64,000 nt of DNA from NCBI RefSeq assembly GCF_024436435.1, contig NZ_JAFMZP010000003.1, forward strand, positions 1-64,000. Reading direction: 5' to 3'. The position numbers and the translations under genes were made by a program. The DNA comes from Desertivirga xinjiangensis. Lineage in GTDB: Bacteria; Bacteroidota; Bacteroidia; Sphingobacteriales; Sphingobacteriaceae. Of the stretch, positions 1 to 64,000 are shown piece by piece. Every line of letters starts with the position of its first letter. Within the stretch, counting starts at the first letter, position 1. The notes under the pieces were generated by a model. The model was not told the origin of the DNA, ran no database searches, and was given only the letters and a program-made list of their open reading frames with translations.

Positions 1-690
1 GCAATAGCGATAAGAGTTCTTTCTCCAAGTTTTTTTGCTCGCAAAACTAATCCTTTTTTATCACCCTCCACAACTTTCCGGACTGATCCCATATAATGGG
101 GATCAGGGATCTCCATGAGAAAGACTAGTTTCATCTATAGATAGATAAGGGCCAACATTGTCCAGGAAGACCAGTCCCTTGCGGGCATCGTTCGGTGTTC
201 CCAATTTTGGTATTCACTCAGTTTATCCAGGTAGTAACGTTGTAATTTTCTTCCACTAACACCGTAAAAGGAAACGATAGTTTACAGACTATGTGCCTGG
301 GTATCGGCTGATTGCTTTTAAAAAAAGCCGCAAAATCACTGGTAATTCGCGTTCCCTTTGCTACAAGACTCCAATCCCGGTAGACGACTTTGCCTGTATC
401 TACGCTTAGCCATCTGCGGCGTTTGATGTGTAGGTATACTTCATGCCCTCTCATGGGAAAGTCCTGCAGAATCACTTCATCAAAGAAGCCTTGGGAAAGA
501 AGCTTATTTAGATTGATATTCCACTAGTATGGAGTTTATTTCCTCAAGATAAATATGAATTTCTCCGCCCTCTTTTTTTGACCTGAAAGTGCGAAATAGT
601 CTGATACCCCATCGGGGATCAGGATCAAGCGTAAAGGTTGGGTGGAGCCTTTCAAGAATTTAATTGATTTGTGAAAAACTTTATGGCCCA
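1..690 (-). pseudogene. Decayed ISAon1-type transposase remnant (N-region plus start of catalytic part)
   Basis: Reading the minus strand from about 690 downward, transposase-like peptides appear in successive different frames. They are LIPDGVSDYFALSGQKK (about 640-580), GGEIHIYLEEINSI (about 580-525), NKLLSQGFFDEVILQDFP running to position 218 with KRRRW and VYRDWSLVAKGTR, then YYLDKLSEYQNWE (about 235-200), and finally NDARKGLVFLDNVGPYLSIDETSLSHGD (about 195-112). The order and wording match, from memory, the N-region protein and the first DDE aspartate block (LSxDE) of ISAon1-family elements. At least four frame changes and internal stops show that it is dead. The rest of the transposase is outside the window or deleted; another open frame near 1-130 was not recognised. 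I could not define terminal inverted repeats. The stretch 690-867 holds nothing I recognise. Confidence 0.75.
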
Positions 691-867
691 CGCGTGCAGT
701 GTGTGTGTTTAGACTACGGATACAGGTTGAATAACAATTGCTACTCCACAGAACTATTACGCTTGATCCAAGAACATCCCTGTTCTCCCTTTTTAATTTG
801 GTAAATGAATAACCGCTACTAAAATGCTAGGTGATCCTTACCTTAGGGAACCGACTTGCTGTACTTA

Positions 868-3800
868 TTATAGGTTAGTTTTCTTAGACAAACGAATGTC
901 GCGAGACGAGCTGCAGATGTAAAAATCAAATGCTCCACTTTCAAAAGTCCACGCATTTTTCTTGTCGTGATAGTACATCAGATCATCTTTATCGATGCTG
1001 ATTTCCACTTCTTTGGCTTCGCCAGGCTGTAGGAATATTTTCTTGAAAGCCTTCAGCTCTTTAAGGGGGCGGGCAAGTTCAGATTGCTCCTGATGAACAT
1101 ACACTTGTATCACTTCTGCACCTTCCATTTTGCCCGTATTTTTTAGCTTAAATTTGAGTACGACGTTCTTCCCCTCCGGCTTAATCTTCAAATCGCTGTA
1201 TTTGAAACTTGTATAGGATAAACCATGACCAAAGGCAAACTGAGGTTCCACTTTATAAGTATCGAAATAACGGTATCCTACGTAAATATCTTCCTTGTAC
1301 ACCTGTTTCATCGTGGCCAGATCACCTGGATATTCTCCTAAGGCATGAGCAGGAATATCCTGTAGCTTTTTTGGAAACGTGATTGGTAATTTCCCTGAAG
1401 GATTAACTTTTCCAAAAATGATGTTAGCCAGCGCTGTTCCACCTTCCATACCTGGATACCATGCCTCAATAAGGGCCTTGGTTTGATTTACCCATTTGCT
1501 CATATCTACAGATCCGCCACCCATCATCACCACTGCGGTTTTTGAATTGGCTTTCAATACAGCCTGGATCACTTCATCTTGTCCAAAAGGAAGATCTATG
1601 TTTTGTTTATCCCGGGCCTCAGCATCGTAAGCAGGGCTCTTTTCCTGCTCCATCCCCTCACCATATCCGTGCACCCAACCGCCTACGAAAATTACTACAT
1701 CCGCATCTTGGGCTGCCTTAACTGCTTCTTCAATTAAAGGAATTTCACTTTTTGAATCTTTTTGAATTCGATATCCGGGAACATAGTTCACTGTTACAGA
1801 ACTTCCTAACAGACTTTTTATACCCTCTAGGGGCGTAATTTCATAGCGGGTAGGTACGCGGGAACTACCGCCACCGCCGTGGTGTTTATAGTCGGCATTC
1901 GATCCTATAACAGCTATCCTCCTAATCTTAGCCGCATTTAGGGGAAGGAGCTGGTCTTCATTCTTCAAAAGGACAATTCCCTCTTCTGCCACTTTAAGAG
2001 CAATTTTTTGATTTTCAATTTCGTTGATGCTGGCTTTGCCCCGCTCATCAAACATCTTATTTTGGAACATCACCTTCAAGATACGCTCTACTTTATCGTT
2101 GATCAAAGATTCGGATATAGTGCCGTTTTTAACTAGCGGAATTACGAGGTCATTATCCATGAAATACTTTTTAGGAGTACCCATTTCGATATCTGTACCG
2201 TTCTTCAACGCTTCTTCGGTATTATGAACTGCGCCCCAATCGCTTAAAAGAATTCCTTTATAGCCCCAGTCGCCTTTTAGAACTTTGTTAATAAGAAAAT
2301 CATTATGCGTACAATACTGGCCCCGGAATTTATTATATGCTCCCATTAATGTCTGAACCTTGGCTTCCTGCACTGCAGCCTTAAAACCAGGAAGATAAAT
2401 CTCATGCAAGGCCCGGTCACTCATCTGCACATCAATTTCCATCCGTTTCATCTCCTGGTTATTAGCGATATAATGTTTAACACAAGCCGCGATCCCCTGG
2501 TCCTGAATTCCCTTAATGTAGCCCACACCTAAACGGGAAATAAGATAAGGGTCCTCGCTCAGATACTCGAAATTCCTTCCGTTTAAAGGAGTTCGTATGA
2601 TATTAATTCCTGGACCAAGAAGAAAATCTTTCCCCCAGAACTTTGCCTCCTTTCCAAGTACCTCTCCGTACTGGTAGCCGAGATCTGGATTCCAGGTAGC
2701 ACCTAAAGCATTGCCTGTAGGTAGATAGGTTACTGCTCCCGGCAAGTCTTTCTTTCCAGGTTCGGGGCGAAGCCTGACACCATGAGGGCCATCCGACATC
2801 CAAATAACAGGTATCCCCAAGCGTGGAATTCCACCAGATGTAAACGTTGAACTTCCATGGATCATGGTCACCTTTTCATCTAAAGTCATTTGTGCAAGAA
2901 GGTCTTTTACCCTGTTCTCTACCGGTTGAGAATCATCTTCATAAATGTCTTTTTCAAGGTTATTATTCAAATCTCTCCAAAGCTCAGGTTCCTTCAAAAC
3001 CTCACCCGACTTGAAGTCTGTGCTAATACATGCATATCCTGTTAAGCGAGTTTGCTTAATTGAAGCCGTCTTTTCTCCTCCAGAAGAGGAAAAGGATGTA
3101 TTTCTGCCTTTGATAATCTTTGCGTACTCATCATTACCTGCACCACTCGAACTAAGGTTCTTTACGCTTATCCAATCTGCATGCTGAATATGTAAAACGG
3201 GACGAGCATCCGGCTTTGCAAGTTTGAATTGAATATTCTCGAGAGTAACGTTTTTAGCGTGACGAATATAAAAGCCATGAGCCGGCAAGCTGTACCCAAA
3301 CATCCTGTTTTCCGGATAGTCCTTTTCGTTTTCGGGAACCCAGCGCACTACATCGCTTTGTTGCCCGCCACCTGGAAGCTCGAAAACCATATTTTTCAAT
3401 ACAATATTTTCTACATAATGCCCGGGGAAACCTGTGATAGAATTGCTGATCAGGCTGTTTCCTGAAGCTGTTACATTGCTGATCTGTACATTTTTCAAGG
3501 AACCGGTCAATACCTTTTGTCCGTCCTTTGCCGCTCGCCTTTCCCGATCTCCAAGCTTGATAAATATTGGCGTTTGAACTCCGTTCATTTTAATGTCCGA
3601 AACCAAAACATTGTCCATTACACCTCCATCTACCACTTCGAGTGCTATACCAGACAGCGTAGAAATTTTTGAAGTAACACCGGTTATTTTAGTGCTCCAT
3701 TGCCTGAACTTATCCTCTGTTGGTAATTTAACCGTACAATTTTTTACGCTGATATTTTTAAAACCTCCAAATGAAGCTGTGCCCATTTTAATCGCATTAC

Positions 3801-4563
3801 AATTGCTTGATAAAACACAATTGCTAACGGTAACATTTTCGCAGGGAAACGAAGTATTGCTTTTAAAGCACAGGGCATCGTCATCTGTATTGATCACGCA
3901 ATCAGAGATCGTCACGTTTTTACTGTCGATATCAATCCCGTCGTTATTGAGGTTAGCGTGACTGTAAACATTAATTCCCCGGATATCTACGTCTTCGCAA
4001 GCCAGGTAGTGCTGTACCCAGAAAGCCGAGTTTTTTAGATTAACATCTCTCACTTTTACTCCTTTGCAACCGATAAGAAAAATAATTTTGGGTCGTTTAG
4101 GATTGTTATCAAAAACCTCAAAGTTTGGACTTGAACCATTTCCATCTATTGTTCCCTTGCCCGTAATGGCTATATTGTTAGCATTTTCTGCGAAAACAAG
4201 ACTAAGGTTCAAACCGGGAAAAACTTTGGAAGGATTAGCAGGATAATCCTTAAGATCTGTACTTCCTGAAAGTACAGCCCCTGTTTCTAAATTGAGCTGA
4301 ACATTGTTTTTTAAAAATATGGTTCCAGTAACGAATATGCCTTTTGGAACTACTACCCTTCCTCCCCCTTTGGCTGAACATTCATCAATAGCTTTTTGAA
4401 TAAAGGTGGTGTTTTTAGTTTTTCCATCGCCCCTGGCCCCGTATTTAAGGATGTTATATCCCCCAGTAGCAGGATTTTCAATAGCATTAGCTGTTCTCCC
4501 CCAGAAGAGCTCCGCAGTGAGGAAAAGAAGACTTGTTAAAAATAAATTAGTTAGTGTGTTCAT
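868..4563 (-). CDS. Secreted two-enzyme fusion: GH28-like beta-helix module plus GH3 glycosidase
   Basis: This 1231-residue exported protein has a signal peptide (about residues 1-27). A right-handed beta-helix of the GH28 polygalacturonase type follows (about 35-460), opening with the YGARGDGKT motif. It keeps NNDGID (D208) and DDDALCFKS (D228, D229), but the usual GHG and RIK motifs are replaced by NAIKMGTASFGGF near 255-267. From about 550 a complete GH3 enzyme follows: the barrel domain with SDGPHG and the nucleophile aspartate D775 in SDWGA, the alpha/beta sandwich domain (VLLKN, IGSNAD) and a C-terminal fibronectin-III-like domain from about 1130. GH3 enzymes remove beta-linked glucose, xylose or related residues. 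It is the last gene of the GH92 operon, 26 bp after its neighbour. The GH3 half is secure; the substrate of the GH28-like half is open. Confidence 0.88.
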   Translation of the reverse strand: MNTLTNLFLTSLLFLTAELFWGRTANAIENPATGGYNILKYGARGDGKTKNTTFIQKAIDECSAKGGGRVVVPKGIFVTGTIFLKNNVQLNLETGAVLSGSTDLKDYPANPSKVFPGLNLSLVFAENANNIAITGKGTIDGNGSSPNFEVFDNNPKRPKIIFLIGCKGVKVRDVNLKNSAFWVQHYLACEDVDIRGINVYSHANLNNDGIDIDSKNVTISDCVINTDDDALCFKSNTSFPCENVTVSNCVLSSNCNAIKMGTASFGGFKNISVKNCTVKLPTEDKFRQWSTKITGVTSKISTLSGIALEVVDGGVMDNVLVSDIKMNGVQTPIFIKLGDRERRAAKDGQKVLTGSLKNVQISNVTASGNSLISNSITGFPGHYVENIVLKNMVFELPGGGQQSDVVRWVPENEKDYPENRMFGYSLPAHGFYIRHAKNVTLENIQFKLAKPDARPVLHIQHADWISVKNLSSSGAGNDEYAKIIKGRNTSFSSSGGEKTASIKQTRLTGYACISTDFKSGEVLKEPELWRDLNNNLEKDIYEDDSQPVENRVKDLLAQMTLDEKVTMIHGSSTFTSGGIPRLGIPVIWMSDGPHGVRLRPEPGKKDLPGAVTYLPTGNALGATWNPDLGYQYGEVLGKEAKFWGKDFLLGPGINIIRTPLNGRNFEYLSEDPYLISRLGVGYIKGIQDQGIAACVKHYIANNQEMKRMEIDVQMSDRALHEIYLPGFKAAVQEAKVQTLMGAYNKFRGQYCTHNDFLINKVLKGDWGYKGILLSDWGAVHNTEEALKNGTDIEMGTPKKYFMDNDLVIPLVKNGTISESLINDKVERILKVMFQNKMFDERGKASINEIENQKIALKVAEEGIVLLKNEDQLLPLNAAKIRRIAVIGSNADYKHHGGGGSSRVPTRYEITPLEGIKSLLGSSVTVNYVPGYRIQKDSKSEIPLIEEAVKAAQDADVVIFVGGWVHGYGEGMEQEKSPAYDAEARDKQNIDLPFGQDEVIQAVLKANSKTAVVMMGGGSVDMSKWVNQTKALIEAWYPGMEGGTALANIIFGKVNPSGKLPITFPKKLQDIPAHALGEYPGDLATMKQVYKEDIYVGYRYFDTYKVEPQFAFGHGLSYTSFKYSDLKIKPEGKNVVLKFKLKNTGKMEGAEVIQVYVHQEQSELARPLKELKAFKKIFLQPGEAKEVEISIDKDDLMYYHDKKNAWTFESGAFDFYICSSSRDIRLSKKTNL

Positions 4564-4589
4564 TTTATTTAATAGTATGTGTTTAAAAA

Positions 4590-6896
4590 TCAGTTAGAAG
4601 TGCTTCGTAAAACACCTTTATTCGCCCATTTAAGGTTCTCCTTTGGACCCATTTGCAAAACGAGCTTGCCTCCCCCTATTAGGTCTTTATGTTTGAGCTG
4701 TGCTTCGTTAATTTCATTTCCGTTTAATAAGGCCGATTGTATGTAGCGGTTTTGTTGGGAAGCGTTAATTGCCTCAATTGTAAAAACCTTTCCATCAGCC
4801 AAATAGAACTCAGCTTTGGGGAACAGTGGAGAGCCAATAATATAATCAGGATTTCCAGGACAAACGGGATAGAAACCGAGCATACTAAAAACCAGCCAGG
4901 CGGACATTTGTCCGGCGTCTTCATTCCCACTCAATCCTCCCGGGCCAATACTATATTCCTCCCGGATAATTTTATGTACCTGGTTTTGCGTTTTCCAGGG
5001 AGCTCCGGCCATTGCGTACAGGTAGGCTGTCTGATGGCCGGGCTCGTTTCCATGCCAGTAATAACGTAAATTAAACAGAGTATCAAGGCGGTTGATGAAA
5101 CGCTCATTTCCCCCCATAAGCTTAAGTAGCTCTGGCAAATCGTGTGGAACATACCAGGTGTACTGCGAGGGTGAGCCCTCTGTGATAAAAGAACAACGGA
5201 TGGCATTAGGATCAAAGCTTTCGATCCATTTCCCCGAAGCGTACCTTCCCCTTACATAGCCGCTTATAGTGTCGAAAACATTTTTAAAGTTAGCGGCTCT
5301 TTTGCTTAAAATCTTATAATCCTGTTCTTTGCCTAGTTTAAGCGCTACCCGCGACAAAACATAGTCATCATAAGCATATTCGAGCGTACGCGATACCTGC
5401 TCCTCTTTATGAAAAGCATCAGGAACCGAGTCTTCCAGTGGGATATAGTTGTATTCCAGGTAAGATCTTAAAGCCCGTCTTCCTTTCCCCTCTTTGTAGT
5501 CCTCTAACTTTTCATTTATGTCGAAGGCATTTTTGCGCATAGCCTTGTAAGCCCGCTCAGCGAGAGGAGATCCGATACCTTTTACTAAAGCATCGCCGAG
5601 CATAGCAGTAGCATGATCCCCTATCATTGCCGAAGTATAACTGTTCCAGCAGGGAAATATCGGTAGCCAGCCCCCCTCTTCCGCCTTTGTCACCAGAGAT
5701 TCCATCATGTCTTCTGTCCGTTTTGGCTCCAGAATGGTCAACAGCGGATGAGCAGCACGATAGGTATCCCAGAGGGAAAAGTCGTCGTAATAAGCAAACC
5801 CTTGGGCCTTTTTAATTATTCCGTTTGATGCGAAAGCATTATAAGAGCCGTTCACGTCGCTCGTTATCCTGGGCAAAAGTTTAGAATGATACAAGGCCGT
5901 GTAAAACATGGTTTTCTGCTGCTCGTTACCCCCTTCAATACGAATTCTGCTAAGTTCGTTTTCCCATTCAAACTTGGCTTTCGCCTTTACCTCCCCGAGA
6001 TTCCACCCAGGTATTTCCGCCTGAAGGTTCTTCCTTGCCTCATTAATACTTGTAAAGGAATAGCCCACTTTGACATGTACCTGGGGTACTCTCCCGAATG
6101 CTAATTTGACAAAAGCGCCAACAGCTTGCCCTGTTCCCATTTGCTGCTTCTCGTTCTTCTGAATGATTTTTCCTTTCCAGGTTCCATACTCATCAAAGTC
6201 AGTATCAAAAACCACTACGAAATAACCGCTGAAACCAGCTGGCTTGCCTAAACCCTGGTAAATACGATGAACCGGATTATAACCTCTGATTTCTCTTTTT
6301 TCCGGATCAATTTCTATAAAACCCTCTCCTTCGTCACTGTTTGGTTCAATTACCACATAAGCATCATCTTTATTACTAAACCTGAACTGGAGAATACCGG
6401 AATGACTTAGAGCTGAAAGTTCGGTAGCAATTTTACTATCATCCAACCAAACAGAATAGCTATAAGGCCGTGCCTTTTCTTTTGCGTGACTAAAATTGGA
6501 TGCTCTCTTTATCGGATCAATTTCAAGCGCTCCCTTCATCGGCATTATTGTCATACTACCATAATCCTGCGTGCAAGAACCACTTAACCAATGACTAGCT
6601 CTAAAACCCTGTATCTTCTTATCCTCATAATAGTAGGGTGCCACGCATTTAGTTTCGGTTGCCTGTGTTTGTGGAGTCCAGCTTGTCATCCCGTGAGGAA
6701 CGCCTACTGCCGGGAATGTTTGTCCCCGCAGCTCCGAGCCGTCCTGACTATGCAGCCGGGCACTTTCAGTGGTACTTATGCCCGTACCTATCAGTGGATC
6801 AACGTAATCCAAAGGCGAGAGCTTTCTTGCTCCCGCTTGCCCGAAAACCTCTGAAGCTATTGCCATCACGGCCATTACAATTAAACCTCCTCTCAT
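4590..6896 (-). CDS. GH92 alpha-mannosidase (first of two)
   Basis: GH92 enzymes are calcium-dependent inverting exo-alpha-mannosidases. This 768-residue protein has a signal peptide (about 1-20) and the family opening motif VDPLIGTG. It keeps the block HGNEPGHQTAYLY, carrying the general acid glutamate, and GNEDAGQMSAW, carrying the base aspartate, as known for the family. The first region differs from its neighbour: the N-terminal segment after IGTG is longer (it contains SARLHSQDGSE) and is followed by GQTFPAVGVPHGM. It starts 12 bp after the stop of the upstream GH92 gene, so the two are co-transcribed. The two GH92 proteins are clearly diverged, so they probably split different mannose linkages or act at different chain positions. 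The linkage preference cannot be read from the sequence. Confidence 0.92.
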   Translation of the reverse strand: MRGGLIVMAVMAIASEVFGQAGARKLSPLDYVDPLIGTGISTTESARLHSQDGSELRGQTFPAVGVPHGMTSWTPQTQATETKCVAPYYYEDKKIQGFRASHWLSGSCTQDYGSMTIMPMKGALEIDPIKRASNFSHAKEKARPYSYSVWLDDSKIATELSALSHSGILQFRFSNKDDAYVVIEPNSDEGEGFIEIDPEKREIRGYNPVHRIYQGLGKPAGFSGYFVVVFDTDFDEYGTWKGKIIQKNEKQQMGTGQAVGAFVKLAFGRVPQVHVKVGYSFTSINEARKNLQAEIPGWNLGEVKAKAKFEWENELSRIRIEGGNEQQKTMFYTALYHSKLLPRITSDVNGSYNAFASNGIIKKAQGFAYYDDFSLWDTYRAAHPLLTILEPKRTEDMMESLVTKAEEGGWLPIFPCWNSYTSAMIGDHATAMLGDALVKGIGSPLAERAYKAMRKNAFDINEKLEDYKEGKGRRALRSYLEYNYIPLEDSVPDAFHKEEQVSRTLEYAYDDYVLSRVALKLGKEQDYKILSKRAANFKNVFDTISGYVRGRYASGKWIESFDPNAIRCSFITEGSPSQYTWYVPHDLPELLKLMGGNERFINRLDTLFNLRYYWHGNEPGHQTAYLYAMAGAPWKTQNQVHKIIREEYSIGPGGLSGNEDAGQMSAWLVFSMLGFYPVCPGNPDYIIGSPLFPKAEFYLADGKVFTIEAINASQQNRYIQSALLNGNEINEAQLKHKDLIGGGKLVLQMGPKENLKWANKGVLRSTSN

Positions 6897-6908
6897 TTCT
6901 TCACTTTT

Positions 6909-9161
6909 TTACTTTTCAGGCGCCGGGGTTTCTGAAGCCGCCCAGTTTCTTCCGGGTTTTGCTCCCATATTGAATTCGAGCTTTCCTCCTTTAACTATTT
7001 CATCATGATTGATCCAACTCCTTTTTAAATCTTCTCCGTTTAGGGTAACAGACTGAATATATATATTAATAGAAGAAAGATTCTTTGCGGTGATCAAAAA
7101 GCTCTTATCGCCAAGTTTAATAGCAGCTTCCTTGAAAAGCGGACTTCCAATATTATACCTTCCGCTTGCAGGATTTACGGGATAAAATCCGAGTCCACTA
7201 AAAATGTACCAGGCCGACATCTGACCACAGTCTTCATTGCCGCACAGTCCATCCGCTTTTGATCCGTAAAGAATGCTCCTTATTTCACGTACCTTCTCCT
7301 GTGTTTTCCAGGGTTGCCCAGCATAATTATATAAATAGGCTATATGATGACTAGGTTCATTTCCGTGTGCATACTCCCCAATTAAGCCTGTAATGTCAAT
7401 TGGCTTACCCGAGATATCCGCACTTTTTTGAGAAAACAGGGCATCCAAACGTTTGCTAAAACTTTCCCTGCCTCCCATTAAATCTATAAGTCCGTTTACA
7501 TTGTGAGGTACAAACCAGGAATACTGCCAGCTGTTTCCTTCTATAAAATCTGATTTACCATAAGATGCGAAGGCTGGGTCGAAGCCTGGAATGAAATTGC
7601 CCTTAGAGTCTTTACCTCTCATGAAACCTGTTTGAGTATCGTATACATTTTTGTAAGCTTCCGAACGTTTCAGGAAATAATTGTAATCATTCATTTCCCC
7701 AAGTGCCTTCGCCATTTGGGCTATGCACCAGTCATCATAAGCATATTCAAGGGTTTTGGAAACAGACTTATTCTCCAGGTCGGCAGGTACATAATTGTAC
7801 TTTTTAAGATGGGCAATCCCAAATTCGTCCTGCATAGCACTTTTCTTCATGGCTTCATAAGCAAGGTTTACATCAAAACCACGGAAGCCTTTAAAATAAG
7901 CATCGGTGATAACAGGGATGGCATGGTAACCAATCATACAATTGGTTTCACTGCCAACCAAGGGCCAAACCGGAAGCAAGCCGTATTCCTTATACTGAGC
8001 CAGCATAGCATTAATAAAATCGTTTATCCGGGAAGGTTGGGTGATGGTAAATAAAGGATTTGCGGCCCTAAAGGTATCCCAAAGTGAAAAAACGCTATAG
8101 TTCTCAAAATTCTGGGCGTGGTGTATCTTTTTATCAAAGCCCATGTAACGTCCGTCTGCATCAGAAAAAACTGTAGGCGCTATCATGCTGTGATAAAGAG
8201 CTGTGTAAAAAATACTTTTTTCTTCGGCCCCTCCATCATTCACATCTATTGCACTAAGCGACTCTTCCCATTCTTGCGCAGCTTCATGTCTGACCCTGTC
8301 AAAGTTCCAGTGTCGAACCTCTTCACGGAGATTATTAAAAGCGCCATTTTCGTCGGTATAGGAAATTCCAACTTTAACCATTAAAGCTTCCTCGGCTTTA
8401 GTATCGAAATTCAGCACAGCTTTTAAATCGCGTCCGCTTGCACTTTTTTCTGTTGCAGACAAAACCTGGCCTCTGGCAATAGCCGAACTTTTGAAAGGCT
8501 TTGAGAACCGGGCCACAAACCATATCTCTTCACTAACAAAATCTTTCTCGGTCCCTTCACCCCATCCTCTCGTTTTCCTGAATCCGGTGATCGTTGAATC
8601 ATTGTCTATTCGGATCCATGTGTTAATGACAGAATCCGTTTTGAAACTGTGAAAAAGATCGAAGAGAATATGGCTTTCTTTGGAAGCAGGAAAAGTATAC
8701 CGATGAAATCCTACTCTTTTAGAAGCAGTAAGTTCAGCTTTTATTCCGTAATCATCGAGAAGTACAGAATAGTATCCCGGACTTGCCTTTTCATTTTCCT
8801 TTTTAAACCTTGAACGGTAGCCCTCTCCGGGATTACTCCTGCTTCCTGGCTTCAGCTTAATTGCACCCGTGCCTGGCATCACCAGAATATCTAACAAATC
8901 TCCTCTTCCGGTTCCGCTTAAGTGAGTATGACTAAAACCCATTATGGAACGGTCAGAGTCATGATAGCCGGAGCACCAATCCCAACCTTCATTAAAGGTA
9001 TCCGGACTGAGCTGCACCATTCCAAAGGGTCGGGTTGCGCCTGGAAATGTATGTCCGTGCCCGCCTGTTCCTATAAAAGGGTTAACATGTTGTATTCGTT
9101 TCTGGGCTTTAGTTATCTGAAACAAGAGGATAGAATAAAGCACAATAGCTATTGTTTTCAT
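6909..9161 (-). CDS. GH92 alpha-mannosidase (second, operon-leading)
   Basis: This is a 750-residue exported GH92 protein with a signal peptide (about 1-19) and the canonical start of the mature enzyme, VNPFIGTGGHGHTFPGA, followed by PFGMVQLSPDT. The catalytic blocks YAHGNEPSHHIAYLY and GNEDCGQMSAWYIFSGLGFYPV are intact. It matches typical GH92 length and layout: an N-terminal beta-sandwich followed by an (alpha/alpha)6 barrel. It is the first gene of the minus-strand operon GH92-GH92-GH28/GH3. About 240 bp upstream of its start lies a copy of the CAAAGWCGGGCA element shared with the SusC and GMC operons, which suggests joint induction with the rest of PUL1. The product is predicted to be periplasmic or surface-bound; no lipobox is visible. 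Confidence 0.93.
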   Translation of the reverse strand: MKTIAIVLYSILLFQITKAQKRIQHVNPFIGTGGHGHTFPGATRPFGMVQLSPDTFNEGWDWCSGYHDSDRSIMGFSHTHLSGTGRGDLLDILVMPGTGAIKLKPGSRSNPGEGYRSRFKKENEKASPGYYSVLLDDYGIKAELTASKRVGFHRYTFPASKESHILFDLFHSFKTDSVINTWIRIDNDSTITGFRKTRGWGEGTEKDFVSEEIWFVARFSKPFKSSAIARGQVLSATEKSASGRDLKAVLNFDTKAEEALMVKVGISYTDENGAFNNLREEVRHWNFDRVRHEAAQEWEESLSAIDVNDGGAEEKSIFYTALYHSMIAPTVFSDADGRYMGFDKKIHHAQNFENYSVFSLWDTFRAANPLFTITQPSRINDFINAMLAQYKEYGLLPVWPLVGSETNCMIGYHAIPVITDAYFKGFRGFDVNLAYEAMKKSAMQDEFGIAHLKKYNYVPADLENKSVSKTLEYAYDDWCIAQMAKALGEMNDYNYFLKRSEAYKNVYDTQTGFMRGKDSKGNFIPGFDPAFASYGKSDFIEGNSWQYSWFVPHNVNGLIDLMGGRESFSKRLDALFSQKSADISGKPIDITGLIGEYAHGNEPSHHIAYLYNYAGQPWKTQEKVREIRSILYGSKADGLCGNEDCGQMSAWYIFSGLGFYPVNPASGRYNIGSPLFKEAAIKLGDKSFLITAKNLSSINIYIQSVTLNGEDLKRSWINHDEIVKGGKLEFNMGAKPGRNWAASETPAPEK

Positions 9162-9400
9162 TGTTTATTAGAAGTTTTATATTGGTTAAGTTTTACCAGA
9201 TCTCAACGTTGTTGCGATCTACCTCCTGATCGCATGTATCATCTTTCCTTTTTAATTGTTCAGCTGTCTGCATTATTTTTTCCGCTTATCGATTGGTTTG
9301 AAAATCGCCAGATATAGGAGAACTTTCTGTTAAATCTTTACCCTTCCTCTAGGTTGTGATTCTGAATAGTTAAATTTACAAAAGGTAGGAAAGCTATTAG

Positions 9401-9440
9401 CGGACAAAGACGGGCATACAGGTGCGAAACAGGCGCAGGG
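9401..9440 (-). promoter_or_regulatory. PUL1 shared operator, copy 1
   Basis: CAAAGACGGGCA followed five bases later by GTGC starts at 9405 on the plus strand, preceded by CGGA and followed by a GC-rich AAACAGGCGCAGGG tail. The same arrangement occurs at 17691 and 23303. All three have the same orientation relative to the minus-strand operon they precede. Here it lies between divergent genes, so it could serve the GH92 operon, the plus-strand regulator gene, or both. The rest of the 9162-9529 gap shows only the promoter listed separately. Confidence 0.7.
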
Positions 9441-9462
9441 TATTTATTTATTGAAAATGAGG

Positions 9463-9470
9463 TATTTTTG
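9463..9470 (+). promoter_or_regulatory. Possible -7 box of the membrane regulator gene
   Basis: TATTTTTG is a perfect match to the Bacteroidota TAnnTTTG -7 consensus, about 60 bp before the TTG start at 9530. A good -33 TTTG at 18-19 bp spacing is not present (only AT-rich TTTATT), so the promoter would be weak or activator-dependent. The shared operator at 9401-9440 lies just upstream. Confidence 0.45.
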
Positions 9471-9529
9471 CATTTACTCTGTTACTATTATTACGGCACA
9501 ACAATTAATTAACCAATAGAACCGTACAA

Positions 9530-10852
9530 TTGAAAAGTAAGGCTTATATATTAAAGTGCATTGAACTGGTTGAGGAAAAGATGAACTGGGGAAGTAACAA
9601 GGACTGGATAGATTACAACTTCCGGAGCCTAAGTGAGCAAATCTTCAAAGTTTCTAAAGTTTCCATTAGTGTTCGCACCTTAAAGAGAATATTTCGACAG
9701 GATACTGATTCTGAAGTTTTTTACGAACCTCAAATTGCTACTAAGAATGCCTTAGCTGTTTTTCTGGGTTATACCGACTGGGCGGCCTTCGTACTCACAC
9801 ATTTTCCAAGGGCAAAAGACCATCCGCAGGAAGAACATGAGTTACAGGAGAATCCTGAGCCGGAGGAAGCCCTCCAAGATTCACGGCAATCCGTTCATGA
9901 AACAAAGTCAAAGATACAGGGTAGACATCTTATATGGCTTGCTCCTGCTATCCTCATCCTGTTAACTCTTTTTGGTATCTATTTTTGGAAACCAGAGAAA
10001 GTGAACATAGAATTTACTGCTAAAAACATCATTGCCGACAATTACGCGTTTAAATACGACATTTCCTCAATATCATATAACACAGCTACTGTAGATCTTG
10101 ATTACACCGTATATAAAACACTAACAACTAAGAAAGGCGAATTTACTTATCCTTTCAAATTACCTGATTATTATAAAGTTAAACTAATTGTAGACGGAGA
10201 AATCCGGACACGAAAAGATATTCACATTCCTTCCAACGAATGGGTGTGTGTTCTTCAACAAAATCAAAAAGAACGTCTGATGAGCAATAAAGTGCTATAT
10301 AACCGGGAAGGAATTCTGCATTTTGCTAATTCAGAACTAGCCAGAATTAAAATAGACACAGCAGATGAATTCTGGCTCGACTTCAGAAATTTTAAAGATT
10401 TTGATATTGATGGAGATAATCTAATACTGGAGATAGATGTGAAAAATGATCAGAAAAGCGGGGGGATCGATTGTTTTGATACCAGTGTAGAATATATCGG
10501 CGAATCCGGGACGGGAAGAGTTAAACTGGTAAGACCGGGCTGTGCTAATTTCGCTGTCTTTGAATTTGGCGAAGTACGGTTCAACGGGAACTTCCATGAT
10601 CTTAGTCCGTTTGGGGCAGACCTTTCTAAATGGAACAAGGTAAAAATTGAGGTAGTGAATAAAAAGGTAAACGTTTTCCTGAACAATAAACTATCCTATA
10701 AAAACTCTTACAAACAGGCTATTGGAAATGTGAAAGGATTTAAGATCAAGTTTAAAGGCTCAGGATCGATGGACAATATCCGCGTATTTAATACGAAAAA
10801 GCAGTTGATATACCGCGAAGACTTTAATGGATTACCAGTAGAGCAGAGGTAG
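9530..10852 (+). CDS. Membrane-spanning putative one-component regulator with extracytoplasmic jelly-roll
   Basis: This 440-residue protein starts with TTG. That start is chosen because the following KSKAYILKCIELVEEK block belongs to a domain I recall at the N-terminus of many Bacteroidota proteins. Residues 1-92 form a helical, helix-turn-helix-like domain (LSEQIFKVSKVSISVRTLKRIF, then ALAVFLGYTDWAAF). A charged linker (93-132) leads to one membrane helix (about 134-153). Residues 155-440 look extracytoplasmic and beta-rich. The last 100 residues (WNKVKIEV, VNVFLNNK, IKFKGSGSMDNIRVFN) resemble the LamG/DUF1080 jelly-roll that binds glycans. Basic residues before the helix place the N-terminus inside the cell. 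A direct membrane-bound transcription regulator sensing glycans is my inference. It is the only regulator-like gene inside PUL1 and stands alone on the plus strand. Confidence 0.6.
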   Translation: MKSKAYILKCIELVEEKMNWGSNKDWIDYNFRSLSEQIFKVSKVSISVRTLKRIFRQDTDSEVFYEPQIATKNALAVFLGYTDWAAFVLTHFPRAKDHPQEEHELQENPEPEEALQDSRQSVHETKSKIQGRHLIWLAPAILILLTLFGIYFWKPEKVNIEFTAKNIIADNYAFKYDISSISYNTATVDLDYTVYKTLTTKKGEFTYPFKLPDYYKVKLIVDGEIRTRKDIHIPSNEWVCVLQQNQKERLMSNKVLYNREGILHFANSELARIKIDTADEFWLDFRNFKDFDIDGDNLILEIDVKNDQKSGGIDCFDTSVEYIGESGTGRVKLVRPGCANFAVFEFGEVRFNGNFHDLSPFGADLSKWNKVKIEVVNKKVNVFLNNKLSYKNSYKQAIGNVKGFKIKFKGSGSMDNIRVFNTKKQLIYREDFNGLPVEQR

Positions 10853-10874
10853 GAATGGCATCTATCCATTCCTA
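10850..10874. terminator. Inverted repeat between converging genes
   Basis: TAGGAATGG and CCATTCCTA form a perfect 9-bp stem with a 7-base loop, beginning at the stop codon of the regulator gene and lying before the converging GH55-like gene end. No T-tract follows on either strand, so termination efficiency is uncertain. Confidence 0.45.
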
Positions 10875-10886
10875 CAAAAGATGCAT

Positions 10887-12890
10887 CTATTTTTTGTTAT
10901 TTCCTCCGAAATAAAGAGGAATTATAATATTATTATCCCAACCCCTCAAGGGAAATTGATTCATAAAGACATCCCTTATTTCAGTCGCCTGAATGTCTCT
11001 TATCATGGGATTCCAGTTTCTGTTGGGTCCATTGGTACAAGCAACAATAGAAACAGAAGAATTGTCGTTCACAATACCTGGAGGATCAGGGTCCGCATCC
11101 CTGCCGAAGCGGTTGAGAACACCTCCAAGCATTTCAACTCTTGCTCCATTTTCCGCCTTCAGTATGGAAAACGTTTTTTCTGTTTTAAACCCGAAGATCC
11201 ATAACAAACTATTTTTTCCTGCATTAAACTGAAAGTGATCTGCTTTTTCATTATTTATAAATCTGGCATAAGCTGCTACATTTTCAATGACGCCTGCGAA
11301 TCTTGCAAAACCGTGCACGTTATTAGCAAAAACCTCTGTTCCGGGACTTTTTAAATCACTATCATAAGGATTTGCTCCGGAGCTTGTGCTCTCTAATACA
11401 AGATTACGCTTCGCCAGGTGTTTTATGGAACCACTGGCAAACTCCAGGTCTTTGATCAGGAGAATATTTGCGGATGCTTCGCCAATAATAAACTTAGCTC
11501 CTGCCGACTCGATCCGGGCATCACCGCCTATTAGTTGTTCAACTGATGCCGGAATCTTCACTTCTCCGTTTATTAAGTAGGAGTTCCTGGGAAAATAAAT
11601 CACCTTCTTGCCCGAATTAAAAGCCTTTTGCACGGCTTCCAGGTCGTCGGTTTTACCGTCGCCTACAGCTCCGAACTGGTCTACATTCGCCCAATCCGAA
11701 AACTTAGGTTTCCAGGCAACCAGGGGGTAGTCTTCAACTTTAATATTCAATGATCGGATCTTCACCTGCCGGCCTTCGATAGCAGAGGAGCTAAAGACAT
11801 TGTCGCTCACATACTCCTTTACGGGACTCGTTACGGCAATAGCTTTGCCTTGTCTATCTACCGCAACCTTGTAACCTCTAAACACCATATTTCTGACAAA
11901 TAATGAACCGGCGTCGATTCGAATACTTTCATTTCCCATATTAGTTTTAAACTCGCTATCCACAATTACCGCATGTGGTAAACGAGTGCCCTTAGCTTTA
12001 AGGTGTAACCCTATGGGGGCGCCGGAACTATATATCTTTCTTAGTGACGCTGACATACCAGCGACCTCAACAGTCGCCAAAGAAGAATTTTTGATACTAA
12101 TATATTCAATCGCAGGATGCGACTCTGTATCACCTTCAAGCATTATGCCTTTTCGAAAGCCTTCTATACTAATATTGCTGTAATAGCCATGGGCCGAACC
12201 AATACGTATATGCAGACCTATTTCGCCGCCTCCAATAATTTTTACATTGTCCAGCCGCGAGGTGTTTGCCCCGTAAAAATCAACACCTATAGCACCGGGA
12301 TTTCCCTGGCCTGTATTAATGGTGAAGTTCCTGAATTTAAAACCAGCAGGCGCATTATTAAATATAGTTGCCCTATCAAACCTGGAAAACGAAACGACCG
12401 GAAGGTTTGCTCCGGCTTTGAACGCCTCCAAATTATCTGCAAGCTTGATAATTACACTTTCCCTGCTTTGCCCAACCAACTTTAATCCCGCTGTACCCTC
12501 CCTTGCAGAGGAAACTTGATGCTTCTCACAATCTGGTACAGGATCGCCGGAATATACCAAAGGCTTTGTGACCAGATAAGTTCCGTTAGGAAAGTAGATG
12601 TGCCAGTACTCATGCCAACCACAAGGCTGGCCTGCTCTCCTTAACCGGTTAATTACCCAGTCCATTGCCGCAATAATCGCCTCAGAATCATCATTCTTAC
12701 CATCACCTTTGGCATTCTTGCTATAGATTCCCGCTTCTACCAGTTTTTTCACATTAATAAACCGCCCTCCGTTTTCCTTAAACATGGCAGCTGGGTACAC
12801 TTCATTTACTTTGATATTTCTATCTTGAGTAAATGCTTGCACTGGTAAGAGAATAGTGAATATTGCTATCGCAAAGAGCCTTATCATCAA
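10887..12890 (-). CDS. Exported double beta-helix protein, GH55/pectate-lyase-3-like
   Basis: This is a 667-residue protein with a signal peptide (about 1-21). Two pectate-lyase-3 type beta-helix modules follow, each opened by the diagnostic aspartate-rich motif: GDGKNDDSEAI near residue 62 and VGDGKTDDLEAV near 409. Each is followed by a strand such as YFPNGTYLV or YFPRNSYLI. Two such helices in one chain are typical of GH55 (exo/endo-beta-1,3-glucanase) and relatives. No clear GH55 catalytic residue could be assigned, so the activity could also be a lyase or another glycosidase. It follows SusD by 75 bp and ends the SusC-SusD operon, so it probably processes the imported glycan at the surface or in the periplasm. 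Confidence 0.75.
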   Translation of the reverse strand: MMIRLFAIAIFTILLPVQAFTQDRNIKVNEVYPAAMFKENGGRFINVKKLVEAGIYSKNAKGDGKNDDSEAIIAAMDWVINRLRRAGQPCGWHEYWHIYFPNGTYLVTKPLVYSGDPVPDCEKHQVSSAREGTAGLKLVGQSRESVIIKLADNLEAFKAGANLPVVSFSRFDRATIFNNAPAGFKFRNFTINTGQGNPGAIGVDFYGANTSRLDNVKIIGGGEIGLHIRIGSAHGYYSNISIEGFRKGIMLEGDTESHPAIEYISIKNSSLATVEVAGMSASLRKIYSSGAPIGLHLKAKGTRLPHAVIVDSEFKTNMGNESIRIDAGSLFVRNMVFRGYKVAVDRQGKAIAVTSPVKEYVSDNVFSSSAIEGRQVKIRSLNIKVEDYPLVAWKPKFSDWANVDQFGAVGDGKTDDLEAVQKAFNSGKKVIYFPRNSYLINGEVKIPASVEQLIGGDARIESAGAKFIIGEASANILLIKDLEFASGSIKHLAKRNLVLESTSSGANPYDSDLKSPGTEVFANNVHGFARFAGVIENVAAYARFINNEKADHFQFNAGKNSLLWIFGFKTEKTFSILKAENGARVEMLGGVLNRFGRDADPDPPGIVNDNSSVSIVACTNGPNRNWNPMIRDIQATEIRDVFMNQFPLRGWDNNIIIPLYFGGNNKK

Positions 12891-12965
12891 TCGAAGTATT
12901 TCTGTTAAAAATAAACCGGCACATCTATATAGAAAATGCCGGTCAACTAGCCAATAAATAATTAG

Positions 12966-14390
12966 TTATTTATAATCTGTATTCTGTTCTAATTTTGGGT
13001 TTCTGTTCCGCTCTCGCTGAGGGATCGGCCAAACGGTTCTGAAGGTTGGAATACCAAGAACTGCTTCTGCCCGATTGTTCCGTTTTAAATCCATCCACCT
13101 ATGCCCCTCAAAGGCTAGCTCTAAAAAGCGTTCATTTTCTATGGCAGCTGTAAGGTCAAAGTTCTTAGCAATATCAGATGCGTTCGGGTAGTCATATACC
13201 GAAGGTGTGGTTAGTGGAACATTGAAAGCTCTCCTTCTGATAGTATTCAAATCAGCAATAGCCGCTGCAGTTTCCCCTAGTTTATTCAATGCCTCTGCTC
13301 TTATTAGTATAATATCGGCAAGCCTGAGGGCAATAATATTAGGATCTTCATTAGAGTTACTGCGATTATGTTTTTTAACATAGGGCTGCCCTGCTGTTTT
13401 AAATTGCGGAGTGGTACTAACTGCGATAGAAGCATCCTTTCGGATATCTCCCGGATCGAATGCATCTTGAATTTTTTGAGAGGGAACAATTTGGTATTGA
13501 CCTCCGACTGTAGTCGACTGGTTTGATTGTGGCATGAAACGGCTGTGTAATCCATGTCCCTCTGATGTAGAACTCACAAATTGCACTTCCCAAATCGCTT
13601 CAGATGTGTTTCTTCCCGCGGGCGTAAACATGTTAGTATAATTAGTAGCACCAGTTACAAGCGTGTAAAGTGGATTATTAATTACTTCAGTAGCTTTGTC
13701 TGCCGCTTTTCGATATTCTTTTGTTGTCAGGTAAACCTTCGCAAGAAGTGCTTTAGCTGCTCCTTTAGTTGCGCGACCTCTGGTCTGTATTGCATCGCTA
13801 AAGGAATTTGGGATATTTGTTTCGGCATCTGCCAGGTCCGAAGATATTTGAGAATATACCTCTGCAACAGTACTTTTGGGTATGGTAAAATCTACATTAA
13901 AAGACTCATAGGGTTTAACAACTATGGGCACCCCCCCATAGCCATTCACGAGATTATAATAAAAATAAGCTCTTAAAAATTTTGCCTCAGCTACAATTTC
14001 AGCCTTTTCTTCTTCTGTAAACGCTTTGTCATTTATTCCGGGAACCCGGGAAATGATATCATTTACCCTGTGCATGCCCGAGTAATTGAACTGCCAATAA
14101 GCTTCTACCTGAGTGTTGTCTACCGTTAAGTTGTGCGCATTAAACTGCAGATAGCCATCGGCTGCATTATTGAAAGTTACTTCGTCGGTTGATGCGACAT
14201 AAGCCAGTGGGTTATAAAGGGCGAGACTTTGAACGCGGTCATAAACACCAATTATTGCAGAAACTGCATCGGCCTGCGTTTTCCAGTAATTTGATTCTGC
14301 AATCCGGTCCTCCGGTTCCTGGTGGATAACGTCGCAGGAGAACAATAAACAGAGACCGGTGGCTAATAATATTTTATTGAAAGTTTTCAT
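12966..14390 (-). CDS. SusD/RagB-family glycan-binding lipoprotein (PUL1)
   Basis: This 474-residue SusD homologue has a lipoprotein signal ending in LLFSCD, so the mature protein is anchored by Cys19 and probably faces outward as the lid of the SusC channel. Typical family features are the N-terminal ESNYWKTQADAVSAIIGVY block, a TPR-like helical body (KAEFLRAYFYYNLVNGYGGVPIV) and the C-terminal signature RLADIILIRAEALNK, ENERFLELAFEGHRWMDLKR, ending in WPIPQRERNRNPKLEQN. It lies 19 bp after its SusC partner. The bound sugar cannot be deduced from the sequence. Confidence 0.95.
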   Translation of the reverse strand: MKTFNKILLATGLCLLFSCDVIHQEPEDRIAESNYWKTQADAVSAIIGVYDRVQSLALYNPLAYVASTDEVTFNNAADGYLQFNAHNLTVDNTQVEAYWQFNYSGMHRVNDIISRVPGINDKAFTEEEKAEIVAEAKFLRAYFYYNLVNGYGGVPIVVKPYESFNVDFTIPKSTVAEVYSQISSDLADAETNIPNSFSDAIQTRGRATKGAAKALLAKVYLTTKEYRKAADKATEVINNPLYTLVTGATNYTNMFTPAGRNTSEAIWEVQFVSSTSEGHGLHSRFMPQSNQSTTVGGQYQIVPSQKIQDAFDPGDIRKDASIAVSTTPQFKTAGQPYVKKHNRSNSNEDPNIIALRLADIILIRAEALNKLGETAAAIADLNTIRRRAFNVPLTTPSVYDYPNASDIAKNFDLTAAIENERFLELAFEGHRWMDLKRNNRAEAVLGIPTFRTVWPIPQRERNRNPKLEQNTDYK

Positions 14391-14409
14391 GTTAGTCTAA
14401 TTAATTTGT

Positions 14410-17400
14410 TTAAAACCCTACGTTTAATCCCATCATAATTGTCCGTGGCTGTGGTTGAGTTGCCCAGTCGATACCTAACTGTGAGTTTTTAACCTGTTGG
14501 TTCTGAGATTCAGGATCGTATCCTGAATATTTGGTGAACAGCAGGAGGTTTTGTCCACTTACGTAAAACCTTGCATTACCTATCCTTAATTTTTTAGTTA
14601 GAGCAGAAGACAGGTTGTATCCCAGAGTTACATTTTTCAAGCGGAGGAAACTGCCATCCTCTATAAAACGCTGAGATACTTCACCGTTTGTACGACCGTC
14701 TGCTCCGGCAGGATCGTCGTAAATTGCTCTAGGCACGTCGGTAATACGATTTTGAGGAGTCCAACGGCGTAGTGTATTAGTAGTACCGTTATTTTCGCGG
14801 TTCATTCTTTCCAAAAGATTGCGGGTTTGATTATAGACATCATTCCCGAAAGACCATTGAAAAAACACGCTTAGATCAACACCTTTGTAGCTAAAGTTAT
14901 TGGTAAAACCACCCGAATGCTTAGGCAGGGCGTTTCCTAGAATCTGTCGGTCTAATGTGGTAATGATGCCGTCTTTGTTTAAATCCTCATACATCATATC
15001 TCCTGTGTTCGGATCCACACCCAGACTACGGTAACCAAAAAATGAACCTACAGATTCTCCAACCCTGAATATGCTTGTTGGATTTGTAGTGTTGAATGCA
15101 TTAGGCAACGCTTCAGTAAAATCAGCGCTGCTTGGATCTCCTTCTACTGTTGTAGGCAGGTAGGTAATCTTATTTCTGTTAAATGAAATATTGAAATCAG
15201 TGCTCCATTTAAAGGCATTTACAAAGTTCCTTGTAATGACTGCCACTTCCAGACCCCGGTTCTCCAGATTTCCAATATTGGCGCCAAAAGTTCTGTTAAA
15301 ACCGGAGGTGTAAGGAATTTCCAATTTAAAGATCAGTTTGTCTGTCGCTTTCTTGTATACATCTGCAACAACTGAGATCCGATTATTAAACAAGCTAAAA
15401 TCTAATCCTATATCTGTTTGCGTAGTACTTTCCCAGCTTAAATCAGCGTTAGTCAAACTACCTGCGCTGATTCCTGGCAACGTACCGTAGTTGCTTCCAA
15501 CACTATAAGTTGCCAGCGAAGGAAAATCGCTTCCCAATCCTTCCTGATTGCCCGTTACACCAATACTGGCACGCAATTTAAGCTCGCTGAACAATTTTGA
15601 GTCCTCCATAAATTTTTCCTCGCTGATGTTCCAACCACCAGAAATTGAAGGGAAATAACCAAACTTATTGTTTTTTCCGAACCTGGATGACCCATCAGCC
15701 CGTATAGCAGCCTGTAACATAAATCTGTCCATATAATTATAAGTGGTACGGGCAAAGTAAGAGGCCAGCCCCCATTTCGAGCGCAGATCTAATGCCTGAG
15801 TTCGGGTAGAAAAACCACTTACAGACTGTATTACATCAGTGGAATTGGTAGTTCCTGCAGCTCCAATCTTTCGCAAAGCAGACTCCTGAAGACTCTGCCC
15901 GAGCAATGCACTGAACTTATGATTTTTTGCTACCGTTCCGGAATAAGTAAGTGTATTTTCATTATTCCACAACATTACAGAATAGACGCTGGCACTCCCT
16001 GAAGCAGGGTTTGATGGTGCATTGATTTCTCTTGACTGGTACCTGTCGTCTGTAACACTTAAATTATCAAACCCGAAAGTAGTTTTGAAAGTAAGATCTT
16101 TAAGCAGCTTATATTCTCCAAACACATTTCCCACGTAACGATTTGTATTAGAAACATAGCGCAGTGTATTTGCCAGCATTACCGGGTTCAACCTGTTCAA
16201 AGCATCTCTATAATAAGTGCCGTCTGGGTTATAAATAGGATTATTAGGATTTTGGATAAGAGCTAAAGCAAGAATGGACTGACCAGAAAAACTATTGTCT
16301 CTCCGGTTATTTTTGGAAAAATTACCTGTTAAATTGACACCTAACTTCAATTTATCGGTTGCCTTAAAATCGTAGTTGATACGACCGTTAAACCTTTTGA
16401 AACGCTGACCAATTATGGTACCTGTTTGATCAAAATAGCCGGCAGACACGTAATGAGAGGTTTTGTTGGTGCCACCCGCTACAGATACGTTGAAGTTAGA
16501 AATAGGAGCACTCTGGAATACTGCATCCTGCCAGTTAGTCGTGTTTCCTGTTCTTACAATCCGGTCATCGTTAGCAATATTGATATTATACGGAGGAGGA
16601 TTATTTCTGGCGTTTGCTCTCGCTTCTTCAATCATGTCGACATATTGGTCTCCAGTTAGCAGATCTAATCTCCGGGTTACAGTAGCCACACCAGAATACA
16701 TATTAAAATTAAATCTGGATCTTCCCTGCTTGCCTTTTTTAGTAGTGATCAGGATTACCCCATTTCCAGCTCTGGAACCATATAACGATGCTGCAGCCGC
16801 ATCTTTTAAAACTTCAATTGACTCAATATCATTCATATTGATATCGTTCTGCGTGGTAATACGCTGCCCGTCGGTTTGCATCGGACCTTCTCCTGCAGCA
16901 ATATTGTTCATGGGGACACCATCAATCACATACAAGGGCCTGTTTTCTCCAAATAGCGATCCATTTCCCCTGATACGAATGTAGGTTTCATCTCCCGGAG
17001 CACCCGAATTTTGAACTACCTGTACTCCGGGTGCCTTACCCTGTAGCGCTGCATCTAAATTAGTTACCGGAACGTTTGCAATATCTTTTCCCTTAACACT
17101 TGCGATAGATGCAGTTACTTCCTTTCGGTTTTGCGTTCCATAAGCTACAACAACAACCTCATTTAGTGATTTTGAATCAGCTTTTAAAACGACGTTTAAT
17201 ACTTTGTTTTGCCCAACCTTATGCTCCTGGCTTGCATACCCCAGGAAGGAGAATACCAGAGTTGAATTCTCACTGGGAGCCTGAATCGTAAACATACCAT
17301 TCACATCTGTACGGGTGCTGATAACGGTGCCTTTAACTATGATAGTTACTCCCGGCAAGGGTTCGCCCGACGCTTCTTTTACACTTCCAGTAACCCTGAA

Positions 17401-17487
17401 AAATTGGGGTGATCCCTGAGCTTTGACGTTTATGTCCATCAGAGTTAGCAGAGAAAATAGCAGTACGTAGAAACTCTTAAATTTCAT
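14410..17487 (-). CDS. SusC/RagA-family TonB-dependent outer-membrane transporter (PUL1)
   Basis: This is a 1025-residue TonB-dependent receptor importing oligosaccharides with its SusD partner. Order of parts: signal peptide (1-23), carboxypeptidase-regulatory-like domain (about 30-110), a segment with NEVVVVAYGTQ typical of the region before the plug, the plug (about 120-225, with YVIDGVPMNNI and SIEVLKDAAAASLYGSRAGNGVI) and a 22-strand barrel ending in an aromatic residue (MMGLNVGF). It has no STN signalling domain, unlike the SusC at 36733, so it is not expected to talk to an anti-sigma factor. A TTTG-N19-TATGCTAA promoter (17651-17681) and the shared operator (17687-17718) sit about 165-230 bp upstream. 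Confidence 0.96.
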   Translation of the reverse strand: MKFKSFYVLLFSLLTLMDINVKAQGSPQFFRVTGSVKEASGEPLPGVTIIVKGTVISTRTDVNGMFTIQAPSENSTLVFSFLGYASQEHKVGQNKVLNVVLKADSKSLNEVVVVAYGTQNRKEVTASIASVKGKDIANVPVTNLDAALQGKAPGVQVVQNSGAPGDETYIRIRGNGSLFGENRPLYVIDGVPMNNIAAGEGPMQTDGQRITTQNDINMNDIESIEVLKDAAAASLYGSRAGNGVILITTKKGKQGRSRFNFNMYSGVATVTRRLDLLTGDQYVDMIEEARANARNNPPPYNINIANDDRIVRTGNTTNWQDAVFQSAPISNFNVSVAGGTNKTSHYVSAGYFDQTGTIIGQRFKRFNGRINYDFKATDKLKLGVNLTGNFSKNNRRDNSFSGQSILALALIQNPNNPIYNPDGTYYRDALNRLNPVMLANTLRYVSNTNRYVGNVFGEYKLLKDLTFKTTFGFDNLSVTDDRYQSREINAPSNPASGSASVYSVMLWNNENTLTYSGTVAKNHKFSALLGQSLQESALRKIGAAGTTNSTDVIQSVSGFSTRTQALDLRSKWGLASYFARTTYNYMDRFMLQAAIRADGSSRFGKNNKFGYFPSISGGWNISEEKFMEDSKLFSELKLRASIGVTGNQEGLGSDFPSLATYSVGSNYGTLPGISAGSLTNADLSWESTTQTDIGLDFSLFNNRISVVADVYKKATDKLIFKLEIPYTSGFNRTFGANIGNLENRGLEVAVITRNFVNAFKWSTDFNISFNRNKITYLPTTVEGDPSSADFTEALPNAFNTTNPTSIFRVGESVGSFFGYRSLGVDPNTGDMMYEDLNKDGIITTLDRQILGNALPKHSGGFTNNFSYKGVDLSVFFQWSFGNDVYNQTRNLLERMNRENNGTTNTLRRWTPQNRITDVPRAIYDDPAGADGRTNGEVSQRFIEDGSFLRLKNVTLGYNLSSALTKKLRIGNARFYVSGQNLLLFTKYSGYDPESQNQQVKNSQLGIDWATQPQPRTIMMGLNVGF

Positions 17488-17650
17488 CTTAATTTGGTTA
17501 ATTGGTTCTCTAAAAATACTTCTGGTTTTACCAGATGCCTAGCTTACAAAAGCGGAGCCTTGAACGTGCGCTTTAATTTGGTTCTTGTTTATAAATTACA
17601 TCTCGCTCTTTATGAGCCTTTCCGGAAAACGATGTTATTCAACAAATTTG

Positions 17651-17681
17651 TTAGCATAAAATTACAGTACAATCTGGCAAA
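17651..17681 (-). promoter_or_regulatory. Putative susC operon promoter (PUL1)
   Basis: On the minus strand TTTG (17681-17678) is followed after 19 bases by TATGCTAA (17658-17651). This fits the Bacteroidota -33/-7 spacing with an imperfect -7 box, as expected for an activated promoter. The shared operator lies a few bases upstream of the -33 element, where an activator would sit. Confidence 0.5.
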
Positions 17682-17686
17682 TTTCT

Positions 17687-17718
17687 CGGACAAAGTCGGG
17701 CAAACATGCGCGTTGCAC
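17687..17718 (-). promoter_or_regulatory. PUL1 shared operator, copy 2
   Basis: CGGACAAAGTCGGGCA followed five bases later by GCGC; the CAAAG starts at 17691. The 12-base core matches copies 1 and 3 except for the W position. It lies about 200 bp before the SusC start codon and directly upstream of the putative -33 box. Confidence 0.72.
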
Positions 17719-17764
17719 TATTCAGAGCACTTTTTATGGTCTATATAGTTCTCAACCTGTTTTC

Positions 17765-17790
17765 TTCCCTTTATTGATTATTAAAGGGAA
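17765..17790. terminator. Weak inverted repeat in the GH30-SusC gap
   Basis: TTCCCTTT and AAAGGGAA form an 8-bp stem with a 10-base AT-rich loop. It lies about 290 bp beyond the stop of the GH30 gene and has no T-tract, so a terminator role is only a guess. The rest of the 17719-18082 gap contains no gene or motif I recognise. Confidence 0.25.
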
Positions 17791-18082
17791 ACGTACAATT
17801 AAAATTCGCGATTTATGGACTTGATATCTTCATTTAATTTAGGATCGAAAAGTTGAATACTTCAATAGTACAAGCCTATTTAAAAGCAGAATCTGCCCTT
17901 CTATGCCCCGGCTACCTTAGTGTTACCAATTTGTGAAACTACTTATATTAAAATTTTTGGACGGAAATAGACACATCAATCCACAGTAATCAATGTAATT
18001 GCAGTAGACTTGAATATAAAGGAGATTTTTGAGCGTGATGGAAGTTTGGACAGGCAGGAAAAACAAGACTTTGGAAAAGGGA

Positions 18083-19573
18083 TTAATCAGCTGATTCTAT
18101 CCAGAATTCAATGCTTAGATCAGGAAGCGTGGTCTTAAAGGATTGACCAGGTAAATCGGCTATGTAGACGTTTCGACTTGTAGGCGTATATCGGTAACCT
18201 TTGAAAGTTTTGGATGAACCCGTTTTTATCTGGAAGGTAAATGGGGCTCCAGACCGATTGGTAAGGACAATTGTCATTTGTCCCCCTGGCGTTTTGAAAG
18301 CGAGAATTCGATTATCATCCCGCACTTTATCTTCTTCCACATTATATCGTACCGAATTCCAGGGCATATACTTTAGAAAACCCGCAAGTGCATTAAAATT
18401 TTGGCTATTGTATTGCCAATGCCCTTTCCTGATGCCAGAAAACTTCGAAAAATCATTATCGTTTTCCGGGCGCCAAAATCCAAGGCAATAACCGGACGCC
18501 TCTGCATTGGTAGTAGGCTTTAATGCATGAAGCCAGAACCAGGTAGGAGAGTTTACAAAAACAAGCCAGTTCATCAGATTCTGAGCCCTGTTGATACACA
18601 AAGTATCCGAAGTGGGCCGTTGGTATTCAAACTCATTCTGGTAGACAGGCTTAACGAAGGTGTTCGTCTTATATAACTCGCTTTCCCTTATTATCTGGTT
18701 AGAATTAGAGCCTACCCTATGATACACCCAGGCATCCACGTAACTTAGCAAAGTTGGATCGGTCTGTATCTGCTTTCCAATCTCTCCCGAATTGCCATTC
18801 CATGTCTCGGCCATAATTAGGGCTTCTGGTGCCGCTTCCTTAATTTTTGGTGCTACCTTTTTCAGCACCTTGCAGTACATATCTGCTGGGTAGTAGCAAT
18901 GAGAGTAAGCCTGAGGTGCTTTCCCTAGCGTAAGGTTGCCGAGTGTTTTGATGGAAGGCTCATTTTGCAAACCCCACATCGATATTTTTAGGCCTTCCTT
19001 TTTCAAATAGAGGATATCATCTCGCAAAGCATTACCAAAATCATTCAGAAAACTCTGATTGTATTGTTTCAAACTTCCGCCAAGATAGCTATTAGTAGAC
19101 TTCCAGTAAGGTGCCGGGGACCAGTATTCCATTGAGATTCCCTCTATCCCAGATTTTACTATCAGCTCCTTCAAATCTTTCAACTGGCCTGGATATCGCT
19201 CAACCATTCGCGACTTTGTAGAATCAAGACCTCGGAAATACAGGCCCATGGCTAGACGGCAGTAACGGAAGCCTTTAAGCAAATCCCGGTAAAATCGTTC
19301 CCGTTCGGCATCTACAAGATTGTTAGGTATTGCAATAACTTCCTCGGGCAGCCCAGTATTTCCCGACCCTATCGCATCATTTTGAATCTCAACACCAAGC
19401 CCCCATATCACTTGTTGTGGCTGATCGGTCTTCAGTCTGTACTTTCCCGAACGCTCCTGCCCCCGCAATTGGGTATTGCAAACAATCAGCAATAGAAAGA
19501 AGGCAGCTCCAAGTGTTGCTGGTCCTTTGATAATGTTTTTCAATGCCTGCCGGCGGCTGTTTTCCTTCTTCAT
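18083..19573 (-). CDS. GH30-family glycoside hydrolase
   Basis: This 496-residue protein has an N-terminal export signal with a basic start (about 1-39, ending in LRGQ). It is a (beta/alpha)8 barrel with the GH30 side beta-domain at the C-terminus. The acid/base glutamate is E205 in GLQNEPS and the nucleophile is E314 in YQNEFEYQ; both lie at barrel-strand ends as known for clan GH-A. The core motif WGLGVEIQ near 57 corresponds to the GH30 'GfGg' start. GH30 subfamilies act on beta-1,6-glucan, xylan, glucosylceramide or beta-fucosides, and I cannot choose between them. The start overlaps the stop of the MFS gene by 4 bp (ATGA), indicating translational coupling. Confidence 0.88.
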   Translation of the reverse strand: MKKENSRRQALKNIIKGPATLGAAFFLLLIVCNTQLRGQERSGKYRLKTDQPQQVIWGLGVEIQNDAIGSGNTGLPEEVIAIPNNLVDAERERFYRDLLKGFRYCRLAMGLYFRGLDSTKSRMVERYPGQLKDLKELIVKSGIEGISMEYWSPAPYWKSTNSYLGGSLKQYNQSFLNDFGNALRDDILYLKKEGLKISMWGLQNEPSIKTLGNLTLGKAPQAYSHCYYPADMYCKVLKKVAPKIKEAAPEALIMAETWNGNSGEIGKQIQTDPTLLSYVDAWVYHRVGSNSNQIIRESELYKTNTFVKPVYQNEFEYQRPTSDTLCINRAQNLMNWLVFVNSPTWFWLHALKPTTNAEASGYCLGFWRPENDNDFSKFSGIRKGHWQYNSQNFNALAGFLKYMPWNSVRYNVEEDKVRDDNRILAFKTPGGQMTIVLTNRSGAPFTFQIKTGSSKTFKGYRYTPTSRNVYIADLPGQSFKTTLPDLSIEFWIESAD

Positions 19574-20814
19574 ACAATTGGTTCGATAGTTTGTGTATAA
19601 AGGTTGGTAGATTGGTTTTTACTTCCTTTCTTCTGCTTAAACAGAATTACGAATAATAACAAAACAAAAAAAGCAATACTCGCAGGAATCAGCCAGATAC
19701 TTTCCCAATGATGACCATTCTTCATTTTAAATGCATCTACCACCAAACCAGAAACTAGGGAACCGATGAGCATACCAACGCCGTAGGTTGCCAAAGTAAT
19801 CAGTCCCTGTGCCGCACTTTTAATTTTCTCGCCAGCCAGGTTATCCGTGTAAATTTGTCCGGTAACGAAAAAGAAATCATAGCAGATACCGTGCAGCACA
19901 ATTCCTAGTACCAGCATCCAATATCCTGTGTCAATATCACCATAAGCAAACATCAGATATCTCAGAACCCAGGCAAACATTCCTATAGCTAGCATCCTCT
20001 TCACGCCTAGTCGGATAAAAAAAACGGGGATCAATAACATGAACAGTGTTTCAGAAATCTGCCCTAATGATTGTATTCCCGCTGCAGATTTCATTCCAGA
20101 TTCATTTAAAAAGAGGTTCGTGAAATTATAATAGAAGGCCAGGGGAATACAGATTGCGATGGAAGAAATAAAGAATAGCAAGTACGAACGATTTTTCAGT
20201 AAACGAAGAGCATCTAAACCAAGTACCTCGGCCACTGATGTTGTTTCTCCTCTTTTCGCTGGGGGGGTGTCCGGAAGAGTGAAGCTTATCAAACCCAATA
20301 ATCCCGAAGCTCCAGCTGCCATTCGGAAAGTTGAAGTCAATTGTCCAGATTGTTCCCAGTTCAGCCATCCGATAAGCAACCCGGCGATGATCCATCCGAT
20401 TGTACCTAAAACACGTATTGCCGGGAACTCTTTAGACGGATCCTTCATCTGCCTAAAGGCAATAGAGTTTACAAGCGCTAGCGTAGGCATAAACAGCACC
20501 ATATACGCGAGTATAGCCGGAAAAAATCCATCGAAGCTCTCAGAACCGGAGGCAAGCCAGAGTAAACCTGCGCCTCCAATATGTAAAATTGCAAGGATTC
20601 GCTGGGCGGCGAAGAATTTGTCGGCAATTAGTCCGATAATGAAAGGGGCAATAATAGCGCCTATAGACTGAGTAAGGTAAGCCATTCCAATTTGTGTGCC
20701 GCTGGCGTTTAAATTCTTTCCCAAATATGTTCCTAGCGTAACAAACCACGCTCCCCAGATAAAAAATTCCAGGAACATCATGCATGAAAGCTTTGTTCGG
20801 TTTATGATCGTCAT
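19570..20814 (-). CDS. Nucleoside:H+ symporter-type MFS transporter
   Basis: This 414-residue inner-membrane protein with about 12 membrane helices resembles the NupG/XapB (NHS) branch of the major facilitator superfamily. Matching features are the opening LSCMMFLEFFIWGAWFVTLGTYL, IGMAYLTQSIGAIIAPFIIGLIADKFFAAQRIL, and GICYDFFFVTGQIYTD in the second half. In Bacteroidota such genes often sit next to sugar-oxidoreductase genes, so it may import a mono- or oxidised sugar rather than a nucleoside (inference). It heads a two-gene unit with the GH30 gene. The 20815-20943 gap before it contains no clear promoter. Confidence 0.85.
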   Translation of the reverse strand: MTIINRTKLSCMMFLEFFIWGAWFVTLGTYLGKNLNASGTQIGMAYLTQSIGAIIAPFIIGLIADKFFAAQRILAILHIGGAGLLWLASGSESFDGFFPAILAYMVLFMPTLALVNSIAFRQMKDPSKEFPAIRVLGTIGWIIAGLLIGWLNWEQSGQLTSTFRMAAGASGLLGLISFTLPDTPPAKRGETTSVAEVLGLDALRLLKNRSYLLFFISSIAICIPLAFYYNFTNLFLNESGMKSAAGIQSLGQISETLFMLLIPVFFIRLGVKRMLAIGMFAWVLRYLMFAYGDIDTGYWMLVLGIVLHGICYDFFFVTGQIYTDNLAGEKIKSAAQGLITLATYGVGMLIGSLVSGLVVDAFKMKNGHHWESIWLIPASIAFFVLLLFVILFKQKKGSKNQSTNLYTQTIEPIV

Positions 20815-20943
20815 ATGATTTTAAGAAGAGTGTTTATAGTTTTTTAATCATCTATTCGGGCAGCAATACGGTGGATAACTCCACTGAAAGAGTCTCCTCA
20901 CCGACGATCATCCCTGTTTTAATCCTTTTTCCATATTCACCCC

Positions 20944-21510
20944 CTAAGAGAAAGCTCTGTCTCCCTTTTTATATGGTATACATCCGTCGTATCTACCCGG
21001 CACAGAAACATATCTCAATGCTTTCGTTGCTCCAACTTCGGATGTAAAAAAACCCAAGAGAGTAAGCTCCTTTATCATCTTGAAATAATGGTTCGGCGCT
21101 TCCTGGCTTTTATCTTTCGAATAGGCTTTCTGCTCTTTGTCTAATTCTGTTAAAAGTTCAGTACGTTGCGCCGCATTGCATTCAGAAAATTTTTTTTTAA
21201 ACTTTTTCTCAGCTTCTTTCTCCAACCTACCAATGCCATTTATAAAAATTTTTTGATCTTCCGGCTTGTAACAATCTCTCACCATCAAACCCATAAATTC
21301 TCCAACTTTTGCGTCTTTAGCTCCCGGAGTATTCGTGGCAGGAAGAATAGTCTCTGCTACTTCATCCAGTAAGCTGATCTGCTCCTGAGTGAACAGATCA
21401 TTGTATTTCTCAGCTTTCGGTCTGCATGCCAGATTGGTAAAAAGATCTGCACTTATAATTGTTCCGCCTAACAACCAGGCTACCGTTGATAATGCTTCTC
21501 TACGGTTCAT
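20944..21510 (-). CDS. Gluconate 2-dehydrogenase subunit 3-like protein with Tat signal
   Basis: This 188-residue protein belongs to the small (gamma) subunit family of membrane-bound sugar dehydrogenases. It begins MNRREALS followed by a hydrophobic stretch, a twin-arginine export signal. The family core follows from about residue 38: LFTQEQISLLDEVAETILPATNTPGAKDAKVGEFM. In known complexes this subunit carries the Tat signal and takes the signal-less GMC catalytic subunit across the membrane with it. The neighbouring GMC protein indeed lacks a signal. The gene follows the GMC gene by 23 bp. A cytochrome c subunit is not present in the window. Confidence 0.88.
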   Translation of the reverse strand: MNRREALSTVAWLLGGTIISADLFTNLACRPKAEKYNDLFTQEQISLLDEVAETILPATNTPGAKDAKVGEFMGLMVRDCYKPEDQKIFINGIGRLEKEAEKKFKKKFSECNAAQRTELLTELDKEQKAYSKDKSQEAPNHYFKMIKELTLLGFFTSEVGATKALRYVSVPGRYDGCIPYKKGDRAFS

Positions 21511-21533
21511 ATTGACTTTTCCTATTACATCAA

Positions 21534-23213
21534 TTAAAGGTTCATTTTTTTCAGCTCTCCTACTGCGTGGTTTACCGCTCTTGCTGTTAGAGCCATGTAA
21601 GTAAGCGAAGGGTTAACGCAAGACCCGGAAGTCATACAGGCACCATCTGTAATGTAAACGTTTTTGGCATCCCAAACCTGGTTCCATTCATTGAGAACAG
21701 AAGTCTTAGGGTCACGCCCCATGCGCGCAGTTCCCATCTCGTGAATTCCTTGTCCCATAGCATAGCCGTTATCATACGTCGCTATCTCTTTCAGACCTGC
21801 TACTTCGAGGATTTCCTGAGCATCGTCCATCATGTCTTTTCGCATCTTCTGCTCGTTCTCCCGAATTTCGCAATCGAAGTTTAACACGGGCAAGCCCCAT
21901 TTATCCTTAGTGTTCTTATCCAGGCTAATCTTATTTTCATGATAGGGAAGAATTTCACCAAAGGCGAGAATACCCATACGCCATGGCCCTGGCTCGCACA
22001 AAGTATCTTTAAATTCCGAGCCGATATTTAATTCAGCCACTTCCCTGCCCCAATTTTGCCTGCTTGCAGCTCCCTGGTAGCCAAAGCCTCTTAGATAATC
22101 CCGCTTATCATTAAATAAATTTCGGAAACGTGGTATATAGATTCCGTTCGGCCGCCTACCATAATAATATTTATCTTCATATCCTTCAACAATCCCAGCC
22201 GCCCCCACTCGGAAATGATGATCCATTAGGTTGTGACCTAGTTCTCCGCTACTGCTCCCCAAGCCGTCCGGCCATACCTCTATTGCCGAATTCATCAAAA
22301 TCCAGGTGGAGTTTAAAGTAGATGCGCAGATAAAAACCACCTTTGCCAGGTACTCATAAGTTTGATTAGTTTCAGCATCCAACACCTCAACGCCCCTCGC
22401 CTTTTTTGTGTCTTTATCGTATAGGATGCGGGTAACAATGGAGTAGGGCCTCAAGGTTAGGTTGCCCGTTTTCACTGCTGCAGGCAAAGTAGAAGATTGA
22501 GTGCTAAAGTATCCTCCAAAAGGACAACCAAGCCAGCATTTATTCCTGTACTGGCAATTTGTTCTATTCTGCAAAGGTACCGTCAGGTTTGCGCTTCTGC
22601 CCATGATCATGTGCCGAGAACCCTTATAATGCGCCTTTATCCGTGCAGCAACGTCTTTTTCCACACAGTTCATTTCCATTGCAGGAAGAAAATCTCCGTC
22701 AGGCAGCTGTGGCAAACCATCCTGGTTTCCATTAATGCCGGCAAAGCGTTCCACATAACTATACCAGGGAGCTACGTCTTTATACCTGATAGGCCAGTCA
22801 ACAGCAATTCCCTCCTTTGCATTTGCTTCAAAATCGTATTCACTATGACGGTAACTTTGTCGTCCCCACATTAGCGATCTACCTCCAACATGGTAGCCCC
22901 GGTACCAGTCGAAACGCTTTGTCTCCGTATAAGGACTTTCTTTTTCGTTAGTCCAGTAGCTGAGATTGGTTTCGTTTAAAGGGTAATCTCTCTGCAAGAC
23001 AGGATAGTTGGCGATCATCTCCTGCGTTCGCCCACCACGATGGGGGAATTCCCAGGGCCCTCTATTAGCATTAACATAGTCTTTTACATGCTCAATGTTA
23101 TGTCCCCTTTCAAGCATTATAGTCTTCAGACCTTTTTCGGTAAGCTCTTTGGCAGCCCAACCGCCGGAAATACCAGAACCAATGACGATTGCATCGTAAA
23201 TATTACTTGACAT
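21534..23213 (-). CDS. GMC-family FAD-dependent sugar oxidoreductase
   Basis: This 559-residue flavoprotein starts with the Rossmann motif IGSGISGGWAAKEL (G12, G14, G17) and the ribose-binding E35 in LERG. The C-terminal GMC signature carries the active-site His in HEMGTARMG and the Asn in NPSLTYMALTARAV. A cysteine-containing segment CQYRNKCWLGCPFGGY recalls the insert seen in gluconate or glucoside dehydrogenase alpha subunits. With the subunit-3 gene it probably oxidises a sugar or glycoside, possibly at C3 as in LacA-type glucoside 3-dehydrogenases (inference). It leads its operon; a copy of the shared PUL1 operator lies about 86 bp upstream. No signal peptide is visible. Confidence 0.9.
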   Translation of the reverse strand: MSSNIYDAIVIGSGISGGWAAKELTEKGLKTIMLERGHNIEHVKDYVNANRGPWEFPHRGGRTQEMIANYPVLQRDYPLNETNLSYWTNEKESPYTETKRFDWYRGYHVGGRSLMWGRQSYRHSEYDFEANAKEGIAVDWPIRYKDVAPWYSYVERFAGINGNQDGLPQLPDGDFLPAMEMNCVEKDVAARIKAHYKGSRHMIMGRSANLTVPLQNRTNCQYRNKCWLGCPFGGYFSTQSSTLPAAVKTGNLTLRPYSIVTRILYDKDTKKARGVEVLDAETNQTYEYLAKVVFICASTLNSTWILMNSAIEVWPDGLGSSSGELGHNLMDHHFRVGAAGIVEGYEDKYYYGRRPNGIYIPRFRNLFNDKRDYLRGFGYQGAASRQNWGREVAELNIGSEFKDTLCEPGPWRMGILAFGEILPYHENKISLDKNTKDKWGLPVLNFDCEIRENEQKMRKDMMDDAQEILEVAGLKEIATYDNGYAMGQGIHEMGTARMGRDPKTSVLNEWNQVWDAKNVYITDGACMTSGSCVNPSLTYMALTARAVNHAVGELKKMNL

Positions 23214-23298
23214 AAGTGTGATTAGTTTACCCGTGGCTTAATTGCGCTCTGTAATGAAAACGCAGTGCTAAATTAGAGGAGAAAAAGCTTTTTTGAAG

Positions 23299-23334
23299 AA
23301 GTCAAAGTCGGGCAGAAAGGTGCAGAAGCAGGCC
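23299..23334 (-). promoter_or_regulatory. PUL1 shared operator, copy 3
   Basis: CAAAGTCGGGCA followed five bases later by GTGC; the CAAAG starts at 23303. A GAAGCAGGCC tail resembles the AAACAGGCGC tail of copy 1. It lies about 86 bp upstream of the GMC start. An imperfect -7 like TAATTTAG (minus strand, 23275-23268) lies between it and the gene. Confidence 0.7.
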
Positions 23335-23620
23335 AAAGAGATATCCCGGCGGGATTTTTCTTAAAAAACCTACAATAATAGATGGATTTCGTCCTCGTTT
23401 GAATAAAAATAGGAGGCATATGCATAAAGTAAATCTCCTGCTAATACCTTGCTTTGATGGAATCGAAATTGCGATTCCATCTATTATACTTCCTTAGTAG
23501 CAACTTCCATCGAAACACAGAGAGTCGCTCCTGCAAAGGTCAAGGATTTTTTAAAGACATATAAAAGGTTTGCAAGCAAATTAAACCGCATCCAAATGTG
23601 GACAATTGTTTACAGAGTAG

Positions 23621-23907
23621 CTACTCTGAAAACACATACCCTGCTAACAATTCCGCTTCGACCTGTATTTGGGAAAGTTTCGGCCCGTATTTCAGAAAGT
23701 ATAACCTTGATTTCTGACAAGTGCTCGTAAATTGCTGCCTGTAGTCTTCCTTAGTCCCGCGATTAGTCCGCCTTTTACCAAAATACGTGGAGTTTTTGTG
23801 CATTTTCGGATGGGTTCCTGCTGCAATATTTCACCCACAGTAATAACTCTTCCCAGGTCAAGGGTAAATTCTGTCGGGTATTTCTGGAAGAAGGGCGCGA
23901 ACATCAC
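23621..23907 (-). pseudogene. Possible decayed ORF, family not recognised
   Basis: Two minus-strand frames look like pieces of one protein. The first, from 23907 (FAPFFQKYPTEFTLDLGRV...ALVRNQGYTF), ends at 23692. The other frame continues with KYGPKLSQIQVEAELLAGYVFSE to a stop at 23621. The amino-acid composition is protein-like but I do not recognise the family, and no start context or promoter supports it. It sits in an otherwise empty 830-bp gap, together with a perfect 16-bp palindrome at 23613-23628 (CAGAGTAG/CTACTCTG). Apart from the operator at 23299 I see nothing else between 23214 and 24045. Confidence 0.25.
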
Positions 23908-24045
23908 ATCTTAGCAGGGAATTATTTTGCCATTCTGATTATTTTCACCTAAAAGCCTCTTAAATCATTGACCATCAATGGAAGAACGTTTATTTTTACA
24001 CTCAGAATGTATAAAATATTTACACAAAAAAGGAGGAAATAAACA

Positions 24046-25008
24046 ATGGCAATCATAGATAAAAAAGGGATCCTTCACGGATCGATGGCAAATAACGTTT
24101 ACAAAGGATACCGTAATCGGCAAGTGATACAGGGTAAACCAAAAGAGTTTAAGCAAACCCTTGCCAGTAAAGCAAGCGGCCTGGAATTTGGCTTGTGCAG
24201 CACTACAGCCAAAGCAATCAGGCATGCTTTTGGCCATACCTACAGCGGGTATGACGGGCAAATGATCAATCGTCTGAATTCTGCCGTAAGAAACGGCGTA
24301 TCGGCCAGCCGGAAAGCGTGCGGAGAGAGAGATGTGCACGATGCTGATCTCAGCTTCCTGGAAGGCTTCCAGTTCAACAATAACTCGGCGATGGATAAGG
24401 TATTGCGCGCCAGGCCCCAGACTTACCTGGATGCGGAAAACAAAATCTGTATTAACCTTCCCCCCATCAGCATTTATGACATCAAAGGCCCGGGCGATAG
24501 TAATACCCAATATGCCCTTCGCTTTGTAGCAATTGCCTTCGACTTTAAAAAGGAAGTTTATTGCTATAACAGCGTGAAGGAAATAAAAATAGCTTACATG
24601 CAGGATTTTGAGGGTGGAGTGATCCGGCTGGAAGATGCAGCGATTAAAGGCCGGCTAGTGATGCTAAGCATGTCCATCCATGGCTATAAAGATGATGGAT
24701 TCGGAGGTTTAGAAACCATAAATTCTCTGGCCTGGAGTCCCTCGGAACTGATCGGAGCCTGGCAGGTTGCAGGCGAAAGCGAAGTTGCTGAAGCCAAGGA
24801 TGAGGAAACTCCGGCCTACAGGGTAATTGAACTCATTTATTTGGGGAACAGGATATTGAGAGAGATCAGCAGGCTTTATGAAAAAGCTGGTGCACCTAAA
24901 AAAGTGCCGCAAAAGGCAAGAGCGGAAAACCCGAAACCTAAATCAGAGCCCTGGCCAGTTTCAATAGTTGAGCTGCCTAAAGGAGATATTGAGTTCCCTA
25001 AGGATTGA
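24046..25008 (+). CDS. Protein of unknown function, 320 residues, with strong ribosome binding site
   Basis: I cannot assign a function. The start is well supported by AGGAGG nine bases before ATG, a far stronger Shine-Dalgarno than is usual in Bacteroidota. There is no signal peptide or membrane segment. Residues 1-65 (KKGILHGSMANNVYKGYRN, QVIQGKPKEFKQTLASKASGLEFGLCSTTAKAIR) resemble, from memory, a Sphingobacteriaceae family of uncharacterised proteins with a G-x-V-x-G-K-Q-V-V-Q-x-KP start (similar in style to DUF6266). A conserved-looking LEGFQFNNNSAMD follows at about 105, a probable beta-rich middle (110-235), a short helix and a proline/lysine-rich tail (about 282-320). It stands alone, on the opposite strand to its neighbours and next to a dead ORF6N gene. 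Confidence 0.7.
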   Translation: MAIIDKKGILHGSMANNVYKGYRNRQVIQGKPKEFKQTLASKASGLEFGLCSTTAKAIRHAFGHTYSGYDGQMINRLNSAVRNGVSASRKACGERDVHDADLSFLEGFQFNNNSAMDKVLRARPQTYLDAENKICINLPPISIYDIKGPGDSNTQYALRFVAIAFDFKKEVYCYNSVKEIKIAYMQDFEGGVIRLEDAAIKGRLVMLSMSIHGYKDDGFGGLETINSLAWSPSELIGAWQVAGESEVAEAKDEETPAYRVIELIYLGNRILREISRLYEKAGAPKKVPQKARAENPKPKSEPWPVSIVELPKGDIEFPKD

Positions 25009-25032
25009 TAGGAATTGTATTCAGTTAGGAGA

Positions 25033-25564
25033 TTACTCTCCTTTGCGCCCAATCCTAGCTGCTACTATTCTCCTCAGCTTAAATCCTACGGGAATATATG
25101 CTTTGGGTTTTTCCTCCTTTTTCGCTAACAGTGCATCCAGGTTTTGTTTCTCTTTTATTTTTTCCACCTCAAAACGGAGTTCTGTATTATTGACCAGCAT
25201 TTGCTGTATCCATGTGAAGATACGAATGATCTGTATAGACCTTTCGACCTCGCACTGTTTAATACGTTTGATAGCATGGCCACACCTGTTCAGTAATGCC
25301 ATTGGAAGATACTTAGCATGTGCGCCTTGCTTTAAGGTGTCATTCTGGCTCCTTAAAAAACTATATTCTTGCTGACTTAACTCAAACATAAAGTCTCCGG
25401 GAAAACGACCTGCATTACGTCTTACCTGTTAAGCTGCTTAGTTTCCACCTGGTACAATTCCGCCAAATCATTATCTATCATTGCTTTTTGACCTCTGACA
25501 TAATAAATTTGGTTCATTATTATTTCGTCAGGGACTTCGATTACAAGTTCTCTGTTTTAGCCAT
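25033..25564 (-). pseudogene. ORF6N-domain gene broken by frameshifts
   Basis: Read from 25564, the minus strand gives MAKTENL, then after a one-base shift LVIEVPDEIIMNQIYYVRGQKAMIDNDLAELYQVETKQLN. After a second shift it reads QVRRNAGRFPGDFMFELSQQEYSFLRSQNDTLKQGAHAKYLPMA. A third disrupted stretch (the frame carrying GVAMLSNVLNS) precedes the return to ERSIQIIRIFT and a tail ending at 25033. Together these reproduce an ordinary ORF6N/KilA-N-type DNA-binding domain (DLAxLYxVxTKxLN, RFPxDFMFxL, SLRSQ, KYLPxAFTEQGVAMLS). Such proteins occur on phages and mobile elements. At least three small deletions make it inactive; a C-terminal fragment of 118 residues could still be translated. Confidence 0.85.
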
Positions 25565-25677
25565 ATGGCTACAAACTTACATTTTAGTACCAAATAGTGG
25601 TATCGGTGTTTATTTCCTTATCGAAAAGATCCACATCGGCATCCATGCCTTTTATTAATTGTCCTTAAGTACCATGT

Positions 25678-28248
25678 TTATTCAAGTTTTGATGGCTTAC
25701 CGGATCTTCCAACTGAATTGAAAGCTGAAAAAACTAAATTCCCGTTATCTTTAACCGGTCCTGTATACACCGGGCTTTTGGCACTAGGTAAAGACCCATC
25801 GGTAGTGAACCTTATCACAAAGCCCGGAAGCTGAATATTAGCCAATACCTTATCGCCGTCTTTTTTTAGTCCCGGCTGAGGTATCCGGTAAGCGAATCCA
25901 CCGGCATAATGATCCAACCTTCGCAATTCCCGCTTTCCGAGAACATTAAAAAATTGAGATAAAGACTGGTTGTAAAGCTGCTTGGCAATATCCTTGTCTT
26001 TTTCTTCTGCCCAATCCGGACTTCGTGCCCATGCTCTTTCTGCCAGCGCGAGCAAGCGAGGCATTAAAAGGTATTCCAGTTGATCTTTATTCTTAATTGT
26101 TTCAGACCAAATCTGGCCTTGTAATCCGATGATATTCTCTTTTCCGGTATCGGTTGGTTTAATGGCCCGACTCAGGATCTGTTCGCTAAGTTGCCGGCCC
26201 AAATAATTCTTTTGCTGGTTCCTAAGGTAATCGAATGGAATAAAACTAAACGGTTTGTCGAGTTCGGTAAGTCCGCCCCAGTAGAAGCCTGGCTCTTCAA
26301 AACTTTTATGGTAAGCCATATCAAAATAGAAATTGCTTACAAAGGATATAATAACCTTGTAGCCGGAATTGGCTAGCCTGTATGCCAGATCTTCATTCCC
26401 CAGCAGGTTATTCCAGACGTTCAGGTGAACGTTATCATTAGCAAATTTTGGGTTAACAAGCCATTTTTTCTTTCCGTCAACCATCTGTTTTGTTAAGCCT
26501 ACTTCCTCCCAGCCCGACAGGTAGAGCCCTTTGGTTTTTAGCATGTTATTGACCTTCTCAAAATAAAGGTCCCATACATCAGCCGTACTCTTAATGTTAT
26601 TATTTTTTAGCTTCAATGCTGCAAAAGACGGCGACTGCTCCCATACTCCGTTCGGTACTTCATCCCCGCCAAAATGTATGGTTTTTAATGGCGCTCCGGC
26701 TTGTCCATAGAGTTCAATGATATCATCTGTAACAGCTTCTAAAAAATTGTAAACGGATGGCATAGACACGTCGATAACATTATCATTCCACTTTTGTACC
26801 GACCTATAAATGGATCTGTCGTTCACATCATGTAAAAGATATTTTTCTGCCTCGGCAACTTTACCTTGCGCCATGTACTTGCGGTACCTGTAATCCATTG
26901 CTTTTATTGCGGCCCTGGCATGTCCGGGCGTTTCAATCTCCGGAATAACAGTGATGTGGCGTGCTGCGGCATATTTAAGTATTTCGATAAAATCGTCTTT
27001 GGAATAATATCCCGAGCCTGAGTTTTTATCTGCAAACGGCCCGGACCCGTAGGAGGGTGGTAAATGTTTTTCATCTTCGAAGATATGCGCACGCGTAGCC
27101 GAAAACGCTGTCAGTTCAGGGAAGGATGGAATCTCTAATCGCCAGCCTTCATCATCATTTAAATGAAAATGGAAGGTGTTGATCTTGTATAATGAGAGAA
27201 CGTCTAAAAGCCTTATTATTTCAGCTTTAGTTTGAAAATTTCTGGCAACGTCTAACATAAAACCCCGATAGGGAAACCGTGGTTCGTCTTTGACTTCGAA
27301 CTGTGGTAAAATGATCGTTTTATTTTTACGGTTTGGAAGGAGCTTAGGGTCTAGCAGTGTTTTTAAGGTTTGCATGCCATAAAAGGCACCAGCTGGCGTA
27401 CCGGCGGAAATGATCAACTGATTGGAGGCTACAGTAAGCTCGTAAGCTTCATTCTTTAAACTAGCTGATTTTAAGATAATAGCCGGGCTATTTAACGGTT
27501 TTTTTGCCGGGCTTAGAACTTCATAACGGATGTTCTTTCCAAGGTATTTAGACAGTTCTTCAGAAAGCAGTCTGGCCTCGCTGGCAAATTGGGCATCATA
27601 AGCTATTTCAATCTTCTCATCAATGGAAAATGTACCAGGTTTTTCCTGGTAATATTTAGGTGTCGGGAAGATTTTTATCAATTGCTTTTCCGGAATGTCT
27701 GCAACTTTTTGATTGTCCTCGAAGATCATCCCGGATGAGATCTCTTTGTCTCCGCCAATTCTATAAAACTTCCTGGCGTCAGCCGGTCTCAGTAACTTCA
27801 CATCACCTAATGCTTGTATAGCTTTGGTCTGATCCCATACCAGGTAAAAGCACTGGGGCGCGTCTGATTTGTTTACTATCCAGGAGTTGGAAACCATCTC
27901 ATACCTGATGCTTTCTCCCGGTCTAAGTCCTTCAAATTCTTTGCCGGGCGTAAAACAGGACAGATCACCGTTAATATGTTTTACATCTAATGGGTTTGCT
28001 TCGTTTTTGGGAGTAATGATCCTGACAAAATTGAAATATAGTCGCCAGCCAGCTTTTGGCAAGATGGACGTACCTGTATTTTTTATCTCAAGAACAGAGA
28101 GCGCCTGTTCTTTACCCAGGTAATTATTTTCAATGGGTTGCCATGTGAGGCTTAATTGCACGCCTGGTTGTTTAGCGAAGCCAAACACGCTGCACAAGGT
28201 GAAAAAGGTAAAAAAACTAAAAAACAGAACACACGTTATACTTCTCAT
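25678..28248 (-). CDS. GH20 beta-N-acetylhexosaminidase, four-domain form
   Basis: This 856-residue exported enzyme (signal about 1-25) has the full bacterial chitobiase layout: a carbohydrate-binding CHB_HEX domain (about 28-155, LSLTWQPIENN), the GH20b alpha/beta domain (about 190-320, IFPTPKYYQ), and the catalytic barrel (about 325-760). The barrel carries the catalytic pair D529-E530 in HFGGDEV and the motif RGFMLDVARNF, with HFHLNDDEGWR. A C-terminal FN3-like CHB_HEX_C domain follows (about 775-856). It removes terminal GlcNAc or GalNAc by substrate-assisted retaining catalysis. It is the last gene of PUL2, 23 bp after another GH20 gene. The gap 25565-25677 shows nothing notable. Confidence 0.95.
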   Translation of the reverse strand: MRSITCVLFFSFFTFFTLCSVFGFAKQPGVQLSLTWQPIENNYLGKEQALSVLEIKNTGTSILPKAGWRLYFNFVRIITPKNEANPLDVKHINGDLSCFTPGKEFEGLRPGESIRYEMVSNSWIVNKSDAPQCFYLVWDQTKAIQALGDVKLLRPADARKFYRIGGDKEISSGMIFEDNQKVADIPEKQLIKIFPTPKYYQEKPGTFSIDEKIEIAYDAQFASEARLLSEELSKYLGKNIRYEVLSPAKKPLNSPAIILKSASLKNEAYELTVASNQLIISAGTPAGAFYGMQTLKTLLDPKLLPNRKNKTIILPQFEVKDEPRFPYRGFMLDVARNFQTKAEIIRLLDVLSLYKINTFHFHLNDDEGWRLEIPSFPELTAFSATRAHIFEDEKHLPPSYGSGPFADKNSGSGYYSKDDFIEILKYAAARHITVIPEIETPGHARAAIKAMDYRYRKYMAQGKVAEAEKYLLHDVNDRSIYRSVQKWNDNVIDVSMPSVYNFLEAVTDDIIELYGQAGAPLKTIHFGGDEVPNGVWEQSPSFAALKLKNNNIKSTADVWDLYFEKVNNMLKTKGLYLSGWEEVGLTKQMVDGKKKWLVNPKFANDNVHLNVWNNLLGNEDLAYRLANSGYKVIISFVSNFYFDMAYHKSFEEPGFYWGGLTELDKPFSFIPFDYLRNQQKNYLGRQLSEQILSRAIKPTDTGKENIIGLQGQIWSETIKNKDQLEYLLMPRLLALAERAWARSPDWAEEKDKDIAKQLYNQSLSQFFNVLGKRELRRLDHYAGGFAYRIPQPGLKKDGDKVLANIQLPGFVIRFTTDGSLPSAKSPVYTGPVKDNGNLVFSAFNSVGRSGKPSKLE

Positions 28249-28271
28249 CTAGTCTACTTTAATTTACTATG

Positions 28272-29810
28272 TTATTTTAGTCGGGACAACCTTTGTATCA
28301 GCAATTTTATTTTGGCATTCCTGAGCTCGTTTTCCTGAGCTACTTCGCCATCGTATAGCATGTCTTTATTTAACTTCTTAAACCGGGCATCGATCTTTTT
28401 GGTATCAAGCTCTTTTAGTTGTCTCAGTAATTCCGGCATTCTTGCTCTATCAAAACCAGGCGTGTTTAATTCCATCTCAATAGCCATATAGCTTAGGTAC
28501 TGCGTTCTGATTTCGGCCATTAGCCTGTAATGTTCAAATTCAGCTTTGTTCCTAACAGGCTTTAAGGTTTTAAAATCATTAAGACTTCGTTTAGCACTGT
28601 CGAGCAATTGTTCTATCGATACCGAGGCTTGACTGATGACGCCCTGGTTTACTTCGTAGGGCGCTCTTACCAATGCGGCCCAAAACTTTCCAGCATCTGG
28701 TTCATTGAAACCGTAGGTATTTCTTGCATAAGCTTTTACAAACTTGTTGGGTTCAAGGGCTGTGAGAGATTTTAATGCTTCAAAATAGGCATCGATTAAG
28801 ATATTAAAACCGCTGATGGGGTACACCCGCCTGATTGCCTTTAAATCCACAATATCTTTGGTTGTTTCCCACTCTGTTGAATACAGTCCGGAAGTTGACC
28901 AGGAAGTCATGACCATTCCTTTATACCCGAAGTTGCGGGCCGTTGGTATAAAATCACGGACGTTTTTGAAATGCTTTTCCCATTGCGTCAGCATATAGTT
29001 GTCCGGATGACTTCTTATGGCAGGCGAGCCCCAAATTTCAAAGCCGCTTTTCATCAGCTTTTCGTGATCTCCAAACATATTAGTATCCCAGCCGTAATTC
29101 CAATCTACAAAAATGGTTTCCTTAGGTAAACCTTTCAGAGCGTCGGGATAGTGCAGGGCGATATCGGCCCATAATACAGGGCGCTTCCCTAAACCTACTA
29201 CCAGATCACATAAAATTTTAATGTAATCTCCGTATAATCGTCCTTTACCCACTTCAAGGGCCTTTTTTTTCGATCTTTCGGAACGACCTAGCAGGTAGGT
29301 TTCATCTCCGCCTATATGGATATAAGGTGAATCGTGAGTGGAGATCAGATCTTTATACAGATCTTCGAAAAGCGCCTTATTCAATTGCTCTTCCAAAGGG
29401 TCAACCTGTGAAAAGTCTTTCTGGTCTTCCCGTTGTTTCTTATACCGGTAATTGCGTAAGATGTATTCTACGTGTCCGAAACTTTGCTGCAAAGGAATTA
29501 CATCAATTCCCAGGCTTTTGCAGTAAGCCACAAATGATCTTACCTCTTCCCTGGTGTACGCAAACCTGTTAGGGATGAGCGGGTGGTTTTCAAAGGGATA
29601 AGTAGCCTCCCACTCCATAACCAGGGTGTTGATCCCATTCTTACTCAACTTCAGGGCAAATTCCCTGAGGGCAGGCATTTTCATCACCTGGATCCTTAGA
29701 TCCAGGTGGAAGCCTCTTATCGCAAAACCGGTACCTGACTGAGGGTTCTGACCGAACAGGAATTTAGCGTTTACTAAAATCAGGAATAGAAAAAAATACC
29801 TTTTTAACAC
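28272..29810 (-). CDS. GH20-type hexosaminidase, short form
   Basis: This 512-residue protein has a signal peptide (about 1-20). It lacks the GH20b domain and runs straight into a barrel beginning RGFHLDLRIQVM. The GH20 catalytic pair D169-E170 is present in HIGGDET, and GIDVIPLQQSFGHVEYILR corresponds to the strand with substrate contacts. The layout resembles the hexosaminidase-D/short GH20 branch rather than chitobiases. A helical C-terminal part (about 370-512) follows the barrel. It lies 8 bp after the preceding gene and 23 bp before the long GH20 gene, so both are produced together and may split different linkages or act on different aglycones. Confidence 0.88.
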   Translation of the reverse strand: MLKRYFFLFLILVNAKFLFGQNPQSGTGFAIRGFHLDLRIQVMKMPALREFALKLSKNGINTLVMEWEATYPFENHPLIPNRFAYTREEVRSFVAYCKSLGIDVIPLQQSFGHVEYILRNYRYKKQREDQKDFSQVDPLEEQLNKALFEDLYKDLISTHDSPYIHIGGDETYLLGRSERSKKKALEVGKGRLYGDYIKILCDLVVGLGKRPVLWADIALHYPDALKGLPKETIFVDWNYGWDTNMFGDHEKLMKSGFEIWGSPAIRSHPDNYMLTQWEKHFKNVRDFIPTARNFGYKGMVMTSWSTSGLYSTEWETTKDIVDLKAIRRVYPISGFNILIDAYFEALKSLTALEPNKFVKAYARNTYGFNEPDAGKFWAALVRAPYEVNQGVISQASVSIEQLLDSAKRSLNDFKTLKPVRNKAEFEHYRLMAEIRTQYLSYMAIEMELNTPGFDRARMPELLRQLKELDTKKIDARFKKLNKDMLYDGEVAQENELRNAKIKLLIQRLSRLK

Positions 29811-29818
29811 GGTTGTTT

Positions 29819-31273
29819 TTATTTAATGAACTTGAAACTTTTGCTGTGGTTACCGACTGAAATATTAACAACATAGATACCGGAAGGTGCATTGTTTAAG
29901 TCGTAACTGTAATTGTTAAATTCCTTTTTGTAGGTTAAAGACTGAGCCAGTACCTTCCTGCCGGATATATCAGAGATTAAAAGGTTTCCGTTACCACCTG
30001 TTTCAGCGAATACGGTGAGACTTATCTTCCCTGCATTTTGCGAAAATTTGATCTCTTCTGTTAATTCGAAACTCACAGAAACAGTCTCGCCGAAGAGTGT
30101 AGTCTTGCCATCTTTGTCTACTTGTTTCAGCTGGTAATAATTTACACCTGCTATGGGATTAAAGTCAGTAAAGCTGTAATTGATTACATCATCAGAGTTC
30201 CCTTCTCCTGAGACTTTTCCGATGTACTCAAAATCATCCGAAGATGTGTTCTTTCTCAGGATCTCAAAATGAGCATTACTTCTTTCTGATAGGGTTTGCC
30301 AGGTCAACCTTGCTGTGGTATTGCTTCTTACAGCTTTGAGTCCCCTTAAAGAAACGGGTAAGGTACTTGTTGGAACGTATTTGATATTAAAGTTTCCTAC
30401 GGTAATGGGAGCCAGGGCCCCCGTTGTACTTCTTAGTCCTTGCAGCAAAAAGCTGTTTAAAGGAGCGCCTAATGCCAACTCTCCGGTTCTTGGGAAATTA
30501 ACCAATGAAGCGGAACCTGTAATTCTTGCACCATTTACCCAGATATTAAACGTTCCTGAGGGCAGAGTATAATTCACGCTGCTGCGAGTATACTCCTGGG
30601 GCGATGTGTGATTATTGGCATAAACTTCCACGTTGTATGGTCCGCCGCTTTTACTGAAAGTGCTTGAGTTAATGGTAATAGCAGCCCCATCAGTTCCCCT
30701 GTAAGAGAAAGTGATGGTTGTAGCGGTCATATCCCATCTTAGGTAATTAAATATCCCGGCATTGGCTCCTCCCTGCAGGATCGAGCCATTATTAAATATA
30801 TTGTTGCCTTCAGTTCCTGAGGCACTATTTCCAAATGCATAGGTCAGTGCACCTGTTGTAGCATTGGTATTGCCAAACGAGACCGTGAAAAAAGAGCTTG
30901 TTACAGCGCTTAAATCAGCAACGTTATAAACAGAAAACTTATTGGGCGCAGAGGTGGAATTACTGGCGGTTAAACTGAGTGACGCTGGAGAACTGCCGGG
31001 ATTACTAATGGTAAAACCACCTGTTGAAGCGGCAGCTCCAGTATACACTCTTGAAAAACCAGAACTTGGGTAAGGTAAAAAACCCGGGACTTCAGAGCTT
31101 GATACGGATGATTTCGCAGTAGCGGCTCCGTTATAAGTAGTACCTGAACCAGTACCTGCTCCGAAATCATACGTAAAGTCTGATGCACCCTGTCCCATCC
31201 AGGTGCCCTGGGCGTTTGCTTCGGTTGCACAAACTATCATGAGAACTAATATTGTTGAGAATAGCTTTTTCAT
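29819..31273 (-). CDS. Secreted protein with type IX sorting domain, paralogue of next-upstream gene
   Basis: This 484-residue protein has a signal peptide (1-21, ANAQ). An N-terminal beta-rich domain (about 22-305) of no family I recognise is shared along its whole length with the protein at 31285-32196: both have SVSSxxxPGFLxYPxSGF, GNNIFxN, an LRWxxx segment, YTRxxxxYTL, NIWVNG and APLNSFLxQG. A fibronectin-like segment (about 315-400, LRGLKAVRSNTTARLTWQTLSERSNAHFEI) and a C-terminal type IX sorting domain (about 405-484, ending YVVNISVGNHSKSFKFIK) follow. It is thus expected on the cell surface or released. Its place in PUL2 suggests glycan binding or cleavage, but no catalytic residues are evident. 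Confidence 0.8.
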   Translation of the reverse strand: MKKLFSTILVLMIVCATEANAQGTWMGQGASDFTYDFGAGTGSGTTYNGAATAKSSVSSSEVPGFLPYPSSGFSRVYTGAAASTGGFTISNPGSSPASLSLTASNSTSAPNKFSVYNVADLSAVTSSFFTVSFGNTNATTGALTYAFGNSASGTEGNNIFNNGSILQGGANAGIFNYLRWDMTATTITFSYRGTDGAAITINSSTFSKSGGPYNVEVYANNHTSPQEYTRSSVNYTLPSGTFNIWVNGARITGSASLVNFPRTGELALGAPLNSFLLQGLRSTTGALAPITVGNFNIKYVPTSTLPVSLRGLKAVRSNTTARLTWQTLSERSNAHFEILRKNTSSDDFEYIGKVSGEGNSDDVINYSFTDFNPIAGVNYYQLKQVDKDGKTTLFGETVSVSFELTEEIKFSQNAGKISLTVFAETGGNGNLLISDISGRKVLAQSLTYKKEFNNYSYDLNNAPSGIYVVNISVGNHSKSFKFIK

Positions 31274-31284
31274 AACCGGTAATT

Positions 31285-32196
31285 TTATTTAACAGAATTA
31301 TATTGAAGATTTCCAAGGGTTATTGACAGCGCATTGGCAAAGGGGCCTTTGCTATGATATCCCTGGAACAGGAAGCTGTTTAACGGGGCTTCAGGTGCTA
31401 ATTCCCCGCTGGCAGGTATGCCTGCTCCAGCTTCAGCACTTACTAAGTTTCCGTTAACCCAAATGTTTAGTGTTGACTTCGCCAGGGTATAGCCTTTACC
31501 GCCACGGGTATAGGTCTGTTCTGCTAAAGAATTATTTAGGTATAATTCTACTTTATGCTCATCCGTCTTTTTGAACACGCTTGGGCTTATTAACTTGTAG
31601 GTGTAGCTGTTGGTCAGTGTCCGGTAAGAGAAGAACACATTATTATTTGTGCTAAACTCCCATCTTAAGGCTGCAAACAGGCCGGTAGCATCTGCGCCGG
31701 TTAAGGAAGTCGCATTTTTAAAAATATTATTGCCTCTTGCATGCCCGATTCCGAACACGATAGCTCCATTAGTGGGATTGTTCTCATTAAATGAAAGCGT
31801 AAAGAATAAACTGGATACCGGGCTTGCTTTGGAAATATCATAAACTGCTAACTTATTTGCATTTGAGTTGCTGGAAGCATCTATAGTTAACTTTGCGGCT
31901 TCGTTCTTGCCAGTTATCCGGAAAGATCCGCCGGCATTAATTCCGGTAGTAACCGATGCAAATCCGGAAGGCGGATAGGCTAAAAACCCAGGTGTGGCGG
32001 TAGATGAAACAGATGTCTTTGACGATTCTCCGCTTTCAAACTTGTCTCCGGCGTTACCGGTTCCTTTACCTAAATTGTAGATCCAGGTACTGCCTTTAGA
32101 ATCAAAGGTACCGGCTTCGGCCCAATATGTTTTCTGAGCATTTGCACCTAAAGTAATGGCAAATAATAGTCCTGTGATAATATATTTCTTAATCAT
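31285..32196 (-). CDS. Secreted protein of unknown function, paralogue without sorting domain
   Basis: The open frame reaches 32316, but the likely start is 32196 (MIKKYIITGLLF...ANAQ), which gives a clean signal peptide and avoids overlap with the upstream gene; 303 residues. The mature part repeats the N-terminal domain of the next gene (29819-31273) but stops after SITLGNLQYNSVK, without the fibronectin-like and type IX tail. It is probably periplasmic or outer-membrane associated by other means. The pair arose by tandem duplication. The function is unknown; the all-beta pattern and PUL context fit a carbohydrate-binding or lyase-like jelly roll, which is inference only. Confidence 0.78.
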   Translation of the reverse strand: MIKKYIITGLLFAITLGANAQKTYWAEAGTFDSKGSTWIYNLGKGTGNAGDKFESGESSKTSVSSTATPGFLAYPPSGFASVTTGINAGGSFRITGKNEAAKLTIDASSNSNANKLAVYDISKASPVSSLFFTLSFNENNPTNGAIVFGIGHARGNNIFKNATSLTGADATGLFAALRWEFSTNNNVFFSYRTLTNSYTYKLISPSVFKKTDEHKVELYLNNSLAEQTYTRGGKGYTLAKSTLNIWVNGNLVSAEAGAGIPASGELAPEAPLNSFLFQGYHSKGPFANALSITLGNLQYNSVK

Positions 32197-32236
32197 ATTA
32201 TGTCTTTGTTTATGTATCAATATGTTGTGTAACGAC

Positions 32237-33793
32237 TTATTTGACCTGAAAAGCTCCCATTGAGAATTTCGAGTAATTGATGTCGGTGCCGTAAAAATCT
32301 TTGGCTCCCAGATCACTCAACCAGTAATTGCCTTCCATCTCCGTTTTAGGGATACCTTTGTTTATCACTCCACTGGAAGCTTTCAGTTTAAAACCCTCGG
32401 TGTGGGCAAAGCCGATTTGATAGGAAAGTGGATTGACGAATTGTGGGTCTTCATAAATGCCCTTTTCGTCTTTGACATAAAACTTATCATATCCGTAGTA
32501 AGCGTTGTTTTTAAATACAGCACTCTGACCTCCTGATTTGACAGACAGTTCTCCCTGTCCCGCGTGATAGAAAATGTTATTATAAAACTTCGAGGTCGCC
32601 AGGGCTTCGTCAGAGATAACCACACTTTCATAGTCTTTACGTAGCACAATGGTGTTATTATGTACAATTGCCGTACCCCTGGTATGATTAGCCCAAACCG
32701 GAAAATCAAACACATGCAATCCTTTAATGCCATCGTTTACACTGATATTATGTCGCACAATGGCATCTTCAGAGGTACTCGTTATCAGTACGAAGCCACC
32801 CTCGTTATCGTGAGAATAATTGTATTGAATAACGGTTCGGTAAGCATCTTCATCAGCGTCAAAAGCTTGTCCGTCTTTGCCGCCTCTGGTATTGTAAACC
32901 TCGTTGTACTGAAACGTTGCCTCATCTGTACTGCGGCACCAAAGCGCTACGCCATACCTGACCAGGTCTTCGGAAGCATTGTGCGTTTCCCATACCTGAT
33001 TATGCTCTATGAGTGCCCGGTAAGCGTAGCGTACAATAACTCCGTCACCCGCACAGTGGTGGATTTTGTTACGTCTGATCACAAAGTTGGTAATAGGCCT
33101 GTTCCCTTTTACGGCTTTAGAGCCGTCGGTAAGATTTGAAAAAATAGCCAGTCGTACCACGTTTGCGATTTCACAGTCCTCGATTAAGATATCGTCAAAT
33201 TTGCTGGCGGCAGTTCCTACAATTCCTATTCCACCGGTATTTTTCCCTTTCATCTCGAAAGAGTAATCGCCCATGATGTCATGTATGTAGAGATTTTTGA
33301 GATGAATATGTTTACGGTTACCACCATTATCTTTAATTAACACACCTAACCTGCTTCCAACTGCCGTGGTATTGTTGGTGATCTCTAAATTGTTTACTTC
33401 CCAGTAATCTATATCCTCCAGTTTGACAACTTCGTCTACGGCGCCCTGGCCATCCAACAGGGCTTTTTTCGAGCCCCCGTAAACAGATACAACAATTGGT
33501 GATAATTGACTGCCGGAACCTTTTGGTTTTAGTTGCCCGTTCCATACATCGCCAGATTTGAATAAGATGGAATCACCAGCAATAAACTCAAAATTATTTA
33601 CCTTATCCAGTGTCTTCCAGGCCTTTTCAGGTGTTTTACCATTGTTGGTATCATCGCCGTTTTTGGAGTCGATGTAAAAGTTACTTCCTGAACGTGCCAG
33701 TGGCTTGCTTGTCTCTGTTTCCTTGCAGGATATGGCCATGACAGTGCCAAGCTGCCCAAAAATGAGCAGCAACATTAATGTCTTATTTTTCAT
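32237..33793 (-). CDS. Right-handed beta-helix protein, polysaccharide-degrading type
   Basis: This 518-residue exported protein begins with a signal ending around MAISCKE, which could be a weak lipobox. The opening NFYIDSKNGDDTNNGKTPEKAWKTLDKVN is typical of environmental beta-helix proteins in which repeated strands follow. The repeats contain many asparagine-rich turns (IEDCEIANV, FVIRRNKIHHC, IEHNQVWETH, IQYNYSHDNEGGF, VHNNTIVLRK), giving about 12 coils over residues 95-420. PL6-like lyases and several glycosidases share this fold. I could not pick out a catalytic set such as the Lys/Arg pair of PL6, so the activity is open. It lies 3 bp after the FAS1/DNRLRE gene in PUL2. Confidence 0.75.
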   Translation of the reverse strand: MKNKTLMLLLIFGQLGTVMAISCKETETSKPLARSGSNFYIDSKNGDDTNNGKTPEKAWKTLDKVNNFEFIAGDSILFKSGDVWNGQLKPKGSGSQLSPIVVSVYGGSKKALLDGQGAVDEVVKLEDIDYWEVNNLEITNNTTAVGSRLGVLIKDNGGNRKHIHLKNLYIHDIMGDYSFEMKGKNTGGIGIVGTAASKFDDILIEDCEIANVVRLAIFSNLTDGSKAVKGNRPITNFVIRRNKIHHCAGDGVIVRYAYRALIEHNQVWETHNASEDLVRYGVALWCRSTDEATFQYNEVYNTRGGKDGQAFDADEDAYRTVIQYNYSHDNEGGFVLITSTSEDAIVRHNISVNDGIKGLHVFDFPVWANHTRGTAIVHNNTIVLRKDYESVVISDEALATSKFYNNIFYHAGQGELSVKSGGQSAVFKNNAYYGYDKFYVKDEKGIYEDPQFVNPLSYQIGFAHTEGFKLKASSGVINKGIPKTEMEGNYWLSDLGAKDFYGTDINYSKFSMGAFQVK

Positions 33794-33796
33794 CTA

Positions 33797-35287
33797 TTAC
33801 TGAATATTGATGGTGATTTTTAGAGGTGCTTCATAATACCCTCCGTTGTGATCTTTTGCTTCTACTTCAATCTCGTCTGTGGATCCGGTTCCTTTAAACA
33901 GGTATTTTATGGATCCATTGGCTAAGTCCGTTTGTGAGAAACTTGCGTTTACTGGTAGTGGTATCCCATATTTTACCAGGTAGCCATTTTCAGGAACTCT
34001 GGTAACGATGTAACTGATGTTCTTATCAGCCGTACCAGTCATTTTTAGTTCGCTAGTAGTTAATTTGGCAAAACCAAGCGAACGATCGATGTTTAACGGA
34101 GCTACCGACCCGAAACTCAATATGGTAGGCGGCGGACTTGACAGGCTTAAATATGCTTTATACCTGCCGGCTGAATACTCCCTTGGATAGATCTTGACGA
34201 AATTATCATTATTGTGATTCATCAGAATATTCAGGAAGGTTCTGTTAGCTCCATAAAGCTGATTGACCTGCGAGGTAACATCCATCGAAATCCATCCAAC
34301 ATATGATGCATTTAACGAAACGTTGGCTAAACTTACCCGGTCGTAAGAAGGTGCTGTTTGCCAGGTCACCGTTGTTTCATCAAAATCGGTATTTGCGCCT
34401 GCATACGCATTTAAGGACGAAGCCAGTCCCGTGAAATAAACGTAAAAATTAATTTTAGCCAATCCTATTTTATTGCCGAAGGTCGGAGTTCTTAGAGGAA
34501 ACTGAAATAATCCCATACGGTCTACCGATACATCCTTTCCATTCGAGTTTTTCATATCAATACTGGTTGCATTGTTGAAGTTCTTCGCCCTGTTTGCTGT
34601 ACCGTTTTGAATAAAGAGGTCTTTAGTTACGTCGATTATATCCGTTTGATTTCCAACAGAGCCAGAGGGAGCATCAGGAACGGCATCTTTCAGCTTGTAA
34701 AAGGTAAACTGATCAGAGACGTGAGCAATACCATTTTTGAACTCTAAATTCTGGCTCCTTATCACCGCAGCCGGAGCATTCAAGTCGCTGGAATTGTTGG
34801 CGGTAAGAATATATTCGTTTGAACTTGTAGCGCTTCGGGTATAGTAAATAAAACTGCCATTTATGGTTTCCATTTTTCTGGTTTCTCCAAGTGTCAGATC
34901 GAAGGAACGTAAACGGCCTTTAAAGATATGGTCTGATAAGATATTTTTTAGTACTACGGGTGGTACCTCAGCCAAATACTCGTAACCAAGACTCCTTACC
35001 ATACTAGCTACGGCCTGATTAGTTAAAAACAACACGGTATAATCTTCAGGCTTGTTCAGATAATCGGATAAGCCGGCAATTCTAATAGCATCTGCATATA
35101 AGTTCAGGTTAGTTAGATCCTTACTGTGATCAAGAGCCAGATATTCGCTAAATGTTACCCCCTTTAAATTGGAACCAGCATCTACTGCTTCCAATTGTTC
35201 GTTTTTTAAAAACTCCAATTTCCCGCAACCGAACCCGAAACTGAAAATAGCGAGGATCAATACATTGAATATTAATTTCCTATTCAT
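33797..35287 (-). CDS. Surface lipoprotein with FAS1, DNRLRE and CSPG-repeat domains
   Basis: This 496-residue lipoprotein has a lipobox-like end FGFGCGK (Cys21). Residues about 46-200 form a fasciclin (FAS1) domain (YTVLFLTNQAV, VLKNILSDHIFKG, INGSFIYYT, AHVSDQFTFY). Residues about 218-384 form a DNRLRE/CBM96-like beta-sandwich (AKINFYVYFTG, DETTVTWQTAPSYD, GWISMDVTSQV, NILMNHNNDNFVKIYPREYSAGRYKAYLSL). Residues about 390-496 match a chondroitin-sulfate-proteoglycan (cadherin-like) repeat (VTRVPENGYLVKYG, FSQTDLANGSIKYLF). Its position directly after SusD is where surface glycan-binding proteins (SusE/SusF equivalents) usually lie. The domain set suggests adhesion to a complex glycan; binding specificity is not visible. 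Confidence 0.8.
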   Translation of the reverse strand: MNRKLIFNVLILAIFSFGFGCGKLEFLKNEQLEAVDAGSNLKGVTFSEYLALDHSKDLTNLNLYADAIRIAGLSDYLNKPEDYTVLFLTNQAVASMVRSLGYEYLAEVPPVVLKNILSDHIFKGRLRSFDLTLGETRKMETINGSFIYYTRSATSSNEYILTANNSSDLNAPAAVIRSQNLEFKNGIAHVSDQFTFYKLKDAVPDAPSGSVGNQTDIIDVTKDLFIQNGTANRAKNFNNATSIDMKNSNGKDVSVDRMGLFQFPLRTPTFGNKIGLAKINFYVYFTGLASSLNAYAGANTDFDETTVTWQTAPSYDRVSLANVSLNASYVGWISMDVTSQVNQLYGANRTFLNILMNHNNDNFVKIYPREYSAGRYKAYLSLSSPPPTILSFGSVAPLNIDRSLGFAKLTTSELKMTGTADKNISYIVTRVPENGYLVKYGIPLPVNASFSQTDLANGSIKYLFKGTGSTDEIEVEAKDHNGGYYEAPLKITINIQ

Positions 35288-35297
35288 AATAATTTGA

Positions 35298-36728
35298 TTA
35301 TTGGTAATATGAATTTTGTTTTAGCAGGGGATTGATCCTGATCTCATTAATGTAGATCGGCCATACATAATTATCCGGATCATTCAGACTGTTATTGTTA
35401 AAGGGCTCCATCACGCTGATTGCCTTACCAGTTCTTACCAAATCGAACCAGCGTTTGCCTTCAAAACAAAGTTCCCTGGCACGCTCATTCAATATAATAT
35501 CCTCGATCTCACTTTCGTTTAATCCGGCATAATCTGCAGGGAGCAGAGCGGCTACTCCAGCTCTTACTCTCATCTGGTTAACTATGGCAATTGCATCAGG
35601 AACCAGGCTCTTTTTGTTCAGGGCTTCGGCTCTAAGCAGCAGGATATCGGATAACCTGTACATGATAATGTTCTTGTCATCCATCGTACTCCTCTGGAAA
35701 CCTGTTTTTTCAAAAAACTTCAGGATATTCCTTTTATCATCGTAGATAATGCTGGCTCTCTTATCGCTGGGCGAAAACTTTGACATCAATTGCTCACTGA
35801 TCTGGAAGGCGGGCTGGAAACCGACATCGCCGTACACCTGGATGTAAAGTGATCTTGTACCCCGCTCAGCGAAATTATAGTCGATCTCGAAGATAGATTC
35901 TGATGAGAAGCCGGTAGTGAACTGCTTAGCATAAGAGGTATTCTCTAAGGTGGTGGCATCACTCAGTGATGTAAGGGTGTAATTTGAAACGTTGGAGATA
36001 ACCCTCTGCGAAGCAGCCAGGGCCTTATCGTACTGATGCCTCCACATATAAAGATCGGTGTACAGTGCATTCACAGCACCTAGTGTTAATAAAGCTTTGG
36101 TTGTTTGTGAAGGAGTGAAGCTACCCGGCAATAGAGTCGACGCGGTATCTAAATCGGCTTCAATTCTTTGATAAACAAGAGCTGTGTCAGACCTTCCTAC
36201 GTAAAAATTATCGGTAGCGTCTTTTAATGGCTCTGTAACCAGGGGCAGTTCGCCCCAAATGCGAGTCATATAGAAATAGCAAAGTGCTCTTAATGCAAAT
36301 GCTTGTCCCATAACCTGATTATAATCAGTTGTTTTATTGAAGTATAATCCCTGATCCTTCATCAGCTTGACATTTTTAATGATCAAATTCGTTTGGTTCA
36401 CAACCGCGTAGAACTGACTCCAGCTGGTAATTCGCAAACTTGAATTAAGATTATTTGTCAAAAGATTTAATGTCTCGGTGTTTAATGAGATCGGGTTTTG
36501 TGCAACGTTATCAGCCCTGGCCTCGCCGTAAAAAACTCCTTCGGGCGCCATTGCAGCCTGTAGAAGCGTATAAGCACCATTTAATGCCGCTGTTGCCTGC
36601 GTAGTCTCTTTCCAGAAATTAGCATTGGAGTATTCTGTGATGGGATTAAGATCAAGCGCTTTTTTACAGCCTCCGGCTATCATTAATACCATAATAAGAT
36701 ATAGCGATAATTTTATCTGAACATTCAT
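35298..36728 (-). CDS. SusD/RagB-family glycan-binding lipoprotein (PUL2)
   Basis: This 476-residue SusD homologue has a lipoprotein signal ending in IAGGCKK (Cys21). Family hallmarks are NANFWKETTQATAALNGAYTLLQ near the N-terminus, the helical segment FALRALCYFYMTRIWGELPLV, and the C-terminal RLSDILLLRAEALNK, ERARELCFEGKRWFDLVRTGK and the ending YVWPIYINEIRINPLLKQNSYYQ. It lies 4 bp after the SusC gene, showing tight coupling. It forms the hinged lid on the SusC barrel at the cell surface and presents oligosaccharides for import. Confidence 0.95.
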   Translation of the reverse strand: MNVQIKLSLYLIMVLMIAGGCKKALDLNPITEYSNANFWKETTQATAALNGAYTLLQAAMAPEGVFYGEARADNVAQNPISLNTETLNLLTNNLNSSLRITSWSQFYAVVNQTNLIIKNVKLMKDQGLYFNKTTDYNQVMGQAFALRALCYFYMTRIWGELPLVTEPLKDATDNFYVGRSDTALVYQRIEADLDTASTLLPGSFTPSQTTKALLTLGAVNALYTDLYMWRHQYDKALAASQRVISNVSNYTLTSLSDATTLENTSYAKQFTTGFSSESIFEIDYNFAERGTRSLYIQVYGDVGFQPAFQISEQLMSKFSPSDKRASIIYDDKRNILKFFEKTGFQRSTMDDKNIIMYRLSDILLLRAEALNKKSLVPDAIAIVNQMRVRAGVAALLPADYAGLNESEIEDIILNERARELCFEGKRWFDLVRTGKAISVMEPFNNNSLNDPDNYVWPIYINEIRINPLLKQNSYYQ

Positions 36729-36732
36729 CGTA

Positions 36733-39700
36733 TTATAAATTAATGTTTAAAGAAAAATTGTATGACCTGGTTCTTGGGAATGCGCCTCTGTCGACACCTG
36801 CAGAGAGTGAATTTGTTGATGAACTTACTTCCGGATCATATCCTGTGTAAGAACCCAGTGTGAACAGGTTGGCGGCACTTAAGCCCAGGCTTGCTCCCGT
36901 CAGCTTGAACTTTGAAACTATCCTGTTTGGAAGTTTGTAGCTGAGTGCAATATTCTGTAACCTTACAAATGAGGCATCTTCAACAAACCTGCTGGAAACT
37001 ACATAATTCAGCATCGGATCTGTTTTTACCAACTTGGGAATATCTGTAATATCGCCCTGGTTCCTCCATCTCCGCAGCTGATCGGTTGAAAAATTCTGGT
37101 CATTCTGCGACGAGTCTAAATTGCGCTTTAACTCATTAAATACGTCTCCGCCAAGGCTATAGGTAAACAAAAAGCCCAAGGTGAAACTTTTATAACTGAA
37201 ATCGTTTTGCAATCCTCCTGTGAAGTCGGGGTTCGGATTTCCAATGATTTGAAGATCATCGTCGTTAATCACCCCGTCTTTATTAAGATCTTCCCATATC
37301 ACATCTCCTCCTTCAAAGATTCTACCATTGGAAGAACCTTGTCTATACTGTGTTACCATCCCAGTGGTTTCGTCCCTGGTGTATACGTTATCTTCATCTC
37401 TGGCATAAACTCCCAAAGATCTCAAGCCATAGAATACCCCTACCGGTTCACCTACTCTGGCCATATTAAATAGGTTTGGCCGGTAGTCCTGCCCATCTGG
37501 AAGAGATAGGATTTTACTTCTGTTCAAAGCAAATGTGAAGGTAGTTGACCATTTAAAAGGTGCGACAACATTCACCGTTGTCAGCGTAGCTTCGATACCT
37601 TTATTTTCTAATGAGCCAAAATTTCCGGGAATGGTGCTTACACCTGTAGTACCGGGCACGCTGACATCAAACAAGAGATCTTTGGTTTTCTTCAGGTAGG
37701 CGTCGGTGGTAAATACTATCCGGTTTTTAAGGAATGACAGGTCGAGACCGATATTACTATGCGATGTTGACTCCCATTTTAACAATGGATTTGGAAAGCC
37801 GGATAGGATTACAGCGTTCTGGCCCAGATATGAACCATTGTTTACGTAACCGCCCTGACCCGCATAATTTCCAATAGACTGATTTCCAGTAATTCCAAAA
37901 CTTCCTCGTAGTTTGGCATCATCTAAAAACTCAAACTTTTTGAAAAATGCTTCTTCACTAAATCTCCAGCCTGCCGATGCGGATGGGAAATAACCGAACC
38001 TGTTGTTTGTCCCGAATCTGGATGATCCGTCACGCCTTAGCAAGGCAGAAAAAAGGTATTTTCCTTTATAATCGTAATTTGCTCTTGTAAAAAATGATAA
38101 TAGCGAGTGCTGTGAAATGTTTTGTGTATAGGTTGAAAGTACGGCTGCCGCTGCTACGTTTGTCAATTGGGCATCCGGCAATCCTCTTCCTATCAGGTCA
38201 AGGTTATCCGTATTGAATTTTTGGTACGACTGGCCCAGTAAGAAATTGAAATTATGCTTTTTATCAAGGTTAAGTTTGTAGGTTAACAAATTCTCGTTGA
38301 TGAAGGAAGACGACTTTATATTCTGCAGGTAGGAACTGCTTAACTGGCCTTGCGGCAATAAGCTTGTTGGCGTAAAATTGCTAAGGTCGCTGTTTTCGTA
38401 GTCAAACCCTAAACTGGTGGTAAATCTTAGATTTTTGGCGATCCATACTTTAAAATCCTGGTTACCAAACATTCTAAAACGTTTGATCCTGTTCGCTGCC
38501 AATTGAGCTATGGCCAAAGGGTTAGGCTTACTGCCTTCGAACAAGGGAATTAACTGCCCCGATATTGGATCGTAAGGATTATATACAGGCATTGTACTTA
38601 ATGCCTGAAAAACAACACTCTGACCGCTCATGCCGGTTAATATCCGGGTATAGTCTGTATTGGAAAGGTTAAATGACGAACTGCCCGATATTGCTTTGCT
38701 AAACGTATAATATACTTTTGCAGTTGCAGTAGCCTGCTCGTAATTGGTTTCTTTGATGATAGGATCCAGGTTTTTATACCCTGCACTCAGGTAATAATTT
38801 ATATTATTATCAGATGAGCCTCCGCTTACGCTGATGTCAGCCTTATATTGTAAAGCCTGCCGGTACATGATATCATGCCAGTTCATAGATTTAGAATAAT
38901 AAGGGTGCAGCGAATCAATTACCGATTGTTTTGCAATAGGGTTAGTTGTACTATTTGAATAGGCATCAATATAAGCACTTCGCCACTGCGGGCCGTTCAA
39001 AACACCAACAGACCTGGTAAGTTCTGCCATGCTTGTATTGGCAGAAAATCGCAACACCGGCTTCTTTCCGCCCTTTCCGGTTTTGGTAGTGATCAGAATA
39101 ACACCGTTTGAAGCTCTTGATCCGTAGATCGATGCTGTTCCATCTTTTAATACTTCGATGGATTCAATATCCGCCGGATTTATATCTGCTAAGGGACTGA
39201 AGGTAGAACCATCGTCGTTCAAACCTCCTTTAAAGGTTTCCGTGTTAATAGGCACACCATCTACGATATATAAGGGCTGACTGCTGCCGTTAAGAGATGA
39301 ACCACCCCTGATCCTGACAGTTGCACCAGCACCCGGCTCGCCGGAATTGGAGGTGATCTGCAGGCCTGCGATCTTTCCCTGTAAACTTGTATTGATATCG
39401 CCCAGGGCATGTCTTTCCATTTGTTCGCCCGAAACAGATCCTACCGCACCGGTTATCTCCCGTTTCCTTTGCGTTCCGTACCCTACGGTAACAACCACTT
39501 CACTTAAATTCACACGATCTCTTTCAAGCTTAATTTCCAGGCTAGTAGTTCCTTTTATAGCGGTAGAGTAAGATTGATATCCGATATATCTGAAAACTAA
39601 AACAGGGTTGACACCGCTCACCTGGATCTTAAATTTTCCATCATTATCGCTGGAGACCACCTTATTTGTGGATAACAGGGATATAGACACTCCTGGTAAT

Positions 39701-40161
39701 GTCTCACCAGACACGGCATCTTTTACCACCCCGGATACCGTACGGACGTCCTGTGGTTGCACAGGTGCATCGGGGGCTGATACACCCAGATTTTTTAAAG
39801 TTTTCGGAGTGATAAGGATGGTGCGCTTATTAATAGCATAGGTAAAAGGTTGCTTGCTAAAAACTGCTTTTAATGCCTCTTCTAAAGCTACTCCTTTTAA
39901 ATTTACAGTTACCGGCTTTGCTCTAAGCAAATACCCTGCATCGTAAAAAATACTGTAGCCGCTCTGGTTACCTATTTCACGAAGTGTTTCTGATAAACTC
40001 GCGTTATTTTTAGTAAGACTGATCTTTTGTCCCACAGAAGCAGCGCTTACCTGCATTAATGTTATCAGGCATATGAAAAAAGACAGCTTCATAATACGCA
40101 ATACTTTAGATTTATCGCAGACGGATCGCCTGCAATAGCTTGTAATAGAAAATTTGTACAT
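36733..40161 (-). CDS. SusC/RagA-family transporter with STN signalling domain (PUL2)
   Basis: This is a 1142-residue TonB-dependent transporter. The long N-terminus (MYKFSITSYCRR then MKLSFFICLITLMQVSAAS) holds the export signal; an internal start at residue 24 is possible. Residues about 48-118 form an STN domain (LSETLREIGNQSGYSIFYD, LEEALKAVFSKQPFTYAI), the periplasmic part that contacts FecR-type anti-sigma factors. A carboxypeptidase-regulatory-like domain (about 141-213), the plug (222-335, YIVDGVPINTETF, SIEVLKDGTASIYGSRASNGVI) and a 22-strand barrel follow. The upstream fecR and sigma genes are its signalling partners. Its 5' leader is overlapped by a candidate antisense RNA. Confidence 0.96.
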   Translation of the reverse strand: MYKFSITSYCRRSVCDKSKVLRIMKLSFFICLITLMQVSAASVGQKISLTKNNASLSETLREIGNQSGYSIFYDAGYLLRAKPVTVNLKGVALEEALKAVFSKQPFTYAINKRTILITPKTLKNLGVSAPDAPVQPQDVRTVSGVVKDAVSGETLPGVSISLLSTNKVVSSDNDGKFKIQVSGVNPVLVFRYIGYQSYSTAIKGTTSLEIKLERDRVNLSEVVVTVGYGTQRKREITGAVGSVSGEQMERHALGDINTSLQGKIAGLQITSNSGEPGAGATVRIRGGSSLNGSSQPLYIVDGVPINTETFKGGLNDDGSTFSPLADINPADIESIEVLKDGTASIYGSRASNGVILITTKTGKGGKKPVLRFSANTSMAELTRSVGVLNGPQWRSAYIDAYSNSTTNPIAKQSVIDSLHPYYSKSMNWHDIMYRQALQYKADISVSGGSSDNNINYYLSAGYKNLDPIIKETNYEQATATAKVYYTFSKAISGSSSFNLSNTDYTRILTGMSGQSVVFQALSTMPVYNPYDPISGQLIPLFEGSKPNPLAIAQLAANRIKRFRMFGNQDFKVWIAKNLRFTTSLGFDYENSDLSNFTPTSLLPQGQLSSSYLQNIKSSSFINENLLTYKLNLDKKHNFNFLLGQSYQKFNTDNLDLIGRGLPDAQLTNVAAAAVLSTYTQNISQHSLLSFFTRANYDYKGKYLFSALLRRDGSSRFGTNNRFGYFPSASAGWRFSEEAFFKKFEFLDDAKLRGSFGITGNQSIGNYAGQGGYVNNGSYLGQNAVILSGFPNPLLKWESTSHSNIGLDLSFLKNRIVFTTDAYLKKTKDLLFDVSVPGTTGVSTIPGNFGSLENKGIEATLTTVNVVAPFKWSTTFTFALNRSKILSLPDGQDYRPNLFNMARVGEPVGVFYGLRSLGVYARDEDNVYTRDETTGMVTQYRQGSSNGRIFEGGDVIWEDLNKDGVINDDDLQIIGNPNPDFTGGLQNDFSYKSFTLGFLFTYSLGGDVFNELKRNLDSSQNDQNFSTDQLRRWRNQGDITDIPKLVKTDPMLNYVVSSRFVEDASFVRLQNIALSYKLPNRIVSKFKLTGASLGLSAANLFTLGSYTGYDPEVSSSTNSLSAGVDRGAFPRTRSYNFSLNINL

Positions 40162-40164
40162 TTG
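40157..40164 (+). promoter_or_regulatory. -7 box of the candidate antisense RNA
   Basis: TACATTTG on the plus strand matches TAnnTTTG perfectly and would place a start near 40171. No good -33 element at normal spacing is visible (TTG at 40140-40142 is only 14 bases away). It overlaps the susC start region, so the match could also be coincidence. Confidence 0.4.
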
Positions 40165-40170
40165 AGTAAT

Positions 40171-40267
40171 TCCTTAATTGATTGTCTCGAAAAGCGATCT
40201 TTAAGTTATCTACATCAGCTTTAAGCTGTATTCCGGAAACGGTGCGAACGTTTCCGGTTTTTTTTTT
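40171..40267 (+). ncRNA. Candidate cis-antisense RNA opposite the susC leader (DonS-like position)
   Basis: The 133-bp gap between fecR and susC contains, on the strand opposite both genes, a TAnnTTTG box (40157), then about 60 bp with a small hairpin (CAGCTTTAAGCTG), and finally a textbook intrinsic terminator at 40233-40267. This would give an RNA of about 97 bases complementary to the susC mRNA leader. In Bacteroides fragilis a cis-encoded antisense RNA (DonS) in this position represses an ECF-sigma-controlled PUL. The arrangement of sigma, anti-sigma and susC here is the same. Start site and expression are inference; the terminator is directly visible. Confidence 0.6.
40233..40267 (+). 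terminator. Strong plus-strand intrinsic terminator between fecR and susC
   Basis: CCGGAAACG and CGTTTCCGG form a perfect 9-bp stem with loop GTGCGAA, followed at once by ten Ts (40258-40267). On the minus strand, the direction of the flanking genes, the hairpin is followed by AATACAG, so it works only for plus-strand transcription. Confidence 0.85.
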
Positions 40268-40294
40268 GCAGATAACCTGGTGTTAATTTCTAAG

Positions 40295-41473
40295 TTAGTC
40301 TGTAATCAATATTCTCCTTCCTTCTATTTTATAAGTAATTCCGCTGGTAATAACCATATTATCTAATAGATCTTTGATAGAGTCATACCTGGAGATTCTG
40401 CCAAAAAACTTTTTGTCTGTAAAATCACCGTTGTATTCTACTTCTATATCGTACCAACGGGAAGCTTTTTTCATAACTTCTCTAATACCTTCATTATCAA
40501 ATATTATTAAGCCTTGTCGCCAGGCCATCACGTCGTCCAGGTTAGCTGCACGAACTGTGATACCTGATTTATCTTTAACCGAAATACCTTGCTGTCCGGG
40601 CACTAGCATGGTGGTATGGCTGCCCTTTTGCAATCTCACCGACCCTTCTGTTAAGGTTGTTTTTATTTCATCATCGTTTTTATAGGCTGAGATATTAAAA
40701 TGTGTACCCAATACCTGCACATCTACACCGTTTGCACTAACAGAAAATGGCATTTTTTTATTCTTTGCTACTTCAAAATAACCTTCACCGTTTAGAATAA
40801 CCTTACGCTGCTTACCATTGAAAGAAACTGGGTATTGTAAAGATGATGCAGCATTTAAAAACACTTTAGTTCCGTCTGGCAGTATTACTTCAAACTGCCC
40901 TCCAATAGGGGTTGCAACCGTATTGTATGCGTTCTTATCAGAAGAATTTGAAACTGCTGATGCATCATATATAATTTGACCGTTCGCATTTTTGGAAATG
41001 ATGATTCCGTTCTCATCGATGGAAGTTCCATTTTTTACATCATCAAGAACGACCTTGCTTCCATCTGCCAGTGTTAACAGGGCTTTATTTCTTATTTTGA
41101 CTTCCGATGAACTGGCCAGGGTATCGGGTTTATTGCTATTTTGAACGTATAGGATTCCAAGCGTAACCACACCTATTAAAACTGCAGCAGCCAAAAGCTT
41201 TATTACAAGCTGACGTGCGCCTATATGTTTTGTTGTTGCTGATTGCTGGTTGATTAACTGCTTCATGTTCTGAACCTGAACAGCCAGTTCACGATTCTGA
41301 CTTTGATGAGCTAGTTGTATGATAAGATCTTTTTGTTCTGCAACTTTTGCCCGAAGGCCAGGATTTTCATTTAGCCAATTTTCCCAATAATCAACATCTT
41401 CCTGGTTGGAGCGAAAACAGTAATTAAGAAAGCTTTCATCTTTTATTAAAGAAAGAATATCGCTATCGCGCAT
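40295..41473 (-). CDS. FecR-family anti-sigma factor
   Basis: This 392-residue inner-membrane regulator has a cytoplasmic N-terminal domain (about 1-85, binding the sigma factor), one membrane helix (about 89-110, LVIKLLAAAVLIGVVTLGILYV) and a periplasmic FecR domain with VATPIGGQFEVILPDGTKVFLNAASSLQYP (about 185-215). The C-terminal DUF4974 part (KASRWYDIEVEYNGDFTDKKFFGRISRYDSIKDLLDNMV) follows. It passes the substrate signal from the STN domain of SusC to the ECF sigma factor. It lies 53 bp after the sigma gene. Such proteins can act as activators as well as inhibitors, so 'anti-sigma' is the family name, not a proven sign. Confidence 0.94.
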   Translation of the reverse strand: MRDSDILSLIKDESFLNYCFRSNQEDVDYWENWLNENPGLRAKVAEQKDLIIQLAHQSQNRELAVQVQNMKQLINQQSATTKHIGARQLVIKLLAAAVLIGVVTLGILYVQNSNKPDTLASSSEVKIRNKALLTLADGSKVVLDDVKNGTSIDENGIIISKNANGQIIYDASAVSNSSDKNAYNTVATPIGGQFEVILPDGTKVFLNAASSLQYPVSFNGKQRKVILNGEGYFEVAKNKKMPFSVSANGVDVQVLGTHFNISAYKNDDEIKTTLTEGSVRLQKGSHTTMLVPGQQGISVKDKSGITVRAANLDDVMAWRQGLIIFDNEGIREVMKKASRWYDIEVEYNGDFTDKKFFGRISRYDSIKDLLDNMVITSGITYKIEGRRILITD

Positions 41474-41526
41474 AATTGTCTTATTAATTTGAACAATAGA
41501 GCGCGAGCAATCGTGTTTTCACTACT

Positions 41527-42144
41527 CTATTTGAAAAAAAATACAAATAAAAATAAAATAGTAGTGATCGCTAAAGTGAGCAATGGGGTTTGCTCTTTCT
41601 CCAACAGTAATTTAAGCTTATCTACTGCCTTGTAAATGGTATTGTAAACCGTATTAATAGAAATTCCGTTGGTATCAGCTATCTCCTGATAAGAAAGGCC
41701 GAGGTAAAATTTTTGATAAATTAACTGACGCTGTTTTGCCGGCAATTGCTCTACATAATTTTGCAGCACACGGCTTGACGCTGACTGACTTTGTTTGGTA
41801 ATATAGGTCTCTTCTACTGATGGCGACAATAAAAATTCCGGTAAATCATCTAAAACTATGCTATCACCTGCATTAAATTTTTCCTTTTTGTAAAGTTTGC
41901 GTAAGAAGGCTGTGATAATGTAGTTATGATGATGTACAACACAAATCATCTTTCCATGATTTTCCCATAAATAGAGGAAGGTATCATTTATACTGTCTTT
42001 AACTTTAGCAAGGCTGAATCCTTTTTTTAAACCAACAAAGTTTAGGTAATTATAATAGTGAGCGTAAATGTCCAGATATGCCTGTTCATCCTTATTATTC
42101 ACAAATGCATTCCATTCTTTGGTTAAACTGATTCCCTTCTCCAT
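41527..42144 (-). CDS. ECF sigma-70 factor with C-terminal membrane tail
   Basis: This 205-residue sigma factor has region 2 (about 22-95, AKVKDSINDTFLYLWENHGK) and region 4 (about 128-180, QLPAKQRQLIYQKFYLGLSYQEIADTNGISINTVYNTIYKAVDKLK), the latter with a clear helix-turn-helix. Unlike most ECF factors it ends in a hydrophobic segment of about 18 residues (TPLLTLAITTILFLFVFFFK) that could anchor it in the membrane next to FecR. It should direct transcription of PUL2 when the STN-SusC/FecR pair signals. A TTG-N19-TATATTCG promoter precedes it (42161-42190), leaving a very short leader. Confidence 0.93.
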   Translation of the reverse strand: MEKGISLTKEWNAFVNNKDEQAYLDIYAHYYNYLNFVGLKKGFSLAKVKDSINDTFLYLWENHGKMICVVHHHNYIITAFLRKLYKKEKFNAGDSIVLDDLPEFLLSPSVEETYITKQSQSASSRVLQNYVEQLPAKQRQLIYQKFYLGLSYQEIADTNGISINTVYNTIYKAVDKLKLLLEKEQTPLLTLAITTILFLFVFFFK

Positions 42145-42160
42145 TTATTATCGCGTCAAA

Positions 42161-42190
42161 CGAATATACTCAGATTTAGCCACACATCAA
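42161..42190 (-). promoter_or_regulatory. Putative housekeeping promoter of the PUL2 sigma gene
   Basis: On the minus strand TTG (42190-42188) is followed after 19 bases by TATATTCG (42168-42161), one base off the TAnnTTTG consensus. The transcript would start about 10 bases before the ATG. Further upstream an AT-rich inverted repeat ACTAATT/AATTAGT lies near 42206-42223. Confidence 0.55.
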
Positions 42191-42366
42191 GACGCTTGGG
42201 TACTAATTTATTAATTAGTCACTAAAAAAGAGTTATATTTCCATTAATTTCAATAAATAGGCGCTAAAAACCGTGAAAATAACAATAGAAATGAGTGGTT
42301 AAGCCAAAAAATTAAGAAAATTTTCATAGCAGCTATATTCACGACAGTCATGAATGTAAACAGAAC

Positions 42367-42401
42367 GAAGGCCCCGAAATTTAAAAAATTCACGAGGCCT
42401 C
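42367..42401 (-). terminator. Likely terminator of the 42433-44580 gene
   Basis: On the minus strand GAGGCCTCGTGAATT and AATTTCGGGGCCTTC pair with minor mismatches just beyond the stop codon of the beta-helix gene. The following sequence (GTTCTGTTT) is only moderately T-rich. Confidence 0.45.
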
Positions 42402-42432
42402 TATAAACATTACAGCATTTTCATCGGCAAAA

Positions 42433-44580
42433 TTATAGCTTGCCCACTCTTGCAGATCTATTGCCTGTCACTCCTGTTAATTTGATGATATAAGTGCCAG
42501 CTGCCAGGTTTGATAAGTTTAGATCTATTTGCTGATCAGTGCTGTCTATATTTCCATTAATTAAAGTAGTGCCTTGTAAATCAATTACGCTGTATTTGCT
42601 GTAAACGCCAGCATCTACGGCTATAGTTACATTACTTTGGGTTGGATTGGGATAAACACTTACACTATTAGCAGATAAGCCGATTTTTACTACCTGTGTA
42701 GCCAGATGGGTAAGTTTCCCATCAAGGTCTTCCTGCTCTAATTTATAGTAGTAGGTTCCGCCAACAACTGTGCGGTCTGTATGAGCATAGCTAAGCGGTG
42801 CGGTACTGTTGTTGTTAGCACCCGCAACTTTTGTGACCAGGTCATAGCTCTTACCATCGGTACTCCGACTTATGATGTATTGTTTGTTGCTGGTTTCCGA
42901 GGCAACCTTCCAGTCTAGTTGCGCTCCTACTGTGGTTGCTCTTGCAGTAAAGCTGATGAATGATACCGGCAATACCGTATGATATTCTACAGCTCCAATA
43001 TCTATAACACCATTTTTGCGGGCCCTGCCATTGAAATCGACTGCCAATGTGTTATAACTGTTATTACCCGCATCTTTGGCAGGACTGGTGGTTTGCGGTG
43101 CTAAAAAAGCCAAGTCGCCAGGTGTTACACTGATGAACAATGGATCTGTATCAATTAAATTGGTTGGATCTGCTGATACCTGTGAGGTTTGCTGAATAAT
43201 ATTATAGTTAACGCTGCCAAGCAATGTAGCAGGATTAACTACATAAATATCAGGGGTATTGGTATCGTTAGTTGCTGCTGTGAAGGTATTGTTGAAAAAG
43301 ATATTGTTATGCAGATACGTTTTTTTATCCGTAAAGGAGACATTGCTGCCTACCGCGAGAACTTGTAAACCTGCAGTGTAATTCGCTGCACTTCCGGCAC
43401 GTGTATTTTTGTTGTCATAGAATGTATTGTTAATGAAAACGGCGCCATAGTTACTGCCATTTTGGGTTCCATATACTCCGCCATTGCTTCCTGTACTATT
43501 TTTGTAGAAAATACAGTTTTGGAAAGTTGGTCTTCCGGAAAAGTTATAAACAGCTCCTCCTCCGTCAGCGCCGCCGACTGAATTTTCTGCGAATAAGCAA
43601 TTGCTAAAGGTTGGTAGACCTCCACGTATGTCTATTGCGCCACCTCTTCCATTGTGACTGCGATTGAGTTTAAACGTACAGTTAGCGAAGGTAGCACTAC
43701 TCGAGTTGGTGCTTACTGCTCCTCCATAAGAACCAAAGTTCTCAGAAAAAACCGTATTCTTTATTGTTACATTGCTGGACACTACCAACGACATTGCAGC
43801 GCCATAAATGTAACCTGCCGTTCTCGGTGTAGCATTCGTATTATAACATTTACTGATCTCGCAATTGTCAAGGGTTGGGCTACTATTGTTGATGTAAAAT
43901 CCGGCACCTCCTGCTGCTGAGTTGTCACCAACCGCTCTATGGATGCTTGCTGTGACATTGGAAATAGTAAACCCGGTACCAGAATCCAAAATATACATTC
44001 CGGCCCCGAACCTCCTGTCTACATTTTTTGAATTGACAGACAGCGTTGAACTACCCGAAGCATCGCCTTTTGTCAATGTAAATCCATCGAACACAGTGTT
44101 GCTGGTTAAACCAATGGCAATGACCACATGGTGCACATTATCGGTTTTATTTTGAGTCATATAATTGCTTGCATTTGCACTAGTCTCGGTTACATCATCA
44201 CTATTCAAATCGCCACTCAAGATAGTTTCATTTCCTGCTATGCGTTGTGTTTCATTATCTTCAGTGCCGGCAAAACCGCCATAAATACTCACTCCATCTT
44301 TAAGTACAAAAGCATTATCCCTATGTGTTGCATTGACTACAGTGGGTGTATTTGCAGGTCTGTTTGGTAAATAAGTGCCGCCTTTCACAAAAATTCTGTC
44401 TCCGGCTTGAGCGGTATTGATCACATCTTGCAAGTCTTGAGACGCAGTGGCCCAACTTGTAGCTGTAGCAGCAGCGCCTGTTCCATCGGTTTTGACATAA
44501 TAAGTGGTTTGTGCACTGGTATTAAAAGCAAGTAAGCTTAAGCATAGCACTCCCAATGTTTTTAAGTAAAGTTTTCTCAT
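42433..44580 (-). CDS. Secreted beta-helix protein with type IX sorting domain
   Basis: This 715-residue protein has a signal peptide (1-23, NTSAQ). The start of the mature part (TYYVKTDGTGAAATATSWATASQDLQDVINTAQAGDRIFVKGGTY) and the segment VSIYGGFAGTEDNETQR are typical of 'choice-of-anchor Q'/polymorphic beta-helix proteins. Asparagine-rich coils follow to about residue 540 (NNSSPTLDNCEIS, NVTIKNTVFSENF, ATFANCTFKLN). A fibronectin-like stretch (about 545-630, FTARATTVGAQLDWKVASETSNKQYIISR) and a type IX sorting domain (about 636-715, SVYPNPTQSNVTI...GTYIIKLTG) close it. It is probably a surface adhesin or glycan-active protein; no catalytic residues are evident. It has its own direct-repeat control region upstream. 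Confidence 0.85.
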   Translation of the reverse strand: MRKLYLKTLGVLCLSLLAFNTSAQTTYYVKTDGTGAAATATSWATASQDLQDVINTAQAGDRIFVKGGTYLPNRPANTPTVVNATHRDNAFVLKDGVSIYGGFAGTEDNETQRIAGNETILSGDLNSDDVTETSANASNYMTQNKTDNVHHVVIAIGLTSNTVFDGFTLTKGDASGSSTLSVNSKNVDRRFGAGMYILDSGTGFTISNVTASIHRAVGDNSAAGGAGFYINNSSPTLDNCEISKCYNTNATPRTAGYIYGAAMSLVVSSNVTIKNTVFSENFGSYGGAVSTNSSSATFANCTFKLNRSHNGRGGAIDIRGGLPTFSNCLFAENSVGGADGGGAVYNFSGRPTFQNCIFYKNSTGSNGGVYGTQNGSNYGAVFINNTFYDNKNTRAGSAANYTAGLQVLAVGSNVSFTDKKTYLHNNIFFNNTFTAATNDTNTPDIYVVNPATLLGSVNYNIIQQTSQVSADPTNLIDTDPLFISVTPGDLAFLAPQTTSPAKDAGNNSYNTLAVDFNGRARKNGVIDIGAVEYHTVLPVSFISFTARATTVGAQLDWKVASETSNKQYIISRSTDGKSYDLVTKVAGANNNSTAPLSYAHTDRTVVGGTYYYKLEQEDLDGKLTHLATQVVKIGLSANSVSVYPNPTQSNVTIAVDAGVYSKYSVIDLQGTTLINGNIDSTDQQIDLNLSNLAAGTYIIKLTGVTGNRSARVGKL

Positions 44581-44668
44581 ATTGTTTAATTTGGTTTACC
44601 ATGATGGCATTATCAGGGTCTGGTCGTTATAAACGGTTATGACAAAACTAAATGCATGATGTATCGGG

Positions 44669-44706
44669 AGGGTTCATTTTTGTACGGAAATGGTTTGGTT
44701 TTGTAC
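44669..44706 (-). promoter_or_regulatory. 21-bp-spaced direct repeat upstream of the beta-helix gene
   Basis: On the minus strand GTACAAAACCAAACCATT (from 44706) is followed by GTACAAAAATGAACCCTC (from 44685). The two GTACAAAA cores are exactly 21 bp apart, two helical turns, about 100-125 bp before the start codon. This is the pattern expected for an AraC-type or hybrid two-component activator. The rest of the 44581-44898 gap shows no clear promoter for the plus-strand gene. Confidence 0.55.
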
Positions 44707-44898
44707 AATTGATTATGTAGCTAATCAATCGCCACTGCTATCGCCAGCCGCCCCGCTGTCTTCGCACTAAGATTAGCGTATGTAGTTCAGTTAAATTATT
44801 TTAAACTCTTTAAGCTTACGAAAGTTAAACACTAACAAGTTTACACAAACAGATCAAAGACACAGCTATCTAAAAATTAAACAAACGAACCCAAAGCT

Positions 44899-45456
44899 AT
44901 GAACAAATACAAAATTGCAGTTATCGTAGGAAGTCTTCGTAAGGAATCTTACAATTTAAAAACAGCGAAGGCTTTATTAGCTCTTGCACCAGAATCACTA
45001 AGTCTGGAAATGTTAAGCATCGCAGAACTTCCTATGTTTAACGAAGATCTGGAAGCGACGCCACCGCATGAGTGGGTCACATTCCGGGAGCAAATCCGTG
45101 CGGCTGATGGACTTCTTTTTCTGACGCCAGAATACAACCGTTCGGTGCCAGCTGTTTTAAAAAATGCTATAGATGTAGGTTCCCGCCCTTACGGACAGAA
45201 CTCATGGGACGGAAAACCGGCAGCTGTAGTGAGCGTTTCGATTGGAAACATTAGTGGATTCGGAGCTAATCATCATTTGCGTCAATCGCTGGTCTTTGTG
45301 AATGTGCCTACCATGGCTCAGCCTGAAGCGTACATAGGCGGAGCAACTGCTCTATTTGACGAGAGCGGAAACCTGACTAATGAATCTACAAGGGGGTTTC
45401 TGAAAACCTTTATAACAGCCTTTGAAAAATGGGTTGATACTCATGCAAAAAAATGA
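44899..45456 (+). CDS. NADPH-dependent FMN reductase (flavodoxin-like)
   Basis: This 185-residue cytoplasmic flavoprotein of the NADPH-dependent FMN reductase / azo- and chromate-reductase family has the FMN phosphate loop GSLRKESYNLKTAKAL (about 12-27), DGLLFLTPEYNRSVPAVLKNAIDVGSR (about 70-96, isoalloxazine contact) and WDGKPAAVVSVSIGNISGFGANHHLRQ (about 103-129). It reduces FMN, quinones or xenobiotics with NAD(P)H; the physiological substrate is unknown. The stop overlaps the next start by 4 bp (ATGA), so it is coupled to the DUF1206 membrane gene, a pairing that suggests a stress or redox role. Confidence 0.9.
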   Translation: MNKYKIAVIVGSLRKESYNLKTAKALLALAPESLSLEMLSIAELPMFNEDLEATPPHEWVTFREQIRAADGLLFLTPEYNRSVPAVLKNAIDVGSRPYGQNSWDGKPAAVVSVSIGNISGFGANHHLRQSLVFVNVPTMAQPEAYIGGATALFDESGNLTNESTRGFLKTFITAFEKWVDTHAKK

Positions 45457-46286
45457 TCTTTATATCTAGTATGAATTTAGCACAAGAAAGATCGCCAGCC
45501 TGGATTCGGCCTGTAGCCAAAACGGGCCTTTTTGCAAAAGGCATAGTTTACTGTCTTATTGGGTTGCTTGCCCTTATGTCCGCTTTTCAAATTAATGGTC
45601 AGGCGGCAGGTAAAAGTGATAAGGCTGGGTCCATCCAATTCCTTTTAGAAATGTCGGGAGGAAAGATTGTACTTTTATTTATTTCTATCGGATTGTTAGC
45701 CTACAGCGTCTGGCGTTTCTTACAAACATTTTTAGACACTGAACATAAGGGTAGCAGACCGAAAGGAATTGCCAAACGCTTCGGCTATTTTTTTAGCGGT
45801 CTTACCTATCTGTCTATCTGCTTCCTAACAGTTAAGGCGATAATTGAAGGCAGCTCCGATTCCGGAGGATCATCTAACTCACAGATTCAAAGCTTAATGA
45901 AACACCCTCTCGGGATGTGGGTGATGGTTGTCATTGGGCTAATCTTTACCGGAATAGGCGTTTACCAAATATGGTATGGTAGTTCGGAGAAATACCGCAA
46001 TCATGTCGATGTTCAGAAGCTTAGTCAAAAAGCTTCGTTTTCTCTGCTAAGGGCTGGAAAAGCAGGATATATTTCGAGGGGCATTGTGTGGCTTATAGTT
46101 TCTTTTCTTTTTTTGAAAGCTGCATATCAACACAATGCGTCAGAAGCGGGTGGCACAGGTTCAGCCTTCAGCTTCGTTCAGGAAGGCCCTTTCGGAACAT
46201 ATTTACTTGCCGCACTCGCATTGGGACTCATCTGCTATGGTGTGATGAATTTTATCAGAGCAGCTTTTGAAAACCTCGACCGTTAG
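45453..46286 (+). CDS. DUF1206 integral membrane protein
   Basis: This is a 277-residue inner-membrane protein with six predicted helices arranged as three repeats of two helices. Each repeat starts with a basic aromatic motif: ARPVAKTGLFAKGIVYCLIG-type at about 21-40, KRFGYFFSGLTYLSIC at about 108-123 and LRAGKAGYISRGIVWLIV at about 198-215. This is the DUF1206 pattern; no biochemical function is established. The chosen start overlaps the stop of the FMN reductase gene; an alternative ATG at 45471 (MNLAQERSP) would shorten it by six residues. A short hairpin AATCCT/AGGATT (46295-46317) lies between it and the converging PL9 gene. Confidence 0.88.
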   Translation: MIFISSMNLAQERSPAWIRPVAKTGLFAKGIVYCLIGLLALMSAFQINGQAAGKSDKAGSIQFLLEMSGGKIVLLFISIGLLAYSVWRFLQTFLDTEHKGSRPKGIAKRFGYFFSGLTYLSICFLTVKAIIEGSSDSGGSSNSQIQSLMKHPLGMWVMVVIGLIFTGIGVYQIWYGSSEKYRNHVDVQKLSQKASFSLLRAGKAGYISRGIVWLIVSFLFLKAAYQHNASEAGGTGSAFSFVQEGPFGTYLLAALALGLICYGVMNFIRAAFENLDR

Positions 46287-46315
46287 TATTTAGGAATCCT
46301 ATTTATAAAAGAGGA

Positions 46316-47446
46316 TTATTTAACCTTCATGAAGTTGATGTCCGGCAAACTTCCGTCGGCCTTACGAGGTTTTTTGAGTTCACTGATTTCTAAACTTATA
46401 AAGTTATCTGGCTGCAAATTTTGATTAAGTTGCCAGTTATTACCGCTTATTTCTTTTAAGTCGGCTTCCAGAGATCCGGGCGTTCCGAGTACTATACAAT
46501 CTTTCACGGTAAGTTTAGATACAGGATTCTTCTTTCCAAAACTCAGGTTCTTTTGTTTGTTATCGTAAGCCTTACAACCAATCAAAGTAACCTCTCCACG
46601 ATTGCTATTATGATCAAAGCCATTTTTAACGTTGCCTGCACTGACGCAATTGGTGTAAGTAGCATTGTGCTTCAACAACTTGTTATCACTTCCCCCAGAT
46701 TTAAATCCGTTACCATCCCCACCGCTCAACTGGCCATTTTTAAGTATTCCGTTGCTGAAAGCCCAGCAATCTTCAAAAACGGTGCTTACATTATCAGTCT
46801 GCTTCAAATACCCATCCCAGCCATCGTCGAGATTTTGCCATGCCCGGCAGCCTTTGAATTTATTTCCAGACCCTACGTCAATTTTACATGCAAATCCATC
46901 GGCGTTTTCAATCTTAGAATCAGCATTAAAGTAAGAATCGCAGTTTAGAATTAAGTTGTTTGCAGCATGACTATCTAATTGCAGTCCGGTATCTGAACAT
47001 TGTGAAAAAGAGCAATTTTCGATAAGGTTGTTATTACCATTGATTAAAATGCCGTTATCACCAGCTTTTGTTACCTCTATCCCTTTAATTTCCCAGTAAC
47101 TTGCTCTTAAAATAATTCCCTGATTAGAGTTCCCTTCGCCCAAAGCACTAAAATCGAATATTGGCCTGGTCTTATTGTTTTTATGAGAAATCAAAACAAT
47201 GGGTAGTTTCTCCGATCCGTCAACTTGTATATCTATCCTTTTTTGAAATTTATAATCGCCACTTTTTACGAGAATCACGTCACCGGGCTTAGCAGCTTTT
47301 AGTGCTTGCAACACTTCGTCCACAGAACTAACTACAGTTTCCAATTCTTTTACGTTTAGGACTCTCCTACTTGTACAAGCTTGCAGCGTAAAAGCAGAAA
47401 GGAAGAATACCAGACTAAGTAAATTGTGGGATCTTAGATATTTCAT
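46316..47446 (-). CDS. PL9-family pectate lyase, lipoprotein
   Basis: This 376-residue protein has a clear lipobox (LQAC, Cys24), so it is probably anchored in the outer membrane. The beta-helix carries the PL9 calcium site: D183 in NADGFACK and D207, D208, D211 in NLDDGWD. The catalytic base would be K249 in GNGFKSGG. The spacings 24, 1, 3 and 38 residues are very close to Dickeya Pel9A (D209, D233, D234, D237, K273, as I recall them). It therefore should cleave polygalacturonate by beta-elimination. It is a single gene with no PUL partners next to it; the plus-strand gene before it converges on it. Confidence 0.9.
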   Translation of the reverse strand: MKYLRSHNLLSLVFFLSAFTLQACTSRRVLNVKELETVVSSVDEVLQALKAAKPGDVILVKSGDYKFQKRIDIQVDGSEKLPIVLISHKNNKTRPIFDFSALGEGNSNQGIILRASYWEIKGIEVTKAGDNGILINGNNNLIENCSFSQCSDTGLQLDSHAANNLILNCDSYFNADSKIENADGFACKIDVGSGNKFKGCRAWQNLDDGWDGYLKQTDNVSTVFEDCWAFSNGILKNGQLSGGDGNGFKSGGSDNKLLKHNATYTNCVSAGNVKNGFDHNSNRGEVTLIGCKAYDNKQKNLSFGKKNPVSKLTVKDCIVLGTPGSLEADLKEISGNNWQLNQNLQPDNFISLEISELKKPRKADGSLPDINFMKVK

Positions 47447-47692
47447 GCAATGGTTTGTTTTGGTTTAAGAGTTCTCCTGAACGAGGTAAGTGATTTTTAT
47501 CTCGCCGATCAGAGATTCAATATTACGAATAAAACGAGCTGTTTTAAACGCATGTAGAGACGATTCTGTGCAAACGTTCCCGGTATTGTATTGAATGTTC
47601 GGCTAAAACGGACCTTAACGAGTCGCTGGAAAGACAAGGGCAATTGTCAGCCACACTTCTAAAAGCATGCCTGAATTCTAAATTTGCAAAAT

Positions 47693-47862
47693 AATCCTGC
47701 ATTCAGTACACTAATTGTACTAAAAAGCCACAAGTATTACGTTATTAATCGTAAAATCTACACTTAAAATAAACCTTGGCACAGTTATAGTTAGTATGGA
47801 GGTACATCTATCTATAAAACCTTGTCGAAGAGCTCTGAGAAATCAGGGCTCTTCCTTTTTTT
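47693..47862 (+). ncRNA. Candidate plus-strand small RNA in a gene-free gap
   Basis: A perfect -7 like box TAAATTTG (47679-47686, weak -33) and a strong terminator at 47828-47862 bracket about 170 bp with no ORF. An internal hairpin AGTAC/GTACT lies near 47706-47722. No plus-strand gene precedes the terminator, so it should end a non-coding transcript. The remaining part of the gap 47447-47692 has nothing I recognise. Confidence 0.35.
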
Positions 47863-47863
47863 G
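47828..47863 (+). terminator. Intrinsic terminator, plus strand
   Basis: AAGAGCTCTGA and TCAGGGCTCTT form an 11-bp stem with one G-T wobble, closed by a GAAA tetraloop and followed by CCTTTTTTT. The T-tract is on the plus strand only. Confidence 0.8.
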
Positions 47864-47872
47864 GTATTAAGT

Positions 47873-48103
47873 TCAAAGATTTAAAAAATCATCCAGTTTG
47901 GCACCTACGGCTTCCAGCAGTCCGCTGCTCAACTCGAACTTGCTGATATGATTATGCCAAAGGCCGGTACTTTTATCTTTATAAATAGCATAAACGGTAG
48001 AATACATAATTATTTTTACTTCCACTCTATCCGCTGTTACTTCTGAGCTTTCCAGGAAAGTAGTATATATTCTTTGTGCGTATTCAATCTTAAAATCTGT
48101 CAT
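47873..48103 (-). CDS. Small protein of unknown function, probably leaderless
   Basis: This 76-residue soluble protein (MTDFKIEYAQRIYTTFLESSEV...KLDDFLNL), not recognised. The frame is open to 48124, but a perfect -7 box TATATTTG (minus strand, 48118-48111) lies there and predicts a transcript start within a base or two of the ATG at 48103, so that start is preferred and the mRNA would be nearly leaderless. The peptide has a plausible alpha/beta pattern (VKIIMYSTVYAIYKDKSTGLWHN) and no signal or membrane segment. No functional partner is visible. Confidence 0.65.
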   Translation of the reverse strand: MTDFKIEYAQRIYTTFLESSEVTADRVEVKIIMYSTVYAIYKDKSTGLWHNHISKFELSSGLLEAVGAKLDDFLNL

Positions 48104-48110
48104 AAAGCCA

Positions 48111-48118
48111 CAAATATA
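48111..48118 (-). promoter_or_regulatory. -7 box for the small 76-residue protein
   Basis: TATATTTG on the minus strand, a perfect TAnnTTTG match, ends 8 bases before the ATG at 48103. No TTTG -33 element is seen at 18-19 bp. Confidence 0.5.
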
Positions 48119-48255
48119 AAGCAATCTCCATCCATATCGGATGTGAAATTTGAAGGATGTCTGCTAAACGGTTACTACGCTTCCTAACTTGGAATCAGGC
48201 GAGGAGGTTGACGATTGGTGTAGGAATAAGAATACGGAAAGATATAAGATGGTAA

Positions 48256-48320
48256 GAAAAAAAATGCCCTGCAGATCCTCACCTGCAGGGCTAACCTAAA
48301 CCTTATCACAATTACTTGTG
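48256..48320 (-). ncRNA. Candidate small RNA A with intrinsic terminator
   Basis: On the minus strand a perfect -7 box TATCTTTG (48334-48327) predicts a start near 48320. About 30 bases later comes a perfect 9-bp stem GCCCTGCAG/CTGCAGGGC (48291-48266) with loop GTGAGGAT, then A and eight Ts. The product would be about 65 bases with no ORF. It shares the GGTTTA...GGTTAG stretch before its hairpin with candidate B. Its loop bases GAGGAT can pair with ATCCTC in the hairpin of B. No gene follows for 150 bp, so it is not a simple leader. Confidence 0.55.
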
Positions 48321-48326
48321 TTGATT

Positions 48327-48357
48327 CAAAGATACAACAAGTTTTGATTTTTAAAAA
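48327..48357 (-). promoter_or_regulatory. Promoter of small RNA A
   Basis: TATCTTTG (48334-48327) matches the -7 consensus exactly. The -33 position 18 bases upstream is T-rich (TTTTT, 48357-48353) rather than TTTG. Confidence 0.5.
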
Positions 48358-48505
48358 CACTAATTTAATTTTCCTAAAAAAAGATCTCAATTTCCTCATA
48401 CACAGCAAAATAAAATTCATTATAAAGCATGAGCGCCTGTTTAGCCGAGAGGTCCAGCAAGTTCAGGATGCCGAAGAAACGCAATGGGAGGGACCGGAAA
48501 GTTGC

Positions 48506-48567
48506 TAAAAAGAAAAAGGTCTTCAAACGGGGAGGATGAAGACCTTTTAAACTAACCAATTATAAAC
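48506..48567 (-). ncRNA. Candidate small RNA B with C-rich hairpin loop
   Basis: Minus-strand transcription from the promoter at 48573-48602 should start near 48567. After about 19 bases a perfect 12-bp stem AAAAGGTCTTCA/TGAAGACCTTTT (48548-48514) with loop TCCTCCCCGTT is followed by a T-rich tail (TTCTTTTT). The RNA would be about 60 bases and almost entirely terminator hairpin plus a short 5' tail containing GGTTAG. The exposed TCCTCCCC loop resembles anti-Shine-Dalgarno/C-rich loops used by regulatory RNAs (comparison, not proof). Confidence 0.6.
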
Positions 48568-48572
48568 CGATA

Positions 48573-48602
48573 CAAATATACATATATTATTATTAGTGCA
48601 AA
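48573..48602 (-). promoter_or_regulatory. Promoter of small RNA B, canonical
   Basis: On the minus strand TTTG (48602-48599) is followed after 18 bases by TATATTTG (48580-48573). This is the best match to the Bacteroidota housekeeping promoter in the window. Confidence 0.7.
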
Positions 48603-48659
48603 ATTTTTTTAAAAAAAATGTTATAATTACAAGAATCTGCACTATACGTTGTGAAATTA

Positions 48660-48716
48660 TAAAAAAAATACCATACCAGCTGGCTCTGATGTTTCAGAAC
48701 CGGACTGATTTGGTAT
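48660..48716 (-). terminator. Terminator of the 76-residue membrane protein gene
   Basis: On the minus strand GATACCA...GGTTCTGA, loop AACA, TCAGAGCC...TGGTAT forms a long interrupted stem, and after GGTA runs into eight Ts. It lies 60 bp beyond the stop at 48778 and separates that gene from the small RNA region. Confidence 0.75.
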
Positions 48717-48777
48717 CTTGTACAGAAAGAGTGTTATGTATAAAGGAAAACAAGGAAAGAATTGACCCTTAAATTGA

Positions 48778-49008
48778 TCAATTCATTCCTGTAGAAAAAT
48801 CCTGGCTGCCTGTATTAGTATTAGTGTGAGACTTTCCTGACACCTGATCTTTTATCTTATCAACATAGGGCCGTGCTTTTTCCATCCACTCCGGTGCCTT
48901 TGCCTTCAAGTCTTCGGCAATAGAGCCACCGTCTGGTCTTCTCTTGGTAATGTAGTTATACCCAGCTGCTGCAGCTGCGCCTACAATTAAATATTTTAGT
49001 AAACTCAT
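48778..49008 (-). CDS. Small YtxH-like membrane-anchored protein
   Basis: This 76-residue protein begins with one hydrophobic segment (about 4-19, LKYLIVGAAAAAGYNYI). A basic turn (KRR) and a hydrophilic, partly helical tail (SIAEDLKAKAPEWMEKARPYVDKIKDQVSG) rich in Ser, Thr and Asn at the end follow. The plan is that of YtxH-type small stress-associated proteins, though the sequence is too short for a firm match. It is a single gene, 74 bp after serB and ended by its own terminator. The function is unknown. Confidence 0.7.
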   Translation of the reverse strand: MSLLKYLIVGAAAAAGYNYITKRRPDGGSIAEDLKAKAPEWMEKARPYVDKIKDQVSGKSHTNTNTGSQDFSTGMN

Positions 49009-49082
49009 TTTTATATGTTTTGAGCTTACTACTACAAGTAGGGTGCCAGTATTATTCCGGAGCTGCTGTAGTTCAATATAAG

Positions 49083-50375
49083 TTAATATAGGATCCGGAA
49101 TTTAATCGTGTGATCTATCTCCTTTAATTCCTTAAGAACCTGATTATCATACTGAGCGCTTACATCTGTAATGGCATACCCGATCTGTGCGTTTGTACGC
49201 AGGAACTGTCCTAGAATATTGATATTGTGCCTGGCATAGACCTGGTTGATCTGCGCCATAATACCTGGCACATTGCTGTGTATATGGATCAAACGGTGCG
49301 CATTTTTAACTTTTGGCAACTGCAGGTTCGGAAAGTTTGAACTCAGATAAGTATCCCCTTTGTTGATAAACTCTGCCATCCTTTTCGGAATGAACTGCAC
49401 ATTTCGGGGGTTATTTTTTACGTCATCGAAAATAACGATACCCATTTCTGTAGCAATATCATGCGAGATCTCCGGTTTACTGCTTCCCAGGTAACCGATA
49501 GTTTTTAACTTAACTGCCCGTTCTAACACTGCATCAGCAATATGCTGACCGTCACCCAAAAGCAGCATGCCAACATCAGCAATGTACTTTTCCTCGAACG
49601 TATCTTTCTGACGAATGGAAAACCCGTCTTTCTTAAGAACGTTAACGGCTTCTTCGGGCACGTCTCCGACAATCAGACAAAGTATCCTGTTTTTAGGATA
49701 CGAAATGGCACTGGGGAGCTTATTTAAATACAGAAACTCATCAAAGCTGGGAGTAATGTGATCCGCTTTCTCCAGGATACTCTTGCGGGAGATATTTTCT
49801 GTGTAAGCATAAAATTTCTGGATGAGACCGGATTCTTTTAATTGAAAATCAGAATATCCGTCGCCAATGCCAAATATATTTCCCTGAAGGTTTAGTTCAC
49901 GGAGAAGTTTAACTTTCCCTCCCTCTGTTGATAAAGGATTTGCTTCATCGTATCCAATGATATTTCCCTGCTCATCAAACTGGAAAGTATTTGCGTAAAT
50001 ATTTTCCTGTTTGATGTGGTATGGAAGAACTACCGGCGTAATGAACTCTTTGAATCCACCGGAAACGATCAATACATCGTCGGCATGCTTTTTAAAGAAA
50101 GCCCTGTTACGCGAAAAAGATGAAGACACCTTCTTCTTCAAGCGGTTAACTAGTAGCTTTAAATGATCCTGGTTTGCGTGAAGAAGCTTTACGCGGCCGG
50201 ATAAACTTTCCCGGAAAGACAAGCGGCCTTCCATCGCGGCATTTGTTAGATCTTCAATTTCTTTATAAATTTTTTCACGGTCGGGATGCTCTTTGAGTGA
50301 AATCCGCACCAGCTCATCTAATGCCTCTACCTGGGTGAAGGTGCTGTCGAAATCTATAATATAAAAATTCTTCAT
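49083..50375 (-). CDS. serB: Phosphoserine phosphatase fused to a SerA-like tail with ACT domain
   Basis: This is a 430-residue cytoplasmic enzyme of serine synthesis. Residues 1-225 form a HAD-IB phosphatase: nucleophile D8 in DFDST, VSGGFKEF (about 104-111) and GDGYSD (171-176). Residues about 229-350 resemble a phosphoglycerate dehydrogenase whose NAD-binding core has been cut out (GDVPEEAVNVLKKDGF, KLKTIGYLGSS, EFINKGDTYLSSNFPNLQLP). Residues 358-430 form an ACT domain of the SerA kind (HRLIHIHSNVPGIMAQINQ, NILGQFLRTNAQIGYAI), likely binding serine for feedback control. The fusion itself seems to occur in related bacteria (from memory). The gene symbol rests on the phosphatase half. Confidence 0.85.
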   Translation of the reverse strand: MKNFYIIDFDSTFTQVEALDELVRISLKEHPDREKIYKEIEDLTNAAMEGRLSFRESLSGRVKLLHANQDHLKLLVNRLKKKVSSSFSRNRAFFKKHADDVLIVSGGFKEFITPVVLPYHIKQENIYANTFQFDEQGNIIGYDEANPLSTEGGKVKLLRELNLQGNIFGIGDGYSDFQLKESGLIQKFYAYTENISRKSILEKADHITPSFDEFLYLNKLPSAISYPKNRILCLIVGDVPEEAVNVLKKDGFSIRQKDTFEEKYIADVGMLLLGDGQHIADAVLERAVKLKTIGYLGSSKPEISHDIATEMGIVIFDDVKNNPRNVQFIPKRMAEFINKGDTYLSSNFPNLQLPKVKNAHRLIHIHSNVPGIMAQINQVYARHNINILGQFLRTNAQIGYAITDVSAQYDNQVLKELKEIDHTIKFRILY

Positions 50376-50436
50376 TCTATTTTAAAGAAAGGATATAATC
50401 CGATATAAAATTTGCTGCAAATGTACTAATAGAATA

Positions 50437-51405
50437 CTATCGTTTTAATTTTCTGCAAATTTCTTGTATAGTATTGCTAATTGGCTTGTATTGGAATTTC
50501 GGAAAAGCCGAGAGAAACTTACTGCTCGAGTATTGATGCAGCCTGAGTGAACTTCGGGCACTGTCTTTGGTCAATGCATAATTCTTTCCCGTAAATAATG
50601 ATAAAAGGCCCGCAGCCCGCCAGCCTATTTCCATAAGCCAGGGTTTGGCTTCCAGGTTGGGAGCCTTTATGCCGAAACATTCGGATGTCTGCTTGAACAA
50701 CTGTCTGCATGCTAGATTTTCTGCATTTAATATATAGCGTTCTGCACTAAGCTCACTGTCCATTAACAGGATCATAGCTTTTGCTACGTCTTCCACATCC
50801 ACCACCCCCAAACTTCCCCGGGTATAAAAGCGGAGGCCACGCTGTACCATGTCAAAGATCTGACCACTGCCAGCTTTGCCTGCATTAGCGCCAATTATCA
50901 CCGATGGATTTACAATAACGGCATTCAGCCCTTCTGCAATAGCCCTCCAAACCTCCATCTCACTCTCGTACTTTGAAATGGAGTACCCGTGTTGTTTACC
51001 ATTAAACTCCCAGTGAGTTTGTTCTGTAACTTCACCTCCATGCCTGGCCTCGCCAAGTGCGGCTACCGAGCTAACATGGACCAGCTTTTCTACATTGTTA
51101 TCTAAACAGAGATTTACGATGTGGTAAGTACCTACCTGATTTGTTTTAAGTACATGCTTTTTGTAGGCTGGATCAAAAGATACCTGGGCCGCACAATGGT
51201 AAACATGCGTGATCCCATCAAAGGCAGCTTCGAGAGAGAAATAATCAAGGAGATCTCCATTTACCCATTCAATGTCGAGTTCTTTTAAAACTTCCGGAAT
51301 AGCAGAACCAGAGCGCTTAAGAGCACGTATATGCCCACCGCTTTCATTTAGCTGTCTTATTAATTCGGAACCTAAAAATCCAGTTGCCCCTGTAACCAGT
51401 ACCAT
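50437..51405 (-). CDS. NAD-dependent epimerase/dehydratase-type SDR
   Basis: This 322-residue cytoplasmic extended short-chain dehydrogenase carries the nucleotide-binding loop GATGFLGS (6-13), D51 in NGDLLD contacting the cofactor, the catalytic Ser in HVSSVAALG (about 110-118), and Y141/K145 in YSISK. It resembles the dihydroflavonol-reductase/3-beta-HSD-like branch used on sterol-like, sugar or polyketide substrates; the true substrate is unknown. It is separated from serB by 61 bp and diverges from the arginase-like gene. The shared gap (51406-51564) has a GATTTAAATC palindrome at about 51481 but no certain promoter. Confidence 0.85.
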   Translation of the reverse strand: MVLVTGATGFLGSELIRQLNESGGHIRALKRSGSAIPEVLKELDIEWVNGDLLDYFSLEAAFDGITHVYHCAAQVSFDPAYKKHVLKTNQVGTYHIVNLCLDNNVEKLVHVSSVAALGEARHGGEVTEQTHWEFNGKQHGYSISKYESEMEVWRAIAEGLNAVIVNPSVIIGANAGKAGSGQIFDMVQRGLRFYTRGSLGVVDVEDVAKAMILLMDSELSAERYILNAENLACRQLFKQTSECFGIKAPNLEAKPWLMEIGWRAAGLLSLFTGKNYALTKDSARSSLRLHQYSSSKFLSAFPKFQYKPISNTIQEICRKLKR

Positions 51406-51564
51406 CCGGCTGAAATTTTGAAAATGCTTTCAAAAGTATTTAATAAAGTTGATATTTGGACGAAAACTGAGGGATGGCTGATTTAAATCATCCTCATGAT
51501 TAAATCCAGCATTAATTAAATAGAAATCCAACAGAAAACGAGTAAAAAATCCCATACCACACAG

Positions 51565-52749
51565 ATGTCTTTAGCCGATTTTTTTTCACCACTTAACAAC
51601 CAAAAATTAAGTCCCGAAACTGGGTTTTACACAAGCCAATTAGGGTTTAAGGTGGAAATGTTCTCTAATGATTTTCCGGATCTTGAGACTGAGAAATTTG
51701 ATATCGCCATAATCGGCGTACTTGAAGACAGGAACGCCGTAAACAATCAAGGCACAGCGCTCGCAGCTGACTATGTGAGGGAGAAATTATATAGTTTGTA
51801 TCAGGGTAGCTATAACTGCCGCATTGCAGATTTGGGTAATATCAGGGCGGGCCATAAGGTTACTGACACTTATGTAGCATTAAAAACTGTTATAGCCGAA
51901 CTTATTAAAAAGAATATTGTGCCCATTGTTATTGGCGGCGGACAGGATCTGACGTATGCTCAATACATGGCCTATGAAGATCTTGAACAAAAGGCGGATC
52001 TGGTGGTAATTGATTCTAAATTTGATCTTGACGATTCCACAGAAACTGATAGTATTGAAACAACTTCCACCTCGTACCTAAATAAGATCTTTTTACATCA
52101 GCCTAATTATCTTTTTAATTTCAGCAACATTGGTTACCAAACCTATTTTGTGAACCAGGACAGCCTTAGGGTTATGGAAAAGCTGCTCTTTGACGTTAAC
52201 CGGCTAGGTGATTTCACGAATAACATGCCGGTTGCAGAGCCAGTGATCCGCAACGCAAGTTTAATCAGCTTTGATATTTCAGCTATAAGAGCTTCGGATG
52301 CGTGTGCGAACAGCAATGCAACCCCGAACGGTTTTTATGGCGAGGATGCCTGTCAGCTATGCCGCTACGCTGGTATGAGTGATAAACTAAGCTCCATCGG
52401 TTTTTACGAGTTCAATCCTGCATTCGACAGAAATGGCCAGACAGCCATGCTTTTGGCCCAAATGATCTGGTATTTTATTGACGGCTTTTATAACCGGAAG
52501 AAAGATTTTCCTTTACAGCCTAAATCGCAATATCTTATTTACCGGACATCACTAAAAGACCAGTCGCATGAACTTGTGTTTGTGAAAAGTAAAAAATCTG
52601 ACCGCTGGTGGATGCAGGTGCCCTATCCGGTAGGAATTTCGGGTAATGAACGTTTTCATTTAGTTCCCTGTAGATACGAAGACTATCAAATTGCCGTTTC
52701 AGGAGAGATGCCAGACCTATGGTGGCGTACTTATCAGAAGCTGGTATAG
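51565..52749 (+). CDS. Arginase/formimidoylglutamase-fold protein lacking metal ligands
   Basis: This 394-residue protein has the ureohydrolase fold: IAIIGV at 47-52, IVPIVIGGGQDLTYAQ (118-133), LVVIDSKFDLDD (146-157) and ASLISFDISAIRAS (231-244). In active enzymes the two manganese ions are held by GGxH, DAHxD and SxDxD. Here these read GGGQ (Q127), DSKFD (D150, K152, D154) and SFDIS (D237, S239), so several ligands are gone. Bacteroidota genomes often annotate this branch as formimidoylglutamase, but hydrolysis of formiminoglutamate seems doubtful. It may be a binding or structural protein. It lies 56 bp before a thioredoxin-fold gene. Confidence 0.75.
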   Translation: MSLADFFSPLNNQKLSPETGFYTSQLGFKVEMFSNDFPDLETEKFDIAIIGVLEDRNAVNNQGTALAADYVREKLYSLYQGSYNCRIADLGNIRAGHKVTDTYVALKTVIAELIKKNIVPIVIGGGQDLTYAQYMAYEDLEQKADLVVIDSKFDLDDSTETDSIETTSTSYLNKIFLHQPNYLFNFSNIGYQTYFVNQDSLRVMEKLLFDVNRLGDFTNNMPVAEPVIRNASLISFDISAIRASDACANSNATPNGFYGEDACQLCRYAGMSDKLSSIGFYEFNPAFDRNGQTAMLLAQMIWYFIDGFYNRKKDFPLQPKSQYLIYRTSLKDQSHELVFVKSKKSDRWWMQVPYPVGISGNERFHLVPCRYEDYQIAVSGEMPDLWWRTYQKLV

Positions 52750-52805
52750 CAATTGATAGTCTCCATTAAATCCATGATAGTTCCGTCATAAAAAATATTA
52801 TTCAA

Positions 52806-53945
52806 ATGAGAAAATTGATATTCCCGTTGCTATTTCTTGCACCTGCTGCTCTATACGCCCAACAGAACTTTATAATTAAAGGGAAAGTGGCTGATCCGGG
52901 GCCCGCTGCGAAGATCTTTTTAACCTACGGCCAGAACGATACGCAGAAAATTGATTCGGCTGCGCTAAATAATGGATCATTTGCTTTTAGCGGAACCGCT
53001 AAAGGCTTTTCTAAAGCAGTTCTTGTATTAGATTATAAAGGAGCAGGTTTTAAAAACCTAAATGAGAAATCACAAATTGACGTTCTTCCGATATACATTG
53101 CTGAGGGTACCACCAACGTACAAAGTGCCGACTCCTTATCAAGGGCGACTGTCACAGGAACGAAGATCAATGAAGAGAATCAGCTATTGTCGAGATTGTT
53201 GAAACCTGTAAATACTAAGATAGTAGCCTTAAACCATGAATATGAAAGTGCTGCTCCCGAAAAAAAGACATCCGAGACGTTTAAACAGTCTTTACAGTCC
53301 AAATACAACAGCTATGTAACAGAGCGGGAGGCAATCAACAAGAAGTTCATCACTGAACATCCTGACAGCTACATGAGCTTAATTGCTGTTCAAAATATGG
53401 CAGGCTCAGAACCTGATGCTGCTCAACTGGAGCCCCTGTTCAATTTGTTGTCTGAAAGTTTAAGGAATAGTCCGGAGGCTGCGAGCCTAAAAGCTTTTTT
53501 GCAGGCAAGCAAAGGCACTTCAATCGGTGCAGAAGCTATGGACTTTACGCAGGCGGATGTAAACGGCAAACCCGTTAAACTTTCAAGTTTCCGGGGAAAG
53601 TATGTTTTACTTGACTTCTGGGCTTCCTGGTGCGGCCCCTGCCGGCAGGAGAATCCAAATGTGGTAAAAGCTTATAATACTTATAAGGATAAGAACTTCA
53701 CGGTTCTGGGAGTGTCACTAGATCGTGAAAATGCAAAAGATGCCTGGTTAAAGGCCATCGCCACTGATAAGTTAACATGGACGCATGTTTCTGACCTGAA
53801 ATTTTGGAACAATGAGGCTGCTATGTTGTATGGCGTCCGCTCTATTCCTCAGAATTTCCTGATAGATCCTAACGGAAAAATCATTGGTAAAAACCTTAGG
53901 GGTGAGGAGCTTCAGAGCTTTCTGGCTAAGACGTTAGGAAAATGA
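52806..53945 (+). CDS. Exported TlpA/AhpC-type thioredoxin-fold protein with DUF4369 domain
   Basis: This 379-residue periplasmic protein has a signal peptide (1-19). A DUF4369 domain (about 21-110, FIIKGKVADPGPAAKIFLTY), a helical spacer (about 120-235) and a C-terminal thioredoxin-like domain (about 240-379) with the redox pair C276/C279 in FWASWCGPCRQE follow. The cis-proline loop is SIPQNF. Such proteins reduce or isomerise disulfides or assist in cytochrome maturation; the DUF4369 half is specific to Bacteroidota. It converges on purD across a strong inverted repeat. Confidence 0.9.
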   Translation: MRKLIFPLLFLAPAALYAQQNFIIKGKVADPGPAAKIFLTYGQNDTQKIDSAALNNGSFAFSGTAKGFSKAVLVLDYKGAGFKNLNEKSQIDVLPIYIAEGTTNVQSADSLSRATVTGTKINEENQLLSRLLKPVNTKIVALNHEYESAAPEKKTSETFKQSLQSKYNSYVTEREAINKKFITEHPDSYMSLIAVQNMAGSEPDAAQLEPLFNLLSESLRNSPEAASLKAFLQASKGTSIGAEAMDFTQADVNGKPVKLSSFRGKYVLLDFWASWCGPCRQENPNVVKAYNTYKDKNFTVLGVSLDRENAKDAWLKAIATDKLTWTHVSDLKFWNNEAAMLYGVRSIPQNFLIDPNGKIIGKNLRGEELQSFLAKTLGK

Positions 53946-53971
53946 TGAGTTAGGAGTGATGAATTATGAAT

Positions 53972-54008
53972 TTAGTTAAACGGGTTAGGTGATTGCCCGT
54001 TTAACTAA
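53972..54008. terminator. Bidirectional terminator-like inverted repeat
   Basis: TTAGTTAAACGGG and CCCGTTTAACTAA form a perfect 13-bp stem with an 11-base loop between the converging thioredoxin-fold gene and purD. Neither side has a long T-tract, but stem length and position fit a shared terminator. Confidence 0.7.
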
Positions 54009-54026
54009 TCTCATATTACAGTAAGA

Positions 54027-55301
54027 TTATAATAGATCAAATCCGATATCGGTACGGAAATACCTTCCATCGTAATATACTCTGCCTGCGTCGGTGACCG
54101 CTTGCTGCACCGCATCGAACATGGTATCCTGCAAAGAGGTTATTGCCAGTACTCTGCCTCCGGCTGTTTTCACCAATCCATCTTCCAGTACGGTTCCGGC
54201 CTGGAATACCTGGGAATCCCTGATATTATCGAGGCCTGTAATTGCTTTGCCCTTCATGTATTCGCCTGGGTAGCCGCTGGCAACTAACATTACGGTTGCA
54301 GCCGTTTTTGGAGAGACTACAAGTTCCTTTTCATGGAGGTTCTCATTGGCTACTCCCAGTAAAAGTTCAACGAAGTCGCTTTCGATACGTGGCATTACGC
54401 TTTCAGTCTCCGGATCACCCATTCGTACATTGTACTCTATGACGTAAGGTTCTCCATCTGTGTTCATAAGGCCAATGAAGATGAATCCTTTATAAGGTAT
54501 CTGATCCAGCTTTAGGCCACTGATAGTTGGTTTTACTATCTGATCTTCTACTTTCTTCATGAACGCTGCGTCAGCAAAGGGAACAGGTGATATGGAACCC
54601 ATTCCTCCTGTGTTTAAGCCGGTGTCGCCTTCGCCAATACGTTTGTAATCTTTTGCTTCAGGAAGAATTTTATAGGAGTGACCGTCGGTCAATACAAAAA
54701 CAGAAAGCTCTATTCCCGTTAAAAATTCTTCGATAACTACCATGTTGCTCGCTTCACCAAACTTGGCATCCTGAAGCATGGCAATCAGTTCGGTTTGAGC
54801 CTCTTCAAGAGTTTGACAGATTAAAACACCTTTTCCAGCTGCCAAACCATCGGCTTTTAATACCACCGGAAATTTGTGAGTTTCCAGGTAAGATAAACCT
54901 TCGCTTAAAGAATTGAGGGTGAAAGAAGCAGAAGCGGCAGTAGGAATAAAATGCCTGCGCATAAAAGCTTTTGAAAAGTTTTTGCTCCCTTCTAACATGG
55001 CGCCACTTTCCTGCGGGCCAATTACGGGAATATCTTTAAGGGCTGAATCTGCTAAAAAATAATCGTGAATTCCTTTTACAAGAGGCTCCTCGGGACCAAC
55101 TAACACCAAGTTCACTGAATTTTTTAATACAAAATCCTTAACTGCTGCAAAATCTGTTGGCTTGATGTTGACATTTTTTCCATAAGCTCCTGTCCCGGCG
55201 TTTCCGGGTGCAATGAACAACTGGCTAAGTAGCGGACTTTGGGATATTTTCCAGGCAAAAGCGCTTTCTCTTCCGCCAGAACCAAGTAAAAGAATATTCA
55301 T
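54027..55301 (-). CDS. purD: Phosphoribosylamine-glycine ligase (GAR synthetase)
   Basis: This is an ATP-grasp enzyme of purine synthesis: phosphoribosylamine + glycine + ATP to GAR. The frame is open to 55403, but the family start is MNILLLGSGGRESAFAWK at 55301 (424 residues). Recognisable parts are LVLVGPEEPLVKGI (about 69-82), the glycine-rich ATP-grasp loop KADGLAAGKGVLI (about 145-157), EEFLTGIELSVFVLTDG, GDTGLNTGGMGSISPVPF (about 220-237) and EYNVRMGDPETE (about 284-295). It is a single-gene unit, ended by the inverted repeat at 53972. It is ordinary in length and motifs. Confidence 0.96.
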   Translation of the reverse strand: MNILLLGSGGRESAFAWKISQSPLLSQLFIAPGNAGTGAYGKNVNIKPTDFAAVKDFVLKNSVNLVLVGPEEPLVKGIHDYFLADSALKDIPVIGPQESGAMLEGSKNFSKAFMRRHFIPTAASASFTLNSLSEGLSYLETHKFPVVLKADGLAAGKGVLICQTLEEAQTELIAMLQDAKFGEASNMVVIEEFLTGIELSVFVLTDGHSYKILPEAKDYKRIGEGDTGLNTGGMGSISPVPFADAAFMKKVEDQIVKPTISGLKLDQIPYKGFIFIGLMNTDGEPYVIEYNVRMGDPETESVMPRIESDFVELLLGVANENLHEKELVVSPKTAATVMLVASGYPGEYMKGKAITGLDNIRDSQVFQAGTVLEDGLVKTAGGRVLAITSLQDTMFDAVQQAVTDAGRVYYDGRYFRTDIGFDLL

Positions 55302-55477
55302 AGCGGCAAAGATAAAATTTTTTAATGGCTTATGAGGAGGGGGTTCGAAGAACCTGCGATAGGGCTTCGGGATCACAGTGATCACAGATCTCGAAGAGCA
55401 CAAGAAACTGAAAGAGCTAGCTTTTTATATGCATGCTCAAACCTTAATATTTACAACTTATCACTTACACAACTAGC

Positions 55478-56827
55478 CTAAATACTTTGCCTTGATTTTA
55501 TTTCGAGATAGCGGTTTATGGTGTTAATGGTAAGATTCTGCGGTGCAGTTAATATTGATTGGATCCCGTGCTTGGCAAGCTCTAAAACGATCTGCTTTTT
55601 TTCATAGGCGAACTTTTCTGCGATGGTTTTGATATAAACGCCTTCGAGGTCCCTGGCGGGTTCTTCAGCCAGAGATTTCAGTTCGGTATTTTCGAAAAAC
55701 ACGACCAGGAGCAGGTGGAAACGGGAAATTCGCTTTAAAAAAGGTAGCTGCCTTTCGAGTGCTGACAGGCTTTCGAAGTTCGTGAACAATACAAGAAGGC
55801 TTCTCTGTTTCAATGTATTCCGAATGGCAATAAACAGGGCTTCCTGGTTAGATTCAAGGTACCTGGTTTTTTCTTTATATAATACTTCTTGAATTTTGTT
55901 CAGCTGCACGGGCCGGCGGTCGGCAGGAAGGATTGATCCAATTTTTTCCCCAAACGTTATCAGGCCTGCTTTATCCTCCTTCCGGATAGCGATGTTTGAA
56001 AGCACTAATGAGGCATTTATGGCGTAATCCAATAAACTTAGCCCTCCAAACGGCATCTTCATGGCACGCGACTTATCAATAAGACAATACACATGCTGGG
56101 ATTTCTCGTCGCTGTACGAGTTTACCATCATATCACCCCGACGTGCGGTGGCTTTCCAGTTTATAGTACGATAATCATCCCCTGCTACATAATTCTTGAC
56201 CTGCTCGAACTCCATGCTGTGGCCAAGTCTCCTGATCTTTTTTACACCCACCTCACTTAATCGGTTGGAAACGGCCATCAACTCAAATTTCCGCATCTGT
56301 AAAAAAGAAGGATACACAGGCAAGGTCTGCTCCTGTTCAAAGGTATATCGTCTCTGAATGGTCCCTAGGGGAGAAGAGACATACACATGCAGGCTGCCAA
56401 ACTTATATTCGCCCCGTTTTACAGGTTTAAGCTTATAATCAATGATCTTATTTTCATGAGGCTTCATACTCACCTCAAACCAGATGTCCCTTTTTTGAAA
56501 CTGAACGGGAATTTCGTCTATTATGCCCAGTTGCACCTTAAACCCATAAAAGTTTTCCAGGTTGATCGTTAATACGTTATCATCTCCGTTACTTAAACGA
56601 TTGGGAGCATTCCGTCTGGCAAATACGCCGTCATGATGTATCCTGAACAGCAGGACCATATCTATCACCACGAGCAATACAAACACCAGAAATAAAAGCA
56701 GCGGAACATCGCCTAACCAGGGGAAAAAGAATGACATCAAAAACATCAGGACAACGCCAGCCAAACCTGTAAACAGGCGATTGGATAAAAACAGGTCTTT
56801 GTAATACTTAGTTATCAGATGTTCCAA
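55478..56827 (-). CDS. DUF58 protein of the MoxR cluster
   Basis: This 449-residue protein has two adjacent membrane helices near the N-terminus (about 17-60). A beta-rich stretch and the DUF58 motif follow: FEQVKNYVAGDDYRTINWKATARRGDMMVN (about 208-237), which leads into a von Willebrand A-like domain (VYCLIDKSRAMKMPF with an altered DxS metal site, ALFIAIRNTLKQRSLLVLFTNFESL). These proteins pair with MoxR AAA+ ATPases and are thought to act in folding or metal loading of membrane or secreted proteins. It is the last gene of the cluster, 65 bp after moxR. Confidence 0.9.
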   Translation of the reverse strand: MEHLITKYYKDLFLSNRLFTGLAGVVLMFLMSFFFPWLGDVPLLLFLVFVLLVVIDMVLLFRIHHDGVFARRNAPNRLSNGDDNVLTINLENFYGFKVQLGIIDEIPVQFQKRDIWFEVSMKPHENKIIDYKLKPVKRGEYKFGSLHVYVSSPLGTIQRRYTFEQEQTLPVYPSFLQMRKFELMAVSNRLSEVGVKKIRRLGHSMEFEQVKNYVAGDDYRTINWKATARRGDMMVNSYSDEKSQHVYCLIDKSRAMKMPFGGLSLLDYAINASLVLSNIAIRKEDKAGLITFGEKIGSILPADRRPVQLNKIQEVLYKEKTRYLESNQEALFIAIRNTLKQRSLLVLFTNFESLSALERQLPFLKRISRFHLLLVVFFENTELKSLAEEPARDLEGVYIKTIAEKFAYEKKQIVLELAKHGIQSILTAPQNLTINTINRYLEIKSRQSI

Positions 56828-56892
56828 AAGTATATGCTAACAAGATTTGTAATTCAACTTATTATATTATCTATACTATCTCTTTGCTCCGG

Positions 56893-57870
56893 CTATCTGG
56901 GCACTTCAATTTTGTGGATGATCTGGTTTAGGACGTCATCAGTTGCGGCTCCTTCCATTTCTTTATCCGGAGTAAGAATCACCCTGTGCCTAAGGACGGC
57001 AGGCACTGCTTTGATAATATCCTCCGGGGTAACAAAATCGCGGCCTTCCATTGCCGCAAGAGCCTTTGAGCTGTTGACCACAGCGAGGGAGGCCCTGGGA
57101 GATGCACCCAATGAAAGCGATTTATTATTTCGGGTTTCGTGTGTAATACGGGCAATGAACTCGAGCAATTTGGGTTCCACGTGCAACGTTCGTACCTGAT
57201 TTCTCAGCTCAACTATTTCGTTTACAGACAAAAGGGCTGTGATATCATGTATTTTATCGGAAGTTTTGAGCTGATGCTGCTCCACCAATATTGCAGTCTC
57301 TTCTTCTAATGATGGGTACCTGACTTCGATCTTAAATAGAAAACGGTCTAGCTGCGCTTCCGGCAGACGATAGGTTCCTTCATGTTCGATAGGGTTTTGA
57401 GTAGCCAGTACGATGAAAGGTTCCTGCATTGCGTAGGTTTTGCCATCAATGGTTACCTGCTTCTCTTCCATCACCTCAAACAAAGCCGATTGGGTTTTTG
57501 CCGGGGCCCGGTTGATCTCATCCACCAGGATCACATTCCCAAATATGGGCCCTTTTTTAAACTCGAACGACGATTCCCTTGGATTAAACACCGAAGTTCC
57601 CAATACATCTGAAGGCATTAAATCGGGCGTGAACTGAATCCTCGAGAAACGGGCGTCAAAGCACTTAGCCAGTAATTTGGCGGTCAGCGTTTTTGCAACG
57701 CCCGGCACCCCCTCAATAAGGATGTGCCCGTCTGCCAATATGCCTGCGATAAGAAAATCGACCATTTCGGTTTGCCCGATGATCACCTTCCCCAGAGAGG
57801 CACGGATATCTTCTACCGCGCGGCTTAGTTTGCTAAGGTCTATTCTGGTTTCAAAAACTTCTTCTTCCAT
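56893..57870 (-). CDS. MoxR-type AAA+ ATPase
   Basis: This 325-residue cytoplasmic ATPase has the Walker A motif GVPGVAKT (54-61) and Walker B motif ILVDEINR (D117, E118). Sensor 1 is ATQNPIEHEGTYRLPEAQLDRF (about 155-176) and the C-terminal lid domain carries sensor 2 near GASPRASLAV. The MoxR class works as a chaperone with DUF58 and VWA partners. Its neighbours (DUF58, DUF4350, DUF4129) are its usual companions in Bacteroidota. The N-terminal 20 residues are acidic. Start ATG at 57870; the preceding gap to the DUF4350 gene is 84 bp. Confidence 0.95.
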   Translation of the reverse strand: MEEEVFETRIDLSKLSRAVEDIRASLGKVIIGQTEMVDFLIAGILADGHILIEGVPGVAKTLTAKLLAKCFDARFSRIQFTPDLMPSDVLGTSVFNPRESSFEFKKGPIFGNVILVDEINRAPAKTQSALFEVMEEKQVTIDGKTYAMQEPFIVLATQNPIEHEGTYRLPEAQLDRFLFKIEVRYPSLEEETAILVEQHQLKTSDKIHDITALLSVNEIVELRNQVRTLHVEPKLLEFIARITHETRNNKSLSLGASPRASLAVVNSSKALAAMEGRDFVTPEDIIKAVPAVLRHRVILTPDKEMEGAATDDVLNQIIHKIEVPR

Positions 57871-57954
57871 AATTAATTAGTTCTACTCGTTTGCTGTTGC
57901 AATCTATATTTCCGTTGAATTTTTGCTAATGCAGCGTCAAACAAAATGTTCGAT

Positions 57955-59136
57955 CTATTTCGATTGTTGATTAAATTGCTCTATATTTTTATTGAGTTCT
58001 ATTAATTCTGTGTCGGACACCGTTTGGTATTTGCTGATCTGTGCTGCCTGCCCTAATATGACTTCGATCAATTGCCTGGATACACCGGATTTTTGCGCCA
58101 GTGTATCCGTAAATTCTGCATTGAGCGCACCCGTTTTTATATTATACCTGGCACGAATACCTTCCAGAAAATAAGTCACCTGTTTCCTGGCAATGTTCGA
58201 ATTATCTCTTCGTTGATAATACACCTGTCCTACAATTTCAGCAAATTCTACAGACGTATTTTCCAAAGGCTTTATCACCGGGATGATCCTTTGTCGTCTT
58301 TTTATCTCGTACACAACAAAGAGGAATAAACTGAACAGAGCCAGGTAATAGGCCCACTTCAATTCCTTGTGTTTTAAGAAAACGCGCATCATACTGGTTT
58401 CACCTTCACTACCGAGAGCGGAGAACTCATCCCATACGATTTGCCCGTCAGTGGGAAGGTATGACAAGGTTTTTTCTGCATATTCCGCGCCTTCCGGTTT
58501 CAAAATATTATAGTTGGTAAAAAAGAAAGGGCCTGGTAGCAGATACAGCGCACCTTTACCGTAATTATATTTGATAAAATTGGCATGTCCTCTATTGTTT
58601 TTCCCCAGGATCACCGTCCGGCTTGTATCGTAGCTGCTAAAGTACTGTTCTCCTATACCTTTATCGAAAGTGTAATGCCTGGCTGAATCCAGTGCAGAAT
58701 CAGTGAAATATATAGAGGCTCTTTGTTTAGTCTTTAATTTTAGTTCTGTACTGATCTTCAACTTTAATGAGTCTTCCAGGTATTTACCAGGGTAATAGGT
58801 AGCGATCAGGACATTATTGCCTTGCTCCATGTACTTCTTTAAATGTTCAAAATCGTACTCATCTACTTTTGCCGCTTTCGCGACGAGGATGTAGCTGCCT
58901 TTTCCCGGGGCACTTTCTTCAAAAGTGGTATACGGAGCTGTTCGTACTGCCTTTATTTCCGCCTGAGGAAAAATATCTTTTAAGCGTTCGTAAAACACAA
59001 AGGTTCCAAAGGGAATTTTATCCTTCTTTGAGAAGGACTCTTTCCAGTCGACTGGCTTTGGGCGGTTGTATTGGGCCAGCAGATATATCGCCAGAAAAAG
59101 AAATCCTAAGAAAGCATAAATTTTTAAATCCTTCAT
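57955..59136 (-). CDS. DUF4350 membrane protein
   Basis: This 393-residue protein has an N-terminal membrane helix (about 5-22, IYAFLGFLFLAIYLLAQY). A periplasmic DUF4350 domain (about 38-235) with GTFVFYERLKDIFPQ and the GTYILVAKAA-like stretch ending in GKGALYLLPGPFFFTNY follows, then a second helix (about 270-288, WAYYLALFSLFLFVVYEI) and a cytoplasmic helical tail with a coiled character. It resembles the gliding-protein GldG/DUF4350 fold used by ABC-associated proteins. It is probably a membrane partner of the MoxR/DUF58 pair, judged by gene order. Confidence 0.85.
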   Translation of the reverse strand: MKDLKIYAFLGFLFLAIYLLAQYNRPKPVDWKESFSKKDKIPFGTFVFYERLKDIFPQAEIKAVRTAPYTTFEESAPGKGSYILVAKAAKVDEYDFEHLKKYMEQGNNVLIATYYPGKYLEDSLKLKISTELKLKTKQRASIYFTDSALDSARHYTFDKGIGEQYFSSYDTSRTVILGKNNRGHANFIKYNYGKGALYLLPGPFFFTNYNILKPEGAEYAEKTLSYLPTDGQIVWDEFSALGSEGETSMMRVFLKHKELKWAYYLALFSLFLFVVYEIKRRQRIIPVIKPLENTSVEFAEIVGQVYYQRRDNSNIARKQVTYFLEGIRARYNIKTGALNAEFTDTLAQKSGVSRQLIEVILGQAAQISKYQTVSDTELIELNKNIEQFNQQSK

Positions 59137-59145
59137 CCCTTTAAG

Positions 59146-59868
59146 CTAAAATCGACCACGGTTAAAATCATTAAATGAAGTATTTATCTTATCGAATGCA
59201 TTGCGATTAACCTGGAAGCTACCGTACCAAACGTGCTCAAACTGGCGTGTCAATGATCTGAACACACTTTGTTGCCGGGGATTTTTTAACTCCTTTATGT
59301 ATTCAGAATTTGTTTTATCAGGTTTCCAGGAGATCCGTCCGGAATCATTCAGCCTTTTTAAACTCCTGAGGTACAAGAACCTGACGGCAAGCCGAAAATC
59401 GTTCCGGTTTACAGCCTCTTCAATTGCTGCATCGAAGGATATCTCATGGATATTTTCGAGGATTTCCGAGTAAGGCACTTCGATAGCTTGCGACCGGCCA
59501 GTGAACAGGAGGCTGGTATCCATACCAGCAAACTTGACCACAGCAAAAATAATAGCGGCGCAGCCAAGCAAAATAAAAATGTACTTAAGTGCACCACCGG
59601 AAGCCGCATTTTCAAAAGCATCCCCAAATAGGCCCCAGAACCAGGTCCAAAACCGGCTCCAAACAGAAGGTGACACATTTAACTTTTGGTCGCCATACTG
59701 GAAATCTTTGTTACTACGATACTCATCCAAAACGGACGTATCGAAGTGCCGGATGTTTGGTCTTCGTATATCAGACTGTACTGCTGCATTTGCTGACCGG
59801 GCAGGAGCATATCCTGCAATTCCGCAAAACAGGTAACACAATGCTGTTAAAAATAGTAGCCTTAACAT
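59146..59868 (-). CDS. DUF4129 membrane protein
   Basis: This 240-residue protein has a signal or first helix (about 1-20), a short periplasmic stretch with WSRFWTWFWGLFG, and one central helix (about 96-115, YIFILLGCAAIIFAVVKFAG). The DUF4129 domain is at the C-terminus (about 140-235), containing FDAAIEEAVNRNDFRLAVRFLYLRSLKRLNDSGRISWKPDKTNSEYI and FRSLTRQFEHVWYGSFQVN. The family often accompanies transglutaminase-like or MoxR/DUF58 systems. It begins one base after the stop of the upstream membrane gene and ends 9 bp before the next, so it lies inside a single transcript. Confidence 0.87.
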   Translation of the reverse strand: MLRLLFLTALCYLFCGIAGYAPARSANAAVQSDIRRPNIRHFDTSVLDEYRSNKDFQYGDQKLNVSPSVWSRFWTWFWGLFGDAFENAASGGALKYIFILLGCAAIIFAVVKFAGMDTSLLFTGRSQAIEVPYSEILENIHEISFDAAIEEAVNRNDFRLAVRFLYLRSLKRLNDSGRISWKPDKTNSEYIKELKNPRQQSVFRSLTRQFEHVWYGSFQVNRNAFDKINTSFNDFNRGRF

Positions 59869-60738
59869 TTAATAGCTTTCTTCGGGATCAGAGTCGGAGG
59901 GCTTGTCTTTACCAATTGCATTGATGCGGTCCATCAAACTGCTGCCTTCTTTCTTTTCAACCAGATTATAATAACATAGAACAGTCACTATTTGAGGAAC
60001 CAACATAACAAGATTAAAGAGCGATTCCATTACGGCAGTGAAAACGGCTACCAAAAGAGGCAACTTTGTGTTGGTGAGGAGCAGACCGGCGCCCGAAATT
60101 ATGCCAATAGGAATAAAAGTGATCACCATTAAGGCAAACACTACGAAAAAAACGACGAAGATCGGGCCGGTGGCTGCCCACCAATTACCTTTAACCAATC
60201 TATAACCCCGGTCAAGAGCATCCGTCAGCCCGGTATTTTCAATGACCAGCACAGTCAGGCTTATTGAAATAACAGTAAGCAAATAAATTCCTGGGATAAG
60301 AAAGAGGAGTAAACCAATCACTATCAATATCCCGAACACGATGTTTGAGCCTATAAAACGCCAAAAAAAATATTTGAAATAACTCCATACCTCATCGACA
60401 GAGGGTGGCTCATTTCCTTTTTCAACATAAAGGGATATATAACATAAAGTAGTTAATGAGACAAAAAGAAATGCCAGTGAGCTAAAGACCTGACTCAATT
60501 TACTTTCTGTTGTATCGCTGCTCAAACGCTCTCCTATTGTCTCATTTCCTCCGCTGATTCGCAATTGATTAAAGATCTCTGAAACCATAGCGGCGATGAT
60601 AAAAAAGCCCGCGATTACAAGACAGGCTTTCAGTAGTGGTCTCCAGTTTTGTTTCAAAAACACAAAGCTATCATTGATGAGTTCACCAAAATCGCGTTCC
60701 TGACGCAAATTAATGTTCTGTTTCTCCGGGCTTGTCAT
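59869..60738 (-). CDS. Multi-spanning membrane protein of the MoxR cluster
   Basis: This 289-residue protein has a cytoplasmic N-terminal stretch (RDFGELINDSFVFLKQNWRPLLKA). About six membrane helices lie between residues 35 and 265, with a loop containing NEPPSVDEVWSYFKYFFWRFIGSN and the segment ALDRGYRLVKGNWWAATGPIFVVFF. The pattern recalls the membrane domain of glycerophosphodiester phosphodiesterase-like proteins, but no enzyme motif is visible. The start lies 29 bp inside the end of the SpoIIM-like gene, so translation is coupled. Probably a membrane partner in the same complex; function unknown. Confidence 0.78.
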   Translation of the reverse strand: MTSPEKQNINLRQERDFGELINDSFVFLKQNWRPLLKACLVIAGFFIIAAMVSEIFNQLRISGGNETIGERLSSDTTESKLSQVFSSLAFLFVSLTTLCYISLYVEKGNEPPSVDEVWSYFKYFFWRFIGSNIVFGILIVIGLLLFLIPGIYLLTVISISLTVLVIENTGLTDALDRGYRLVKGNWWAATGPIFVVFFVVFALMVITFIPIGIISGAGLLLTNTKLPLLVAVFTAVMESLFNLVMLVPQIVTVLCYYNLVEKKEGSSLMDRINAIGKDKPSDSDPEESY

Positions 60739-61681
60739 TTTTTAGTTTTTGGGATAAGTAATTAGGATATATAATAACGTACCACACCATGAAAGAAAGT
60801 GAGGCCAGCAGGATCGACAAACTCAACAAAAGCGGCATTTCTGTGTGGCGTGTTATAAACCCTTCAAGAAAGGCAGCACAAACAAATATAGGGACCAGTC
60901 CGATCACTATTTTAAGCCCTTCCTTTGCACCTCTTGTAACAGACACGATACGTTTGTAGGTTTTAGGAAAGAGTATGCTGTTGCCTAATACCAGTCCGGC
61001 ACCTCCTGCGATAACAATAGCCGAAATTTCAAGTGTGCCGTGAATCCAGATAACCAGTACAGACTGCCAGCCCAGGCCTTTACTAAAAAAATAATATTGA
61101 AAAGAACCCAGCATAATGCCGTTCTTTACAAGGTTGTAAACCGTTCCTACAGAAGCAAAAATGCCGCTTACATAAGTATAAAAGGAAACGAAGATATTAT
61201 TGGAAGCGATATAAAAGAACATTGCAAACTCGCCCTCTTTTTTATAAACACCGAAAGGATCACCTTTACTAATATTTTCGTTAGTCATGTTTACATAACC
61301 GTCACCCAATATCAAACGCACAAAAGAATCATCGAACTTGGCAGAAAGTGCCCCGATAAAGCAAAAAACAACAAAGAAGAGGAAAGAGTAAAGCAGTTGC
61401 TTTTCGTGCTTTTTAAATAGCAGCGGCAGCTCGGTGATCCAAAATGACTTAAACCGGCCACTTTTCTCCTTCTTATTAACATAAATAGATTGATGAAAGT
61501 GGGCGGCTAACCCGTTTAGGTATGCCGTTGTGTTTGATTTCGGAAAAAAAGTTTTTGCGTAAGCGAGGTCATCGGTAACTGAAATAAACCGTGCCGCAAG
61601 CTCATCGGGATCTTCGGTTAGATCTTGCTCGAAACGCACCCATTTGGAATAGTTTTGCTTAACAAATATACTCTCCTTCAT
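60710..61681 (-). CDS. SpoIIM-family membrane protein
   Basis: This 323-residue protein has a soluble N-terminal helical part (1-95, with YLNGLAAHFHQSIYVNK typical of the family). About six membrane helices follow, with NVFVSFYTYVSGIFASVGT-like and the signature IWIHGTLEISAIVIAGGAGLVLG (about 213-235). The SpoIIM/Stage II sporulation M family in non-sporulating bacteria is nearly always next to RDD, MoxR and DUF58 genes, as here; an RDD gene diverges from it 87 bp away. First gene of the six-gene minus-strand operon; the role is unknown. Confidence 0.9.
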   Translation of the reverse strand: MKESIFVKQNYSKWVRFEQDLTEDPDELAARFISVTDDLAYAKTFFPKSNTTAYLNGLAAHFHQSIYVNKKEKSGRFKSFWITELPLLFKKHEKQLLYSFLFFVVFCFIGALSAKFDDSFVRLILGDGYVNMTNENISKGDPFGVYKKEGEFAMFFYIASNNIFVSFYTYVSGIFASVGTVYNLVKNGIMLGSFQYYFFSKGLGWQSVLVIWIHGTLEISAIVIAGGAGLVLGNSILFPKTYKRIVSVTRGAKEGLKIVIGLVPIFVCAAFLEGFITRHTEMPLLLSLSILLASLSFMVWYVIIYPNYLSQKLKNDKPGETEH

Positions 61682-61768
61682 ACTGGTTTAGGCAGGAATA
61701 TTTTCAGTTAAAATAGGAACAAATTTTAAATCATCAACAAAAAATTTAAATTAGAAAATATTTTAACT

Positions 61769-62512
61769 ATGCAAACCGTAAGGATCACAACAGCGCAGAA
61801 TATTGATATTGATTATGAAGTTGCCGGACTAGGCCCGCGGATACTGGCTTATCTTCTGGATTTCCTGGCCTTTTTTTTTATTTACATATTGATCTTTGCG
61901 AGTGGCTTCGGCTCGGGACTTGCAGGTGCAGGGTTGCCATCATTCTTCGAGGTACTCCTGGTTGTTCTCCTGTTATGTTATGCATTTTACGACCTTGTAT
62001 GCGAGGTCTTTTTCAATGGTCAAAGCCTTGGCAAGAAGGTGATGAAAATAAAAGTGATCAGTCTTGACGGAGCCCGCCCAGGCCTTGGACAATACCTTTT
62101 GCGCTGGATGTTCAGAATTATTGATTTCACAGTAACAATGAATATGGGTGGTCTGCTTTGCGTTGCCGCTACAGACAAAAAACAAAGGATAGGCGATCTT
62201 GTGGCCGGTACTACTATTGTAAGAACCAAATCGAAAACTGGCTTACACCATGTAGCATTTATGCCTCCGCCGCCAGATCACCAGCTGGTGTTTCCTGAAG
62301 CAAGCAAGTTGTCGGACAGCGATGTTAGTCTTATTTACGAAGTGTTAAATAATTTCAACAAAAGTAAAAATCATCCGTTGCTTCAATCGACGGCATCCCG
62401 GATCAGAGAGCATCTCGGACTGGCTAATGTCAACCTGGAAAGTGATGAACAGTTTTTACAGGTCATAGTAAAAGACTACAACTTTTTGCAGATCTATGGT
62501 GAAGAGGTCTGA
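61769..62512 (+). CDS. RDD-family membrane protein
   Basis: This is a 247-residue protein. Residues about 15-140 form the RDD domain: the arginine-aspartate-aspartate-like start GLGPRILAYLLDFLAFFFIYI, then LCYAFYDLVCEVFFNGQSLGKKVMKIKVISLDG and the last helix region with RIIDFTVTMNMGGLLCVAATDKKQRIGDLVAGTTIV. Three membrane helices are expected. A cytoplasmic tail (about 150-247) without recognised domain follows. It is divergently transcribed from the SpoIIM gene and is a standard companion of the MoxR cluster; proposed roles in ion transport are not established for this type. Confidence 0.9.
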   Translation: MQTVRITTAQNIDIDYEVAGLGPRILAYLLDFLAFFFIYILIFASGFGSGLAGAGLPSFFEVLLVVLLLCYAFYDLVCEVFFNGQSLGKKVMKIKVISLDGARPGLGQYLLRWMFRIIDFTVTMNMGGLLCVAATDKKQRIGDLVAGTTIVRTKSKTGLHHVAFMPPPPDHQLVFPEASKLSDSDVSLIYEVLNNFNKSKNHPLLQSTASRIREHLGLANVNLESDEQFLQVIVKDYNFLQIYGEEV

Positions 62513-62519
62513 TCTTCGG

Positions 62520-63221
62520 TTAATCTAGCAGCTCCATTTGGAACAGATCTGCGATCTTTGTTTTTAAAACCTCTTTCACTTCTTCGATATCTGGCTTATA
62601 GCCAAGTTCTCTTTCCATCGAGGTAACATCTTTATCATCTATACCGCAAGGAACGATGTTTTTGAAGTAATCCAGATCGGCATTTACGTTAAATGCGAAG
62701 CCATGCATGGTAACCCAACGACTGCAGCGGACACCCATTGCGCAGATCTTACGAGCCCGTTCGTTATCGGCATCGAGCCACACACCGGTAAATCCGGCGT
62801 ACCTGCCGGCTGTTATTCCATAATGCGCCAGGGTGAGAATAACCGCTTCTTCAAGGGTGCGCAAATACAAGTGAATGTCAGTAAAGAAATTATCGAGGTC
62901 AAGAATGGGATAACCCACTATCTGTCCGGGGCCATGATAAGTAATATCGCCGCCCCTGTTTATTTTATAATAGCTTGCAGCCTTGTCTTTCAGGCCTTGT
63001 TCATCCAACAATAAATTTTCGGGCTTGCCGCTTTTTCCAAGCGTATAGACGTGGGGATGTTGTACAAAAATCAGATAGTTACTGGTTGGATCTTCAGCTG
63101 CCTTGGTACGGTTTAATGTTTTCTGATCTACAACTTTTGTGAATGTTTCTTCCTGCTTATCCCAGGCTTCCTGATAGTCCATCAAGCCCCAGTCCTGAAA
63201 CTGCACTTTTTTATTCTTCAT
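62520..63221 (-). CDS. lipB: Lipoyl(octanoyl) transferase
   Basis: This 233-residue cytoplasmic enzyme transfers octanoyl from acyl-carrier protein to lipoyl domains of 2-oxoacid dehydrogenases and the glycine cleavage system. Family motifs: NRGGDITYHGPGQIVGYPILDL (88-109), the catalytic lysine K158 in RKICAMGVR, and the acyl-thioester cysteine C192 in IVPCGI. Length and motifs are normal. It starts 23 bp after the stop of the phosphopantetheinyl transferase gene; both modify carrier or lipoyl domains, so co-expression makes sense. It converges with the RDD gene with only 7 bp between stops. Confidence 0.96.
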   Translation of the reverse strand: MKNKKVQFQDWGLMDYQEAWDKQEETFTKVVDQKTLNRTKAAEDPTSNYLIFVQHPHVYTLGKSGKPENLLLDEQGLKDKAASYYKINRGGDITYHGPGQIVGYPILDLDNFFTDIHLYLRTLEEAVILTLAHYGITAGRYAGFTGVWLDADNERARKICAMGVRCSRWVTMHGFAFNVNADLDYFKNIVPCGIDDKDVTSMERELGYKPDIEEVKEVLKTKIADLFQMELLD

Positions 63222-63244
63222 GTATTGGTAATTGTACGTTCTCT

Positions 63245-63916
63245 TTATATATTCTGAGGAGGCTCAGTATTTTGTTTGATACCTGTAACATACCCTATCA
63301 TGTAATCTTTAAATCGCTCGTAGTAAACATCGTATTCAGAATACTCATCATCTACTTCAAGGGAAGCAGGAAAGTTTCCATCTTCCTTGAAGGGAAATTC
63401 TTTAAGCCTTATATGGTCTTTGAATGAGACGTTGCGCTTTCCCTGTAGTTTATAGATAGCTTCCTTGGCACACCAGCATATGTATAAATGCTCTATTCGA
63501 TGCTTCGGATCGATAAAAGCCAGCTCCCGGGGAATCAAAAATTTCGAAGCTACTCTTTCGATCTTATTTTTGACCAGTTCAATATCAATACCCACAGGTT
63601 TGTTCTCGCTGATAATTACAGCTGCATAGTCGAACGAGTGACTTAAGGAAATATGGTGCGGAAAATTTACCAGATACGGTTTGCCATGTTCATCCACCTG
63701 GCAGTCGATATACTTATCTGTATTAAGCATTTTGCGAAGCAATACACGCGTACTTAGCCAGTGCAGGTTTCTTTTACCATTATTCAAAGTCTCCAGTCGA
63801 GCCTTCTCTTCATCGTTCAGTATGAGTTGTGAATACAGCTCTTCGGCACTTTCTTCGATCTTCCATATTCCGAAAGCCGAGGTACTATCCAGATGTTTAT
63901 AGTAGGCCAGAGCCAT
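63245..63916 (-). CDS. 4'-phosphopantetheinyl transferase superfamily protein
   Basis: This 223-residue Sfp-type transferase moves phosphopantetheine from CoA to a serine of a carrier protein. The magnesium ligands are in VGIDIE (D111, E113) and in WCAKEAIYKLQG (E152, with K151 and K156 nearby). An upstream KPYLVNFPHHISLSHSF matches the substrate-contact block (about 79-95). As the two-module Sfp type (over 200 residues) rather than AcpS, it may serve polyketide or peptide synthases as well as acyl carrier protein. First gene before lipB. The last 84 bp of the window (63917-64000) show no gene. Confidence 0.93.
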   Translation of the reverse strand: MALAYYKHLDSTSAFGIWKIEESAEELYSQLILNDEEKARLETLNNGKRNLHWLSTRVLLRKMLNTDKYIDCQVDEHGKPYLVNFPHHISLSHSFDYAAVIISENKPVGIDIELVKNKIERVASKFLIPRELAFIDPKHRIEHLYICWCAKEAIYKLQGKRNVSFKDHIRLKEFPFKEDGNFPASLEVDDEYSEYDVYYERFKDYMIGYVTGIKQNTEPPQNI

Positions 63917-64000
63917 GTCTTTTAGATTTCATTTGAGTACTTATTCTTAGCGGCTTATCGATGTAAAGCCAGCTAAATTGTTTATAACAGATAACCCCTG

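Follow-up and report, generated by a model that had tools for sequence, protein, structure and literature searches.

The fecR–susC gap

In the window, i.e. the whole 64,000-nucleotide stretch of DNA that was analysed, Pfam matches place genes for a sigma factor, a FecR anti-sigma factor, SusC and SusD in succession (Table 1), an order that marks a sigma/anti-sigma susCD locus; the sigma factor is taken to be of the ECF type because of its size and its FecR partner. Within positions 32237-47446 the susCD pair lies among beta-helix proteins, one of which has a Por secretion tail, with a fasciclin/CBM96/cadherin-like protein and a Pel9A-like/rhamnogalacturonan-lyase-like protein as other neighbours; these surroundings hint that the substrate may be a uronate polysaccharide, pectin or another.

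The gap between fecR and susC measures 133 bp and, as the sequence-only reading had noticed, carries an intrinsic terminator on the plus strand between two minus-strand genes, its stem (CCGGAAACG-7 nt-CGTTTCCGG, with six G-C among the nine pairs) being followed by ten Ts. The TAnnTTTG box that the same reading had placed about 70 bp before the terminator is present as an exact match, TACATTTG, which lies 68 nt ahead of the stem and contains, as CAT, the start codon of susC. TAnnTTTG is given in one report as the −7 consensus of the primary sigma factor of Bacteroidetes (PMC7366714). The supposed −33 TTG could not be upheld, the nearest candidate (at 40140) leaving a spacer of 14 nt; nor does a −33 element appear in a profile of 51 loci, and the same report states that no such element was recognisable in F. 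johnsoniae either (PMC7366714).

The RNA predicted from these two elements, taken through the end of the T run, contains no ATG and is encoded, by coordinates and strand, opposite susC, in keeping with the proposal that it would cover the susC leader. The plus strand of 40165-40270, slightly longer than the predicted RNA, folds better than its shuffles (z −3.15), whilst the small hairpin ahead of the terminator has mean z values across loci of −0.43 in the antisense and −0.09 in the sense reading. Rfam 15 gave no match at gathering scores anywhere in the window. A repeat or mobile element was considered and set aside: the nine other matches of the gap in the genome are all of 15-22 bases, and none of the five inspected lies within a fecR-susC gap.

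Table 1. Genes and predicted elements of the locus, in positions of the window.
Feature	Position	Strand	Basis or remark
susD	35298..36728	-	Pfam
susC (STN, CarbopepD_reg_2, Plug)	36733..40161	-	Pfam; presumed target
-7-type promoter box (exact TAnnTTTG)	40157..40164	+	overlaps susC start codon
Predicted antisense RNA, ~99 nt	40169..40267	+	start inferred ~5 nt past the box
First arm of 12-bp outer stem, minus-strand (susC leader) RNA	40203..40214		weak, diffuse support over 110 loci
Small hairpin CAGCT-TTA-AGCTG	40216..40228	+	5' of terminator; weak cross-locus support
Intrinsic terminator hairpin, 9-bp stem, 7-nt loop	40233..40257	+	covariation in 51 loci
T10 run of terminator	40258..40267	+	sequence
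Second arm of 12-bp outer stem	40267..40278		weak, diffuse support over 110 loci
fecR anti-sigma factor	40295..41473	-	Pfam
Sigma factor (Sigma70_r4_2)	41527..42144	-	Pfam; taken as ECF type

Recurrence of the antisense terminator and the promoter box

As one terminator in 18 kb is not significant alone (14 terminator-like sites in the 18 kb scanned, where shuffles led us to expect 16.3), we examined recurrence across loci. FecR loci were parsed by script from the same genome, its family and named genomes, the last mostly of Sphingobacteriales and Chitinophagales, and a gap was kept when 60-400 bp separated fecR from the next gene, which yielded 154 distinct gaps; the gene after fecR was assumed to be SusC from its position and the look of its N-terminus. 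The genome itself has 32 matches to PF04773 (39 to PF16344), from which 30 loci were fetched; four gaps below 60 bp and one of 504 bp (L015) fall outside its count. The named genomes supplied 80 FecR loci, 49 of them from Pedobacter, Chitinophaga or Mucilaginibacter, with 77 of the 80 gaps usable. A family member with a genome of 5.1 Mb (G020) has 91 FecR_C matches, more than any other of the 41 genomes searched.

An antisense terminator was recognised in 111 of the 154 gaps and a sense one in 4, against a shuffled mean of 13.1 (sd 3.4; 10 rounds of dinucleotide shuffling), leaving 43 gaps with no recognised antisense terminator; for strong terminators (at least 7 pairs, at least 4 of them G-C) the counts are 106 antisense, 4 sense and 2.8 in shuffles. 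The first round, confined to the genome and its relatives, had given 56 antisense and 2 sense terminators in 77 gaps, with a box within −12 to +8 of the start in 51. Separated by source, box, antisense terminator and both together are found in 15, 17 and 12 of the 24 usable gaps of the genome itself, in 36, 37 and 30 of the 53 gaps at the other first-round loci, and in 57, 56 and 46 of the 77 gaps of the named genomes. The two elements co-occur (88 gaps with both, 24 with neither, 20 with the box only, 22 with the terminator only; Fisher p 6e-5), although p values overstate independence here because the gaps are related by descent. The box usually lies some 55-95 nt before the terminator stem, and the estimated RNA, counted to the end of the stem, has a median length of 90.5 nt in the 88 gaps with both elements. 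The locus had been presented as a single case, a framing that proves too modest, since many gaps in its own and the named genomes carry the antisense terminator, often together with the box.

TAnnTTTG is the commonest antisense-strand pattern of the form XXnnXXXX near the start, occurring in 108 of the 154 gaps (the exact box being absent from 46) as against 4 of 334 starts of other genes in the same loci; an earlier control had given 51/77 targets versus 7/179. Its register relative to the susC start is −1 in 61 gaps, −5 in 36, 0 in nine and elsewhere in three: in the −5 class the ATG falls within CAAATGTA, and in the −1 class it comes after, e.g. CAAATGTATG. This shift of 4 nt points to a promoter rather than a translation signal, which should stay put.

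A further observation concerns L015 (G000:C19, near 470 kb), whose fecR-susC gap of 504 bp holds two tandem copies of the antisense unit; the repeated stretch of some 200 bp takes in the susC start region as well as the terminator, and its copies have diverged in stem and tails.

Strand specificity of the conserved hairpin

Loci for structural comparison were picked by box and gap length, blind to the terminator, and 51 of the 52 listed were aligned with MAFFT. Over the 255 columns RNAalifold returned the terminator hairpin as the sole structure, with double changes in 7 of its 7 pairs. When the nine pairs of the window's own hairpin are projected on the alignment, compensatory double changes occur at all nine, 87.9% of cells are paired (74.9 in shuffles) and 79 cells show double changes (25.5 in shuffles, sd 7.5), values far above those for versions slid by 1-3 columns. 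Among the same cells, 63 are G-U, which pair in the antisense RNA only, and 12 are A-C, i.e. G-U in the sense RNA, where shuffles give 92 and 51, respectively. A related count on all 154 gaps, started from seeds with Watson-Crick pairs only, was obtained for 72 of them, the first break being G-U in 31, A-C in 6 and of another kind in 35. The excess of G-U over A-C indicates that folding and selection concern the antisense RNA, and speaks against selection for a hairpin of the susC leader or a palindrome in the DNA. The conservation of the terminator in related loci, on which the sequence-only reading had staked its proposal, is therefore observed, together with covariation that is specific to one strand.

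We regard as very improbable the reverse assignment, by which the hairpin would belong to the leader of the susC mRNA or serve as a DNA operator, and CAAAnnTA would signal the start of translation. It draws on the fold of the minus-strand RNA of the window's gap, which is good (z −5.0) through an extra 12-bp outer stem enclosing both hairpins, and on the hairpin flanks of 110 loci, which in the sense reading show better pairing with the mate from the same locus than with mates assigned by permutation (z −4.3, 0/2000 permutations; z −0.7 in the antisense reading). Nevertheless, T runs accompany the hairpin on the antisense side in 111 gaps and on the sense side in 4, and the wobble asymmetry favours the antisense RNA. 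Where a CAAA precedes the start, nnTA comes next in 107/117 targets as against 2/33 controls, and the motif shifts its register against the ATG. The effect in the sense flanks is moreover diffuse, the median rank of the true mate being 0.35 and ranks of at most 0.05 occurring in 6% of loci, approximately as expected by chance; we accordingly do not claim the outer stem for single loci, and these data give at most a hint of a structured susC leader.

Association with fecR and taxonomic distribution

Thirty susC loci of the same genome, taken from 56 matches, were divided into 21 with no FecR-like match in the 1.3-1.4 kb upstream and nine with FecR. The box occurs in 7 of the 9 susC genes with an upstream FecR and in 1 of the 21 without; within 250 nt of the latter an antisense terminator is found in 3 of 21 and a sense terminator in 5 of 21. 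These figures bear on the proposal that the hairpin is an insulator, merely halting spurious antisense transcription before it reaches fecR and the sigma factor gene. The position of the hairpin just downstream of fecR would suit such a role, and bacterial antisense transcription has been called widespread (PMC7366714), but the co-occurrence of a matching promoter box at the start codon and the counts at susC genes without fecR make the proposal improbable.

The sole locus among the 21 to have both box and antisense terminator is L116 (G000:C23:75778-78798). The divergent frame upstream of its susC presumably encodes an IclR-like regulator.

A mainly trans-acting RNA, directed at other susC leaders, would be compatible with the presence of several paralogous units per genome (the 12 of 24 gaps noted above) and with a GGTTAA-like stretch that recurs near the RNA 5' end. 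As a shared seed, however, GGTTAA/TTAACC was rejected: TTAACC is about equally common upstream of susC without fecR (4/21, vs 23/94) and is hence not specific, so that we consider a predominantly trans-acting RNA scarcely probable.

Amongst the gaps sorted by taxon, those of named Sphingobacteriales (35 gaps; box 26, antisense terminator 25, sense 1) and named Chitinophagales (31 gaps; 22, 26 and 0) are the most numerous. Metagenome-assembled genomes (MAGs) labelled Sphingobacteriales contribute four gaps (box 4, antisense terminator 3, sense 0) and those labelled Bacteroidetes or Bacteroidota only three (3, 3 and 1), with two each from Dyadobacter (1, 1 and 0) and Flavobacterium (1, 0 and 0). 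Two further families of the class were chosen by matches to Mfa-like fimbrillin. In one of them (f82) 18 gaps include 8 with the box, 9 with the antisense terminator, 5 with both and 1 with a sense terminator; in the other (f33) 13 gaps of 60-600 bp (28/30 loci) include 1 with the box, none with the antisense terminator and 2 with a sense terminator, and at two more of its loci (L249, L251) the called start, perhaps a miscall, falls within an antisense terminator. A sample of the phylum outside the family, with 24 loci and 18 gaps of at least 60 bp, contains the box in 2, the antisense terminator in 4, both in 1 and a sense terminator in 2. Judged from these samples, Sphingobacteriales and Chitinophagales commonly have the trait, and its occurrence elsewhere is patchy.

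Proposed mechanism

The interpretation that we favour, and consider probable from position, strand, box, terminator and predicted length, is that the gap encodes, behind a promoter of the housekeeping type, a DonS-like cis-antisense RNA that reduces leaky expression of susC; the DonS-like character suggested by the sequence-only reading is supported to this extent. The primary sigma factor would read the TAnnTTTG promoter on the susC start codon, so that the RNA would start a few bases upstream of the susC ATG, be transcribed back through the susC leader for ~99 nt and stop at the intrinsic terminator before fecR; such an RNA would necessarily be complementary to the leader of susC. As long as FecR holds the ECF sigma factor, the antisense RNA would pair with stray susC leaders, blocking their translation or provoking their cleavage, and sense polymerases might in addition be hindered by the antisense polymerase. 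Release of the sigma factor would let sense RNA outnumber antisense RNA, and the latter would thus serve the polysaccharide utilisation locus (PUL) as a leak filter or threshold, as is thought for DonS. Repression is not assured, because the PUL-associated antisense RNAs described for B. thetaiotaomicron include some that correlate positively with their susC beside others that are anti-correlated.

A less likely, though by no means negligible, explanation is transcriptional interference, in which antisense transcription or the polymerase at the susC start hinders susC and the RNA is a by-product. The placement of the box on the start codon, mostly in two fixed registers (−1 and −5), would be consistent with this, as would the body of the RNA, whose sequence is little conserved in the profile of 51 loci. 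In contrast, compensatory changes preserve the terminator, which lies at a median of ~90 nt, and this suggests that the RNA requires a fixed end; the terminator could, however, do no more than keep antisense reading out of fecR. The present sequence data appear to fit RNA pairing and transcriptional interference alike.

More tentatively, and at somewhat less than even probability, the cis-antisense gene with its promoter in the susC start may be a standard component of FecI/FecR-SusC systems in a large share of Bacteroidia, and some species may have dozens of copies in their genome; most receptors of this kind would then be set against a silencer of their own; at some loci the outer stem of the sense RNA might create a two-state switch between leader and antisense RNA. 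If the favoured interpretation is true, post-transcriptional silencing of glycan-uptake loci would be common in other Bacteroidota, beside control by ECF sigma factors, and no speciality of gut Bacteroides. The signature, TAnnTTTG on the susC ATG with a terminator stem downstream, lends itself to scoring in any genome, and with it the purpose of antisense RNA at FecIR-controlled receptors becomes testable in tractable species.

Comparison with known systems

The DonS family was reportedly described by Cao et al. in 2016 as PUL-associated cis-antisense RNAs of Bacteroides fragilis, and DonS is said to sit in an ECF/anti-sigma PUL; the FopS small RNAs of B. thetaiotaomicron, by comparison, reportedly act in trans. 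A published account gives the DonS family of Bacteroides as 78-128-nt RNAs antisense to susC homologues that lower PUL expression (PMC7366714), by a mechanism that another source calls unknown (PMC11697453). The predicted RNA of the present element resembles this family in being short, at 99 nt from a putative start, and antisense to a PUL susC homologue, and the element combines a −7 box of the primary-sigma type with a conserved antisense intrinsic terminator. It differs in belonging, by its named relatives, to other orders (Sphingobacteriales and Chitinophagales), in a promoter that overlaps the susC ATG, and in being known from sequence alone; the likeness drawn here is one of layout, and we infer by analogy that the element may work as DonS does.

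The PUL-associated antisense RNAs reported for B. thetaiotaomicron, at first 10 and later 32 (PMC10994844), resemble the present units in being many per genome and paired with susC homologues, but as described there they rest on RNA-seq and in part on northern blots, whereas ours are predicted. The FopS paralogues, listed in one source as nine intergenic, four antisense and one 3'-UTR-derived (PMC11697453), are comparable, by that description, as a multicopy small RNA family tied to PUL control. A transcriptome paper on Flavobacterium psychrophilum cites antisense RNAs for 15 B. fragilis PULs and offers its own list of antisense RNAs as a starting point (PMC9723704), and none of the matches listed from the open-access literature described antisense RNAs of PULs for Sphingobacteriales or Chitinophagales. 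The kind of element is known from Bacteroides, and its wider distribution is a real addition.
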